This document shows, piece by piece, positions 1-43,862 of a stretch of DNA of 43,862 nt (position 1 is its first letter; the number at the start of each line of letters is the position of its first letter). Both the position numbers and the translations under genes were made by a program. Under the pieces are notes generated by a model, which was not told the DNA's origin, did not search any database, and worked only from the letters and a program-made list of their open reading frames with translations. The stretch is from positions 1 to 43,862 of the forward strand of contig JANXYV010000171.1 in assembly GCA_025355875.1 (NCBI GenBank). Direction: 5' to 3'. The DNA comes from Prolixibacteraceae bacterium (GTDB taxonomy: Bacteria > Bacteroidota > Bacteroidia > Bacteroidales > Prolixibacteraceae).

Positions 1-129
1 CAGGCATTCAGAAAGTCAATTTGCGCCGAACAAGACATGATCGACTGTTCAACTGAGGATATGTTGACCTTATCGAGGTATCGCCAAATTAATACCAGGT
101 ATCAAATGTTAATTGCAACGCAAAATTAA
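1..129 (+). CDS. C-terminal fragment of an unknown protein (enters from outside the window)
   Basis: Frame 1 is open from the first base to a TAA at 127-129, giving 42 residues with no start in the window. The composition is protein-like and polar (for example the stretch RYRQINTRYQMLIA), and the other two forward frames close early. I do not recognise the family. It is probably the tail of a gene lying upstream of uvrA on the same strand, separated from it by about 106 bases of AT-rich DNA. It could also be chance, since the open stretch is short. Confidence 0.4.
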   Translation, partial: QAFRKSICAEQDMIDCSTEDMLTLSRYRQINTRYQMLIATQN

Positions 130-235
130 ACTAAAGCCAATTTATCTTATAAAAGACTGAATATAAGCAACACCAGACAAAAAAATAAGAATCATTAAAG
201 GAATCATTTCCTCATTTTTCCAAATTGAAGTTTAG

Positions 236-3103
236 ATGCAGAACGCAGAAAATATACATACTCCTGAAATTCAGGATGAAGAAGACGGCATGGTGGAGGT
301 TCACGGGGCTCGTGTTCACAACCTGCAAAACGTGAATGTTCAGATTCCGCGAAATAAACTCACCGTTATCACCGGACTGAGCGGTAGTGGCAAGTCGTCG
401 TTGGCTTTCGATACTATTTATGCTGAAGGACAACGCCGCTATATCGAAACCTTTTCAGCCTATGCCCGCTCGTTTCTGGGCAACATGGAACGCCCGGATG
501 TGGACCTGATTACCGGTCTGAGCCCGGTGATTGCCATTGAACAGAAGACAACGAATAAAAATCCTCGCTCGACAGTCGGAACAGTTACCGAAATCTATGA
601 TTTTCTCCGCCTTCTTTTCGCCCGTGCCGGAGAAGCATACTCATACAACACCGGCGAAAAAATGGTGAAATACACAGACGATCAGATTTTAAGCCTGATT
701 AAATCTTCATTCTCAGGAAAAAAAATTCTGATTCTGGCCCCAATGGTAAAAGGGCGCAAAGGCCATTACCGCGAATTGTTCGAGCAAATCCTGAAAAAAG
801 GTTTCCTGAATGCCCGGATTGATGGAGTGGTTACCGAACTGAAAGCGGCCATGCGCCTGGATCGTTACAAAAACCATTTCATCGAAATTGTGATCGACCG
901 CCTTTTGGTTGACGAAGCCAGCGACAAACGATTGCACGATTCGCTCCAGATTGCCATGAAAAACGGTCATGGAATCTGCATGATTCTGGATCACGAAACA
1001 CAGGAAGCCAAATATTACAGCCGCCAGCTGATGTGCCCCACTACCGGAATTTCATACAATGAACCGGCACCTCACAATTTTTCGTTCAATTCGCCTCAGG
1101 GAGCCTGTCCGAAATGCAACGGATTGGGTGCCATCAGCGAAATCGACCTCGAAAAAATTGTACCAGATAATACCAAAAGCATTCAGAACGGGGGTATCGC
1201 CCCACTCGGACCACATAAAAACACGTTGGTATTCTGGCAGATTGAAGCATTGGGCGAACTTTTTGGTTTTAACCTGAAAACTCCAATTGGGGAAATTCCG
1301 GAAGATGGGTTGAATGCAATCCTTTTCGGAACCAATGAGCGGATACAGCTGAAGAACTCGCCACTCGGGGTTTCCATGAATTACATGATGACCTATGAAG
1401 GCGTGATCAAATACATTGACTCACAAAAAGATGACAATCCATCGCAGAAAGCGCAAAAGTGGGCGAACCAGTTCGTGCGCGAAACTCCCTGCCCGGAATG
1501 TAACGGGCAACGGCTCAAAAAAGAGTCATTATATTTCAGGATTGACAACAAGAATATTTCAGAACTGGCGCAACTTGATATTTCAGAACTCAGCCTGTGG
1601 CTCGATAATCTGGAAGACCGCCTTAGTGAACGTCAGAAAAAAATTGCGGTGGAAGTGATCAAGGAAATCCGAGACCGAATCCGGTTTCTGGTCGATGTCG
1701 GGCTGAATTATTTGTCGCTCGACCGGACATCCAGAACTTTATCGGGAGGCGAATCACAGCGAATCCGTCTGGCTACCCAAATTGGCTCCCAACTGGTGAA
1801 TGTGCTGTATATTCTTGACGAACCAAGTATCGGCCTGCATCACCGCGACAATCTCAGGCTGATCAACTCACTCGAGCAATTGCGCGATACAGGCAATTCG
1901 GTGATTGTGGTAGAGCACGACAAAGATATGATGATGAATGCCGATTACCTGATCGACATGGGACCTTTTGCCGGTCGGCATGGCGGTCATGTCGTTGCAG
2001 CAGGTACGCCTCAACAGGTTTTGAATGCCGGAACGCTGACTTCCAAATACCTGTTGGGAGAAGCGAAAATAGAAATTCCGGAGAAAAGAAGGAAAGGAAA
2101 TGGCCACGTGCTTTCGCTGAATGGCTGTACAGGCAACAACCTTAAAAACATTTCGGTGGATTTGCCACTTGGAAAACTGATCTGTATAACCGGTGTTTCC
2201 GGAAGTGGAAAATCCACCCTGATTAATGCCACTTTGCAACCCATTTTGAGCCAGCATTTTTACGGATCGGTGAAAGATCCGCTTTCGTATTCCGGAATAA
2301 TAGGATTGGACCATATCGACAAAGTGGTACAGGTTGATCAGTCTCCGATTGGCCGTACCCCACGAAGCAATCCGGTCACCTATACCGGTGTCTTTTCAGA
2401 TGTACGGAATTTGTTTGCACAGTTGCCTGAAGCCAAAATTCGGGCATATCAGCCCGGACGATTCTCGTTCAATGTGAAAGGAGGCCGCTGTGAAGATTGT
2501 CAGGGCGGCGGATTGAAACAAATTGAGATGAATTTTTTACCGGATGTCTATGTTCATTGCGATACCTGCAACGGTCGCCGCTATAACCGGGAAACGCTCG
2601 AAGTTCGTTACAAAGGCAAATCAATCGGTGATGTGCTGGATATGACCATCAATCAGGGCGTTGAGTTCTTTGAGCATATTCCGTCTATTGCCCATAAACT
2701 TAAAACCATTCAGGATGTAGGTTTGGGTTATATTACTCTCGGACAATCGTCCACAACCCTTTCGGGCGGAGAATCACAGCGGGTAAAACTGGCTACTGAA
2801 CTGGCAAAGAAAGACACTGGAAAAACCATGTACATCCTCGATGAACCCACTACAGGACTTCATTTCGAAGACATCCGGGTGTTGCTGGAAGTCCTGAACA
2901 AACTGGTTGATCGTGGAAATACGGTGATCGTCATCGAACACAACATGGATGTGATCAAAGTAGCCGACCACATTATCGATATAGGTCCTGAAGGTGGTAA
3001 GGAGGGTGGGAGAGTGGTCTGTTTTGGCACTCCGGAAGAAGTTGTAAAAAACAAAGAATCGTTTACGGCCAAGTATTTGAAGGAAGAAATCAAAGATTCA
3101 TAG
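236..3103 (+). CDS. uvrA: Excinuclease ABC subunit A (UvrA)
   Basis: UvrA is the DNA-damage sensor of nucleotide excision repair: a dimeric ABC-type ATPase that loads UvrB at lesions in the cytoplasm. The 955-residue protein has the usual two-ATPase layout. Walker A motifs lie at about 47-54 (GLSGSGKS) and 653-660 (GVSGSGKS). There are two LSGGESQR signatures, each followed by a Walker B of the form ILDEP. The C-terminal zinc module (CEDC ... CDTC) is intact. In the first zinc module the leading CxxC is reduced to Cys267-Pro-Thr-Thr270, while the later CPKC pair is present; I believe this is common in Bacteroidota but could not check. The start at 236 is the longest option; the Met at codon 19 (GMVEVHGARVHNL) is an alternative because homology to the family starts there. 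It is followed 66 bases later by the nucleoside kinase gene on the same strand. Confidence 0.97.
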   Translation: MQNAENIHTPEIQDEEDGMVEVHGARVHNLQNVNVQIPRNKLTVITGLSGSGKSSLAFDTIYAEGQRRYIETFSAYARSFLGNMERPDVDLITGLSPVIAIEQKTTNKNPRSTVGTVTEIYDFLRLLFARAGEAYSYNTGEKMVKYTDDQILSLIKSSFSGKKILILAPMVKGRKGHYRELFEQILKKGFLNARIDGVVTELKAAMRLDRYKNHFIEIVIDRLLVDEASDKRLHDSLQIAMKNGHGICMILDHETQEAKYYSRQLMCPTTGISYNEPAPHNFSFNSPQGACPKCNGLGAISEIDLEKIVPDNTKSIQNGGIAPLGPHKNTLVFWQIEALGELFGFNLKTPIGEIPEDGLNAILFGTNERIQLKNSPLGVSMNYMMTYEGVIKYIDSQKDDNPSQKAQKWANQFVRETPCPECNGQRLKKESLYFRIDNKNISELAQLDISELSLWLDNLEDRLSERQKKIAVEVIKEIRDRIRFLVDVGLNYLSLDRTSRTLSGGESQRIRLATQIGSQLVNVLYILDEPSIGLHHRDNLRLINSLEQLRDTGNSVIVVEHDKDMMMNADYLIDMGPFAGRHGGHVVAAGTPQQVLNAGTLTSKYLLGEAKIEIPEKRRKGNGHVLSLNGCTGNNLKNISVDLPLGKLICITGVSGSGKSTLINATLQPILSQHFYGSVKDPLSYSGIIGLDHIDKVVQVDQSPIGRTPRSNPVTYTGVFSDVRNLFAQLPEAKIRAYQPGRFSFNVKGGRCEDCQGGGLKQIEMNFLPDVYVHCDTCNGRRYNRETLEVRYKGKSIGDVLDMTINQGVEFFEHIPSIAHKLKTIQDVGLGYITLGQSSTTLSGGESQRVKLATELAKKDTGKTMYILDEPTTGLHFEDIRVLLEVLNKLVDRGNTVIVIEHNMDVIKVADHIIDIGPEGGKEGGRVVCFGTPEEVVKNKESFTAKYLKEEIKDS

Positions 3104-3169
3104 ATTTGCTGAGAATCTGTAAAAGCCGAAACCTGGAACTTGGAACTTTTAACCTGAAAATTATTCAAT

Positions 3170-4834
3170 ATGAGCACTATCGACATTTATTGCGTCAATA
3201 CCAGTACAAAAATAAGCTATCCTTTAGGCGTTTCGTTGATGGAAATTAAAGACGATTTTCAGGTCAACCTTGAAAATCCAATTATCGGGGCTTTGGTGAA
3301 TAACAAGGTCAAGGAACTATCGTTTGTCTTTGTAAAAACCAAAAAAGTGGAGTTTATCGATTACGCTCATCCCGATGGATTGCGCCTCTATGTGCGTTCG
3401 CTGTTCTTTGTTTTGTATTCTGCTGTGCGGAAAATATTTCCAGACGTAAAGCTGAAGATTATGCATGGAATTTCTCGTGGTTATTACTGCGAACTGGCTG
3501 GTTTAGAGCGTCCGGTGAACGATTCGGATATTTTAGCTATCAAAAGCGAAATGCAGTCGTTGGTTCAAAAGGATATTCCTTTCAAAAAAATGGGTTTGCC
3601 GACTGAGGAGGTAATTGGAATTTGCCAGAAGCAAAACCTGAAATATAAAGCAAAACTTTTTGAACAGCAAGGAACCCTTTTTTCGTACCTATACTTCATG
3701 GACGATTTTGCCAACTATTTTTATGGTTACCTTGTTCCTTCGACCGGCTATTTGAAAGTTTTCGATCTGGTCTCGTATTACGACGGATTGCTGTTGAGGA
3801 TCCCCAATCCGGCCAAATTCAGCGAGGTTCAGCCCTATTCAAAACTGGATAAACTGTTCGGTGTATTTCAGGAGCATAAAGATTGGGCCGAACTTCTGGA
3901 TGTTCCCAATGTTGCCAGGCTCAATGAAAATACTCTGAAAGACCGGAGTGGCGATATCATTAAAATTTCGGAAGCGCTTCATGAGAAGAAAATAGCCGAG
4001 ATTGCCAACGTAATTAGCGACCGCCGAAATCAGGTGAAAGTGGTCTTGATTGCCGGTCCTTCCTCTTCAGGAAAGACAACTTTCAGTAAACGATTGATGG
4101 TTCAGTTAGCCGTCAATGGTCTGAAACCGATCCTGATTTCGCTCGACGATTATTTTGTTGACCGTGAAAAAACTCCAAAAGACATAAATGGTCAATATGA
4201 TTTTGAAGCTATTGAAGCTATTGATATTGAGTTTTTTAACAAACAATTGATCGAACTGTTTGATGGTGGGTCGATTGAGTTACCCCGCTTCAATTTCACT
4301 ACCGGACAGCGTGTATGGTCGGGGAAAAAATTGAAAATGGAGCAGGGAAGTATTCTGATTGTGGAAGGAATCCACGGATTGAATCCTAATCTGGTTCCGC
4401 ATATTCAGTCAGAAAATACATTTAAAATATTTCTTTCTGCACTGACACAAATCTCAATCGACGACCAAAATCACATTTCAACCACCGATAACCGGCTGAT
4501 TCGGAGGATGATCCGAGACAGCAAATACCGGAATTATTCTGCACAGGAAACCATCCGCCGATGGCCAAGTGTGAGGGCAGGCGAAGACAAAAACATATTT
4601 CCTTATCAGGAAAATGCCGATGTCATGTTTAATTCAGCACTGATTTATGAACTGGCCGTTTTGAAAAAATATGCCGAACCACTTCTGAAAGCGGTTCCTG
4701 AAAGTCAGGCAGAATTCAGCGAAAGCAGCCGTCTGCTGAAGTTTTTATCTTATTTCAAATCCATCGATGATTTGGAAATCCCACCAACATCAGTCCTTCG
4801 TGAGTTTTTAGGAGGAAGCAGTTTTTCGTATTAA
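3170..4834 (+). CDS. Nucleoside (uridine-type) kinase with TGS and ThrRS-like N-terminal domains
   Basis: This 554-residue protein has a ubiquitin-fold TGS-like region at about 1-60, then a region resembling the second additional domain of threonyl-tRNA synthetase (HPDGLRLY ... HGISRGYYCE) to about 200. From about 285 there is a P-loop kinase of the uridine kinase/phosphoribulokinase fold. The Walker A motif is GPSSSGKT at about 295-302; LISLDDYFVDR and VEGIHGLNP follow, as in uridine kinases. The family phosphorylates a nucleoside, most likely uridine or cytidine, for salvage; the substrate cannot be read from sequence. The same composite architecture is widespread in Bacteroidota and Firmicutes. 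It probably shares transcription with uvrA, since it starts 66 bases downstream on the same strand, and it is followed by a terminator-like hairpin. Confidence 0.88.
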   Translation: MSTIDIYCVNTSTKISYPLGVSLMEIKDDFQVNLENPIIGALVNNKVKELSFVFVKTKKVEFIDYAHPDGLRLYVRSLFFVLYSAVRKIFPDVKLKIMHGISRGYYCELAGLERPVNDSDILAIKSEMQSLVQKDIPFKKMGLPTEEVIGICQKQNLKYKAKLFEQQGTLFSYLYFMDDFANYFYGYLVPSTGYLKVFDLVSYYDGLLLRIPNPAKFSEVQPYSKLDKLFGVFQEHKDWAELLDVPNVARLNENTLKDRSGDIIKISEALHEKKIAEIANVISDRRNQVKVVLIAGPSSSGKTTFSKRLMVQLAVNGLKPILISLDDYFVDREKTPKDINGQYDFEAIEAIDIEFFNKQLIELFDGGSIELPRFNFTTGQRVWSGKKLKMEQGSILIVEGIHGLNPNLVPHIQSENTFKIFLSALTQISIDDQNHISTTDNRLIRRMIRDSKYRNYSAQETIRRWPSVRAGEDKNIFPYQENADVMFNSALIYELAVLKKYAEPLLKAVPESQAEFSESSRLLKFLSYFKSIDDLEIPPTSVLREFLGGSSFSY

Positions 4835-4855
4835 AGTTCAAGTTGCTGATTCACT

Positions 4856-4879
4856 GCCTGACTAACAAGGCTTTTTTTG
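4856..4879 (+). terminator. Intrinsic terminator after the nucleoside kinase gene
   Basis: GCCT at 4856-4859 pairs with AGGC at 4868-4871 and is followed directly by a run of seven T. The stem is short, so this is a weak call, but the position 22 bases past the stop codon fits. Confidence 0.45.
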
Positions 4880-5176
4880 TATGAAGAAATCGTTTGCCTG
4901 AATGGCATCAATCACAGTTTTTTAATATCCGGAAACAATTTCGAAATATTTATTTGATGTAACCTTAAAATTTATTATTCGGAATTAATCTAAATAGGCG
5001 TTAGCTTTGTTATAATGATACTTTGAATTTTTTCATACCACAATTTAGAAAAATCAGAGTTTCGTAGGATTGCTTGATATTGAATTTGCCTGATGAACAA
5101 TTCTCTGAAACTTTTACGGAATTGTTCATTTGTCGGATAAATCAGCAAAGTAAGAAACGGTGTAAACTTTATAACA
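4880..5176. other. Intergenic region upstream of the UpxY-like gene
   Basis: About 300 AT-rich bases without a convincing gene. It holds TAGCTTTG at 5002-5009, which matches the Bacteroidota -7 element TAnnTTTG, but no TTG lies at the expected distance upstream. Further down is a perfect inverted repeat at 5093-5129. If 5002-5009 is a promoter, the leader of the UpxY-like mRNA would be about 160 bases and would include that hairpin. Confidence 0.4.
5093..5129 (+). promoter_or_regulatory. Perfect 11-bp inverted repeat (leader hairpin) before the UpxY-like gene
   Basis: ATGAACAATTC at 5093-5103 and GAATTGTTCAT at 5119-5129 are exact reverse complements separated by 15 bases. The hairpin lies 48 bases before the ATG of the antiterminator gene. 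No T-run follows, so it is not a simple terminator. A role as an RNA signal or in autoregulation is inference. Confidence 0.5.
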
Positions 5177-5743
5177 ATGTCTATGGAAAGTCCAAATTAT
5201 CAATGGTATGCCATCTATACCAGGGCAAGCTATGAAAAGAAGCTTTTCAACAGCTTGATGGAAAAGAATATCGAGTGCTTCCTGCCAACCAGAAAGGTAA
5301 AGAAGGACTGGATGGATCGTAAAAGGTGGATTGATGAACCTTTGTTTCATTGTTATCTGTTTGTGAAAGTTAGTTATCAGGAATTTTTTACTGCACTAAA
5401 CACACCTGGAGTTATTTGCTATATAAGTTCCGGAGGAAAAGCTCAAGCCATCCCTGAAATCCAAATCGAAAATATCAAAACTTTTCTTTCTCAAACTGAT
5501 TACGACATGGCTTTGACTTTTGAGCAAATTACAAAAGGGCAGTCTATCGAAATCAAAAATGGTGCATTGAAAGGGATACAGGGAGAAATAATCAATATTA
5601 ATGGACAAAGAAGATTGTTGATTCGGTTAGATTCACTGAAATGTGGTTTGTACATAAACCTTTCGGAAACTGATATATTTGTTGAAAGGAATGACTTTAA
5701 AGAACCTGTCTTTTCCAGGTCATTTGACTTCCAAAACAACTAG
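5177..5743 (+). CDS. UpxY/NusG-like transcription antiterminator
   Basis: A 188-residue NusG paralogue. The NGN domain covers roughly 7-105 and begins with the typical WYAIYTRASYEKK and FLPTRKVKKDW. A KOW-like segment at about 125-160 (IEIKNGALKGIQGEIINING) follows. In Bacteroides, UpxY proteins bind elongating RNA polymerase and let it read through the leader of a capsule operon that starts with the upxY gene. Here no capsule or glycosyltransferase genes follow: 370 non-coding bases come next, then a superoxide dismutase with its own promoter. So this is an orphan regulator or the stub of a lost operon. The ATG at 5177 is preferred; a Met two codons later is possible. Confidence 0.85.
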   Translation: MSMESPNYQWYAIYTRASYEKKLFNSLMEKNIECFLPTRKVKKDWMDRKRWIDEPLFHCYLFVKVSYQEFFTALNTPGVICYISSGGKAQAIPEIQIENIKTFLSQTDYDMALTFEQITKGQSIEIKNGALKGIQGEIININGQRRLLIRLDSLKCGLYINLSETDIFVERNDFKEPVFSRSFDFQNN

Positions 5744-6042
5744 AGATCCGGCCTCATCCGATTGACAACCTCCATCAATTAGATATTTTTATAAATTGGG
5801 CCTCAGTTTATAAAGGATCTGATGTGGTTATTGAGATTTCTTTCACAGAATTCAGCAACTTCAAAAACTGAGCGTTCAGTTGTTTTAGGATTCTTATGTA
5901 CAGATATTCAAACATATATACCTTATTGGATATTCCGGATTTCAAATTGAAACAAAAGAAATCCACAAAGTATACTCAGAATTTATTCCGGATTTCGAAT
6001 TTACTGCTTTCAATATATTTTTAAAAAAAAAGGCAAACTTAT
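5744..6042. other. Non-coding AT-rich stretch between the UpxY-like gene and the first sod
   Basis: No credible reading frame was found on either strand. The word ATTCCGGATTTC occurs twice, near 5932 and 5985, and is the only internal repetition I noticed. The far end carries the promoter of the downstream superoxide dismutase. This may be the scar of genes once controlled by the antiterminator. Confidence 0.4.
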
Positions 6043-6073
6043 TTGGAAACAATTTAAATAGATGCTATGTTTG
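6043..6073 (+). promoter_or_regulatory. Promoter of the Mn-type superoxide dismutase gene
   Basis: TTG at 6043-6045, a 20-base spacer, and TATGTTTG at 6066-6073 match the Bacteroidota consensus TTG-N19-TAnnTTTG. The start codon is 41 bases downstream. Confidence 0.65.
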
Positions 6074-6114
6074 TATAGAAGATAAAAGAGTATTAAATCT
6101 TCTAAAATTCAAAA

Positions 6115-6714
6115 ATGGCAGTTGTATTAAAAAGTCTACCTTATTCATTTGATGCGCTCGAACCATATATCGACGCACAAACAATGGAAATTCATCATGA
6201 TAAACATCATGCAGCATATGCGAACAACCTGAATGCAGCGATTCAGGGTACAGCTCTTGAAGGGCAAACAATCGAACAAATTTTGACCAATATATCGGCT
6301 CATCCGGTTGCAGTGCGCAACAATGGAGGTGGGTTCTTCAACCACAATCTTTTTTGGGAAGTGATGTCACCAGGGGGTTCTAAACAGCCTGAAGGAGATT
6401 TATTGAAGTCTATGGATGCAGCGTTTGGGTCGTATCAAAATTTCAAAGAAGCTTTTACAAAAGCTGCCCTCACCCGGTTTGGGTCCGGGTGGGCCTGGCT
6501 GGTAAAGCAGGGTGATAGTTTGGTGATTTCGTCCACACCTAATCAAGATAATCCTTTGATGGATTTGGCGGAAGTAAAAGGAGTCCCGGTACTGGGTGTA
6601 GATGTGTGGGAACACGCATATTATTTGAAGTATCAAAACCGGCGGCCCGATTATGTCAACGCATTTTTTAACGTGATTAATTGGGACGATGTCGCCAAAC
6701 GGTTTAAAGGTTAG
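6115..6714 (+). CDS. Superoxide dismutase, Mn-type signature
   Basis: A 199-residue Fe/Mn-family enzyme that dismutates superoxide to oxygen and hydrogen peroxide in the cytoplasm. The metal ligands are visible: His27 (EIHHDKHH), His77 (FFNHNLFW), Asp163 and His167 (DVWEHAYY). Two residues that separate metal types point to manganese: glycine four residues before His77 (Gly73), and Gln144 in TPNQDNPL, as in E. coli SodA. Cambialistic use of iron or manganese is possible and cannot be excluded from sequence. No signal peptide is seen. It has its own promoter and a strong terminator. A second dismutase with an iron-type signature lies 2.2 kb downstream. Confidence 0.95.
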   Translation: MAVVLKSLPYSFDALEPYIDAQTMEIHHDKHHAAYANNLNAAIQGTALEGQTIEQILTNISAHPVAVRNNGGGFFNHNLFWEVMSPGGSKQPEGDLLKSMDAAFGSYQNFKEAFTKAALTRFGSGWAWLVKQGDSLVISSTPNQDNPLMDLAEVKGVPVLGVDVWEHAYYLKYQNRRPDYVNAFFNVINWDDVAKRFKG

Positions 6715-6732
6715 TTGATTTTTGGTTTTTTT

Positions 6733-6768
6733 CCGCCCGGTACAGAGGTGCCGGGCGGTTTTGTTTTT
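6733..6768 (+). terminator. Strong intrinsic terminator after the Mn-type sod
   Basis: CCGCCCGG at 6733-6740 pairs with CCGGGCGG at 6751-6758 around a 10-base loop, followed by a T-rich tract to 6768. The T-run before the stem suggests it may also work on the minus strand, for the convergent gene ending at 6905. Confidence 0.85.
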
Positions 6769-6770
6769 AG

Positions 6771-6904
6771 AGCCAGAGCCTTCCCAACCCCTCCGTATGA
6801 GGGGCTTATAGTTATTAAAAGTGACGAAAGCATTGATAAATGAAAAGTTTATTGTAGTTCTTCTAGGCTTAAGCTTTTTTTTATCAAAGGGAGGCACATA
6901 TCAA
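6771..6904. other. Intergenic spacer with a half-copy of a C-rich repeat
   Basis: Near 6778-6810 is a C-rich word (TTCCCAACCCCTCCG then GAGGGGCTT) that resembles one arm of the larger inverted repeat at 11555-11673. No gene is seen. Confidence 0.4.
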
Positions 6905-8686
6905 TTACAAGTGTGTATTATTTGATTGTGTTCTGGATTTCCACTTGTCTTTTCCCAGATGCATCTCGAGGCCCATTGAACCACCAAAATATTTGCCAAC
7001 GAAAAGGCTGGGTTTCAACGTAAACCTATCTTTTATTAGGACGTTAGCAGCAAAATAACCACCTAATGTATACGATCGGGCACTAAACAGACCAATATTC
7101 GGCATGATGCTTAATCCAACCCTGCCAACGTTTTTGTCTGCTTGCCCAAAACCACTTCCAATTCCTATTTGTGCCAAGCCCGGAGGACCCATTAGATGAT
7201 AATTATTCATCAGGTTTGCTTCTGCAAATATTGTTTCTTTTTCTCCGGCCCATCCGCCTATAATTGGTACAACATCACTTCCAAATAATGACGTCGACCC
7301 TCCGCTGCTTATGCCAACTGTTGCTCCTGCATATCGGCCGCTATAACTTGCCATGAAATTAATGTTAGTTGATTCATAATTGACTTCATTAGGCACATTT
7401 GACTGGTCGGTATTAGAATAAAGGTTGGTGCTGATTGTCAGATGTCGATAATCGGTAGGTTTGTAGTGATAAGAAACACCAGCTCCAAATGTAGAATAAT
7501 TCCTTTTCAGAGTTTCTTTTAGAGTTCCATTGCAATCATAATGATTGTCAGGGTAATTTCCAATGCTTCCAAACGTGCTGATGCTAAACCACCCTTTATT
7601 TCCAGAAGCTGACACCTTCTTGCCATTGTCTATGTTTATCTGGCTCATCGTCAACAATGAAAAGAAAAAAAATAGTGGAATAATCCGGCGAAGATGAGTC
7701 GTAAATACCTGACAGTATATGTTGTAGAAGTATATCGACAATAAAAGTGATGTGAAAAAAGTCAAGGTGAGAATTTCGAAGGGTGCAAGCCAGTTATAGG
7801 TTAAAGTCAGAAAGGCGGGGACTGCAAGGAAAAGTTGAAATTCCCGGTAAAAATTAATTTGATAAGTTTCTTTTATCTGAAAGGAACCTCTGGAAAACCT
7901 TGTTTCCCGATAAAAAAGTAAAAAAGCTATCGTGATGGCTGCACACAAAATCATCCATTGAATAATCTTGATTCCCAAATACATTTCGCCCATATGGCCT
8001 ATCATTGAAGAATCTCTGAAAAACTCATTGACAAACCTGAATATAACGTAACAAAGTATCACAAAAATTAACCGACTTCCAGTTGCTTTCCATGTTTTTC
8101 GGGTTAAGTATATAAGGAGCCAGATTCCCAGGCAGAAAAGCAGATCATAGATTTGAGTCGGGTGCATCGGAAGTGACAAAGTACTTGTACCAGGTATTTG
8201 CAAGTTCGCACTTTGAATTTGAAACACCTGAAAGTTGTTTCCGTACTGCACAGCCCAAGGTAATGTAGTTACGGTTCCATAACAACAACCACCAAAAAGA
8301 CAGCCTATACGTGTAATTGCCATGCCCACAGGCAATGCATAAGCCAGATGATCCAATACCGGAAGATTGAATTTGAGCCAGCGTTTAGCAAATATAAGCC
8401 CTGCAACTAAACCCAGGATTCCACCAAGAATTGATCGCCCGGTTTCAGGCAACCCATTTCCTTTTAAAAGCTGATACCAGCCTGCCGAATTCAAGGTGAC
8501 TAGTTTGTTCCCGATAATAAAAAATAATACTCCGAATAGGGTGATTAGTAACCAGGTACTTATCGGATATTTTTTTCTCAATCCGACGAAAATAAATATT
8601 ACTGAAGAAACCAGAAACGCCATAACATAGAACAATCCATACAAAAAGGAATGATCAGGTGAAGTAATGATAAATGTTAGTTTCAT
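6905..8686 (-). CDS. Lgt-family membrane domain fused to an outer-membrane-barrel-like domain
   Basis: 593 residues. About 1-265 is a multi-pass domain of the prolipoprotein diacylglyceryl transferase (Lgt) fold: TRIGCLFGGCCYG at 125-137 corresponds to the Lgt GRxxN signature, MHPTQIYD at 174-181 to the (R)HPxQLYE motif, and FRFVNEFFR at 216-224 to the RFxVEFxR motif. Canonical features are changed: the Asn of the signature is Cys, and the His of the SFHGG motif is Leu87. So transfer activity on prelipoproteins is doubtful and this is a paralogue. Hydrophobic segments continue to about 325. At 331-349 a basic patch followed by a hydrophobic run (HLRR then IIPLFFFFSLLTMS) looks like an internal signal peptide. 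From about 360 to 593 the sequence is Gly/Ser/aromatic-rich with alternating beta-strand character, like an outer-membrane barrel. It is convergent with the Mn-type sod and divergent from the Fe-type sod. Confidence 0.75.
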   Translation of the reverse strand: MKLTFIITSPDHSFLYGLFYVMAFLVSSVIFIFVGLRKKYPISTWLLITLFGVLFFIIGNKLVTLNSAGWYQLLKGNGLPETGRSILGGILGLVAGLIFAKRWLKFNLPVLDHLAYALPVGMAITRIGCLFGGCCYGTVTTLPWAVQYGNNFQVFQIQSANLQIPGTSTLSLPMHPTQIYDLLFCLGIWLLIYLTRKTWKATGSRLIFVILCYVIFRFVNEFFRDSSMIGHMGEMYLGIKIIQWMILCAAITIAFLLFYRETRFSRGSFQIKETYQINFYREFQLFLAVPAFLTLTYNWLAPFEILTLTFFTSLLLSIYFYNIYCQVFTTHLRRIIPLFFFFSLLTMSQINIDNGKKVSASGNKGWFSISTFGSIGNYPDNHYDCNGTLKETLKRNYSTFGAGVSYHYKPTDYRHLTISTNLYSNTDQSNVPNEVNYESTNINFMASYSGRYAGATVGISSGGSTSLFGSDVVPIIGGWAGEKETIFAEANLMNNYHLMGPPGLAQIGIGSGFGQADKNVGRVGLSIMPNIGLFSARSYTLGGYFAANVLIKDRFTLKPSLFVGKYFGGSMGLEMHLGKDKWKSRTQSNNTHL

Positions 8687-8724
8687 AGTAGGAGAGTTTT
8701 ATCAGAACATTTATACTATTTCTA

Positions 8725-8755
8725 GAAAGTTAGTGAATATTTGCATGCAAGTCAA
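8725..8755 (-). promoter_or_regulatory. Possible promoter of the Lgt/barrel fusion gene
   Basis: On the minus strand TTG (8755-8753), a 20-base spacer and TAACTTTC (8732-8725) approximate the Bacteroidota promoter; the last base of the -7 element departs from consensus. Confidence 0.35.
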
Positions 8756-8763
8756 AAAATTGA

Positions 8764-8784
8764 GGTGTGATTTATTGGCACACC
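8764..8784. repeat. Small inverted repeat between divergent genes
   Basis: GGTGTG at 8764-8769 and CACACC at 8779-8784 are reverse complements 9 bases apart, midway between the fusion gene and the Fe-type sod. It may be an operator; nothing more can be said. Confidence 0.3.
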
Positions 8785-8910
8785 AATATTGATTGGAAAT
8801 CCTTATTCAGAATGAATCTAAATTGCTCATGAAAAAAATGAATTTGAAAACCTTTTAATTCAGAATTCTGTTATATCGTGCACATAGTCATTAACCAAAA
8901 ATTAACCCAA

Positions 8911-9486
8911 ATGAGTTTTACATTACCCGCATTACCTTATGCCATTGATGCTCTGGAACCATTTATCAGTGCACAAACACTGGAGTTCCATCATGGCAAA
9001 CACCATCAGGCTTATGTCACGAATCTGAATAACCTGATTGTTGGAACCGAATTCGAAAATGCTACCATGGAAACCATCATCAAAAAGGCGGAAGGTGGAA
9101 TTTTCAACAACGGCGCACAGGTTTTTAACCACACGTTTTACTTCGCACAATTTTCTCCAAAACCTGCTACTGAACCTTCAGGAGAGTTAAAAGCCGCAAT
9201 TGATGGTACTTTTGGATCGCTCGAAGCATTTAAAGAAGCATTCAATAAAGCTGCTGTTACCCAATTTGGTTCGGGCTGGGCCTGGCTGGTAAAAGATGCT
9301 GCCGGAAAACTGAGCATCGTTCAAACCAGCAATGCCGGATGTCCGGTTCGCGATGGTTTAACTCCACTTTTAACCTGCGACGTTTGGGAACATGCCTATT
9401 ACCTCGACAAACAAAACCTTCGCCCGGCTTATGTGGCCGACTTCTGGAAAGTGATGGACTGGAAAGTGGTAGAAGGAAGATTTTAG
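8911..9486 (+). CDS. Superoxide dismutase, Fe-type signature
   Basis: A 191-residue Fe/Mn-family dismutase. The start at 8911 (MSFTLPALPY) is chosen because the family begins there; an upstream in-frame GTG at 8878 would add 11 residues with no homology. Ligands are His27, His74, Asp157 and His161. The metal-type markers are those of the iron class: Gln70 four residues before His74 (NNGAQVFNHTFYF), and Ala142 in TSNAGCPV, as in E. coli SodB. The enzyme is thus complementary to the Mn-type paralogue 2.2 kb upstream. It is probably cytoplasmic, as no signal sequence is seen. Confidence 0.95.
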   Translation: MSFTLPALPYAIDALEPFISAQTLEFHHGKHHQAYVTNLNNLIVGTEFENATMETIIKKAEGGIFNNGAQVFNHTFYFAQFSPKPATEPSGELKAAIDGTFGSLEAFKEAFNKAAVTQFGSGWAWLVKDAAGKLSIVQTSNAGCPVRDGLTPLLTCDVWEHAYYLDKQNLRPAYVADFWKVMDWKVVEGRF

Positions 9487-9585
9487 AAGTGATTAACGAT
9501 TGATGATCAGAGATTAACGATTAGTGAAGTAAAAAATCGCAAATCATTGATCGTTAATCTCTAATCGTTAATTTTAAGTCATTAA
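9487..9585. repeat. Imperfect repeat of the word ATTAACGATT in both orientations
   Basis: The word GATTAACGATT recurs at about 9491 and 9512, and its reverse complement AATCGTTAAT with variants recurs at 9553-9583. The region can fold into a long imperfect hairpin just after the Fe-type sod, where it may act as a terminator or mRNA 3' end. Similar simple-word intergenic repeats are seen in many Bacteroidota. Confidence 0.5.
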
Positions 9586-9605
9586 AAATTTTAAACTTGA
9601 TAAAA

Positions 9606-9782
9606 ATGAGTGTAGAAAAAGTATTGGCAGTGATGTCGGCTTCCGACAAACCACTTACTGCAGGTAAAATTGCCGAATTGGCTGGTCTGGATAAAAAAGT
9701 GGTTGAAAAAGCCATGAACGAACTAAAGAAAGCCGACAAGATTGTTTCCCCAATTCGTTGTGCCTGGGAAATAAAGAAATAA
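9606..9782 (+). CDS. Small winged-helix-like protein (58 residues)
   Basis: The start is taken at the ATG at 9606 rather than the in-frame TTG at 9597. The 58 residues (MSVEKVLAVMSASDKPLT ...) have the spacing of a helix-turn-helix: a helix, the AGKIAELAG turn region, a recognition-like helix DKKVVEKAMNELKK, and a short strand ending WEIKK. This suggests a minimal winged-helix DNA-binding module, perhaps a regulator or a nucleoid-type protein, but no target is evident. It sits between the Fe-type sod and a bidirectional terminator. The call rests on secondary-structure impression only. Confidence 0.65.
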   Translation: MSVEKVLAVMSASDKPLTAGKIAELAGLDKKVVEKAMNELKKADKIVSPIRCAWEIKK

Positions 9783-9797
9783 TCCGGATTAGGATTG

Positions 9798-9832
9798 AAA
9801 AAGCCGCTCTTCCATAGAAGTAGCGGCTTTTT
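9798..9832. terminator. Bidirectional intrinsic terminator between convergent genes
   Basis: AAAAGCCGCT (to 9808) pairs with AGCGGCTTTT (from 9822), with A- and T-runs on either side. It lies between the small winged-helix gene (+) and the xylose transporter gene (-, ending at 9858), so it can serve both. Confidence 0.85.
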
Positions 9833-9857
9833 GCTTGTATTGAAAATGAATAGACTT

Positions 9858-11537
9858 CTATTTCTTCTTCCAAAGTTGCTCCATAGATTCCAACGTTTTA
9901 CCTTTTGTTTCAGGAACCATTTTCCATACAAATATAGCGGACAAAACACCCATTATGGCATAAATCCAGTATGAAAAACCATGATTGAATTTCTCGGTTA
10001 ACCAGATATTGTCGTTCATCATCGGGAAGGTAAGCGATACAATCCAGTTGGCAATCCACTGGGCCGCAACCGCAATCGATAAAGCTGCACGAATCGAGTT
10101 CGGGAAAATTTCGGCTAGTAATACCCAGCATACCGGACCCCAGCTCATGGCAAATGCAGCTGTATAAATAAGCATGAAAGCCAAAGCGGCATATCCTTGT
10201 AACGGTGTTAACATACCGCCTGTCTGGCCAAGAAAGAATGTGCAACCTAGAAGCAACATACTTATAGCCATTCCGATTGAACCAATAATCATCAATGGTT
10301 TTCGACCATATTTATCAACAGTAAGAATGGCTACTATAGTAAATGCCAGATTTACAGCGCCAACAATGATGGTCTGCATCAACGAACTATCGGTTGAAGC
10401 TCCCATGTTCCGGAAGATATTTCCGGCGTAATAAAGTACAACGTTGATCCCCACAAACTGCTGAAACACCGAAAGCATAATTCCGACAAAGATCACCAGG
10501 AATCCATAAGATAACCATGGCGCATTTGCTTCATGCAGTGTTCCTTTGATTTCTTCAAGAATAACTCCGGCCTGTTTTTCTCCAGCGATCTTTTTCAACA
10601 CTTTCAAGGCTTTGTCTTCCTGGCCATTCAATACTAAAAAGCGGGGAGTTTCAGGAACAAAGAAGAGCAGTGCAATAAAAATACCTGCAGGTATGGCTCC
10701 TGAAAGGAACATCAAGCGCCAGCCTTCGGTAATCAGCCATTGTTCGTCGCCCTGTTTGGCAATAAAATAGTTGACAAAATAGATCACCAACATGCCGAAG
10801 ATAATCGCGAACTGGTTGAATGAAACCAATTTGCCACGAATTTTAGCTGGGGCAATTTCGGCAATGTACATGGGCGAAATCATGGATGCTAAACCGACAC
10901 CGATACCTCCAATAATACGATAAACTACAAATGAATAAACATCCAGCGTACCAAAAACATTAAAAGCTTCAGGTTTCCAGGCACCAATGGCCGAAATGAA
11001 GAAAGCGGTTGCAGCAATGAACAATCCATTTTTACGACCCAGTGCTTTTGAAACAAATCCGGCGACTGATCCACCGATAACACAGCCAATTAAAGCACTC
11101 GCAATCACAAAGCCTTTAATCGTATCTACAGAACCTTTCAAAGCTTCAGGATCGGTAGGAATTGCTTTTGAGATAAAACTGACAATCCAGATGGCCAAAA
11201 TTCCAAGAATGATTCCGGCGGAAATCAGGCCTTTCTTTTTACCGACAAGTTTTATTATCTGACTTGAAATGATGCCAAAGACCAGGAACAAAACCAAAGC
11301 CATCATGATTTTGTACTGGGTAATGATCTTTACCGCATAATCGAACTGCGCAGGATCAGTAATTTTTGCAATGTAGAATTCGACAAGTGATTTTTCAGCA
11401 CCGTTCACCACAGCGGTATCATATCCGAAAAGCAATCCGCCCAAAGTAGCCACCAAAGTCAGTAGCACAATGTACATCGGATTCCCAGACTGGTATGAAC
11501 TTGTTGTTGATTTTGAAGAAGTATCGATATATGCCAT
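9858..11537 (-). CDS. xylE: Xylose/sugar:H+ symporter, MFS sugar-porter family
   Basis: 559 residues from the ATG at 11537 (MAYIDTSSK). An upstream in-frame start at 11570 is rejected because those codons lie inside an intergenic repeat. Sugar-porter hallmarks are clear: GGLLFGYDTAVVNG in the first membrane helix, RIIGGIGVGLASMISPMYIAE, PETPRFLV between the halves, QQFVGINVVLYY in helix 7, and VPETKGKTLE at the end. An insert between helices 1 and 3 (about 60-140) makes it longer than the 480-500 residues of E. coli XylE. It imports a pentose or hexose across the inner membrane. It is last in the order xylR, xylB, xylA, transporter, which supports xylose as substrate. The symbol follows common usage; the specificity is inferred from context. 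Confidence 0.88.
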   Translation of the reverse strand: MAYIDTSSKSTTSSYQSGNPMYIVLLTLVATLGGLLFGYDTAVVNGAEKSLVEFYIAKITDPAQFDYAVKIITQYKIMMALVLFLVFGIISSQIIKLVGKKKGLISAGIILGILAIWIVSFISKAIPTDPEALKGSVDTIKGFVIASALIGCVIGGSVAGFVSKALGRKNGLFIAATAFFISAIGAWKPEAFNVFGTLDVYSFVVYRIIGGIGVGLASMISPMYIAEIAPAKIRGKLVSFNQFAIIFGMLVIYFVNYFIAKQGDEQWLITEGWRLMFLSGAIPAGIFIALLFFVPETPRFLVLNGQEDKALKVLKKIAGEKQAGVILEEIKGTLHEANAPWLSYGFLVIFVGIMLSVFQQFVGINVVLYYAGNIFRNMGASTDSSLMQTIIVGAVNLAFTIVAILTVDKYGRKPLMIIGSIGMAISMLLLGCTFFLGQTGGMLTPLQGYAALAFMLIYTAAFAMSWGPVCWVLLAEIFPNSIRAALSIAVAAQWIANWIVSLTFPMMNDNIWLTEKFNHGFSYWIYAIMGVLSAIFVWKMVPETKGKTLESMEQLWKKK

Positions 11538-11554
11538 AAGTTTAAGATTAAAGA

Positions 11555-11673
11555 AGAAGCCCCTCCCCAACCCTCCCCGAAGGGGAGGGAGTAAGAAGCT
11601 ATAATTTTGATAACCACGTGTTTGAATTGTTGTTTTTCTCCTCCCCTTCGGGGGAGGCCGGGAGGGGGCTTCT
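11555..11673. repeat. Large C/G-rich inverted repeat between xylA and the transporter
   Basis: The left arm (about 11555-11590) and right arm (about 11639-11673) are near reverse complements, each containing a smaller palindrome around CTCCCCGAAGGGGAG or CTCCCCTTCGGGGGAG. About 48 AT-richer bases separate them. This looks like a paired REP-like or MITE-like element, not a gene. In the mRNA it would form strong nested hairpins between xylA and the transporter and could reduce read-through or protect the upstream transcript. Confidence 0.75.
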
Positions 11674-11675
11674 GT

Positions 11676-13001
11676 TTAGATATAGCAATTAATCAACTGT
11701 TCCAGCATTTCTTGCTTTCCGCTGATCTGTTTGGGTTCCCCAACTTCTTTAGCTACATTGTAAAGATCAACCAGGTTTAGTTTACCTGCTTCGAAGTCTT
11801 TACCTTTTCCTGAATCATATGAAGCATAACGGTTCGCTTTCAATTTCAGGTAATCCGAATCTTTCAGCAATTTGTCAGCAATTACCAATGAACGTGCAAA
11901 TACGTCCATTCCTGAAACGTGAGCGATGAAGATATCTTCCAGATCGGTTGAGTTACGACGGGTTTTAGCATCGAAATTGATACCACCGGTTGTGAATCCC
12001 CCAGCCTGAATGATTTCGATCATGGCTTCGGTTACTTCATAAATGTTTGTTGGAAATTCGTCGGTATCCCAGCCGTTTTGGTAGTCGCCCTTGTTGGCAT
12101 CAATCGATCCGAACATGCCAGTGTCGCGGGCAACACGTAATTCATGAGCGAAAGTGTGACCAGCCAAAGTCGCATGGTTCACTTCAATATTCATTTTGAA
12201 ATCGTTTTCGAGTCCGTGAGCTTTCAGGAATCCAACAACAGTCTGAGTATCGAAATCATACTGATGTTTCATCGGTTCCATAGGTTTTGGCTCGATCAGG
12301 AATGTTCCTTTGAATCCCTGGGCACGTGCATGATCGCGGGCAGCTGCAAGGAATTTGCCCATATGTTCCAATTCACGTTTGGTGTCGGTATTGTGCAGAC
12401 TCATATACCCTTCGCGTCCACCCCAGAATACATAGTTGGTTCCACCCAAAGCAATCGTAGTTTCCATGGCATTTTTAACCTGAACAGCGGCATTGGTCAA
12501 TACATTAAAATCAGGATTGGTTGAAGCTCCATTCATATAACGTGGATTTGAGAACACGTTGGCAGTACCCCAAAGTAATTTAATGCCGGTTGCAGCCTGA
12601 CGTTCTTTGGCGAAGTCGATCATATTAGCCAACCGTTTTTCAATTTCGAAAACAGTTCCGTCACCAACAACGTCGGTATCGTGGAAGCAATAGAAAGGAG
12701 CACCAATTTTGCTAATGAATTCGAAAGCAGCATCCATACGTTCTTTGGCAGCAGTCATCTTATCGGAAGCACCAACCCATGGGAAAATCTGTGTACCTGG
12801 ACCGAATGGATCGCCACCGTCGCCACAGAATGTATGCCAGTAAGCAACTGCAAAACGAAGATATTCTTTCATGGTTTTGCCTAAAACTACCTGATTGGCA
12901 TCGAAATATTTGAATGCCAATGGATTTTTTGAACCTGGACCCTCGAATTTGATTTGATCAATTCCAGGGAAATACTCTTTGTTACCTTTAAAAACTGTCA
13001 T
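11676..13001 (-). CDS. xylA: Xylose isomerase
   Basis: Interconverts D-xylose and D-xylulose in the cytoplasm using two divalent metals. The 441-residue protein has the family landmarks: YCFHDTDV with the catalytic histidine, VFWGGREGY, the metal-site segments [14 protein letters not shown] and [14 protein letters not shown], and GSIDANKGD. Length matches class II xylose isomerases. It lies between xylB (55 bases upstream) and the transporter, all on the minus strand, so it is probably part of one transcript driven from the promoter before xylB. Confidence 0.97.
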
Positions 13002-13056
13002 AACTGTAAATTTTAAATGTTATTTTTTCTATGTTACTTTATTCTGATTATCAGGA

Positions 13057-14541
13057 TTATAAAATCTTATCTAAAGCCAGTTTCCAGTTTTGGTAAGCTT
13101 CTTCATATTCCTCTTTTTTACTGGCATCCGGAGTTACTGTATCCAGTTTTTTGAGGCTTGAAAAAGCCTCTTTGGCTGAAGAATAATACCCCGAACCAAT
13201 ACCGGCACCTCTTGCTGCACCAACCGAACCATCGGTATTGTATAATTCAATGGTAGCGCCTGATACTCCAGCTAATGTTTGACGGAAGACCGGACTGAGG
13301 AACATGTTGGCTTTTCCGGCGCGGATGACCTGCGCTTTGATGCCGATTTCTTCCATGATTTCCATTCCGTATTTAAATGAGAAAACGATTCCTTCCTGAG
13401 CTGCGCGGAACAAATGCGCATCGGTATGGGTATTGAAGCCCAATCCTGAAATCTGTGCTCCAATATTTTTATTCCGGAGTACACGTTCAGCGCCGTTTCC
13501 AAAGGGCAGAATGCTCAATCCATCAGAACCAATGGCAACTTCCGAAGCTTTTTGGTTCATTTCTTCGTACGAGAATGCTTTGTTTCCAACGTTTTTATTC
13601 AGCCACGAATTTAAAATTCCGGTTCCGTTGATGCAAAGCAAAACGCCCAAACGGTTGGCTTCAGAAGTATGATTGACGTGTGCGAAAGTGTTTACCCGTG
13701 AATACGGATCGTATTTTACTTCGCCACTTACACCGTACACAACACCGGAAGTTCCGGCAGTTGTGGCAATTTCGCCCGGATTCAACACATTCAGCGAAAG
13801 TGCATTGTTTGGCTGGTCGCCTGCGCGGTAACTGATTTTGGTTCCTTCAGCCAATCCAAGTTCTGCGGCAGCTTTTGCATTGACCAATCCCTGAACAGAG
13901 AAAGTTGGAACGATTTCAGGAATAAACGATTTTTCGAATCCATAATAATCGATCAGCATATTGGCTACCGAATTTTCTTTGAAATTCCAAAGAATGCCTT
14001 CTGATAAACCGCTGGCCGTGGTTTTGATTTCTCCTGAAAGTTTCATGGCAATGTAATCGCCCGGAAGCATGATTTTGTCGATTTTAGAGTACAATTCCGG
14101 TTCGTTGTCTTTCACCCATTTCAGTTTCGAAGCGGTGAAGTTTCCCGGAGAATTGAGCAGATTCGAAAGGCATTTTTCTTCGCCGATTTCAGCAAAAGCC
14201 CTGTTTCCGAGTTCCGCAGCACGGCTGTCGCACCAAATGATGGATGGGCGCAAAACCTGCTGGTTTTTGTCGACCACTACCAAGCCATGCATCTGGTAAG
14301 AAATCCCGATGGAATCGATGTTTTTCGGATCAACTTTCGACTGTGCCAGAACGTCGGCCAAAGCCAGTTTCACGTTGGCCCACCATTGTTCGGGTTCCTG
14401 TTCGGCCCATCCTGCCTGAACGGCCGTAATTTTCATTTCCTGTTTCGGGTAAAATGCCGAGGCCACGCAATCGCCTGATTGCCCATCGATCAGCGAAGCC
14501 TTCACCGATGAACTGCCTATGTCGAATCCTAATAAATACAT
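13057..14541 (-). CDS. xylB: Xylulokinase, FGGY family
   Basis: Phosphorylates D-xylulose to xylulose 5-phosphate for the pentose phosphate pathway. The 494-residue protein is read from the ATG at 14541 (MYLLGFDIGSSSVKASL), where the actin-like ATPase fold begins; an upstream start at 14577 would add 12 unlikely residues. FGGY features include the N-terminal phosphate-1 motif, the segment GDQPNNALSLNVLNPG, the TAGTSGVVYG loop, and a C-terminal DGSVGAARGAG. It is first in the xylB-xylA-transporter unit and has its own promoter and candidate operator upstream. Confidence 0.93.
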   Translation of the reverse strand: MYLLGFDIGSSSVKASLIDGQSGDCVASAFYPKQEMKITAVQAGWAEQEPEQWWANVKLALADVLAQSKVDPKNIDSIGISYQMHGLVVVDKNQQVLRPSIIWCDSRAAELGNRAFAEIGEEKCLSNLLNSPGNFTASKLKWVKDNEPELYSKIDKIMLPGDYIAMKLSGEIKTTASGLSEGILWNFKENSVANMLIDYYGFEKSFIPEIVPTFSVQGLVNAKAAAELGLAEGTKISYRAGDQPNNALSLNVLNPGEIATTAGTSGVVYGVSGEVKYDPYSRVNTFAHVNHTSEANRLGVLLCINGTGILNSWLNKNVGNKAFSYEEMNQKASEVAIGSDGLSILPFGNGAERVLRNKNIGAQISGLGFNTHTDAHLFRAAQEGIVFSFKYGMEIMEEIGIKAQVIRAGKANMFLSPVFRQTLAGVSGATIELYNTDGSVGAARGAGIGSGYYSSAKEAFSSLKKLDTVTPDASKKEEYEEAYQNWKLALDKIL

Positions 14542-14588
14542 ATTTTTCTGGTTAAAAGTGAATATGATTTGTTGCAAGTTGCGGGATG

Positions 14589-14622
14589 CGAGTTGCTGGT
14601 TTCACATAAAACCGGCAACTCG
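14589..14622 (-). promoter_or_regulatory. Leader hairpin of the xylB transcript
   Basis: CGAGTTGCTGGTT at 14589-14601 and AACCGGCAACTCG at 14610-14622 are complementary except for one position, with an 8-base loop. It lies in the expected 5' leader of xylB between the transcription start near 14661 and the ATG at 14541. No T-run follows on the minus strand, so it is more likely an mRNA-stabilising or translation-affecting stem than a terminator. Confidence 0.5.
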
Positions 14623-14646
14623 AAACTCGTAATAGTATTGCAAACC

Positions 14647-14663
14647 GTTCTGTTCTGGTATGC
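14647..14663. promoter_or_regulatory. Candidate XylR operator at the xylB promoter
   Basis: GTTCTGTTCTGGTATGC (plus strand) is identical over all 17 bases to the site at 15740-15756. Here it starts four bases downstream of the -7 element of the xylB promoter, covering the expected transcription start. Extended leftwards it reads GCAAACC-N10-GGTATGC, an inverted repeat with one mismatch. Binding by the adjacent GntR-type regulator is inferred. Confidence 0.65.
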
Positions 14664-14667
14664 TCGA

Positions 14668-14697
14668 CAAATCTAAGGGTATCAAAACCATTCTCAA
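14668..14697 (-). promoter_or_regulatory. Promoter of xylB-xylA-transporter
   Basis: On the minus strand TTG (14697-14695), exactly 19 bases, then TAGATTTG (14675-14668): a full match to the Bacteroidota consensus TTG-N19-TAnnTTTG. Confidence 0.8.
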
Positions 14698-14724
14698 AAT
14701 AAGCACTGGTGTTTTTAAACATTA

Positions 14725-15723
14725 TCAAAGAGATTTTCGGACAGTTAGTTTGCTGGGGATAACCAGGTTGGTTTTTTCGCCGGTAACCACAAATTCTGCA
14801 ATTTTCTTTCCCATCAGTTCAAAGTCGGTTGAAATCACGGTAATTCCGTCTTTGACATATTTTTTCATCGGAGTTTCGTTATACGAAATCACTCCCACGT
14901 CCTGACCTGGAACCAATTTTTTTTGCTCACACTGATCCAAAAATTTGGCCAGAGTCCGGTCGCTCACCAGAAGATAAAGTTCGCCCTTCTGGAGGTCAAA
15001 TTTTTTGAATTCGTAGAGCGTTTTAAAGTTAATCTGGTGATCGGTGCAGAATTTTTCAAAATAAGTTATGGAAACCTTTGGATGATAGGTGAACGACGGA
15101 TACAGGTAAAAGAATTTATCATATTTTCGGATCAAATCAATTCCACTTTTCAGTGAATCGTACAAAGCTTGACCAAAATCCTGATGGATGGTTGAAATTG
15201 CTTCCTGTGCATTCACATTCCAGTCGATTACTAGGAGTTTGCTGGCCGGAATCTGGCTGGTTATTTCCGGTACCCTTTCATGATCAAAATTCATGATGAT
15301 GTACTTGGTGTATTTGCCCAGACTTTCCTTGATGATCTTCTCGAAATCGTCGATGTTGTAATGGTGGAAATGTAAATCAACAGCAATCGTTTCCGGGAGA
15401 TTTTCCAGAAATGAACCGTACAAAACTTCCTTGTATGCCTTGAATGTATCCAGGAACAGGAAGACTTTGGTCACTGCTTTGGCTACAAAATAGCCGCGGT
15501 TCGGAACCGAATCAATGACACCTCGGTTTTTCAACTCGGCATAAGCTTTAAAGACCGTGTCGCGCGACAATGAGCTTTCTTTGCACAACTGGTTTACCGA
15601 GGGCAACATATCGCCAACCTGAAGTAAATTCCGGCTGATTGCTTCGTTGACTGCATCTATCAACTGCTGAAACTTCAGTAAATTGGATTGGGGATTAACC
15701 GCGAAATGAAATTTGTTTTCCAT
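14725..15723 (-). CDS. xylR: GntR-family xylose regulator with a periplasmic-binding-protein-like sensor domain
   Basis: 332 residues from the ATG at 15723 (MENKFHFAVN). An in-frame upstream start at 15789 would read through the promoter and operator and is rejected. Residues about 10-80 form a GntR-type winged helix (VGDMLPSVNQLCKESSLSRDTV then AYAELKNRGVI and PNRGYFVA). About 90-332 resembles the LacI/AraR-type ligand-binding fold (DFGQALYDSLKSG, VGVISYNETPMKKYVKDGITVISTDFELMGKKIAEFV). Such proteins usually repress pentose genes until the sugar binds. Genome context names the ligand: xylB, xylA and the transporter follow on the same strand. An identical 17-bp motif lies at its own promoter and at xylB, suggesting autoregulation and control of the operon. 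It is divergent from GH16 copy 1. A 5' fragment of this gene is duplicated at 17197-17272. Confidence 0.85.
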   Translation of the reverse strand: MENKFHFAVNPQSNLLKFQQLIDAVNEAISRNLLQVGDMLPSVNQLCKESSLSRDTVFKAYAELKNRGVIDSVPNRGYFVAKAVTKVFLFLDTFKAYKEVLYGSFLENLPETIAVDLHFHHYNIDDFEKIIKESLGKYTKYIIMNFDHERVPEITSQIPASKLLVIDWNVNAQEAISTIHQDFGQALYDSLKSGIDLIRKYDKFFYLYPSFTYHPKVSITYFEKFCTDHQINFKTLYEFKKFDLQKGELYLLVSDRTLAKFLDQCEQKKLVPGQDVGVISYNETPMKKYVKDGITVISTDFELMGKKIAEFVVTGEKTNLVIPSKLTVRKSL

Positions 15724-15739
15724 CAAACATTTGTTAGGT

Positions 15740-15756
15740 GTTCTGTTCTGGTATGC
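15740..15756. promoter_or_regulatory. Candidate XylR operator at the xylR promoter
   Basis: Second perfect copy of GTTCTGTTCTGGTATGC. It abuts the -7 element of the xylR promoter on its downstream side and ends 17 bases before the xylR start codon, the same arrangement as at xylB. A decayed third copy is at 17279-17295. Confidence 0.65.
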
Positions 15757-15785
15757 AAACATACACAATGAATAAGAAAAAACAA
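15756..15785 (-). promoter_or_regulatory. Promoter of xylR
   Basis: On the minus strand TTG (15785-15783), exactly 19 bases, and TATGTTTG (15763-15756) match the Bacteroidota consensus. The leader is short, about 25-30 bases. Confidence 0.75.
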
Positions 15786-15860
15786 ACATCCCAATTGTTC
15801 AGAAAACAAATCCTCATGGTCAGAATGCCCGAAAAGTTGAGGACTTCATTTTATACAATA

Positions 15861-15890
15861 TTGGTACCTCCGCTTTTCTTTCTAATTTTA
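15861..15890 (+). promoter_or_regulatory. Promoter of GH16 copy 1
   Basis: TTG at 15861-15863, exactly 19 bases, TAATTTTA at 15883-15890. The spacer end, the -7 element and the following bases are preserved in the duplicated copy at 17403-17432 although much of the surrounding DNA has drifted, which supports function. Confidence 0.65.
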
Positions 15891-15914
15891 CACTCAAACC
15901 CAAATTTGTTAGTA

Positions 15915-16913
15915 ATGAGAAAAATATCAATTGTCCTGCTATCTGTTTGCTTAACACTAGTAGCTTTTCCACAGAAATATGTACAGGTTTGGGGCGACGA
16001 ATTCAATACTCCCGGTCTGCCCGACAGCACCAAATGGGATTATGAAGTTGGCAAGCTTCGAAACAACGAGCTTCAGTATTATACCTATAAACGCTATGAA
16101 AATGCCCGGATACAGGATACCGTGCTGATTATTGAAGCCCGGAAGGAAGATTATCAGGGAGCAAATTACACTTCAGCAAGTCTTCTCTCGAAGTACACCG
16201 GCGACTGGTTGTATGGAAAATTTGAAATTAGCGCCAAAGTTCCCGGGGGAATAGGAACCTGGCCTGCCATATGGATGTTGCCAACTTATGATGAATATGG
16301 AGGTTGGCCTAAAAGCGGCGAGACCGACATCATGGAATATGTGGGTATGAACCCCAATAACTTGTATTATAACGCGCATTATGAAGGCACCGATGGCAGC
16401 GGACATCAAAGTTCGGGAGGACTTTCAATTACGCTTTCTCCCTTTAACCGCTTTATCAAGTTTACCTTGATATGGACGCCTACAAAAATGGAATGGTATG
16501 CCGATGACAAATTATACCAAACTTATAGCAAAACCTCGGATGATCCGCGTATCTGGCCATTCAATAAAATGTTCTATCTCATCCTGAACCTGGCCTATGG
16601 CGGATCGTGGGGAGGAATGAAAGGTGTTGATGACACAAAACTGCCTCACGAATTTATGATCGACTATGTTCGGGTTTATCAGCTTCAGGACGATATCGGC
16701 CCGTTTTCCCTGAAAGTTGAACCGGCAACCGGTGGAACGGTGGATGTATCGCCCAATCAGACCGATTATCCTGAGGGAACACTGGTTACGCTGAACGCCA
16801 AGCCGGAAGAAGGATACGTATTCGACAAGTGGTTGCATTTGAATTCGGCCAATCCGGTTCAACTCAATCTCAATAAAAACTGGAACGTCACACCGGTTTT
16901 CAAAAAGAAATGA
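15915..16913 (+). CDS. GH16 endo-beta-glucanase, copy 1, lacking the C-terminal secretion domain
   Basis: 332 residues from the ATG at 15915; upstream in-frame codons read through the promoter. A signal peptide (MRKISIVLLSVCLTLVAFPQ) precedes a GH16 fold with the catalytic signature ETDIME (nucleophile Glu136, Asp138, acid/base Glu141). The likely activity is hydrolysis of laminarin-type beta-1,3 or mixed glucans. A domain resembling the divergent InlB-type B-repeat follows (KVEPATGGTVDVSP to about 330). The protein stops at KKK-TGA because the A-rich tract at 16902-16910 is two bases shorter than in copy 2 and interrupted by G. Downstream DNA still encodes relics of the lost binding domain. 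Without a T9SS signal the product probably stays in the periplasm. Confidence 0.88.
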   Translation: MRKISIVLLSVCLTLVAFPQKYVQVWGDEFNTPGLPDSTKWDYEVGKLRNNELQYYTYKRYENARIQDTVLIIEARKEDYQGANYTSASLLSKYTGDWLYGKFEISAKVPGGIGTWPAIWMLPTYDEYGGWPKSGETDIMEYVGMNPNNLYYNAHYEGTDGSGHQSSGGLSITLSPFNRFIKFTLIWTPTKMEWYADDKLYQTYSKTSDDPRIWPFNKMFYLILNLAYGGSWGGMKGVDDTKLPHEFMIDYVRVYQLQDDIGPFSLKVEPATGGTVDVSPNQTDYPEGTLVTLNAKPEEGYVFDKWLHLNSANPVQLNLNKNWNVTPVFKKK

Positions 16914-17181
16914 ACTGATTGTAGACGGTGATTTCAGTTTTAGTATAGATAACTGAGAGCAATTTTCGTTTTACAGTCCGGCAACTAAAGCAGTAACAGC
17001 TTCAGCCATTGATAGTGTTTATGTGGTAAACATCCCCAGACCGGAAACGGAAAACTTGCATATATTTGGTCAGCGCTGAAAAATTCCGATGGTGCCGGGA
17101 AGTACCTGAAAGGTCAGTTGTGAAGCCTGGGATGACAATCCTGACTCCATGTATGGCTTTCTTTCGAAAAATTCCGGTTGA
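16914..17181 (+). pseudogene. Decayed carbohydrate-binding region of GH16 copy 1
   Basis: Reading past the stop in shifted frames recovers peptides matching copy 2: ASAIDSVYVVNIPRPETENL against GALDSIFVANITKPGTANW, and VSCEAWDDNPDSMYGFLSKNS against VSFEAWADKANTMDVFLSKNS. At least three in-frame stops and frame changes interrupt it. The match ends at SKNSG, where the second duplication unit begins, so copy 1 never had the C-terminal sorting domain after the duplication. Confidence 0.85.
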
Positions 17182-17196
17182 ATGCAAAGTGATTCA

Positions 17197-17272
17197 ATCA
17201 ACTGATTTTATTTCAGTAAATTGGACTGGGCATTAACTTTGAAATGAAATTTGTTTTCCCTCAAATATTTCT
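17197..17272 (-). pseudogene. Remnant of the xylR 5' end carried by the duplication
   Basis: On the minus strand this corresponds to the first about 25 codons of xylR; the stretch CAGTAAATTGGA and the block GAAATGAAATTTGTTTTCC are shared with 15673-15720. The ATG has become AGG, and the -7 element (TATGTTTG in xylR) has been lost. Nothing can be expressed from it. Confidence 0.8.
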
Positions 17273-17278
17273 TTTGGT

Positions 17279-17295
17279 GTTCTGTTTTTGGTACA
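17279..17295. promoter_or_regulatory. Decayed copy of the candidate XylR operator
   Basis: GTTCTGTTTTTGGTACA retains the first eight bases and the GGTA core of the 17-bp motif but carries one inserted base and two substitutions. It sits about 108 bases upstream of the GH16 copy 2 promoter. Residual XylR binding is possible but unlikely. Confidence 0.4.
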
Positions 17296-17402
17296 TAAAT
17301 ATGTAAAGTGAGCAAGAAAAATCACGGTGAAAACAGGATCTGAAAACAAAACTGCATATTTTATGGAAGTCCGAAAAGCTGTGGACTTTATTATAGGTGA
17401 TA

Positions 17403-17432
17403 TTGATTCCTCCGCTTTTCTTTCTAATTTTA
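17403..17432 (+). promoter_or_regulatory. Promoter of GH16 copy 2
   Basis: TTG at 17403-17405, exactly 19 bases, TAATTTTA at 17425-17432, with the spacer tail CCTCCGCTTTTCTTTC identical to copy 1. The ATG follows 25 bases downstream. Confidence 0.65.
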
Positions 17433-17456
17433 CAGTCAAACCCAAACTTGACAACA

Positions 17457-19187
17457 ATGAAGAAAATTTCGTTTATTCTGCTATTTATTTGTTTATCAGT
17501 AGTAGCTTATACGCAAAAATATGTACAGGTTTGGGGCGATGAATTTAACACTCCCGGGCTTCCCGACAGCACGAAATGGGATTGGGAAGTTGGCAAACTC
17601 CGCAACAACGAGTTACAGTACTACACCTATAAACGCTCCGAAAATGCACGTATACAGGACACTACCCTGATTATTGAAGCCCGGAAAGAATATTATCAGG
17701 GAGCCAGTTACACTTCTGCAAGCCTGTTCTCAAAATTTAAAGGAGACTGGAAGTATGGTAAATTCGAATTCAGCGCTAAGGTTCCGGGAGGGAAGGGCAC
17801 CTGGCCAGCAATATGGATGATGCCAACAGAAGATGAATATGGAGGCTGGCCAAAAAGTGGCGAGATTGATATCATGGAATATGTTGGCATGAATCCAAAC
17901 AACTTGTATTTCACGACACATTACGAAGGAACCAATGGAATGGGTCATCAAAGTTCTGGTTTTAACACCAGTTCGATTAGCCAACCATTCAATCAGTTCA
18001 TCAAGTTTACCCTCTATTGGACACCATCCCGGCTAGAGTGGTGGGCCAACGATAAAAAATTCTTTACCTATACAAAACCAACTAATTCCACTTACAAAAA
18101 CTGGCCATTCGACAAGATGTTTCATCTTATCCTGAACCTGGCTTACGGAGGTGACTGGGGTGGGCAAAATGGGGTTGACGACAGCAAGCTGCCTCATAAA
18201 TTCTACATCGACTACGTCAGGGTTTATCAGCTTCAGGCAACAGATGGTCCGTTTAGCCTTAAAGTTGAACCTGTTAACGGAGGAACGGTCGATGTTTCTC
18301 CTGATCAATCCTCGTATCCTGCTGAAACTTCAGTTACTTTAACCGCAAAACCCGCCGACGATTATGTATTTGAGAAATGGCAGGATTTGGGTTTCTCGAA
18401 CCCATTAAAACTGAAAATGATAAGCGACAAAACGATTTTACCCGTTTTCAAAAAAAAAAATGAACTGATTACAAACGGCGAATTCAGTAAAGGGTTGCAG
18501 GGATGGACTTCATGGTTTGATGCTCCAACAGCGCCCGTTTTTACAACTGGCGCGCTTGACAGTATTTTTGTTGCAAACATTACCAAACCAGGAACGGCTA
18601 ATTGGCATATTGTTGAACAGCAATTGAACATTCCATTGGAACAGGGCGCAACCTATTCGGTCAGTTTCGAAGCTTGGGCCGATAAAGCCAATACGATGGA
18701 TGTATTTCTTTCAAAAAATTCAGGCAATTACGATACCTTTTATTCAACGACTAAAAATATTACTACTACAAAACAGACCTTCAGTTGGATCCAGAAAATG
18801 TCGAAGCCAAGCGATGCCAATTGCCGGTTTGGGTTTGGATTCGGACAGTTTACAGGCAAGGTGCATATCGATAATGTAAGCATTTTAAAATCAGTGGCCA
18901 CCAAAGCTGAAACACAAATTGAATCCAGGACAGGCATGGAGGTGTTTCCGAATCCCGTTTCCGGAGAGTTGAAAATTGTAAGTAAGTTAGGTGCAAATAC
19001 GATCGCAACCATCAAACTCGTTAATCTCCAGGGGCAAATTATAGCCACACTCGGAGAGAAACAATTAGTGAGTCCTGGACAAACACTTAATTTCACGTTG
19101 AATAATTCGAAGATTTCAAAAGGAGTTTATCTGCTCACAATTTCATCTCCTGAACAGACAACAACTCAAAAAGTGATTGTAAATTAA
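17457..19187 (+). CDS. GH16 endo-beta-glucanase, copy 2, with binding domain and T9SS sorting domain
   Basis: 576 residues from the ATG at 17457. Order of parts: signal peptide (1-20, ending VVAYTQ), GH16 catalytic domain with EIDIME (Glu136, Asp138, Glu141), a divergent B-repeat-like domain (about 270-335), a jelly-roll-type carbohydrate-binding region (about 340-485, ELITNGEFSKGLQGW ... DNVSI), and a T9SS type A sorting domain (about 500-576, VFPNPVSGELKI ... KGVYLLTI ... KVIVN). It should be exported to the outer membrane or outside the cell to cut beta-glucans. Between the B-repeat and the binding domain the DNA has 11 consecutive A (18450-18460); loss or gain of one A brings a stop within three codons. 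Followed by the GH29 gene at 45 bases, probably one transcript. Confidence 0.92.
   Translation: MKKISFILLFICLSVVAYTQKYVQVWGDEFNTPGLPDSTKWDWEVGKLRNNELQYYTYKRSENARIQDTTLIIEARKEYYQGASYTSASLFSKFKGDWKYGKFEFSAKVPGGKGTWPAIWMMPTEDEYGGWPKSGEIDIMEYVGMNPNNLYFTTHYEGTNGMGHQSSGFNTSSISQPFNQFIKFTLYWTPSRLEWWANDKKFFTYTKPTNSTYKNWPFDKMFHLILNLAYGGDWGGQNGVDDSKLPHKFYIDYVRVYQLQATDGPFSLKVEPVNGGTVDVSPDQSSYPAETSVTLTAKPADDYVFEKWQDLGFSNPLKLKMISDKTILPVFKKKNELITNGEFSKGLQGWTSWFDAPTAPVFTTGALDSIFVANITKPGTANWHIVEQQLNIPLEQGATYSVSFEAWADKANTMDVFLSKNSGNYDTFYSTTKNITTTKQTFSWIQKMSKPSDANCRFGFGFGQFTGKVHIDNVSILKSVATKAETQIESRTGMEVFPNPVSGELKIVSKLGANTIATIKLVNLQGQIIATLGEKQLVSPGQTLNFTLNNSKISKGVYLLTISSPEQTTTQKVIVN
18450..18460 (+). other. Homopolymeric A11 tract within GH16 copy 2 (possible slippage site)
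   Basis: In frame the tract reads Phe-Lys-Lys-Lys-Asn-Glu-Leu. With 10 A the reading becomes Lys-Lys-Lys-Met-Asn-stop, and with 12 A it becomes Lys-Lys-Lys-Lys-stop. So a one-base slip either way gives a signal peptide plus GH16 plus B-repeat product without binding and sorting domains, like copy 1. Confidence 0.6.
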
Positions 19188-19232
19188 TACGGTAGAATTC
19201 GTTATAAATAATCCTAACCCAAAATCAAAAAC

Positions 19233-20618
19233 ATGAACCAAAAAATCAATTTTTTATTTAGTATGCTTTTTTGCATTCTTATAGTATCAAATGTTTCAGC
19301 TCAGACTCCTTATCAGGCGACCTGGGAATCGCTCGATTCTCACAAAATGCCTGCCTGGTACGACGATGCCAAGATTGGCCTGAGTATGCACTGGGGAGTT
19401 TATTCGGTACCTGCCTGGGCTCCGCGTGACAAAGGAATTTCGTATGCCGAGTGGTATGGAATGCGGATGACCGAAAAAGATAATCCAACCTATACCTACC
19501 ATCGGACCAATTATGGCAATGCCACTTACGACGATTTTATTCCCAAATGGAAAGCCGAAAACTACAAACCGGAAGATTGGGCAAAATTTGCTAAAAAGAT
19601 GGGTGCCAAATATATGTTCATTACTTCGAAACATCACGATGGGTTCTGTCTTTGGCCTACGAAATACACCGACCGGAATGCGATGAAAATGGGGCCGAAG
19701 AAAGACATCCTTGGCGAATATTTTGCTGCTGCCCGCAAAGAAGGTCTGAAAGTTGGCTTGTATTATTCTCTTTACGAATGGTTTAATCCACTGTATACCG
19801 GGAAAGATATTCCGTATGCCGGATTGAAAAAAGCAAACAACTATGTGGATGATGTTATGATTCAGGAGATTAAGGAACTGATCGATCTCTATCACCCCGA
19901 TTTCTTCTATTTCGATGGAGAATGGGATCACCCGGTTGAATTCTGGAAGATGAAAGAAGTGGTCGCTTATTATTACAACGAGGCTGCAAAACTCAATCAG
20001 GAGGTTTTTGTAAACGATCGTTTTGGTGCCGAAGAACGTGGCAAACACGGCGATTTGTATAATGTCGAATATGATTTTGAAAAGGGGAATACCGGTAATT
20101 TAACCCACAAATGGTCGTTCTGGCAGGGAATCGCCAAAACTTTCGGATACAACGCTGATACTGATCTGGAAGATTGTCTGAGCCCAAAGCAGTTCATCGA
20201 CAAAACCATCGATGGTGTTGCGCGAAATGGAAATTTTGATATCAACGTTGGACCTACATCCGCTGGCATTATCCCTGAATACGAACAATATCCGCTCCTG
20301 AAACTGGGTGAATGGCTGACAACCAACGGCGAAGCTATTTATGGAAGCCGTCCTTGGACAACACAGGTTGAAGGTGATGCTCGTTTTACCTCAAAAGGCG
20401 AATTCGTTTATGCCACATTCCTGAAATGGCAGGGCGAAGAGTTCAAGCTGAAGTCGGTCAAACCGGTGGAAGGTTCAAAAATTACCATGCTGGGCGTTCC
20501 CGGAAATCTGGACTGGAAATGGGATGCAACCAATGGATTGAGCATTAAATATCCACGCGATAAAGCACGCCCAACTGCATGTAGTTATGCATGGTCATTT
20601 AAAATTCAGGTGAAATAA
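19233..20618 (+). CDS. GH29 alpha-L-fucosidase
   Basis: 461 residues with a Sec signal peptide (to about residue 23, SNVSAQ). GH29 enzymes remove alpha-L-fucose with retention. Landmarks are LSMHWGVYSVPAW near the N-terminus, TSKHHDGFCLW at 132-141, and YFDGEWD at 226-232, where Asp228 is the expected nucleophile. NGNFDINVGPTSAG near 345 and a short C-terminal beta domain complete the family. Which residue is the acid/base cannot be told by eye. No T9SS tail or lipobox is present, so the enzyme is probably periplasmic. It follows GH16 copy 2 by 45 bases and has a strong hairpin after its stop. Confidence 0.93.
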   Translation: MNQKINFLFSMLFCILIVSNVSAQTPYQATWESLDSHKMPAWYDDAKIGLSMHWGVYSVPAWAPRDKGISYAEWYGMRMTEKDNPTYTYHRTNYGNATYDDFIPKWKAENYKPEDWAKFAKKMGAKYMFITSKHHDGFCLWPTKYTDRNAMKMGPKKDILGEYFAAARKEGLKVGLYYSLYEWFNPLYTGKDIPYAGLKKANNYVDDVMIQEIKELIDLYHPDFFYFDGEWDHPVEFWKMKEVVAYYYNEAAKLNQEVFVNDRFGAEERGKHGDLYNVEYDFEKGNTGNLTHKWSFWQGIAKTFGYNADTDLEDCLSPKQFIDKTIDGVARNGNFDINVGPTSAGIIPEYEQYPLLKLGEWLTTNGEAIYGSRPWTTQVEGDARFTSKGEFVYATFLKWQGEEFKLKSVKPVEGSKITMLGVPGNLDWKWDATNGLSIKYPRDKARPTACSYAWSFKIQVK

Positions 20619-20634
20619 ATCAGAAAAAGGGAAT

Positions 20635-20674
20635 GAGGAAAAGGGAATATGGAGTGAATTTTTCCCTTTTCCTC
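20635..20674. terminator. Bidirectional hairpin between convergent genes
   Basis: GAGGAAAAGGGAA at 20635-20647 and TTCCCTTTTCCTC at 20662-20674 are a perfect 13-bp inverted repeat. It lies between the GH29 gene (+) and the GH-A hydrolase gene (-, ending 20713). No separate long T-run follows, but the arms themselves are A- and T-rich. Confidence 0.65.
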
Positions 20675-20712
20675 TGTAACGACACTACTTGTAAAGTAAA
20701 AGGATTCCTGCT

Positions 20713-22479
20713 TTAATTCAGCAAAATAACTTTTTTGAAGATGGATGCCGTCTGGCTTTTGAAACAAACCATATAAACACCTGGCTTACAGCCTTTCCCG
20801 AAATTGAATGGATACATTCCTGCCTCCAGCTCACCATTCTCAAGGATTCTGATCAGTTTTCCATCGGGCGAATGAACCGTTAGGATTACTTTTTCTTTTT
20901 GTGGAACAACTAGTGATATCTGAATTTCACCGCTGCCCGGATTGGGAAAAACATTCATTGCGAATTTTTGAACCGGAGGATTGGCAGACGAGGTTGGATT
21001 TCCGGAAACTACCACAAACTGGGGAGTTTCGGTCAGATTCAGTTCCAGATTCCGGGTTGGATTGGAAAATCGGAGGGTATCACCGTCCTGATCTTTATCT
21101 TTCGGAAGAATCGAATAGGCATAGTTGGGTTGATAATCCATCTTGAGTTGGTAAGCGATCTTCGTACCATCATCAGTATTTGAAGCTGTTTTTCGCGTCC
21201 AGAGCACAAAAATATGTTCTGAATTTTCAGGATTGGCAAACTCGTAACCATAAACTTCGTTGATCCCCGAAGACTCTTTGTAAGCAATTACTTTCACAAA
21301 TTCAGTTTTACCCAGCACGTTCTGCATGGTAGATAAAAAATACCACGAAGTTTTCTTCACATATTTGGTGCTTCGATCTGAAAGAAGTCCACTGCTTGCA
21401 TACTGAAGCGAATTTTTACTATCGGTATCAGTGTCCATAAAAAGGAATGACTTTTCGAATCCCATTTTGAGCAAAACCAGAAACGAGCGCATCAGGTAGT
21501 TGGCTTGCTGCAACGGAGGAGCGTATGTGTATGAATGTTTATTGTCGGGAGCGAGGTAGGTGTCCCAGCCAAATTCGGTCATCCAGACTGGCGTATTGGG
21601 CAGCACCCGGTTTTTCCATTTGAAAAACTTTTGGTGCGATGCCTCGAAGCCATATTTTTCATTTTCAGGAGAAAACCCGTTTTTAAAATCAGAACAATAA
21701 TAATGCAGATTCAGAACATCAAACGGAATGCGACCTGATGAAGCAGCCAACACTCTGTTAAGATAAAGTGTGTCAGGAAAATTGTTCAAGGTAGCTAAAC
21801 CAGCCATTACATGAATAGCATCCGGATCGACTGATTTGATTCCAAGCAGCGGATGGTTGGCATCCGGTTGAATTCCATAACTATCGTGAGCAGCGTTGCA
21901 ATACTTCGCATAATTGGCTGCAGTCCACAATGGCGATTTCCAGGTATAATTAGGTTCATTGTCGTCTTCGTAATATTTAATAAAATTGAGCCCGGTGGCT
22001 TTGTCAGCGGTTTCAATAAGCGAAGCATCTATTTTTTTTGAGCCGTACCGCGCTACCAGTTGCCCGATAAACTCGAGCCTTTCAATATAATCAGAAACAT
22101 TGGCGCCAGTACCGGTATTGATTGGAAGCGGCGAAGGTCCGGCCCATTCCGGTTTTCCGAGCACATCAATCAAAACACTCATGCCCAGGGCACGGCAGGC
22201 CTTCATGTAGTCGGTGTGTTCGGGCCAGGTATAGCCTTGCGGATACGAAGTAATGTTGTCCCATTTATAATAATTGTTGGCCGCTTCGTATTGCGACCAA
22301 TCGTGATATTCGCGGATCCATTTTACACATTTCGACAAATCGGTGAGGTATTTATTATCATAGGCAGCAACATTCGAATTAACACCCATGTATTCGGACA
22401 TGGTTATCCGGGGTGTATTTTGGGCCTGAAGACAATTCAGAAAAAAGAAAAAGGAAATCAGAAACCAGATGACTTTCAT
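20713..22479 (-). CDS. Clan GH-A glycoside hydrolase with T9SS sorting domain
   Basis: 588 residues. A signal peptide (1-20, ending CLQAQ) precedes a TIM-barrel hydrolase with the clan GH-A pair: acid/base Glu175 in YEDDNEPNYTW, and nucleophile Glu302 in WMTEFGWDT. The layout is closest to GH39- or GH5-like enzymes; I cannot assign the family or substrate. About 400-490 is a beta domain (GYEFANPENSEHIFVLW), and 502-588 is a T9SS type A domain (VFPNPGSGEIQI ... PGVYMVCF ... KKVILLN). It should act outside the outer membrane. The gene is convergent with GH29 and divergent from the GntP permease gene. Confidence 0.8.
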   Translation of the reverse strand: MKVIWFLISFFFFLNCLQAQNTPRITMSEYMGVNSNVAAYDNKYLTDLSKCVKWIREYHDWSQYEAANNYYKWDNITSYPQGYTWPEHTDYMKACRALGMSVLIDVLGKPEWAGPSPLPINTGTGANVSDYIERLEFIGQLVARYGSKKIDASLIETADKATGLNFIKYYEDDNEPNYTWKSPLWTAANYAKYCNAAHDSYGIQPDANHPLLGIKSVDPDAIHVMAGLATLNNFPDTLYLNRVLAASSGRIPFDVLNLHYYCSDFKNGFSPENEKYGFEASHQKFFKWKNRVLPNTPVWMTEFGWDTYLAPDNKHSYTYAPPLQQANYLMRSFLVLLKMGFEKSFLFMDTDTDSKNSLQYASSGLLSDRSTKYVKKTSWYFLSTMQNVLGKTEFVKVIAYKESSGINEVYGYEFANPENSEHIFVLWTRKTASNTDDGTKIAYQLKMDYQPNYAYSILPKDKDQDGDTLRFSNPTRNLELNLTETPQFVVVSGNPTSSANPPVQKFAMNVFPNPGSGEIQISLVVPQKEKVILTVHSPDGKLIRILENGELEAGMYPFNFGKGCKPGVYMVCFKSQTASIFKKVILLN

Positions 22480-22505
22480 GTTCAGATTTGGTTGTTATAA
22501 TGAAA

Positions 22506-22513
22506 CAAAGATA
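22506..22513 (-). promoter_or_regulatory. Possible -7 element for the GH-A hydrolase gene
   Basis: TATCTTTG on the minus strand matches TAnnTTTG, 26 bases before the ATG. The nearest TTG upstream is 23 bases away rather than 19, so the call is tentative. Confidence 0.4.
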
Positions 22514-22622
22514 GAATTTATTGGTGGCTTAAAGAGCAACGTCAGTCGCGAAGTTTACTGTAAATTCAGCCAATAAAGACTTCAGCTATATGCAGATTTA
22601 TTTGATAACCGTAATTTGACGA

Positions 22623-22652
22623 TTGCATCCTTCAGTCAAATTTCTACCTTTA
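22623..22652 (+). promoter_or_regulatory. Promoter of the GntP permease gene
   Basis: TTG at 22623-22625, exactly 19 bases, and TACCTTTA at 22645-22652, near consensus. The start codon is 25 bases downstream. Confidence 0.6.
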
Positions 22653-22677
22653 AGGCAAACTAATTAAACGATCGATC

Positions 22678-24099
22678 ATGCCGCTACTCATTGTTGGAAT
22701 TGGAATTCTGATTCTCCTGGTTCTCATCAGCAAATTCAAACTGAATGCCTTCTTTGCACTGCTGATCACGTCCTTTGCCGTTGGCTTGCTTAGCAGCATG
22801 AATCTGATGGATATTCTGGATTCTATCCTGAAAGGAATTGGCGATACCATGGGCAAAATCGTATTGATTCTGGCATTTGGCGCCATGTTGGGTAAAATTC
22901 TTGAAGAGAGCGGTGCTGCCCAAACCATCACCTTCAGGATGATCGACCTGATGGGACTGAAAAACATCCAGTATGCGCTGCTAATTACAGGATTTCTGGT
23001 TGGTCTGCCTATGATGTACAATGCCAGTTTTCTGGTGCTGGTTCCGCTGATTTTTACCTTTGCCTATACCACCAAAATGCCCACGATCTGGCTGGCGGTT
23101 CCACTATGTTCAGCCCTGTCGGTGGCGCATTGCTTTTTACCGCCACATCCGGCTCCAACCTATATTTCGTTCATTTATGAGGCCAATGTCAACAAGGTGT
23201 TGCTTTACGGACTGATCCCCATGGTTCCGGCCTGTCTGACCGGAGGAATCTGGCTAACCCGGTTCTTCAAAAAGATTGATGTCATGCCACCAAAAGAACT
23301 CTTTCAGGAACATCATTTCGAAAAAAATGAGCTTCCAGGACTGGGAATCAGTATTCTTGCTGCAGTTACACCAATCGTTTTAATGTTGATCGGCGCATTG
23401 ATCGACCTGTCGTTTGGGCCGCCACCGGCAAAATCGGAATTAACAAGACTCGGAATCGAAAACCTGACCGGTTTTTATCAGCATATTTTTACCGGAAAAG
23501 GATTCAGTCCTCAATCAGTAAAGATCTGTTCAGGAATCTTGACATTCTTGAAGTTCCTGAGCGATGCTAACATTGCACTTTTTGTTGCTGTGATTGTGGC
23601 GATTTTAACCCTCAGTTTACGAAACGGGAAAACCATGGAAGATGCAATGAAAAGTTCGGCCCGATCGATTGGCGCCATTTCAATGATCATGCTGATTATT
23701 GCCGCCGGCGGCGCTTTTTCCCAGGTTTTGAAAGACAGTCACGTCATCGAATACATTCGTTCCATTTCCGATTCGCTGGAAATGAACCCACTGCTGATGG
23801 CTTTCCTGGTTGCTTCTATTTTCAGGCTGGCTGTGGGTTCAGCAACAGTGGCTACACTGACCACCGCGCCGATCATGCTGCCTATCGCCCAGCATTCCGG
23901 AACTTCGCCTGAATTAATGGTACTGGCCACCGGCGCCGGAAGCGTGATGTGGTCGCACTTCAACGATACCGGATTCTGGATGTTCAAGGAATACTTTGGC
24001 CTTAGCGTGAAGCAAACATTTCAAACGTGGACCGTCATGGAATCGACTATCGGGATAGTCGGTATTCTTACGGTACTACTCATGAGTGCATTTATTTAG
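22678..24099 (+). CDS. Gluconate/aldonate:H+ symporter, GntP family
   Basis: 473 residues, strongly hydrophobic throughout with 12-14 predicted membrane segments, as in GntP/GntT permeases. Characteristic stretches are GDTMGKIVLILAFGAMLGKILEESGAA, LPPHPAPT near residue 158, GAISMIMLIIAAGGAFSQVL, and near the end ATGAGSVMWSHFNDTGFWMFKEYF, the best-conserved block of the family. It would import gluconate or another sugar acid across the inner membrane. No sugar-acid kinase or dehydratase gene is next to it, so the substrate is open. It has its own promoter. Confidence 0.88.
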   Translation: MPLLIVGIGILILLVLISKFKLNAFFALLITSFAVGLLSSMNLMDILDSILKGIGDTMGKIVLILAFGAMLGKILEESGAAQTITFRMIDLMGLKNIQYALLITGFLVGLPMMYNASFLVLVPLIFTFAYTTKMPTIWLAVPLCSALSVAHCFLPPHPAPTYISFIYEANVNKVLLYGLIPMVPACLTGGIWLTRFFKKIDVMPPKELFQEHHFEKNELPGLGISILAAVTPIVLMLIGALIDLSFGPPPAKSELTRLGIENLTGFYQHIFTGKGFSPQSVKICSGILTFLKFLSDANIALFVAVIVAILTLSLRNGKTMEDAMKSSARSIGAISMIMLIIAAGGAFSQVLKDSHVIEYIRSISDSLEMNPLLMAFLVASIFRLAVGSATVATLTTAPIMLPIAQHSGTSPELMVLATGAGSVMWSHFNDTGFWMFKEYFGLSVKQTFQTWTVMESTIGIVGILTVLLMSAFI

Positions 24100-24122
24100 C
24101 CCAAAGGATAACCTTCAATGAT

Positions 24123-24695
24123 CTACCTTACTTCCAGAATAATCTCATCCAGCGCCCGTTTCGGAACATGGTGAACCTGGTTTTCGTCGCGCCAGTACTT
24201 CACATCGCCATCTTTCATCTCTTCAAGAACCACGGTCTCTTTTGGTTTTCCAAGCGCCAAAACATACAAAATCTCGTATTGCTCCGACAGATTCAGTATT
24301 TCGCGAAGGTGATTGCGGTTAACCGAATGAACGATACACCCGCCATACCCGGCTTCGGCAGCACCAAGCAGGATGCTTTGAATGGCAATTCCATCGTCGC
24401 AAAAATAATTGACCGAGATCAGCGTATCGTGGAGCAAAATGATGTAAGCAGCTGGCTGTTCTCCTTCTTCCGGACCTTTCCATGTGGTGAGATAGCCAGC
24501 CCAGGCGAGCTGCCCGAAGACTTTGGAATTCAGGGATTCGTCAACACTCAAAATGTATTTCAGCGATTGTGAATTGCGCGCTGATGCCGAATTGCGGGCT
24601 AAATCAACCCAATCGCGTAATTGCACAACACTGATTTTCTCATTTTGGTAAAATCGACGATAACTACGGTTTTTAAGGATAAGGTCTTTAAGCAT
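24123..24695 (-). CDS. Nitroreductase-family flavoprotein
   Basis: 190 residues of the FMN-dependent nitroreductase fold. Visible signs are NRSYRRFYQ at the N-terminus, ARNSASARNSQSLKY for FMN binding near 33-47, and DDGIAIQSILLGAAEAGYGGC at about 100-120 followed by LALGKP. Family members reduce nitro compounds, quinones or other electron acceptors with NAD(P)H; the physiological substrate cannot be given. It lies 11 bases after the glycosylase-like gene on the same strand, so the two may be co-transcribed, and it is convergent with the GntP gene. Confidence 0.85.
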   Translation of the reverse strand: MLKDLILKNRSYRRFYQNEKISVVQLRDWVDLARNSASARNSQSLKYILSVDESLNSKVFGQLAWAGYLTTWKGPEEGEQPAAYIILLHDTLISVNYFCDDGIAIQSILLGAAEAGYGGCIVHSVNRNHLREILNLSEQYEILYVLALGKPKETVVLEEMKDGDVKYWRDENQVHHVPKRALDEIILEVR

Positions 24696-24706
24696 GGATT
24701 CAGATA

Positions 24707-25816
24707 TTATGGTTGAGTCATTCTTCTAAAAAGAAAAATGATTTCTTTATTTCTTTTTTCTTGTAAAACACTAAATCTAAGTAAATGATTAAATTCTTGT
24801 CTTCTTTCCTTTCTAAAATCATTTCGAATTATATTACAAACTGATGATATATTTTGAGATATTGTATTTCTATATCTATCAATCTTATTGGAAATTTCTT
24901 TTGCTAATTCATTCACATTAATCTCAAACTTATCATGTACTTTACTTAGTTCCAGTAGCCGTTTTATAACAAAACCACGCCTTGATTCACTTCCAGAAAT
25001 AGGTGAATTGAGTGATTTTTCTTTTATCTTGATTGTATTTACTATATTAAAATCATCCGTTTCAGTTTGAAATGGTGAAACGGTACTACTACTAATGATT
25101 GATATAAAATAATCAGTAAAATGGAATAATAACCGATCTAATTCCCAACCTGTTAGTCCAGCTTCATGAGCAATATCCAACATATCCCTCTCAGCTTTAG
25201 CATAATCTACTATTGAGATTTCTAATAGTTCATATATTCTTTGTAATCGACTATCAATCGCAATAGATTCATAAAAATCTGAATCATAAAGATCCATCCA
25301 TATGTTTCGTGCATATTTTTCACCTATCCCACTGAACTGACGGAAAAAGTCTAATTTCTCAGATTTTTCATGTAATGCCCTTTTTTGTTCTAACACAGCT
25401 TCAATGCCACCAATTTTTTCAATTTTTTCAATATTCTCAACTAACCATTTTGCCTTAGTTTCTGAAATACGAACATTTGCTTTGGAAAGAACTATGTTTA
25501 TGTGAGTAAATCTTTCTGATTTTTCCATAGCTTTTAGACTCTTCCATCCCAGCTTTCGGTAATTCTCCTCATTAAGCATTAACGATTTATATCCTCTATT
25601 ATTCAGCATTCCTGACATACTTTGGAGTAGCATGTACCAAACCACATCATCCTGAGTTGAGAGGATTGCCCCAATTCCCTGCAAACATTCGAGTTTTACC
25701 TTCATGTGAAGCGGCACATTACGAAGTGCCTCAATGAAATTTTCGTGTTTTGATTTCATATTCATCTTGATATCAATACCAAATGATAAATTTCCTGATT
25801 TGTGAATAAGTGGCAT
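24707..25816 (-). CDS. HhH-GPD (endonuclease III-like) DNA glycosylase-like protein with an extra C-terminal domain
   Basis: 369 residues from the ATG at 25816; Met18 or Met20 (MNMKSKHENF) are alternatives since homology is only expected from about 25. The middle resembles a helix-hairpin-helix glycosylase: FSGIGEKYA at 161-169 aligns with the LPGVGRKTA hairpin, placing Lys167 at the lyase lysine, and AIDSRLQRI at 186-194 aligns with VDTHVxR, placing Asp188 at the catalytic aspartate. No iron-sulphur cysteine cluster is present. The C-terminal third (about 270-369) is basic and helical, possibly a winged helix. The gene is clearly richer in A/T than its neighbours, and its ATG overlaps the stop of a truncated toxin gene, both signs of a secondary insertion. 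The function is inferred from these motifs only. Confidence 0.6.
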   Translation of the reverse strand: MPLIHKSGNLSFGIDIKMNMKSKHENFIEALRNVPLHMKVKLECLQGIGAILSTQDDVVWYMLLQSMSGMLNNRGYKSLMLNEENYRKLGWKSLKAMEKSERFTHINIVLSKANVRISETKAKWLVENIEKIEKIGGIEAVLEQKRALHEKSEKLDFFRQFSGIGEKYARNIWMDLYDSDFYESIAIDSRLQRIYELLEISIVDYAKAERDMLDIAHEAGLTGWELDRLLFHFTDYFISIISSSTVSPFQTETDDFNIVNTIKIKEKSLNSPISGSESRRGFVIKRLLELSKVHDKFEINVNELAKEISNKIDRYRNTISQNISSVCNIIRNDFRKERRQEFNHLLRFSVLQEKRNKEIIFLFRRMTQP

Positions 25817-25935
25817 TATTCCAGATCAGAAGCATTTATCAATCCTTCTGATTTCACATGACTCGAACCATAATATGCTTCGGGAAGACCTTTCAGAATC
25901 CGAAATGAGATATTCTGGTCGAAAAGGAGTTTCAT
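25816..25935 (-). pseudogene. Truncated DUF5615 (PIN-like) toxin gene
   Basis: Translation from the ATG at 25935 gives 39 residues (MKLLFDQNISFRILKGL ... INASDLE) then TAA. This is the start of DUF5615 PIN-like proteins (Asp6 being the first acidic active-site residue), which are normally about 110 residues. The later acidic residues and the core of the fold are missing. The ATG overlaps the TGA of the DUF433 gene by four bases (ATGA), as in intact DUF433-DUF5615 pairs. The stop TAA overlaps the ATG of the glycosylase-like gene by one base. The gene was evidently cut at its 3' end when that gene arrived. Confidence 0.7.
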
Positions 25936-26159
25936 ACGGCGACTTGATAAATGCTACGTTCCCTGTCGGCAGCAAAACTTAATGCAGCAAGGATGTCATC
26001 AGCCTGGAGTTCAGGATATTCTTCGATGATTTCATTATTTGACATTCCGGAAGCTAATAAAGAAAGAATATCATAAACAGTGATTCTCATCCCCCGAATG
26101 CAAGGTTTCCCGCCTCTTTTCCCAGCTTCAATCGTGATTATTTTTCGATAATCTATCAT
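25932..26159 (-). CDS. DUF433 antitoxin-like protein
   Basis: 75 residues of the DUF433 family: ITIEAGKRGGKPCIRGMRITVYDILSLLASGMS followed by EIIEEYPELQADDILAALSFAADRE. The family has a helix-turn-helix and is the usual partner of DUF5615 PIN-like proteins in VapBC-like modules. Here the partner is truncated. It starts 104 bases after the GH92 gene on the same strand, and two short palindromes lie in that gap. Confidence 0.88.
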   Translation of the reverse strand: MIDYRKIITIEAGKRGGKPCIRGMRITVYDILSLLASGMSNNEIIEEYPELQADDILAALSFAADRERSIYQVAV

Positions 26160-26209
26160 ACCGGATTTTTAAACTGTTAGAGTAAGTAAAACTAATCAAT
26201 TAAGAATCA

Positions 26210-26228
26210 TTTTACAAGAGTTGTAAAA
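26210..26228. promoter_or_regulatory. Palindrome upstream of the DUF433 gene
   Basis: TTTTACAA-GAG-TTGTAAAA is a perfect 8-bp inverted repeat with a 3-base centre, 51 bases before the DUF433 start. The form suits an antitoxin operator. Confidence 0.45.
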
Positions 26229-26239
26229 ATCAGCATGAT

Positions 26240-26251
26240 CAGTTTAAACTG
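26240..26251. promoter_or_regulatory. Second palindrome between GH92 and DUF433
   Basis: CAGTTTAAACTG is a perfect 12-base palindrome, 12 bases past the GH92 stop codon. It is too short for a strong terminator; a protein-binding site is possible. Confidence 0.35.
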
Positions 26252-26262
26252 AAATTTTTCAA

Positions 26263-28548
26263 TTACTTTTCATTCGAAAACGAATACGGAAAATCTCCTT
26301 CATTAATTTCTCTCTTCAGGTTAGGCTTTGCACTCATCCTGAAATCAATCACCGCACCTTTCTTCATTTCTGAATGGCTCAGCCAGTTTTTGTTGTATTC
26401 CTGTCCGTTGAACGTCATCGATTGAATGTATTTGTTGTCAGCGCTGTTTTCAGGAGCTTTGATTACGACTTCCTTTCCGTTTTCAAGTTTCAGTGTGATC
26501 TTTTTGAATAACGGTGCTCCCAGAACATACTGATCGCTTCCCGGAGTTACAGGGTAAAATCCCATAGCCGAAAATACATACCAGGCCGAGGTTTGTCCGT
26601 TATCTTCGTCGCCGCAATAGCCATCCGGAGTTGGAAGGTACATCCGGTTCATCACCTCACGTACCCATTTCTGCGCTTTCCAGGGTTGGCCAGCGTAATT
26701 GTAAAGGTAAATCATGTGCTGGATAGGTTGGTTGCCATGCGCGTAATTGCCCATATTCGCGATCTGCATTTCACGGATCTCATGAATGGTAAATCCATAA
26801 TACGAATCGTCGAAAACGGGTGGAACCACGAAAACTGAATCGAGCATGTGAGCAAACTCCTTTTTGCCGCCCATCAGATCAACCAATCCCTGTATATCGT
26901 GGAAGACACACCATGTATAATGCCAGCTGTTTCCTTCGGTAAAGGCATCGCCCCATTTAAATGGGTTGAAAGGTTTCTGAAAAGTACCATCCAGGTTTTT
27001 TCCGCGCATCAGCTTGGTTTCCTGATCGAAAACATTCCGGTAATTCTGGCAGCGTTTGGCAAACAAATCAATCTCCTCATGAGGGCGTTTCAGCTCTTTA
27101 GCCAGTTTCCAGATGGTCCAGTCAGCGAAAGCGTACTCGAGTGTGCGTGCGGTATTTTCCTTGATTTTCACATCGTATGGAATATAGCCCAGCTTGTTAT
27201 AATATTCAAAACCTTTTCGGCCAACTGAGGTCATCGGACCTTCGGTTTTTGTATTTTTCAGGACTGCTTCATAAAGCGTGTTGATGTCGTATCCGCGTGC
27301 GCCATTCAGATAAGCATCGGCAATAATGGTGGCCGAGTTGGAACCGATCATGCAGTCACGATGCCCGGGGCTGGCCCATTCCGGAAGGAATCCGCTTTCT
27401 TTATACGTATTCACCAATCCTTCCTGAATTTGGGCGTTCAACGATGGAAATACGAGGTTGAAAAACGGAAAGACTGCCCGGAACGTGTCCCAGAAACCAT
27501 TGTCGGTAAACATCGCTCCTGGCAGAACCTGACCATTGTATGGACTGTAATGAACCATTTTTCCATCCTTGTCAAATTCGAAAAACTTACGTGGAAACAA
27601 CATCGTCCGGTACATACACGAATAGAATGTGCGGGTTTGATCGGTAGTTCCGCCTTCGACAGCAATGCGCGAAAGTTCTTTGTTCCATATGTCTTTTCCT
27701 TTCAGGCAAACCTGGTCAAAATTATCATTGCCCAATTCTTTCAGGTTCAGTTCGGCTTGATCGAAACTGATGAAGGAGGAAGCGACCTGAACATGAATCT
27801 GCTCGCCTTTTCTGGTTTTAAATCGAAGTGCGGCTCCGACATGGTTTGCTTTTAACTCAGAGATCCCTGCAATTACTGAAGAATCGCTCCAGACGGAACT
27901 TTCAGCAAACGGATTGTCAAATTTCAGTACGAAATAGTTTTTAAAATTTGCCGGAACACCGCCACTGTTGCGGGTGGTGTAACCAATCACTTTTTTTTCT
28001 GAAGGGATGATTTTGATGTAGGAACCTTTATCGAAAGCATCAATAATTACCCACGATTTCTCATTTTCAGGAAAGGTAAACCGGAACATGGCTGCCCGTT
28101 CAGTCGGTGTGATTTCGGTGGTCACATCGTAGTCAGCCAGATAAACACTGTAATAATACGGTTTCACGGTTTCAGCTTTGTGTGAAAACCAGCTGGCTCT
28201 TGCATTTCCTGAAATTTTCAACTCTCCGGTCATCGGGAATAGCGAAAACTGTCCGTAATCGTTGATCCACGGGCTTGGCTGATGGGTTTGTTTGAATCCC
28301 TGAATATGGGTTGCATCGTAAGCATATACCCATCCATCGCCCATTTTTGCGGTTTGCGGAGTCCAGAAATTCATCCCCCAAGGCATGGCAATGGCCGGAT
28401 AGGTATTTCCGTTCGAAAGTGAAAAATTGGAATCGGAGCCCATCAGCGGATTGACGTAATCGACCGGATATGTATTTTGAGCAAAAGAATTAGTAACAAA
28501 ATTGAAAAGCAAAAGAAGAAGGAAAATGAAAAGCGTAAAGGATTTCAT
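26263..28548 (-). CDS. GH92 alpha-mannosidase
   Basis: 761 residues with a signal peptide (to about 23, TNSFAQ). GH92 enzymes are calcium-dependent inverting exo-alpha-mannosidases. Family blocks are all present: NTYPAIAMPWGMNFWTPQ, GFKQTHQPSPWINDYG, DNGFWDTFRAVFPFF, YAFADWTIWKLA, the WGDAFTEGNSWHYTW block carrying the general-acid glutamate, GNQPIQHMIYLYNYAGQPWK, and GDEDNGQTSAWYVFSAMGFYP. The linkage specificity (1,2-, 1,3-, 1,4-) cannot be read from sequence. Without T9SS tail or lipobox it is probably periplasmic. Last gene of the eight-gene polysaccharide cluster, 49 bases after the second GH26 gene. Confidence 0.95.
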   Translation of the reverse strand: MKSFTLFIFLLLLLFNFVTNSFAQNTYPVDYVNPLMGSDSNFSLSNGNTYPAIAMPWGMNFWTPQTAKMGDGWVYAYDATHIQGFKQTHQPSPWINDYGQFSLFPMTGELKISGNARASWFSHKAETVKPYYYSVYLADYDVTTEITPTERAAMFRFTFPENEKSWVIIDAFDKGSYIKIIPSEKKVIGYTTRNSGGVPANFKNYFVLKFDNPFAESSVWSDSSVIAGISELKANHVGAALRFKTRKGEQIHVQVASSFISFDQAELNLKELGNDNFDQVCLKGKDIWNKELSRIAVEGGTTDQTRTFYSCMYRTMLFPRKFFEFDKDGKMVHYSPYNGQVLPGAMFTDNGFWDTFRAVFPFFNLVFPSLNAQIQEGLVNTYKESGFLPEWASPGHRDCMIGSNSATIIADAYLNGARGYDINTLYEAVLKNTKTEGPMTSVGRKGFEYYNKLGYIPYDVKIKENTARTLEYAFADWTIWKLAKELKRPHEEIDLFAKRCQNYRNVFDQETKLMRGKNLDGTFQKPFNPFKWGDAFTEGNSWHYTWCVFHDIQGLVDLMGGKKEFAHMLDSVFVVPPVFDDSYYGFTIHEIREMQIANMGNYAHGNQPIQHMIYLYNYAGQPWKAQKWVREVMNRMYLPTPDGYCGDEDNGQTSAWYVFSAMGFYPVTPGSDQYVLGAPLFKKITLKLENGKEVVIKAPENSADNKYIQSMTFNGQEYNKNWLSHSEMKKGAVIDFRMSAKPNLKREINEGDFPYSFSNEK

Positions 28549-28597
28549 AGGTTCGATTTTGTTAGTTCGTTTTACTGATAAGAAATTCCAGGTGATT

Positions 28598-29608
28598 TTA
28601 ATTTATTGGCTTTCCCTGCCAACCGGGAAGTTCATCCAAAGTTACCACGTTCGGAGCTTTGTATAGCTCTTTAATCTGTGGTAGGGTGTTATTCTTTACG
28701 GTCAGTTCTGCCCAACTCATAAAAAATGTCCATTTGGGCTGCCCGAGTAATTCTGCTGAAGTTGGCAGTAACTGGCACTCTCCGATTGCAATGGGTTTTC
28801 CGCCGGCAACCTTTAAACAGGCATTGTATTTTGACAGAGTATAGCCGGTTCCGTCACTGCTATACATGTCCATTGCCAGAAGATCCCAATATTCACTCCC
28901 CGGATTATAATCGATCAAATCTGCTTCTAAGGTTTTAAAATCCTGAATATCCCAAATCCAGATGAGGTTCGTTAATCCTTTGGTGTATTTCAGGTAATCA
29001 TGTGTAATCTGGTACAATTTGGCAGTTCCATCGACTCCTTTCCGGCCTGCCCACCAGAAGACCGGCTGATTCATTTCATGAAACGGACGAAAAAAAACTT
29101 CCACGCCTTTTTCTTTGAGATACTGCATGTACATTGCAATTTCGTCCAATCGTTTTTTCCAGGTGATATTCAACTCACCGCCTTCAGTGATTAATGAAGT
29201 CCATTCAGCATCGTTCAAATGATCTAAAACTCCTGTTTCGTTCCATGCGCAGGGTTCCGAATGAACCGGTGAACAGGTATGCCACATGATATTCACCAAA
29301 GAACCTTTCTTCCAGGATTTTTCTGCCTGGTAAATCATGTCCCAGCGCGCTTTTATATCTTCAGGCAAAAACAAGAAATCTCCACTCCAAAGGCCAGGTG
29401 TTTTTCCGCTTTTAATCGTAATTGAGTCTGTCCAGAGACTGGGAATTGAATTTGGTTCCCGGTTATGGATTCCAGCCACAGTTTTTGAGCCTGATATGCT
29501 GTATAAATAATTCAGTGATTTGAAATTTGTCTGACCGGGACTTTCCGAATATAGAAACAGGAACAACACTGGAAGAGTGCAAAACCTGACCATTTTTATG
29601 ATTTTCAT
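28598..29608 (-). CDS. GH26 beta-mannanase-like hydrolase
   Basis: 336 residues. The N-terminal hydrophobic run (VLFLFLYSESPGQ) suggests export; the ATG at 29608 or the Met at codon 6 could start it. GH26 motifs: FFRPFHEMNQ at 172-181 with acid/base Glu178, WWAGRK, and PIAIGECQ at 272-279 with nucleophile Glu277. GH26 enzymes cut beta-1,4-mannan, with a few acting on mixed glucan or xylan. No sorting tail is present, so it probably works in the periplasm on fragments. It lies between the GH2 and GH92 genes on the same strand, which fits mannan breakdown. Confidence 0.9.
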   Translation of the reverse strand: MKIIKMVRFCTLPVLFLFLYSESPGQTNFKSLNYLYSISGSKTVAGIHNREPNSIPSLWTDSITIKSGKTPGLWSGDFLFLPEDIKARWDMIYQAEKSWKKGSLVNIMWHTCSPVHSEPCAWNETGVLDHLNDAEWTSLITEGGELNITWKKRLDEIAMYMQYLKEKGVEVFFRPFHEMNQPVFWWAGRKGVDGTAKLYQITHDYLKYTKGLTNLIWIWDIQDFKTLEADLIDYNPGSEYWDLLAMDMYSSDGTGYTLSKYNACLKVAGGKPIAIGECQLLPTSAELLGQPKWTFFMSWAELTVKNNTLPQIKELYKAPNVVTLDELPGWQGKPIN

Positions 29609-29647
29609 TTTACCTGGGTTAAATTCAAATTTACTTTTATTGAATTC

Positions 29648-32137
29648 CTATTTGGCAGTAATAACCAATTGCATCCCTTCCAACCCTGCCGATTCGGCTT
29701 TCAGTTTAATTTCGCCTGAAGTTCCGGTTGGCCTCAGAATCACCAGGCAGCGGCCGTTAAAACTGTTTACCTGTGGCGTGTGGAAGCTTTTCATATCGGT
29801 TGGATTTCCATTCTCGACAGCAGCCATTTCGCCGACACCTTCAACGGCAAATTGAACAGGCAAACTGGCATCAGGAACGAGATTCCCTGCTTCGTCAGTT
29901 ATTTCAATGCTGACATACGAAAGGTCGTTCCGACTGGCTTTCAGTTCTGAACGATCAGCAGTTAAACGTATCTTTGATGGTTTGCCAGTTGTTTTCAGAA
30001 TTTTGGTTCCCATTTCCTTGCCATCTTTCAGGGCAATTGCTTTCAATTCCCCCGATTCGTAAGGCACTTCAAACGTGGCAGTAAGCTTGGTTTCTACAGA
30101 TACCGGTTTCGTTCCAATCACTTTGCCGTTCAGTTCGAGCCTCACTTCAGGATAATTCGAATACACATTCACCTGCAATTTTTGCCCTTCGTTGCCCGGC
30201 CAGTTCCAGCTTTGCTGTTCATCGGGCCATCCCCACAAACTTACCACTTCTTTCATTCCTGATGAGACGGGCTTGTGAACAGCCATTTCGAGATTACTGT
30301 TTTTCCATACCACATCGCGGAAATAGGATTGTGGTTTCTTGAAGCCGCAGATGTCGATATCGCCGCAATAGGCATTGTACCAGGGCCAGCCCGGTGAAAA
30401 TTGCGGTTTGTCGTTAGGAGAAGTGATCAGGGCATTTCCGATTCCTGCCTCGCCCAGGTAGTCCATGGCGGTCCATACGAAATCGCCCAAAACATAAGGA
30501 TTTTTCTCCACCATTTGCCAATTTTCGAAAGCTTCTTTGGGCCACGATTCAGTTCCAATCATCATCCATTTCGGAAATTTCTGATGATCGACTTCATAAC
30601 GCTTCCATTCGTAATTGTAGCCACAAACATCGAGCAGTGAAAAAGCCGGATAGGTGTCTTCCCACGCTCTACCCTTTTTATCCCAAAAAGCACAGATGGC
30701 CTCGGTTATAGGCCGCGTTTGATCGATGTTTTTGATGATCTCGCTCAAATTTTTTGTAATTGCTAAACCCGAAGAATCGGCTCTTTCCGGAATTTCGTTG
30801 CCAATGCTCCAAAGGATTACCGATGGATGATTGCGGTCGCGAAGAACCATTGCTTCCAGATCTTCCTGATGAAACTGGAAGAAATAATTGCTGTAATCGT
30901 CTGGATTTTTTGGTTTTAACCATTGGTCAAATGCCTCATCAATCACCAGCACACCCAGCCTGTCGCAGGCATCCAGAAACTGGTGCGATGGTGGATTGTG
31001 ACTGGTACGGATGGCATTGAAGCCGAATTTTTTCATCAGTTCAACGCGGCGTTCCTCGGCACGGTCGATGGTGGCCGAACCCAGCGGCCCGTTGTCGTGG
31101 TGCATGCAGCCGCCTTTCAAAAGTACCCGTTCGCCATTCAGCAAAAAGCCTTTTTCGGCGCTGAATTCAATCGAACGAATCCCGAAAGTGGTGGTTTTCT
31201 GATCGATAATGATTCCTTTATACTTGATTTCACTTACTGCTTTGTACAATTTGGGAGAATCGACCGACCATCGTTCCGGAGTTTTTACTTCAATAGACTG
31301 TTCCGCTTCGGCTATTTTGCCCGAGATTGTTTTTAAACTTGATTCTGTTTCACCTACGGACTGCCCTTCCGGAGAAATGATCCGGGTAGAGACACTTACT
31401 TCAACATCTCCGGAAGTTCGGTTGTCAACCGAAGTCGCAACTTTTACCATCGCTTTTTCGGCTGAAACTTCAGGAGTGGTGATGAAAGTTCCCCAAACCG
31501 GAATGCTCACCAAATCGGTTACCTTTAACGTCACATGCCGGTAAATTCCTGATCCACTGTACCATCGACTGTTTTTTCCGGGATTGATAGCTACTATTGC
31601 CAAAGTGTTTTTTTTGCCCACCGGTTTCAGATACGGCGTCAGATTGCAGGTGAACGGGGTGTATCCATACGAATGATATCCGACATGTTGCCCGTTAATC
31701 CAGACATTCGACTCCATATAAACTCCATCGAAACAGATTTGAACGATTTTGTCTTTGAATGATTTTTCGGTGGTAAATGTTTTCCGATACCAGCCTATGC
31801 CGCCCACGACATTCCCGGTCGAGCCTTTTCCTTCGCTTTCTTCGGAGAAAGGACCGATTTGTTTCTTACCTTCAACAAACGGCACATCCTCGATACTCCA
31901 ATCGTGCGGTAAATCAACAGACCTCCAACCCGAATCGTCGAAAACAGCCGAATCAGCATGGCGGGCTTCACCTAATTTAAACTTCCACCCGGCATCGAAA
32001 TTCACCTCACGCTGGGTGAAATCAGGTTTGGAACTGCTGCACGAGACAAATAATACGAAGGAAAACAGAATCAAAAAACCTGCATAGAACTTGCTGGTAT
32101 TCTGAAGGAAACAGATGGGGATGATTGATTTTTTCAT
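29648..32137 (-). CDS. GH2 family beta-glycosidase lipoprotein
   Basis: 829 residues. A lipoprotein signal ends in LFVSC33SSS, so Cys33 would be lipidated. Order of domains: sugar-binding jelly roll (about 45-205), immunoglobulin-like domain (about 210-320), TIM barrel with acid/base Glu448 in WSIGNEIPER and nucleophile Glu530 in MIGTESWPKE, then C-terminal beta domains of the type often found in GH2 beta-galactosidases (from about 625, including LTADRSELKASRNDLSYVSIEI). Activity is most likely beta-galactosidase or beta-mannosidase; the cluster would make use of either on galactomannan. An FxxxW segment (FENWQ) follows the nucleophile. Confidence 0.9.
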   Translation of the reverse strand: MKKSIIPICFLQNTSKFYAGFLILFSFVLFVSCSSSKPDFTQREVNFDAGWKFKLGEARHADSAVFDDSGWRSVDLPHDWSIEDVPFVEGKKQIGPFSEESEGKGSTGNVVGGIGWYRKTFTTEKSFKDKIVQICFDGVYMESNVWINGQHVGYHSYGYTPFTCNLTPYLKPVGKKNTLAIVAINPGKNSRWYSGSGIYRHVTLKVTDLVSIPVWGTFITTPEVSAEKAMVKVATSVDNRTSGDVEVSVSTRIISPEGQSVGETESSLKTISGKIAEAEQSIEVKTPERWSVDSPKLYKAVSEIKYKGIIIDQKTTTFGIRSIEFSAEKGFLLNGERVLLKGGCMHHDNGPLGSATIDRAEERRVELMKKFGFNAIRTSHNPPSHQFLDACDRLGVLVIDEAFDQWLKPKNPDDYSNYFFQFHQEDLEAMVLRDRNHPSVILWSIGNEIPERADSSGLAITKNLSEIIKNIDQTRPITEAICAFWDKKGRAWEDTYPAFSLLDVCGYNYEWKRYEVDHQKFPKWMMIGTESWPKEAFENWQMVEKNPYVLGDFVWTAMDYLGEAGIGNALITSPNDKPQFSPGWPWYNAYCGDIDICGFKKPQSYFRDVVWKNSNLEMAVHKPVSSGMKEVVSLWGWPDEQQSWNWPGNEGQKLQVNVYSNYPEVRLELNGKVIGTKPVSVETKLTATFEVPYESGELKAIALKDGKEMGTKILKTTGKPSKIRLTADRSELKASRNDLSYVSIEITDEAGNLVPDASLPVQFAVEGVGEMAAVENGNPTDMKSFHTPQVNSFNGRCLVILRPTGTSGEIKLKAESAGLEGMQLVITAK

Positions 32138-32202
32138 TGTAACATTCTGGTTTGAAGTTTTCTTTTTGGACCGGGCTCAGACAAGTCCATTGACTCTTAT
32201 AT

Positions 32203-33522
32203 TTATTTTACCTGAAGATTTATTTCAGCAGATTTTTTCTTAGATTCAATATGCAAAAGATAAGTTCCCGGTTGAAGCGATTTTGTATTTTTCAACTCGT
32301 ATATCCCATTGGTTGAGGCATGAAGCTTTTGCTGTGCAACTGCTTTTCCGGAGATGTCAAAAACGCTTACCAAAATTTCATCACCCTTCAACAATCCATT
32401 TAGCCTAAGATTAAGGCTGCGACCTTTCTCTAATGGGTTTGGATAAACTTTGATTTCTTCGAAAGCAGGATCGTTTTCAATTTGGATTGATTCAGTCGGT
32501 TGCGACCAATTCAGGTTATCGCGATTGGCAACATAGGGATCGGAGAGCGCCTCCTTCACATACTTATTGGATGAAAGTCCCCACTTGTCGTTCCAGCACA
32601 CGAAGAAACAGGCGTCAGGGAAGTTGGTTTTCAGACCGTTAATAAATAACCTGTAATCATAAGTACCTGACGGACTGGATGCATTTTCAGGTCCGAATTC
32701 CGTGAATCCGAATGGTTTGCCTAATTTGACCAAGGAAGAATATCCACTGATCCCTGAAGTTGTAATGTTGCTCGTGTATGCGTCAAGACCGGTAATGTCA
32801 GCATAGGCATCGCCCGGATAGTAGCTGGCAGCATTTGAACCCATATTCGGACCATACACCCAGATGAGGTTATTGAGTTTTTTCGTAATTGTGAAGTAAT
32901 CGAACATCTGTTTCCATATTTGAATAAACAATGAAGGCGTTTTTCCTCCCCACCAGAACCATGCTCCGTTCATTTCGTGAAACGGACGAAAAAGCACCAC
33001 TATGCCATTATCCTGTAACTGGCTGAGCCCGGCGGCAATGATGTCCATTTCTTTGAACCAGCGCGTATAAGTATCAGTACCCGGAATCAGCAATTGATTG
33101 AGGTCAACTCCGGTATCCCTGAGCCCGGCGCCATTGGGGTTTGCAGGATTGGTCATGTGCACCTGAAGCGTCACCAGTGAACCCGCTTTCCAGGCTTTTA
33201 TCAGGTCCGGATTGGTCAAATTATATTTAATCTGCTGGCCATTCGACCAATCGACATAATCAGAACCTACAATCCCCACCCATTTTCCGGTAGTATTAAA
33301 AATACTGGTAGCCACTCCATAATTATTCGTTCCACCGCTGTACCCAATGAATTGTCCGGAGAAGAGGCGATGGTCTGTGCGGTCTTTAAGCGATGCAAAG
33401 TAATTCAGGATTAATCTGACATTGCTGTTGGCATTTGGATTTACCGGATCTAACGCAAACAGATTTGCACTGAGCAACAGGCAAAAACTGAGAAACAATA
33501 TTTTGAACGATAGTTTTTTCAT
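32203..33522 (-). CDS. GH26 beta-mannanase with T9SS sorting domain
   Basis: 439 residues: signal peptide (to about 24, SANLFA), GH26 TIM barrel, T9SS type A domain. Catalytic residues: Glu183 in FRPFHEMNGAWFWWGG, and Glu275 in FGFTEFGPEN. The tail (about 355-439) has VYPNPLEKGRSLNL and PGTYLLHIESKKKSAEINLQVK. It should be exported to the cell surface to start mannan cleavage, leaving the tail-less GH26 for later steps. Its ATG overlaps the TGA of the beta-helix gene (ATGA, 33519-33522), which suggests translational coupling. Confidence 0.92.
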   Translation of the reverse strand: MKKLSFKILFLSFCLLLSANLFALDPVNPNANSNVRLILNYFASLKDRTDHRLFSGQFIGYSGGTNNYGVATSIFNTTGKWVGIVGSDYVDWSNGQQIKYNLTNPDLIKAWKAGSLVTLQVHMTNPANPNGAGLRDTGVDLNQLLIPGTDTYTRWFKEMDIIAAGLSQLQDNGIVVLFRPFHEMNGAWFWWGGKTPSLFIQIWKQMFDYFTITKKLNNLIWVYGPNMGSNAASYYPGDAYADITGLDAYTSNITTSGISGYSSLVKLGKPFGFTEFGPENASSPSGTYDYRLFINGLKTNFPDACFFVCWNDKWGLSSNKYVKEALSDPYVANRDNLNWSQPTESIQIENDPAFEEIKVYPNPLEKGRSLNLRLNGLLKGDEILVSVFDISGKAVAQQKLHASTNGIYELKNTKSLQPGTYLLHIESKKKSAEINLQVK

Positions 33523-34940
33523 TTTTCAGGAACTTTAAAAAAGGTCATTTCCTTTATTTCTTTCACATTTTTCGGCAATTCAACTTCACTTTCAGGAATT
33601 TTAATCTTTGGATCGGTCAAAATGGCCTTTGTATCTTCCGGAAAAGCAAGTGGTACCTTTCGGTCGGTCGACCAGGCTTGATTATGGGAAAATGTCGCTC
33701 CGGAATACCTTCCATTGACAAATGAAACAGAATGGCCGGTGATCACGAAAACATTGTTCCGGAAGTCGAATCCCGGATAACTGCCCGGCTCGAAACTCAC
33801 TGCATGGCCATAACAATTGACCACTGTATTTTCATACACCTGACAATTCGATATTGTTTCAGACGAACCTTCTGAAATCCACATCAGAAAACCTGCCTGG
33901 CCGTTTTTCCGGCCATCGTTATAGCTGATGTTTTTCCGGATGATGTTGTTTTTCCACACCGAAGCGCCGTAATACTGGAAAAGTCCGTAACCGGCTCCTT
34001 CATTGTTGGCCGATAAGTTATTCTGCATTACTGAGTTGGTCATTCCGCCGTCGAAATCAAACCCTCCGCCATCTTTACCTTTCTCTGAGGTGTGGTTATC
34101 ATGCGAATAGCAATTTTGAACAGTGATGCTGTCACTTTGGTAAGCCCAGATTCCAACCGGGCCGTTTCCTTCGCGCGGCATGTCCCAGCCGTTGTTCATG
34201 GCCTCGCAGTATTCAATGGTTCCATGGGTTACACCACCAATCAGGATTCCGTTTCCGGAGTGATTGTTTTTTACTTCCGGACAACCCGGATTATTATCAG
34301 CCACACAATTGGCGATATATAAATTTCGGAAAGTCTTTCCTCCGGAACCTTCCAGACCACCTGCATCCTGTCCGTCAGATTCGACATTGATACCTGAAAA
34401 TCCATTGTTGTGGGCATAGACATTGGTGATCCGGAGATTTTTGCCACCAACAACCTTTACCCCCGACGATAAAAATCCGCTCGCTTCCATGCTGTCGATG
34501 GTGCAATTCTGAACACGACGAAATTCTGTCCCGCTGCCTGTATTGCCTGTCAGTCGTCCAATTCCGGTAAGCGTAAGGTTTTTTACCTGAAGCCACGAAC
34601 AACTGTCGGCTAAAATTGAATTTCCGGTTCCTCCATTTAAAATGGCGCGACCCGTTCCATACGATCCAATGGTGACGGGTTGCTCTTTAGTTCCGGTTAA
34701 TGCTTTCATCCGGAGAGTTCCGGCAAACGTTTGACTTCCGGCGAAAAGTACCGAATTACCTTTCAGGAGATGAAGCAAATTGACTTTTTCAATGGTTTTA
34801 AACGGTTTTTTCAAAGTACCGGGATTGGTATCATTACCCAATTGTGCATTGACATAAAAATGTGTGGGTGCTGGAGAGCAACCGAACATCAGAAGCGCAA
34901 GCCAAAAAAGTATCTGACCGATGGGTTTTGAAAATTTCAT
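33519..34940 (-). CDS. Right-handed parallel beta-helix lipoprotein (possible polysaccharide lyase)
   Basis: 473 residues. The signal ends in a lipobox (LLMFGC21SP). After FYVNAQLGNDTNPGTLKKPFKTI, the usual N-cap of secreted beta-helix enzymes (DUF1565-type), there are about ten coils of roughly 22-25 residues rich in N and G, such as NLTLTGIG, NVYAHNNGFSGINVES, NCYSHDNHT, and NNLSANNEGAGYG. Such proteins include pectate, alginate and mannuronan lyases and epimerases; I cannot identify catalytic residues, so no activity is claimed. It is translationally coupled to the T9SS GH26 gene and probably acts on the same polymer. Confidence 0.75.
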   Translation of the reverse strand: MKFSKPIGQILFWLALLMFGCSPAPTHFYVNAQLGNDTNPGTLKKPFKTIEKVNLLHLLKGNSVLFAGSQTFAGTLRMKALTGTKEQPVTIGSYGTGRAILNGGTGNSILADSCSWLQVKNLTLTGIGRLTGNTGSGTEFRRVQNCTIDSMEASGFLSSGVKVVGGKNLRITNVYAHNNGFSGINVESDGQDAGGLEGSGGKTFRNLYIANCVADNNPGCPEVKNNHSGNGILIGGVTHGTIEYCEAMNNGWDMPREGNGPVGIWAYQSDSITVQNCYSHDNHTSEKGKDGGGFDFDGGMTNSVMQNNLSANNEGAGYGLFQYYGASVWKNNIIRKNISYNDGRKNGQAGFLMWISEGSSETISNCQVYENTVVNCYGHAVSFEPGSYPGFDFRNNVFVITGHSVSFVNGRYSGATFSHNQAWSTDRKVPLAFPEDTKAILTDPKIKIPESEVELPKNVKEIKEMTFFKVPEK

Positions 34941-34953
34941 AATGGGTGCAGCG

Positions 34954-35844
34954 TTATTTGATGAATTTTTGTTCTTTCAGGAAATCAGTCATTCGCTGCA
35001 AGGTAGGCAAAAAATTAGGATTGCTCACCGGCCAGTCACATGAATGACCGGCATCTTTTACCGGGATCAGTTCGCACACATTTCCGGCATCTTTCATCAG
35101 GCGGGTAAATTTTTCAGCATACAGAAAAGGGGTTGAATTGTCTTTAGTCCCGTTTGATAAAATGGTGGGAGGCCAGCCTTTTTTTATATGAAGAATCGGC
35201 GAAAATTCGGGATGGGCATCGAAGAATTCTTTACCGAAACCTTCGCCAAGCACCGGATTGTGCAACACAAGCGCATTGGGTTTTGAACTGATTTTCAGAT
35301 CTTCGCCTGGAGTATCGCCACCATCCAAAAAGGTACAGGCCGCCAGGTGACCACCGGCAGATCCTCCGGCGGCAATAATCCGGGTAGGATCGATGCCCAG
35401 TTCTTTGGCATGTGCCCGAACATACCGAATGGCCGATTTGGCATCCTGAATACATTCGATTGGAGTAGTTCCGTGCCTCGACTTGACACGGTAATCGGCT
35501 TCAATGCCAATGATTCCGTGATCGCGAAACCAGGCGGGATTGGGGATTTGACCATATACATCGCCGTTAACCCATCCGCCTCCGGTGAAATAGACAATTG
35601 CCGGCACCGCTATTTCGGATTTCCCAATGGGACGCAGCAAATAGAGGTACATGTCCTCCTGAAGTGTTTTTTTATAAAGAATTTTTTCAGCCAAAGCGAC
35701 CAGATTCCTTCCGGAGAGTTTGTAGCTTTCCTTTACTTTTTCAAGTGAAGTCACCGAATCTTGTTTTTCGGCAAAGTAGTCAGTTCTGGCCTGAATTGTC
35801 CCTGAAGATAGAATCAGGAGGAAAAAAAGGATGGTGTGTTTCAT
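34954..35844 (-). CDS. Alpha/beta-hydrolase, probable carbohydrate esterase
   Basis: 296 residues with a signal peptide (to about 19, SSGTIQA). Alpha/beta-hydrolase of the hormone-sensitive-lipase/BD-FAE type: nucleophile Ser162 in GGSAGGHLAA, Asp235 in NGTKDNSTP, His267 in DAGHS. The oxyanion motif HGGG is altered to TGGG (FTGGGW at 86-91). Related proteins remove acetyl or feruloyl groups from plant polysaccharides. The neighbours suggest deacetylation of mannan. It follows the PIG-L-like gene by 10 bases and precedes the beta-helix gene by 13, so it is inside an operon. Confidence 0.85.
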   Translation of the reverse strand: MKHTILFFLLILSSGTIQARTDYFAEKQDSVTSLEKVKESYKLSGRNLVALAEKILYKKTLQEDMYLYLLRPIGKSEIAVPAIVYFTGGGWVNGDVYGQIPNPAWFRDHGIIGIEADYRVKSRHGTTPIECIQDAKSAIRYVRAHAKELGIDPTRIIAAGGSAGGHLAACTFLDGGDTPGEDLKISSKPNALVLHNPVLGEGFGKEFFDAHPEFSPILHIKKGWPPTILSNGTKDNSTPFLYAEKFTRLMKDAGNVCELIPVKDAGHSCDWPVSNPNFLPTLQRMTDFLKEQKFIK

Positions 35845-35854
35845 GTTTGAAATT

Positions 35855-36655
35855 CTACTTTAGTCCCTGAATCGTTGCCCGTTTTGTCTTGGTTTTAAAG
35901 TGAACGAAAGCTTCTGCTGCTTTTACGCCGGCTTCCAAACCTCTGAAATCTTCCATGGCCTTAAAATCTGTATCATAAATTTTCTCAGGACCCTGCGATT
36001 GGTGCGCAAACATGGCCGCCTTTTTTCTATCCCGAACGTCAGTAATGTCGACATAGTCCGTTGGGGTAAATCCCACCGTTTCACTCCCCGTATCTACTTC
36101 GTAGTAATAAAGGTCAAATTTTTGTTCCGATTTTATCCAGGCGGTATAAGTTAAACAGGCAGTTACCTGGTGATCCATGTGAGAGTCGAGCGGCCATTGG
36201 GTGAAAACAAGATCCGGATTAACTGATAAAATCAGGTTGGTCATTTCTTCTACCCTTTTTTTGTTTAATTCGGTATGATCATCAATCTGACTTGCAAACA
36301 ACGCTTTTGCATTTAAAATTTTGCAACTGGCTTCTGCTTCCTTCGTGCGAATTTTAGCAGCCTGATCGAATGACAAGGTCGGATCTCCGGCCCAGGCTTC
36401 TCCCCTTGTAAGATATAAAAAGCTCACCTGATGACCTTCATCGCTATATCTGGCCATTGTTCCGCCGCATCCGAATTCAGGATCGCCTGGATGGGCACCA
36501 ATGCAAAGAATGTTGAGTTTTTTTTCTTCCGGTGCAGAAGTAGTAAGGTTCGACGTCTCACTTGCGGACCCATTTAAAGGTGAAAGTGACAATCCACCCA
36601 GCGCCAAAGTGCTAAATTTAAGAAAATTCCGTCTGTTTGATTCAGCCTTGTTCAT
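35855..36655 (-). CDS. PIG-L (LmbE) family deacetylase-like protein with altered active-site motif
   Basis: 266 residues. The N-terminus has a twin-arginine-type signal (NRRNFLKFSTLALGGLSL). The PIG-L fold is marked by GAHPGDPEFGCGG at 53-65 and the second zinc motif HMDH at 159-162. Members are zinc N-deacetylases acting on N-acetylglucosamine-type groups. The canonical AHPDD is AHPGD here, so the first aspartate, the general base in enzymes such as MshB, is Gly57 while the zinc-binding Asp58, His55 and His162 stay. Activity may be reduced or rely on another base. It heads the tightly packed part of the cluster after a 251-base gap. Confidence 0.85.
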   Translation of the reverse strand: MNKAESNRRNFLKFSTLALGGLSLSPLNGSASETSNLTTSAPEEKKLNILCIGAHPGDPEFGCGGTMARYSDEGHQVSFLYLTRGEAWAGDPTLSFDQAAKIRTKEAEASCKILNAKALFASQIDDHTELNKKRVEEMTNLILSVNPDLVFTQWPLDSHMDHQVTACLTYTAWIKSEQKFDLYYYEVDTGSETVGFTPTDYVDITDVRDRKKAAMFAHQSQGPEKIYDTDFKAMEDFRGLEAGVKAAEAFVHFKTKTKRATIQGLK

Positions 36656-36906
36656 AGAATGAAAATTAGTTGGATAGAGATTCTATCACTTTTTAAATGG
36701 TGGAATCTTTTGATGTTTTATTTGTCCTACTCGGTTGCGCAGAAATGTGATTCAATTTTTCGATCAATATTTTTGGTCGGCGCCAAATCATTTTGATCGT
36801 TTTGACCCCGGCTTAAAGGCCGGGGCTACCAATATGCCGTCCAGACGGGACTTTAAAGCTTAAAATTCGAAAGAACGCCATCAACTTTAGGCACTTCCAA
36901 CTTCTT
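36656..36906. other. Gap between the SGNH esterase gene and the PIG-L-like gene, with a GC-rich hairpin
   Basis: No gene was found in 251 bases. CCCCGGC at 36806-36812 pairs with GCCGGGG at 36819-36825 around a 6-base loop; the surrounding words resemble intergenic repeat elements of Bacteroidota. It may end or attenuate transcription from the esterase gene, in which case the downstream genes would need their own promoter. None is obvious. Confidence 0.5.
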
Positions 36907-38295
36907 TTACCATTTGTCGGTCCGGAAAGGAGCCAATGGCAAGCCTTCTGAGCTGAAGACATCGGGCATGGTGGTGTTATCAAAACAGAAGCGAACCGCA
37001 ACCGGTGTTTTTACCAGTTTTGAAGATAGGAGGATCGTGTTTCCATCCATTTTTGCCGTGGCGGGAACAAACTTCTGATCATCACCAGCAATCAGGAATT
37101 CAGCAGGAGCTTTTCCGGTACATTTCAGTCCGGTTAAGATATTGTTGAAGGTGACACGAACTTTGCCTTTTTCAACCTGCATCGATTGAAACGAAGGAGA
37201 CTTCCACGCGCCAACGTTCTGTTTGTAGGTTTCGGTCAGGGCATAGTTGGCCAGACGTTTGCCAACGTTCATTTTGTCTTTTGGATGGATATCCTTGATG
37301 TTATCAACCAAATCTGTAATCACTACCATTCCGGTAGTGGGCACAGTTTTGGCTACGATTTCCTGCTGTTCCCGAATGTACTGTGAAGTTCCCTTTTCGC
37401 CATAATTGAAAGGAGCGATCTGTACCAGATAGAATGGAAAATCTTTCTTGAAATCGCTGCGCCAGTTTTCAATCAGGGTTTTCATCAGTTGAGAATAAAC
37501 CGGATAGTTGCCACAGTTTGATTCACCCTGATACCAGATAGCGCCCGCAATTCCGTAAGGAGCAACCGGTGAGATCATCGAATTGTACAAAACTCCCGGC
37601 GCTCCCGGCCAGCCGTCAAAATGCTCGGAATATTTGGCTTTGTTCAGTTCGGGATTTTTTTCGATCCGGCTTTTTTCGATCCACACTTCGGCGGGAGTTC
37701 CTCCCCAGGCCGAAACTATGATTCCGACGGGAACATTCAGTTTTTGCTGCAATTCGCGGGCAAAAAAGTAGCCAACAGCGCTGGTTGCACGCATGGTTTC
37801 CGGAGTGCATGTGGTCCAGATGGCGTTGCAGGTTTGCTGCGGAAACTCGGCTCCGATGCGTGCCACATGAAAAATCCGGATATTCGGATGGTTCGCTTTC
37901 GCCGCTTCTTCCTCGCCATTAATCAGCTTCCAGTTCACACTCATTTCCATGTTCGACTGGCCGCTGCAAATCCATACCTCGCCGAGCATCACGTTTTTCA
38001 GCGTCACTCCTCCCTCTCCGAGAATCTGGATAGAGTAGGGGCCGCCCGCACCGATCGTCTGGAGGGTGGTTTTCCAGGCCGCCGTATTGTCTGCCTTCAC
38101 TTTGATGGTGTCTTTGCTGTTCCAGTTTGCAACAATTTTTACGGTTTCACCGGGACCCGACCAGCCCCAGATGGCGACTTTTGAATTTTGCTGAAGGACC
38201 ATGTTATCGGAGAAAACCGAAGGCAAAATTATTTTTGCAAATAGTGTGGAGGAGAATCCGAAAAGAATCAAAAGGATAAAAATGAAGTTTTTCAT
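36907..38295 (-). CDS. Sialate O-acetylesterase-like SGNH esterase
   Basis: 462 residues with signal peptide (to about 20, SSTLFA). N-terminal beta segments (ILPSVFSDNMVLQQNSKVAIWGW) as in the sialate O-acetylesterase family, then the SGNH fold: GEVWICSGQSNMEMSV with nucleophile Ser114, SAWGGTPAEVWI, GAIWYQGESN, and NIKDIHPKDK carrying the Asp-His pair. In polysaccharide clusters these proteins usually remove acetyl groups from hemicelluloses such as acetylated mannan. It is the first gene of the cluster. Confidence 0.92.
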   Translation of the reverse strand: MKNFIFILLILFGFSSTLFAKIILPSVFSDNMVLQQNSKVAIWGWSGPGETVKIVANWNSKDTIKVKADNTAAWKTTLQTIGAGGPYSIQILGEGGVTLKNVMLGEVWICSGQSNMEMSVNWKLINGEEEAAKANHPNIRIFHVARIGAEFPQQTCNAIWTTCTPETMRATSAVGYFFARELQQKLNVPVGIIVSAWGGTPAEVWIEKSRIEKNPELNKAKYSEHFDGWPGAPGVLYNSMISPVAPYGIAGAIWYQGESNCGNYPVYSQLMKTLIENWRSDFKKDFPFYLVQIAPFNYGEKGTSQYIREQQEIVAKTVPTTGMVVITDLVDNIKDIHPKDKMNVGKRLANYALTETYKQNVGAWKSPSFQSMQVEKGKVRVTFNNILTGLKCTGKAPAEFLIAGDDQKFVPATAKMDGNTILLSSKLVKTPVAVRFCFDNTTMPDVFSSEGLPLAPFRTDKW

Positions 38296-38324
38296 GGTTG
38301 GTTATTTTAGTTTTTGTTAGTGAT

Positions 38325-38332
38325 CAAAGCTA
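38325..38332 (-). promoter_or_regulatory. Possible -7 element for the polysaccharide cluster
   Basis: TAGCTTTG on the minus strand matches TAnnTTTG, 29 bases before the esterase ATG. At the -33 position there is TTT rather than TTG (19-base spacing). Confidence 0.5.
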
Positions 38333-38482
38333 GAATAAAAATATCAATGATAAACTAATTTCTAGCCACTGGTTCAACAAACTTCATCCCTATAATCCAT
38401 CGAAAATATAAAAGACTCGTTCCTCCAATCAGCTCTTGGCGATTGGATTGGTTAATCAATCCGAAATTGGAGAGAGTTTGTT

Positions 38483-39316
38483 TTAAAGCAGGTCAGCTTC
38501 CAGCAACAGTTCTTCCATTTCAAGCTGAACATTGACCGCTTCATTCCGCGCTTTTTCGGCAAAGTCTTCGCCATCCGATGCATAGATTATCTGACGTGAG
38601 GAGTTAACAAGCAATCCGCACATATCGTTCATACCGTATTTGGCAACTTCCTGTAAACTTCCGCCCTGAGCGCCAACTCCCGGAACCAACAAAAAATGAT
38701 CGGGAATCAATTCTCGGATTTCTTCCAGTTTTTCGGCTTTGGTGGCGCCAACCACATACATCATGTTGTCGGTAGTTCCCCAGGTTTGAGAGGTTTTTAG
38801 TACCGATTCAAACAATTGTTCGCCGGTTTCTTCATTTTTCAGGTATTGAAAATCGGCCGCTCCTTTGTTCGAGGTCAATGCCAGAACAATCACCCAACGG
38901 TCGAGGTAAGTCATGAATGGTTTGATGGAATCTTCGCCCATGTAGGGAGCTACGGTTACCGCGTCAAAATCCATGTGCTCGAAGAAGGCTCGGGCATACA
39001 AATTTGAAGTGTTGCCAATATCGCCACGTTTGGCATCGGCAATGATAAATTGCTCCGGATATTTTTCACGGATGTACTTCACTGTTTTCTCCAAACTGAT
39101 CCAGCCTGCGACTCCCTGGCTTTCGTAAAAGGCAAGGTTGGGTTTGTAGGCGACACACAGATCGTGCGTGGCATCAATAATTTCTTTGTTGAAAGCGAAA
39201 ATCGGGTCGCTGGTTTCGTTCAGGAAACGAGGTGTTTTCAGGATATCGGTATCCAGTCCGATGCACAAAAAGCTGCGTTTCAGTTTAATCTGTTCAAAAA
39301 GTTGTTCTCTATTCAT
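38483..39316 (-). CDS. pyrF: Orotidine 5'-phosphate decarboxylase
   Basis: Final step of UMP synthesis, cytoplasmic. 277 residues, the longer type 2 PyrF of Bacteroidota. The active-site motif [12 protein letters not shown] at 93-104 carries catalytic Lys96. LCIGLDTD at the N-terminus and [14 protein letters not shown] near 213-226 bind phosphate and ligand. It is third in purM-prfA-pyrF, after a 140-base gap that contains an inverted repeat element. Confidence 0.97.
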
Positions 39317-39367
39317 GATATTTTGGTTTAGAATAGCAGCTCAATAATCAACTTACTCACAGACCCC

Positions 39368-39431
39368 GTCATCCCGAATTTATTTCGGGATCTGTTGTTA
39401 GGTTGAGATCCTGAAACAAGTTCAGGATGAC
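39368..39431. repeat. Inverted repeat element between prfA and pyrF
   Basis: The arms at 39368-39393 and 39406-39431 are reverse complements with a few mismatches; the outer ends are GTCATCC and GGATGAC. Each arm is itself nearly palindromic. It resembles the dispersed repeats with GTCATCC ... GGATGAC ends seen in many genomes. It could serve as a terminator or a processing site between prfA and pyrF. Confidence 0.75.
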
Positions 39432-39456
39432 TATATAAACAGCTACTCGCTTTTTA

Positions 39457-40542
39457 TTAAATTTCTGCCTCTTTCAGTCGTTCTGCGTTTTCTTCGACCT
39501 GCAGTTTGTCGATAATTTCATCGAGGTCGCCGCCAACTACCGCCTGAAGGTTATAAATGGTCAGGTTGATGCGGTGGTCGGTAATGCGTCCCTGCGGCCA
39601 GTTGTAAGTACGGATTTTGGCAGAGCGGTCGCCGGTTGAAACCATCGTTTTGCGTTTCGATGCAATGGCATCCAAGTATTTCTGGTGTTCCTGGTTGTAA
39701 ATTCGGGTACGCAACTCAATCATCGCTTTTGCAAGGTTCTTGATTTGTGATTTCTGATCCTGACAGGTCACTACAATTCCCGTTGGAATGTGAGTCAGAC
39801 GGATGGCCGAATAAGTCGTGTTTACCGACTGACCGCCTGGTCCAGAAGAACAGTAGGTGTCTTTCCGGATATCGCTGTCGCGCAGGTCGATGTCGAATTC
39901 TTCCGCTTCAGGCAAAACGGCCACGGTGGCAGCCGAGGTATGCACACGGCCCTGCGTTTCGGTCTGTGGCACGCGCTGAACTCGGTGAACGCCTGATTCA
40001 TATTTCATGATTCCGTAAACACCTTCGCCTGAAATGGTTGCCACGATTTCCTTGAATCCTCCGGAAGTTCCTTCGCTGGTATTGGTTACTTCCAGACGCC
40101 ATCCGCGGCGTTCGCAGAATTTGGAGTACATGCGGAATAAATCGCCTGCAAAAATACTGGCTTCGTCGCCACCGGTTCCCGCACGGATTTCGAGAATGGC
40201 ATTTTTACCATCTTCCGGATCGGCAGGAATCAGGAGCAATTTTATGTTTTGTTCTTTTTTAGCAATGATCGCTTCCGAAGTTTCGATTTCTTCACGCGCC
40301 ATTTCGCGCAAATCTTCGTCGGTTTCTTCCGCCAGTATTTGCTTACCCGATTCGATGTTGTCGATGGTCGCTTTAAATTCCTTGAAAGCATTTGTAAGCA
40401 ACTCCAGTCGTTTATATTCCTGATTGAGTTTGACGTAGCGTTTCATGTCGCTCATCACCGATGGATCGGTAATTTGTGAGCCAACTTCTTCGAACCGATA
40501 CCGGATCGATTCGTATTTTTCCATTAATGAATAGTCTGCCAT
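39457..40542 (-). CDS. prfA: Peptide chain release factor 1
   Basis: 361 residues. RF1 reads UAA and UAG and triggers release of the finished chain. The codon-recognition tripeptide PxT is PQT at 192-194 (HRVQRVPQTETQGR), which separates it from RF2. The catalytic GGQ is at 236-238 in SSGPGGQSVNTT. AGTGGDEASIF at 121-131 is conserved. It lies between purM (67 bases upstream) and pyrF on the same strand. Confidence 0.97.
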   Translation of the reverse strand: MADYSLMEKYESIRYRFEEVGSQITDPSVMSDMKRYVKLNQEYKRLELLTNAFKEFKATIDNIESGKQILAEETDEDLREMAREEIETSEAIIAKKEQNIKLLLIPADPEDGKNAILEIRAGTGGDEASIFAGDLFRMYSKFCERRGWRLEVTNTSEGTSGGFKEIVATISGEGVYGIMKYESGVHRVQRVPQTETQGRVHTSAATVAVLPEAEEFDIDLRDSDIRKDTYCSSGPGGQSVNTTYSAIRLTHIPTGIVVTCQDQKSQIKNLAKAMIELRTRIYNQEHQKYLDAIASKRKTMVSTGDRSAKIRTYNWPQGRITDHRINLTIYNLQAVVGGDLDEIIDKLQVEENAERLKEAEI

Positions 40543-40609
40543 ATTGTTGAGATACTAGATTTTAGATAAAAAGATATTAGACGAAGACGGGCAATTTGAG
40601 ATACCCAAG

Positions 40610-41779
40610 CTAATATTCGAATTCGCCAAACTGCGATTTGATGGTGAGTTTTTTGCCTTCAGCGGCTTCAACGCGCCCAACGATGCGGGCTTCGATGTTG
40701 TATTTTTCGGATATTGCAATCACCTCGGCGGCAAATTCCGGAGCCAAGTAGATTTCGAAACGGTGCCCCATGTTGAAAACCTTGTACATTTCCTGCCAGC
40801 TGGTTCCTGATTCTTCCTGAATCATTTTAAACAGAGGAGGAACGTCAAAGAGATTGTCTTTAATCACATGAACATTGTCGACAAAATGCAGCACCTTGGT
40901 TTGTGCGCCGCCTGAACAATGGATCATTCCATGAATGTTTTTCCGGAGCGCTTCCAGTAAATCTTTCACCACCGGCGCGTATGTGCGGGTAGGAGAGAGT
41001 ACCAGTTTTCCCGCATCCAGTCCAACTCCGGTGATGGCATCAGTCAGCCTTTTGTTTCCGGAATAAACCAATTCTGCCGGAACTTCCAGATCGAAACTTT
41101 CCGGATATTTTTGGGCCAGGTAATTGGCAAAAACATCGTGACGAGCCGAGGTCAGACCATTGCTGCCCATGCCGCCATTGTATTCTTTTTCGTAAGTGGC
41201 CTGTCCGAATGAGGCCAACCCGACAATCACATCACCTGCCTGAATACGGTCAGCCGAAATCACATCTTCGCGTTTCATGCGGCAAGTCACAGTTGAATCA
41301 ACAATGATGGTGCGAACCACGTCACCCACATCGGCAGTTTCGCCGCCGGTTGGGTAAATGTTCACGCCCATTTTGCGCAGTTCGGCACACAGTTCTTCGG
41401 TTCCGTTGATGATGGCAGCAATTACTTCGCCCGGAATGCGGTTTTTATTGCGGCCAATGGTCGACGATAATAAAATGTTATCGGTGGCGCCTACGCAAAG
41501 CAGGTCATCGAGATTCATGATAATGGCATCCTGTGCAATGCCTTTCCAGACTGAAATGTCGCCGGTTTCTTTCCAATACAGGTAAGCCAGCGACGATTTG
41601 GTGCCAGCGCCATCGGCATGCATAATGTTGCACCAGGCCGGATCGCCCCCCAGAATATCGGGGATGATCTTGCAAAAAGCCTTTGGATACAATCCTTTGT
41701 CGATGTTACGGATAGCATTGTGCACGTCTTCTTTCGAAGCCGACACCCCACGCGCCATATATCGGTTATCTGCTGACAT
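40610..41779 (-). CDS. purM: Phosphoribosylformylglycinamidine cyclo-ligase (AIR synthetase)
   Basis: Fifth step of purine synthesis, cytoplasmic. The start at 41779 (MSADNRYMARGVSASK) gives 389 residues; the in-frame extension to 41887 overlaps the toxin gene and the promoter and is rejected. PurM features: ADGAGTKSSLAYLY, DDLLCVGATDNIL, PTGGETADVGD, GLASFGQATYEKEYNGGMGSNGLTSAR, and NMGHRFEIYL. It belongs to the longer Bacteroidota-type PurM. TACCTTTG, a -7-like element, ends 22 bases before the start. Confidence 0.95.
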   Translation of the reverse strand: MSADNRYMARGVSASKEDVHNAIRNIDKGLYPKAFCKIIPDILGGDPAWCNIMHADGAGTKSSLAYLYWKETGDISVWKGIAQDAIIMNLDDLLCVGATDNILLSSTIGRNKNRIPGEVIAAIINGTEELCAELRKMGVNIYPTGGETADVGDVVRTIIVDSTVTCRMKREDVISADRIQAGDVIVGLASFGQATYEKEYNGGMGSNGLTSARHDVFANYLAQKYPESFDLEVPAELVYSGNKRLTDAITGVGLDAGKLVLSPTRTYAPVVKDLLEALRKNIHGMIHCSGGAQTKVLHFVDNVHVIKDNLFDVPPLFKMIQEESGTSWQEMYKVFNMGHRFEIYLAPEFAAEVIAISEKYNIEARIVGRVEAAEGKKLTIKSQFGEFEY

Positions 41780-41800
41780 ATACTCTAAAAATTTCGCTGG

Positions 41801-41808
41801 CAAAGGTA
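41801..41808 (-). promoter_or_regulatory. Possible -7 element of purM
   Basis: TACCTTTG on the minus strand matches TAnnTTTG. No TTG is found 19 bases upstream, so the call is tentative. It would separate purM from the toxin-antitoxin pair. Confidence 0.4.
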
Positions 41809-41846
41809 ATATTTTTGAGGAAATAATTTGGAAGGGAGTTGTATAG

Positions 41847-42155
41847 CTATATTTTCTTGATTTTCGTCGGGTTCTGTCTGCAATCAAAGACAGAGGTAAT
41901 GGTGATCAGATTTTCCTTTTCCCAGTAAATTATTTTGTAGTTGCTTTCAACGAGGTATCTATAATCTTCAGGATAATCACTCAAGAGTTCTTCTTTCGCT
42001 CCAGCTAATGGATTGCTTTCCAAAATGGAAACCCTATCAATTATTTGGTTGACTATTTTTCTGGCGATTTTGAGACTGACCTCCAATGAGTAGTAATCAA
42101 ATATGTCCTGAAGTTGCCTTTCCGACAACTCGGACCATTCAATCCTTATTTCCAT
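41847..42155 (-). CDS. RelE/ParE-superfamily toxin
   Basis: 102 residues with the compact RelE/ParE layout: a helical N-terminus (IEWSELSERQLQDIFDYYSLEVSLKIARKIVNQI), the SILESNPLAGAKEEL loop, then strands RYLVESNYKIIYWEKENLITITSVFDCRQNP. The YRYLV...YKIIY...V.DCRQNP pattern is that of the ParE-like branch. RelE-like proteins cleave mRNA at the ribosome while ParE-like ones target gyrase; which applies is not clear. The start overlaps the end of the antitoxin gene by ten bases. Confidence 0.85.
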   Translation of the reverse strand: MEIRIEWSELSERQLQDIFDYYSLEVSLKIARKIVNQIIDRVSILESNPLAGAKEELLSDYPEDYRYLVESNYKIIYWEKENLITITSVFDCRQNPTKIKKI

Positions 42156-42388
42156 GTTTTAACCTTTTCCTTGAGTTCCTCGTGAGGGATTACCCGACCA
42201 GCATCGCTATCTCGTTTTGCCTGATCAATCATGTCATGGAATTCGTTCAATGACATAGGTTTTAGATCCTTTTCGTGAATGGCTTTCTTCTCTTGTCTGA
42301 TCAATGATTCAAGCTTAGCAATCAGGCTTTCGTCACTAATACGAAGGAATTCCTCTATTAAAATCAGTTTTCTTGCTTGAATGTTCAT
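42146..42388 (-). CDS. Antitoxin of the RelE/ParE-type pair
   Basis: 80 residues from the ATG at 42388 (MNIQARKLILIEEFLRISDE); an in-frame upstream start at 42424 lacks support. The N-terminal half is a helical pair typical of small antitoxins that precede ParE-like toxins in Bacteroidota, and the C-terminal half (LNEFHDMIDQAKRDSDAGRVIPHEELKEKVKTW) resembles the toxin-wrapping tail. No classical ribbon-helix-helix motif is evident. It overlaps the toxin gene by ten bases, so the two are co-translated. Confidence 0.8.
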   Translation of the reverse strand: MNIQARKLILIEEFLRISDESLIAKLESLIRQEKKAIHEKDLKPMSLNEFHDMIDQAKRDSDAGRVIPHEELKEKVKTWK

Positions 42389-42499
42389 GTCTTTTATTCT
42401 TTCAACAAATATAAAGATTTTCAATCTTCTTTATTCATATAGGTGGAATTTCGATTAAAGTGCAATGCAGATGCAAAACCAATGACCCCTTCCCGATAT
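42389..42499. other. Spacer upstream of the antitoxin gene
   Basis: About 110 bases with no gene I can support. A short minus-strand frame covering 42421-42639 overlaps the remnant below in another phase and has mixed composition; I do not accept it as a gene. Confidence 0.4.
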
Positions 42500-42847
42500 T
42501 CATCGTGGCAAGCAGTTGCCGTTATCGCACAAACAAGTGGCAAATCGGGGTAACCTAATGAGTTTTTTTGAGTTTCCTTTTTTGAGAAACTTGAGTAATG
42601 TTTCCTTCTTGATACTTTGAGTTGGGAAATATTCCCCATACCATTTACGTAGCTCCTCCAACTTATCTTCTAATGTTAAGTTTGTTTTATTCAGTTTATT
42701 ACCTAGATGTCTCAGATCAGCTTCAATACATTTTCTTCCTACTTCTGTATTTGCCCATTTTGCTCTTTTCTTATCAATAGTATTTCTTTTATAACTGCTT
42801 GTCTGCTTCGCACAAGCAAACTGCCTAACTAATTGATAATATGATAT
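42500..42847 (-). pseudogene. Startless open frame after the GIY-YIG gene
   Basis: A minus-strand frame is open for about 115 codons up to TGA at 42502-42500. It has no ATG and begins right after in-frame stops inside the 3' end of the GIY-YIG gene. The composition is that of a real, basic helical protein (KKRAKWANTEVGRK, LEDKLEELRKWYGEYFP, IKKETLLKFLKKG). It is in a different phase from the GIY-YIG gene, so a frameshift near 42830-42850 would join them. It may be the lost C-terminal part of that protein, or a remnant of another gene. I do not recognise it. Confidence 0.45.
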
Positions 42848-43440
42848 TTACTAAAATGAATTGTATAATTGCCAACTTTCACAATATCAGTACTATATGC
42901 ATAAACAACTTGTTTAAAGCAGATAAGCAGTCTTTTATATTCTTTTCCTTGGTCTGTTTTCATCCATTCTTCATAAAGCATATTTTGCTCTTCAATAGAT
43001 TTTAAATCCATACCTAGAGTGTCTTCCCTTACACCTTTAATATTGATTTCAGGATCGAAGTCATATATATACCTTGCTTCAAGTTCTTTGCAAAGTTCAC
43101 GTGGACAGAATTCGAGTACATAAAAAGAAAAATTATCGATACCATACTTGTGGTAAAGCAGTTGAAACATCCAATTAATATGTCGATTCTGTTCCAAAGC
43201 TTTAATGTGTTCCAGATACCTTCTTTCTATACCTTCCGTGGCACTTCCAATATAGATCATATCATTAATCTTTGAGTGGAAAACATATATTCCGGTTTCT
43301 ATTTCTGGATTTGAAAGTAAAGCATGTTCGTTCCACTTTATTAATTGTTCACTAACGGAATTCATTTTGAATTCAGCCTGTTGTCTAAACTTATTTTTTC
43401 TTGGTTGCAAATAACTTAACCACGAGTAATCAATGGACAT
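42829..43440 (-). CDS. GIY-YIG endonuclease-domain protein
   Basis: 203 residues. The GIY-YIG fold spans about 48-125: TGIYVFHSK with GIY at 50-52, MIYIGSA at 61-67, arginines 73-74 in ERRYLEH, HINWMFQLLYHKYG, and Glu121 in ELEARYIYDFDP as the metal-binding acid. The domain cuts DNA in homing endonucleases, UvrC and various mobile-element proteins. The N-terminal 45 residues and the C-terminal 75 are unassigned. The stop may be premature because an open frame continues in another phase. Codon and base use is AT-rich, unlike the purM-prfA-pyrF block. Confidence 0.75.
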   Translation of the reverse strand: MSIDYSWLSYLQPRKNKFRQQAEFKMNSVSEQLIKWNEHALLSNPEIETGIYVFHSKINDMIYIGSATEGIERRYLEHIKALEQNRHINWMFQLLYHKYGIDNFSFYVLEFCPRELCKELEARYIYDFDPEINIKGVREDTLGMDLKSIEEQNMLYEEWMKTDQGKEYKRLLICFKQVVYAYSTDIVKVGNYTIHFSKYHIIN

Positions 43441-43616
43441 GATTGTTTTAGAATTAGATTAATTATTGCTTTCCTAGTCTTACAAATTACCGTATTAAAT
43501 TAAATCTCATTCCAGAACTTCGCCAATAAACTTTAGATAAAGAGATGCATTTAAATTTAATTTTATGTCAATAAAGTTCCGAAATCCGGCGGCTAGCTTC
43601 GGTGATAGAGTTTGAT
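43441..43616. other. AT-rich intergenic region
   Basis: No gene or clear regulatory site seen between the GIY-YIG gene and the remnant near the right edge. Confidence 0.4.
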
Positions 43617-43742
43617 CTATTCATTATTAATCCTTTCTGACAGTGCATCATGTACTACCTTACTATTTTCAAATACAAACTCTCTTTGTCTCTTTGAAGT
43701 CATTCTTACATGAACAGCAGAATTACAAATTGATAAAATGCC
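43617..43742 (-). pseudogene. C-terminal remnant cut by the miniature element
   Basis: A minus-strand frame ending at 43617 gives about 40 residues outside the inverted-repeat element (ILSICNSAVHVRMTSKRQREFVFENSKVVHDALSERINNE). Its upstream part runs into the element, whose DNA would supply the rest of the frame. It may be the tail of a gene interrupted by insertion. I do not recognise it, and it could be chance. Confidence 0.3.
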
Positions 43743-43743
43743 C

Positions 43744-43861
43744 CTAGGAGCCTGTCGGACTTTGACCTTTTTAGACGTTTTTATTCGCCCTCCTACCTGA
43801 GAACAAATTGAAATATGCAATTCTCAGGGGCTTTAAAGGTTATAGTCCGACAGGCTCCTAG
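43744..43861. mobile_element. 118-bp miniature inverted-repeat transposable element (MITE)
   Basis: CTAGGAGCCTGTCGGACT at 43744-43761 and its exact reverse complement at 43844-43861 flank the element; with three mismatches the repeat extends to about 27 bp. The outermost four bases, CTAG, could be a target-site duplication or part of the repeat, as the word is palindromic. The interior is too short for a transposase and contains a smaller hairpin (CCTGAGAA ... TTCTCAGG). It is probably mobilised by a full insertion sequence with the same ends elsewhere in the genome. The window ends one base after it. Confidence 0.7.
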
Positions 43862-43862
43862 T

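Follow-up and report, generated by a model that had tools for sequence, protein, structure and literature searches.

The gene at positions 6905-8686 of the window (the whole 43,862-nucleotide stretch analysed, from a contig of a Prolixibacteraceae bacterium) raises the question of how a single reading frame can join a relative of Lgt, an inner-membrane enzyme, to a sequence resembling a β-barrel of the outer membrane. The sequence-only reading of this locus had proposed a two-membrane system encoded as a polyprotein. This proposal gains support from a barrel prediction for the C-terminal half, a frame without an internal stop, a segment between the halves with the anatomy of a signal peptide, a canonical Lgt encoded elsewhere in the genome, and relatives of the barrel that occur alone with a signal-like start of their own. 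With a probability of roughly three in four, the product is a polyprotein that is cut between S348 and Q349, its Lgt-like half being kept in the inner membrane and its barrel going to the outer membrane; the cleavage itself, the final locations and the use of BAM are what we infer from these observations.

The single 593-residue frame had been given its correct coordinates and belongs to the minus strand, on which it is open from 8686 to 6905 (Table 1); in the other direction, stops occur throughout the interval. The motifs named for its first half, TRIGCLFGGCCYG, MHPTQIYD and FRFVNEFFR, are all found in the protein, and HLRR with its hydrophobic run lies at residues 331-348, directly followed by Gln349. 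No stop codon separates the halves in any of the 25 distinct fusions, all from Bacteroidota, that constitute the working set. An assembly error or a chance run-on was rejected because the frame recurs in a second fusion of this genome and in relatives from other genomes. The paralog (L003, 602 residues) is 26% identical to the window protein over both halves, and another relative (L006) is 69% identical over the full length. Moreover, the fusion goes beyond chance because the 25 proteins have the same order of parts, their halves co-diverge, and dN is well below dS. In particular, dN/dS between the window protein and L006 is 0.134/0.791 (approx. 0.17) for the Lgt part and 0.243/1.367 (approx. 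0.18) for the barrel, where dS is near saturation; thus, one uninterrupted frame holds two separately selected parts, as a polyprotein does. Among 24 proteins, the distances of the two halves correlate with a Mantel r of 0.76 (0 of 5000 permutations), although the Spearman coefficient is only 0.39. In the window, the fusion gene has a gene for an Fe/Mn superoxide dismutase on either side (6115-6714 and 8878-9486, both on the plus strand). Judged by eye, gene neighbours are common only to close relatives (L003/L079 and L007/L008) among the loci examined, and the context therefore lends no support to a shared function.

Table 1. Features of the fusion gene (nucleotide positions in the window; residues of the encoded protein)
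Feature	Position	Strand	Remark
Whole fusion gene, 593 aa	6905..8686	-	one open frame; coordinates include the stop codon
Lgt-like domain, residues 15-258, seven predicted membrane helices	7913..8644	-	PF01790 and full-length model
Cys motif RIGCLFGGCCYG (126-137), where Lgts have the signature GRxGNxxNGExWG	8276..8311	-	
HPTQ motif (175-178), at the place of E. coli Lgt HPSQ	8153..8164	-	
FRFVNEFFR (216-224); R217/E221/R224 equivalent to E. coli R239/E243/R246	8015..8041	-	
Two extra predicted membrane helices, approx. 279-324	7715..7852	-	W299 and E304, close to where the helices meet, are conserved
Internal signal-peptide-like segment (331-348): HLRR, then 14 uncharged residues, Ser at -1	7643..7696	-	
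Gln349, predicted +1 after signal peptidase I cleavage (S348/Q349)	7640..7642	-	
Predicted outer-membrane β-barrel, approx. 12 strands, residues 365-577	6956..7594	-	
Invariant Cys385, predicted first hairpin of the barrel	7532..7534	-	25/25 fusions

The distribution of the fusion family is patchy. At a threshold of E 0.001, the whole window protein has hits in 26 of 61 relatives, mostly confined to the Lgt part. Searched separately, the barrel half has hits in 4 of 23 genomes from the genus and, when the search is widened to the family, in 12 of 140; ten of the latter were counted, and two weak matches (L046 and L047, E 0.0015 and 0.009 for the C-terminal half) were judged to be chance and dropped. 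At the level of the order, a match to the first half is present in 259 of 295 genomes; among the matches listed, eight genomes reach at least 185 bits in frames longer than 500 residues, and the rest are mostly frames of 244-437 residues, as for ordinary Lgt-family genes. The barrel was detected in 4 of 395 genomes across the phylum (three fusions and one stand-alone barrel) and in 3 of 195 genomes of the class of L160 (a complete fusion, a second that is truncated by a contig end and a third with unread bases). A first contig scan with a single protein as query gave no match. In a scan of public genomes, 80 loci were retained, including five fusions, from Mangrovimonas xylaniphaga, Hymenobacter gummosus and three Bacteroidia/Bacteroidetes metagenome genomes; the other 75 are not fusions, since their GCxxxGCC frames of 248-487 residues are too short. 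Also dropped were L042 (the same gene as L079) and L206 (genome G971), which has unread bases in its frame; L207 (G991) and L208, both cut by contig ends, stand outside the 25, and L050 and L054 begin at contig ends. At L056 (contig C26 of genome G407), remains of a fusion gene lie in different frames, apparently broken or rearranged, and were left out of the count. No title listed in searches of open-licence papers describes such an Lgt-barrel fusion.

A tree of 56 Lgt-like domains, built by a quick method and containing some long branches, places all 24 fusion domains of sufficient length in a single clade (SH-aLRT 99), to which none of the ten canonical Lgts belongs. The fusions share one origin. 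Nearest to their clade are two stand-alone Cys-type proteins, from Planctomycetota and Kiritimatiellota.

Several further kinds of Lgt-family protein were encountered. A second kind of Lgt fusion, at L016 (1345-3219, minus strand), carries a phospholipid-methyltransferase-like domain (PF04191; ICMT is below its cut-off) in front of an Lgt-like domain with RLRCLVNGCCHG, and the proteins of L018 and L199 (683-2614, plus strand) group with it in the tree. L002 (1438-2301, minus strand) encodes a stand-alone Lgt-like protein of 287 residues with the motif ACFLNGCDYG, which is present in other genomes of the genus; four rows of this type form a clade of their own. The Lgt-like proteins of L057, L187, L188 and L189, from several genomes of the order, have frames of 388-400 residues and the motif RxGCxxSGDGCWG. 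One genome, G823 (L080 and L200), carries two barrel fusions, one methyltransferase-Lgt fusion and one canonical Lgt.

The only Pfam domain in the window protein is LGT (PF01790), which covers residues 15-258 with an E value of 6.7e-27 and 94.8 bits against a cut-off of 24.9. The NCBIfam lgt equivalog reaches 59.4 bits, far under its cut-off of 118.9. E. coli Lgt residues map onto the window protein as follows: H103 to L87, R143 to R126, N146 to C129, E151 to C134, L152 to C135, G154 to G137, R239 to R217, E243 to E221 and R246 to R224; the mapping of Y26 to Y16 rests on alignment with canonical Lgts. The loss of the Lgt His (of HGG) and Asn (of GRxxN), already noted at first sight, is thus located at Leu87 and Cys129. 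According to PMC13251419, the residues essential in E. coli Lgt are Y26, H103, R143, N146, G154 and R239. The window protein keeps four of these six (as Y16, R126, G137 and R217), and E221 and R224 are kept as well. The first half belongs to the LGT fold family, but departs from a true Lgt in its equivalog score and in the six essential residues. It can be described as a Cys-type Lgt-like protein (GCxxxGCC) with two added membrane helices, in which E304 is at least 90% conserved.

All 24 fusions counted here have C129, C134, C135 and G137 (L045, which lacks most of the first half, is not among them); the Cys counts are partly by construction, because 5 of the 25 fusions came from a pattern that includes GCC, the other 20 coming from profile or protein searches. 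The charged residues are less constant: the equivalents of R143, R239, E243 and R246 are kept in 15, 22, 20 and 23 of the 24 fusions, whereas each of 14 stand-alone GCC proteins has all four (rows picked by the GCC motif; of 18 tried, four gave no row). Y235 was discarded as a marker of lost activity, as it is kept in 12 of 24 fusions but in only 1 of 10 canonical Lgts.

It is possible, though rather unlikely, that the Lgt-like half functions as a Cys-type diacylglyceryl transferase serving lipoprotein clients of its own, with the barrel as a separate product. A GCC-type protein is the sole PF01790 match in the complete genome of Brocadia pituitae and in a Dethiobacter metagenome genome, and the window protein retains R126, R217, E221, R224, Y16 and G137. 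PMC13251419 reports Lgts with other residues at H103 and N146, Cys in the latter position being known from distant Lgts, and a Leptospira Lgt, with Cys in place of N146, that partly works in E. coli. The lost Asn was therefore discarded as proof of a new function: Cys occupies this place in many Lgt-like proteins and is the sole type in two genomes. Hence, of the suggestion that the first half may have a new function, the residue changes stand, but the Asn change does not carry the argument alone. A working transferase is harder to reconcile with the equivalog score, with the R143 equivalent being absent from 9 of 24 fusions, and with the canonical N146-type Lgt already present in 20 of 22 fusion genomes checked (a count that leaves out G161, the source of L045, the genome of L083, and G971 with its unread bases). 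The two exceptions are G016, which is 88% complete and shows only the fusion, and G660, which has another type. The genome of the window has four LGT-family genes, namely the canonical Lgt that was looked for (L001), the 287-residue L002, the window gene and the fusion L003; a Pontiellaceae genome, G826, likewise has both Cys-type and canonical LGT proteins. Together, the drift at R143 and the canonical Lgt in 20 of the 22 genomes suggest that the fusion is an additional protein whose Lgt-like half probably has an altered chemistry.

Drift at the active site could also mean that the first half is a worn-down carrier: a former neighbouring gene whose fusion internalised the signal peptide of the barrel, so that only the barrel works. 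Of 24 fusions, nine lack the Arg equivalent to R143 and two the one equivalent to R239, and in E. coli Lgt the changes R143A, R143E and R143K are inactivating (PMC4728403). When the halves were searched for separately, a relative of the barrel was found alone in 3 of 197 genomes of another class of the phylum, in frames of 216-270 residues with a signal-like start, which is the expectation if the signal peptide of the barrel turned internal on fusion. In these genomes (G578, G855 and G896), the LGT-family genes lie on other contigs and none has GCxxxGCC. The one stand-alone barrel tested in a profile comparison (L202) matched the fusion barrels with a probability of 93.8 over 117 columns. The other arrangement envisaged earlier, with the two halves as adjacent separate genes, was not encountered; the three stand-alone barrels are on contigs without a PF01790 match. 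Nevertheless, the Lgt-like half is the more conserved of the two, both in dN (0.134 vs 0.243 between the window protein and L006) and in median identity among 24 fusions (29% vs 21%), and the Cys residues and G137 persist throughout, although a mere carrier should decay. We therefore regard the worn-down carrier as unlikely.

An AlphaFold2 model of residues 349-593, based on six sequences, is all-β with approx. 12 strands (mean pLDDT 69.5, pTM 0.68, i.e., moderate confidence). By title, the best 50 of 838 Foldseek matches are all transmembrane-barrel proteins, complexes containing them, or a designed barrel; the best E value, 1.0e-5, belongs to FapF, and the top TM-score among the matches listed, 0.60, to a COG4313 channel. 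Hydrophobicity alternates along the strands with a score of 1.94 vs 0.95 in shuffles (0 of 5000), strands 1-2 showing none. Models and alternation together predict an antiparallel barrel of amphipathic strands, apart from the first two; the C-terminal half is not predicted to be the globular periplasmic domain that had been named as the alternative. A strict C-terminal β-signal is present in 11 of 25 fusions vs 1.3 expected, and is absent from the barrel of the window and from 14 of the 25 overall. Only four columns are invariant in the C-terminal half of the 25 fusions, Q349, C385, G454 and G510, and the same four are the sole invariant columns of a 731-column alignment of 18 sequences. Pfam and NCBIfam gave no usable match to the C-terminal half (the last 245 residues in the window protein) of the window protein and six relatives, the best E values being 0.028 and 0.23; in the PDB, the barrel half has no more than a weak sequence match, to TodX (E 0.5).

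The full-length model (mean pLDDT 67.1, pTM 0.52) consists of the seven Lgt helices, two more, a helix, a low-confidence stretch and then the strands; the helix spans residues 332-352, and confidence is below 50 at 349-362. The link between Q349 and the first predicted strand has 16 residues and can span at most approx. 58 Å. The periplasm is approx. 200 Å wide. An uncut chain is therefore judged unable to seat both parts in their membranes. The protein might instead remain uncut in the inner membrane, with a β-rich domain in the periplasm, and the poor -1 residue in 2 of 25 fusions agrees with this; given a Gln at the site in 25 of 25 fusions, amphipathic strands and matches to transmembrane-barrel folds, we consider it very unlikely.

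At the end of the segment between the halves, Gln occupies the predicted +1 position in 25 of 25 fusions, and no search pattern required it. The preceding residue is Ser in 14, Ala in 5, Gly in 4, Asn in 1 and Phe in 1, and is thus small in 23 of 25; the poor residues are Asn in Hymenobacter (L083) and Phe in L201. In each of the 25, a stretch of net positive charge comes first, then 12-22 uncharged residues (exactly 15 in 15 of the proteins) and then Gln. A 26th fusion, the contig-end-cut L207 from another class, reads VA/N at this place, without Gln. Signal peptidase I substrates of Bacteroidetes mostly expose Gln at +1, on average in 71% of cases across species (PMC5837995). In 146 kb of the genome of the window (the window and 102 kb more), Q was found in 12 of 17 signal peptides of the signal peptidase I type, chosen by eye from 25 listed candidates; automatic labelling, which misassigned some lipoproteins and one Q-type protein, gave 12 of 19. 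The invariance of Gln349 fits this Q-rule. The count of 12 of 17 from its own genome is close to the published mean. With a positive n-region, a short hydrophobic run, a small residue at -1 and Gln at +1, the internal signal-like segment of the window protein is built like a signal peptidase I site of Bacteroidetes, in line with its first description as signal-like. Since the segment resembles a normal signal peptide, it might be just that, the barrel being translated from an internal start, besides or instead of cleavage, with 331-348 as an ordinary N-terminal signal peptide. In 7 of 25 fusions, however, the 60 residues before Gln contain no Met, and ahead of the charged stretch there is no Met position common to all fusions. 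An internal ATG start is therefore unlikely, and internal initiation as a whole, for which GTG or TTG starts are possible, we consider extremely improbable.

On the polyprotein reading, the first 330 residues would insert into the inner membrane as the seven helices of the Lgt type plus two. The chain would then emerge on the cytoplasmic side at HLRR, and residues 331-348 would serve as a signal peptide within it. Signal peptidase I would cut between S348 and Q349, the new N-terminal Gln probably being cyclised to pyroglutamate. The freed chain would reach the outer membrane, where BAM would fold it into a barrel of approx. 12 strands, and the Lgt-like half would remain in the inner membrane. 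The least certain element concerns the function of this half, which has, in our view, ceased to be a housekeeping Lgt, its Cys cluster acting with or on the barrel that is made with it. In a specific form of this idea, C129, C134 and C135, at the periplasm-facing place of the Lgt active site, would act on Cys385 of the barrel before its release by signal peptidase I; we hold this to be distinctly doubtful. For such an enzyme with its own client, the putative action on Cys385 could be thiol lipidation or disulfide handling.

If the polyprotein reading is true, a single translation product supplies two membranes at a fixed 1:1 ratio, and an ordinary signal peptidase cuts a signal buried behind nine membrane helices. 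Such a polyprotein would be rare in bacteria, and it would represent a new way of making an outer-membrane protein. In addition, a branch of the Lgt family that keeps three Cys residues as its catalytic Arg drifts points to a chemistry beyond standard lipoprotein lipidation, and through the invariant Cys of the barrel a functional connection between the two halves can be tested directly.

Compared with known systems, the first half resembles Lgt (PF01790; PDB 5azb) in its fold family, its seven helices, the HP.Q motif and the equivalents of R143, G154, R239, E243 and R246. Unlike Lgt, it has Leu for H103 and Cys for N146 and E151, two extra helices and a fused barrel, and it occurs in genomes that mostly (20 of 22) encode a canonical Lgt as well. 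Stand-alone Cys-type Lgt-like proteins (GCxxxGCC) from many phyla share its Cys motif, by which those rows were chosen, but have no barrel and keep the charged residues more strictly. In its predicted fold, the second half may be likened to FapF, the β domains of autotransporters, OmpG, FadL and the COG4313 channel 4rl8, the last with the best TM-score among the matches listed (0.60/0.55). Unlike known outer-membrane β-barrels, the fusion barrel fits no Pfam or NCBIfam sequence family, and it would be secreted by means of an internal rather than an N-terminal signal peptide. Q-rule substrates of signal peptidase I, as described in PMC5837995, share with the fusion the Gln at +1, a small residue at -1, a positive stretch and a short hydrophobic run. 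The signal of the fusion differs from theirs in lying within a polytopic membrane protein, at residue 331. A near precedent is FbcH of Bradyrhizobium, the cytochrome b/c1 precursor, in which one bacterial precursor is cut by signal peptidase at an internal signal. Both products of FbcH stay with the inner membrane, whereas the second product of the fusion would reach the outer membrane.
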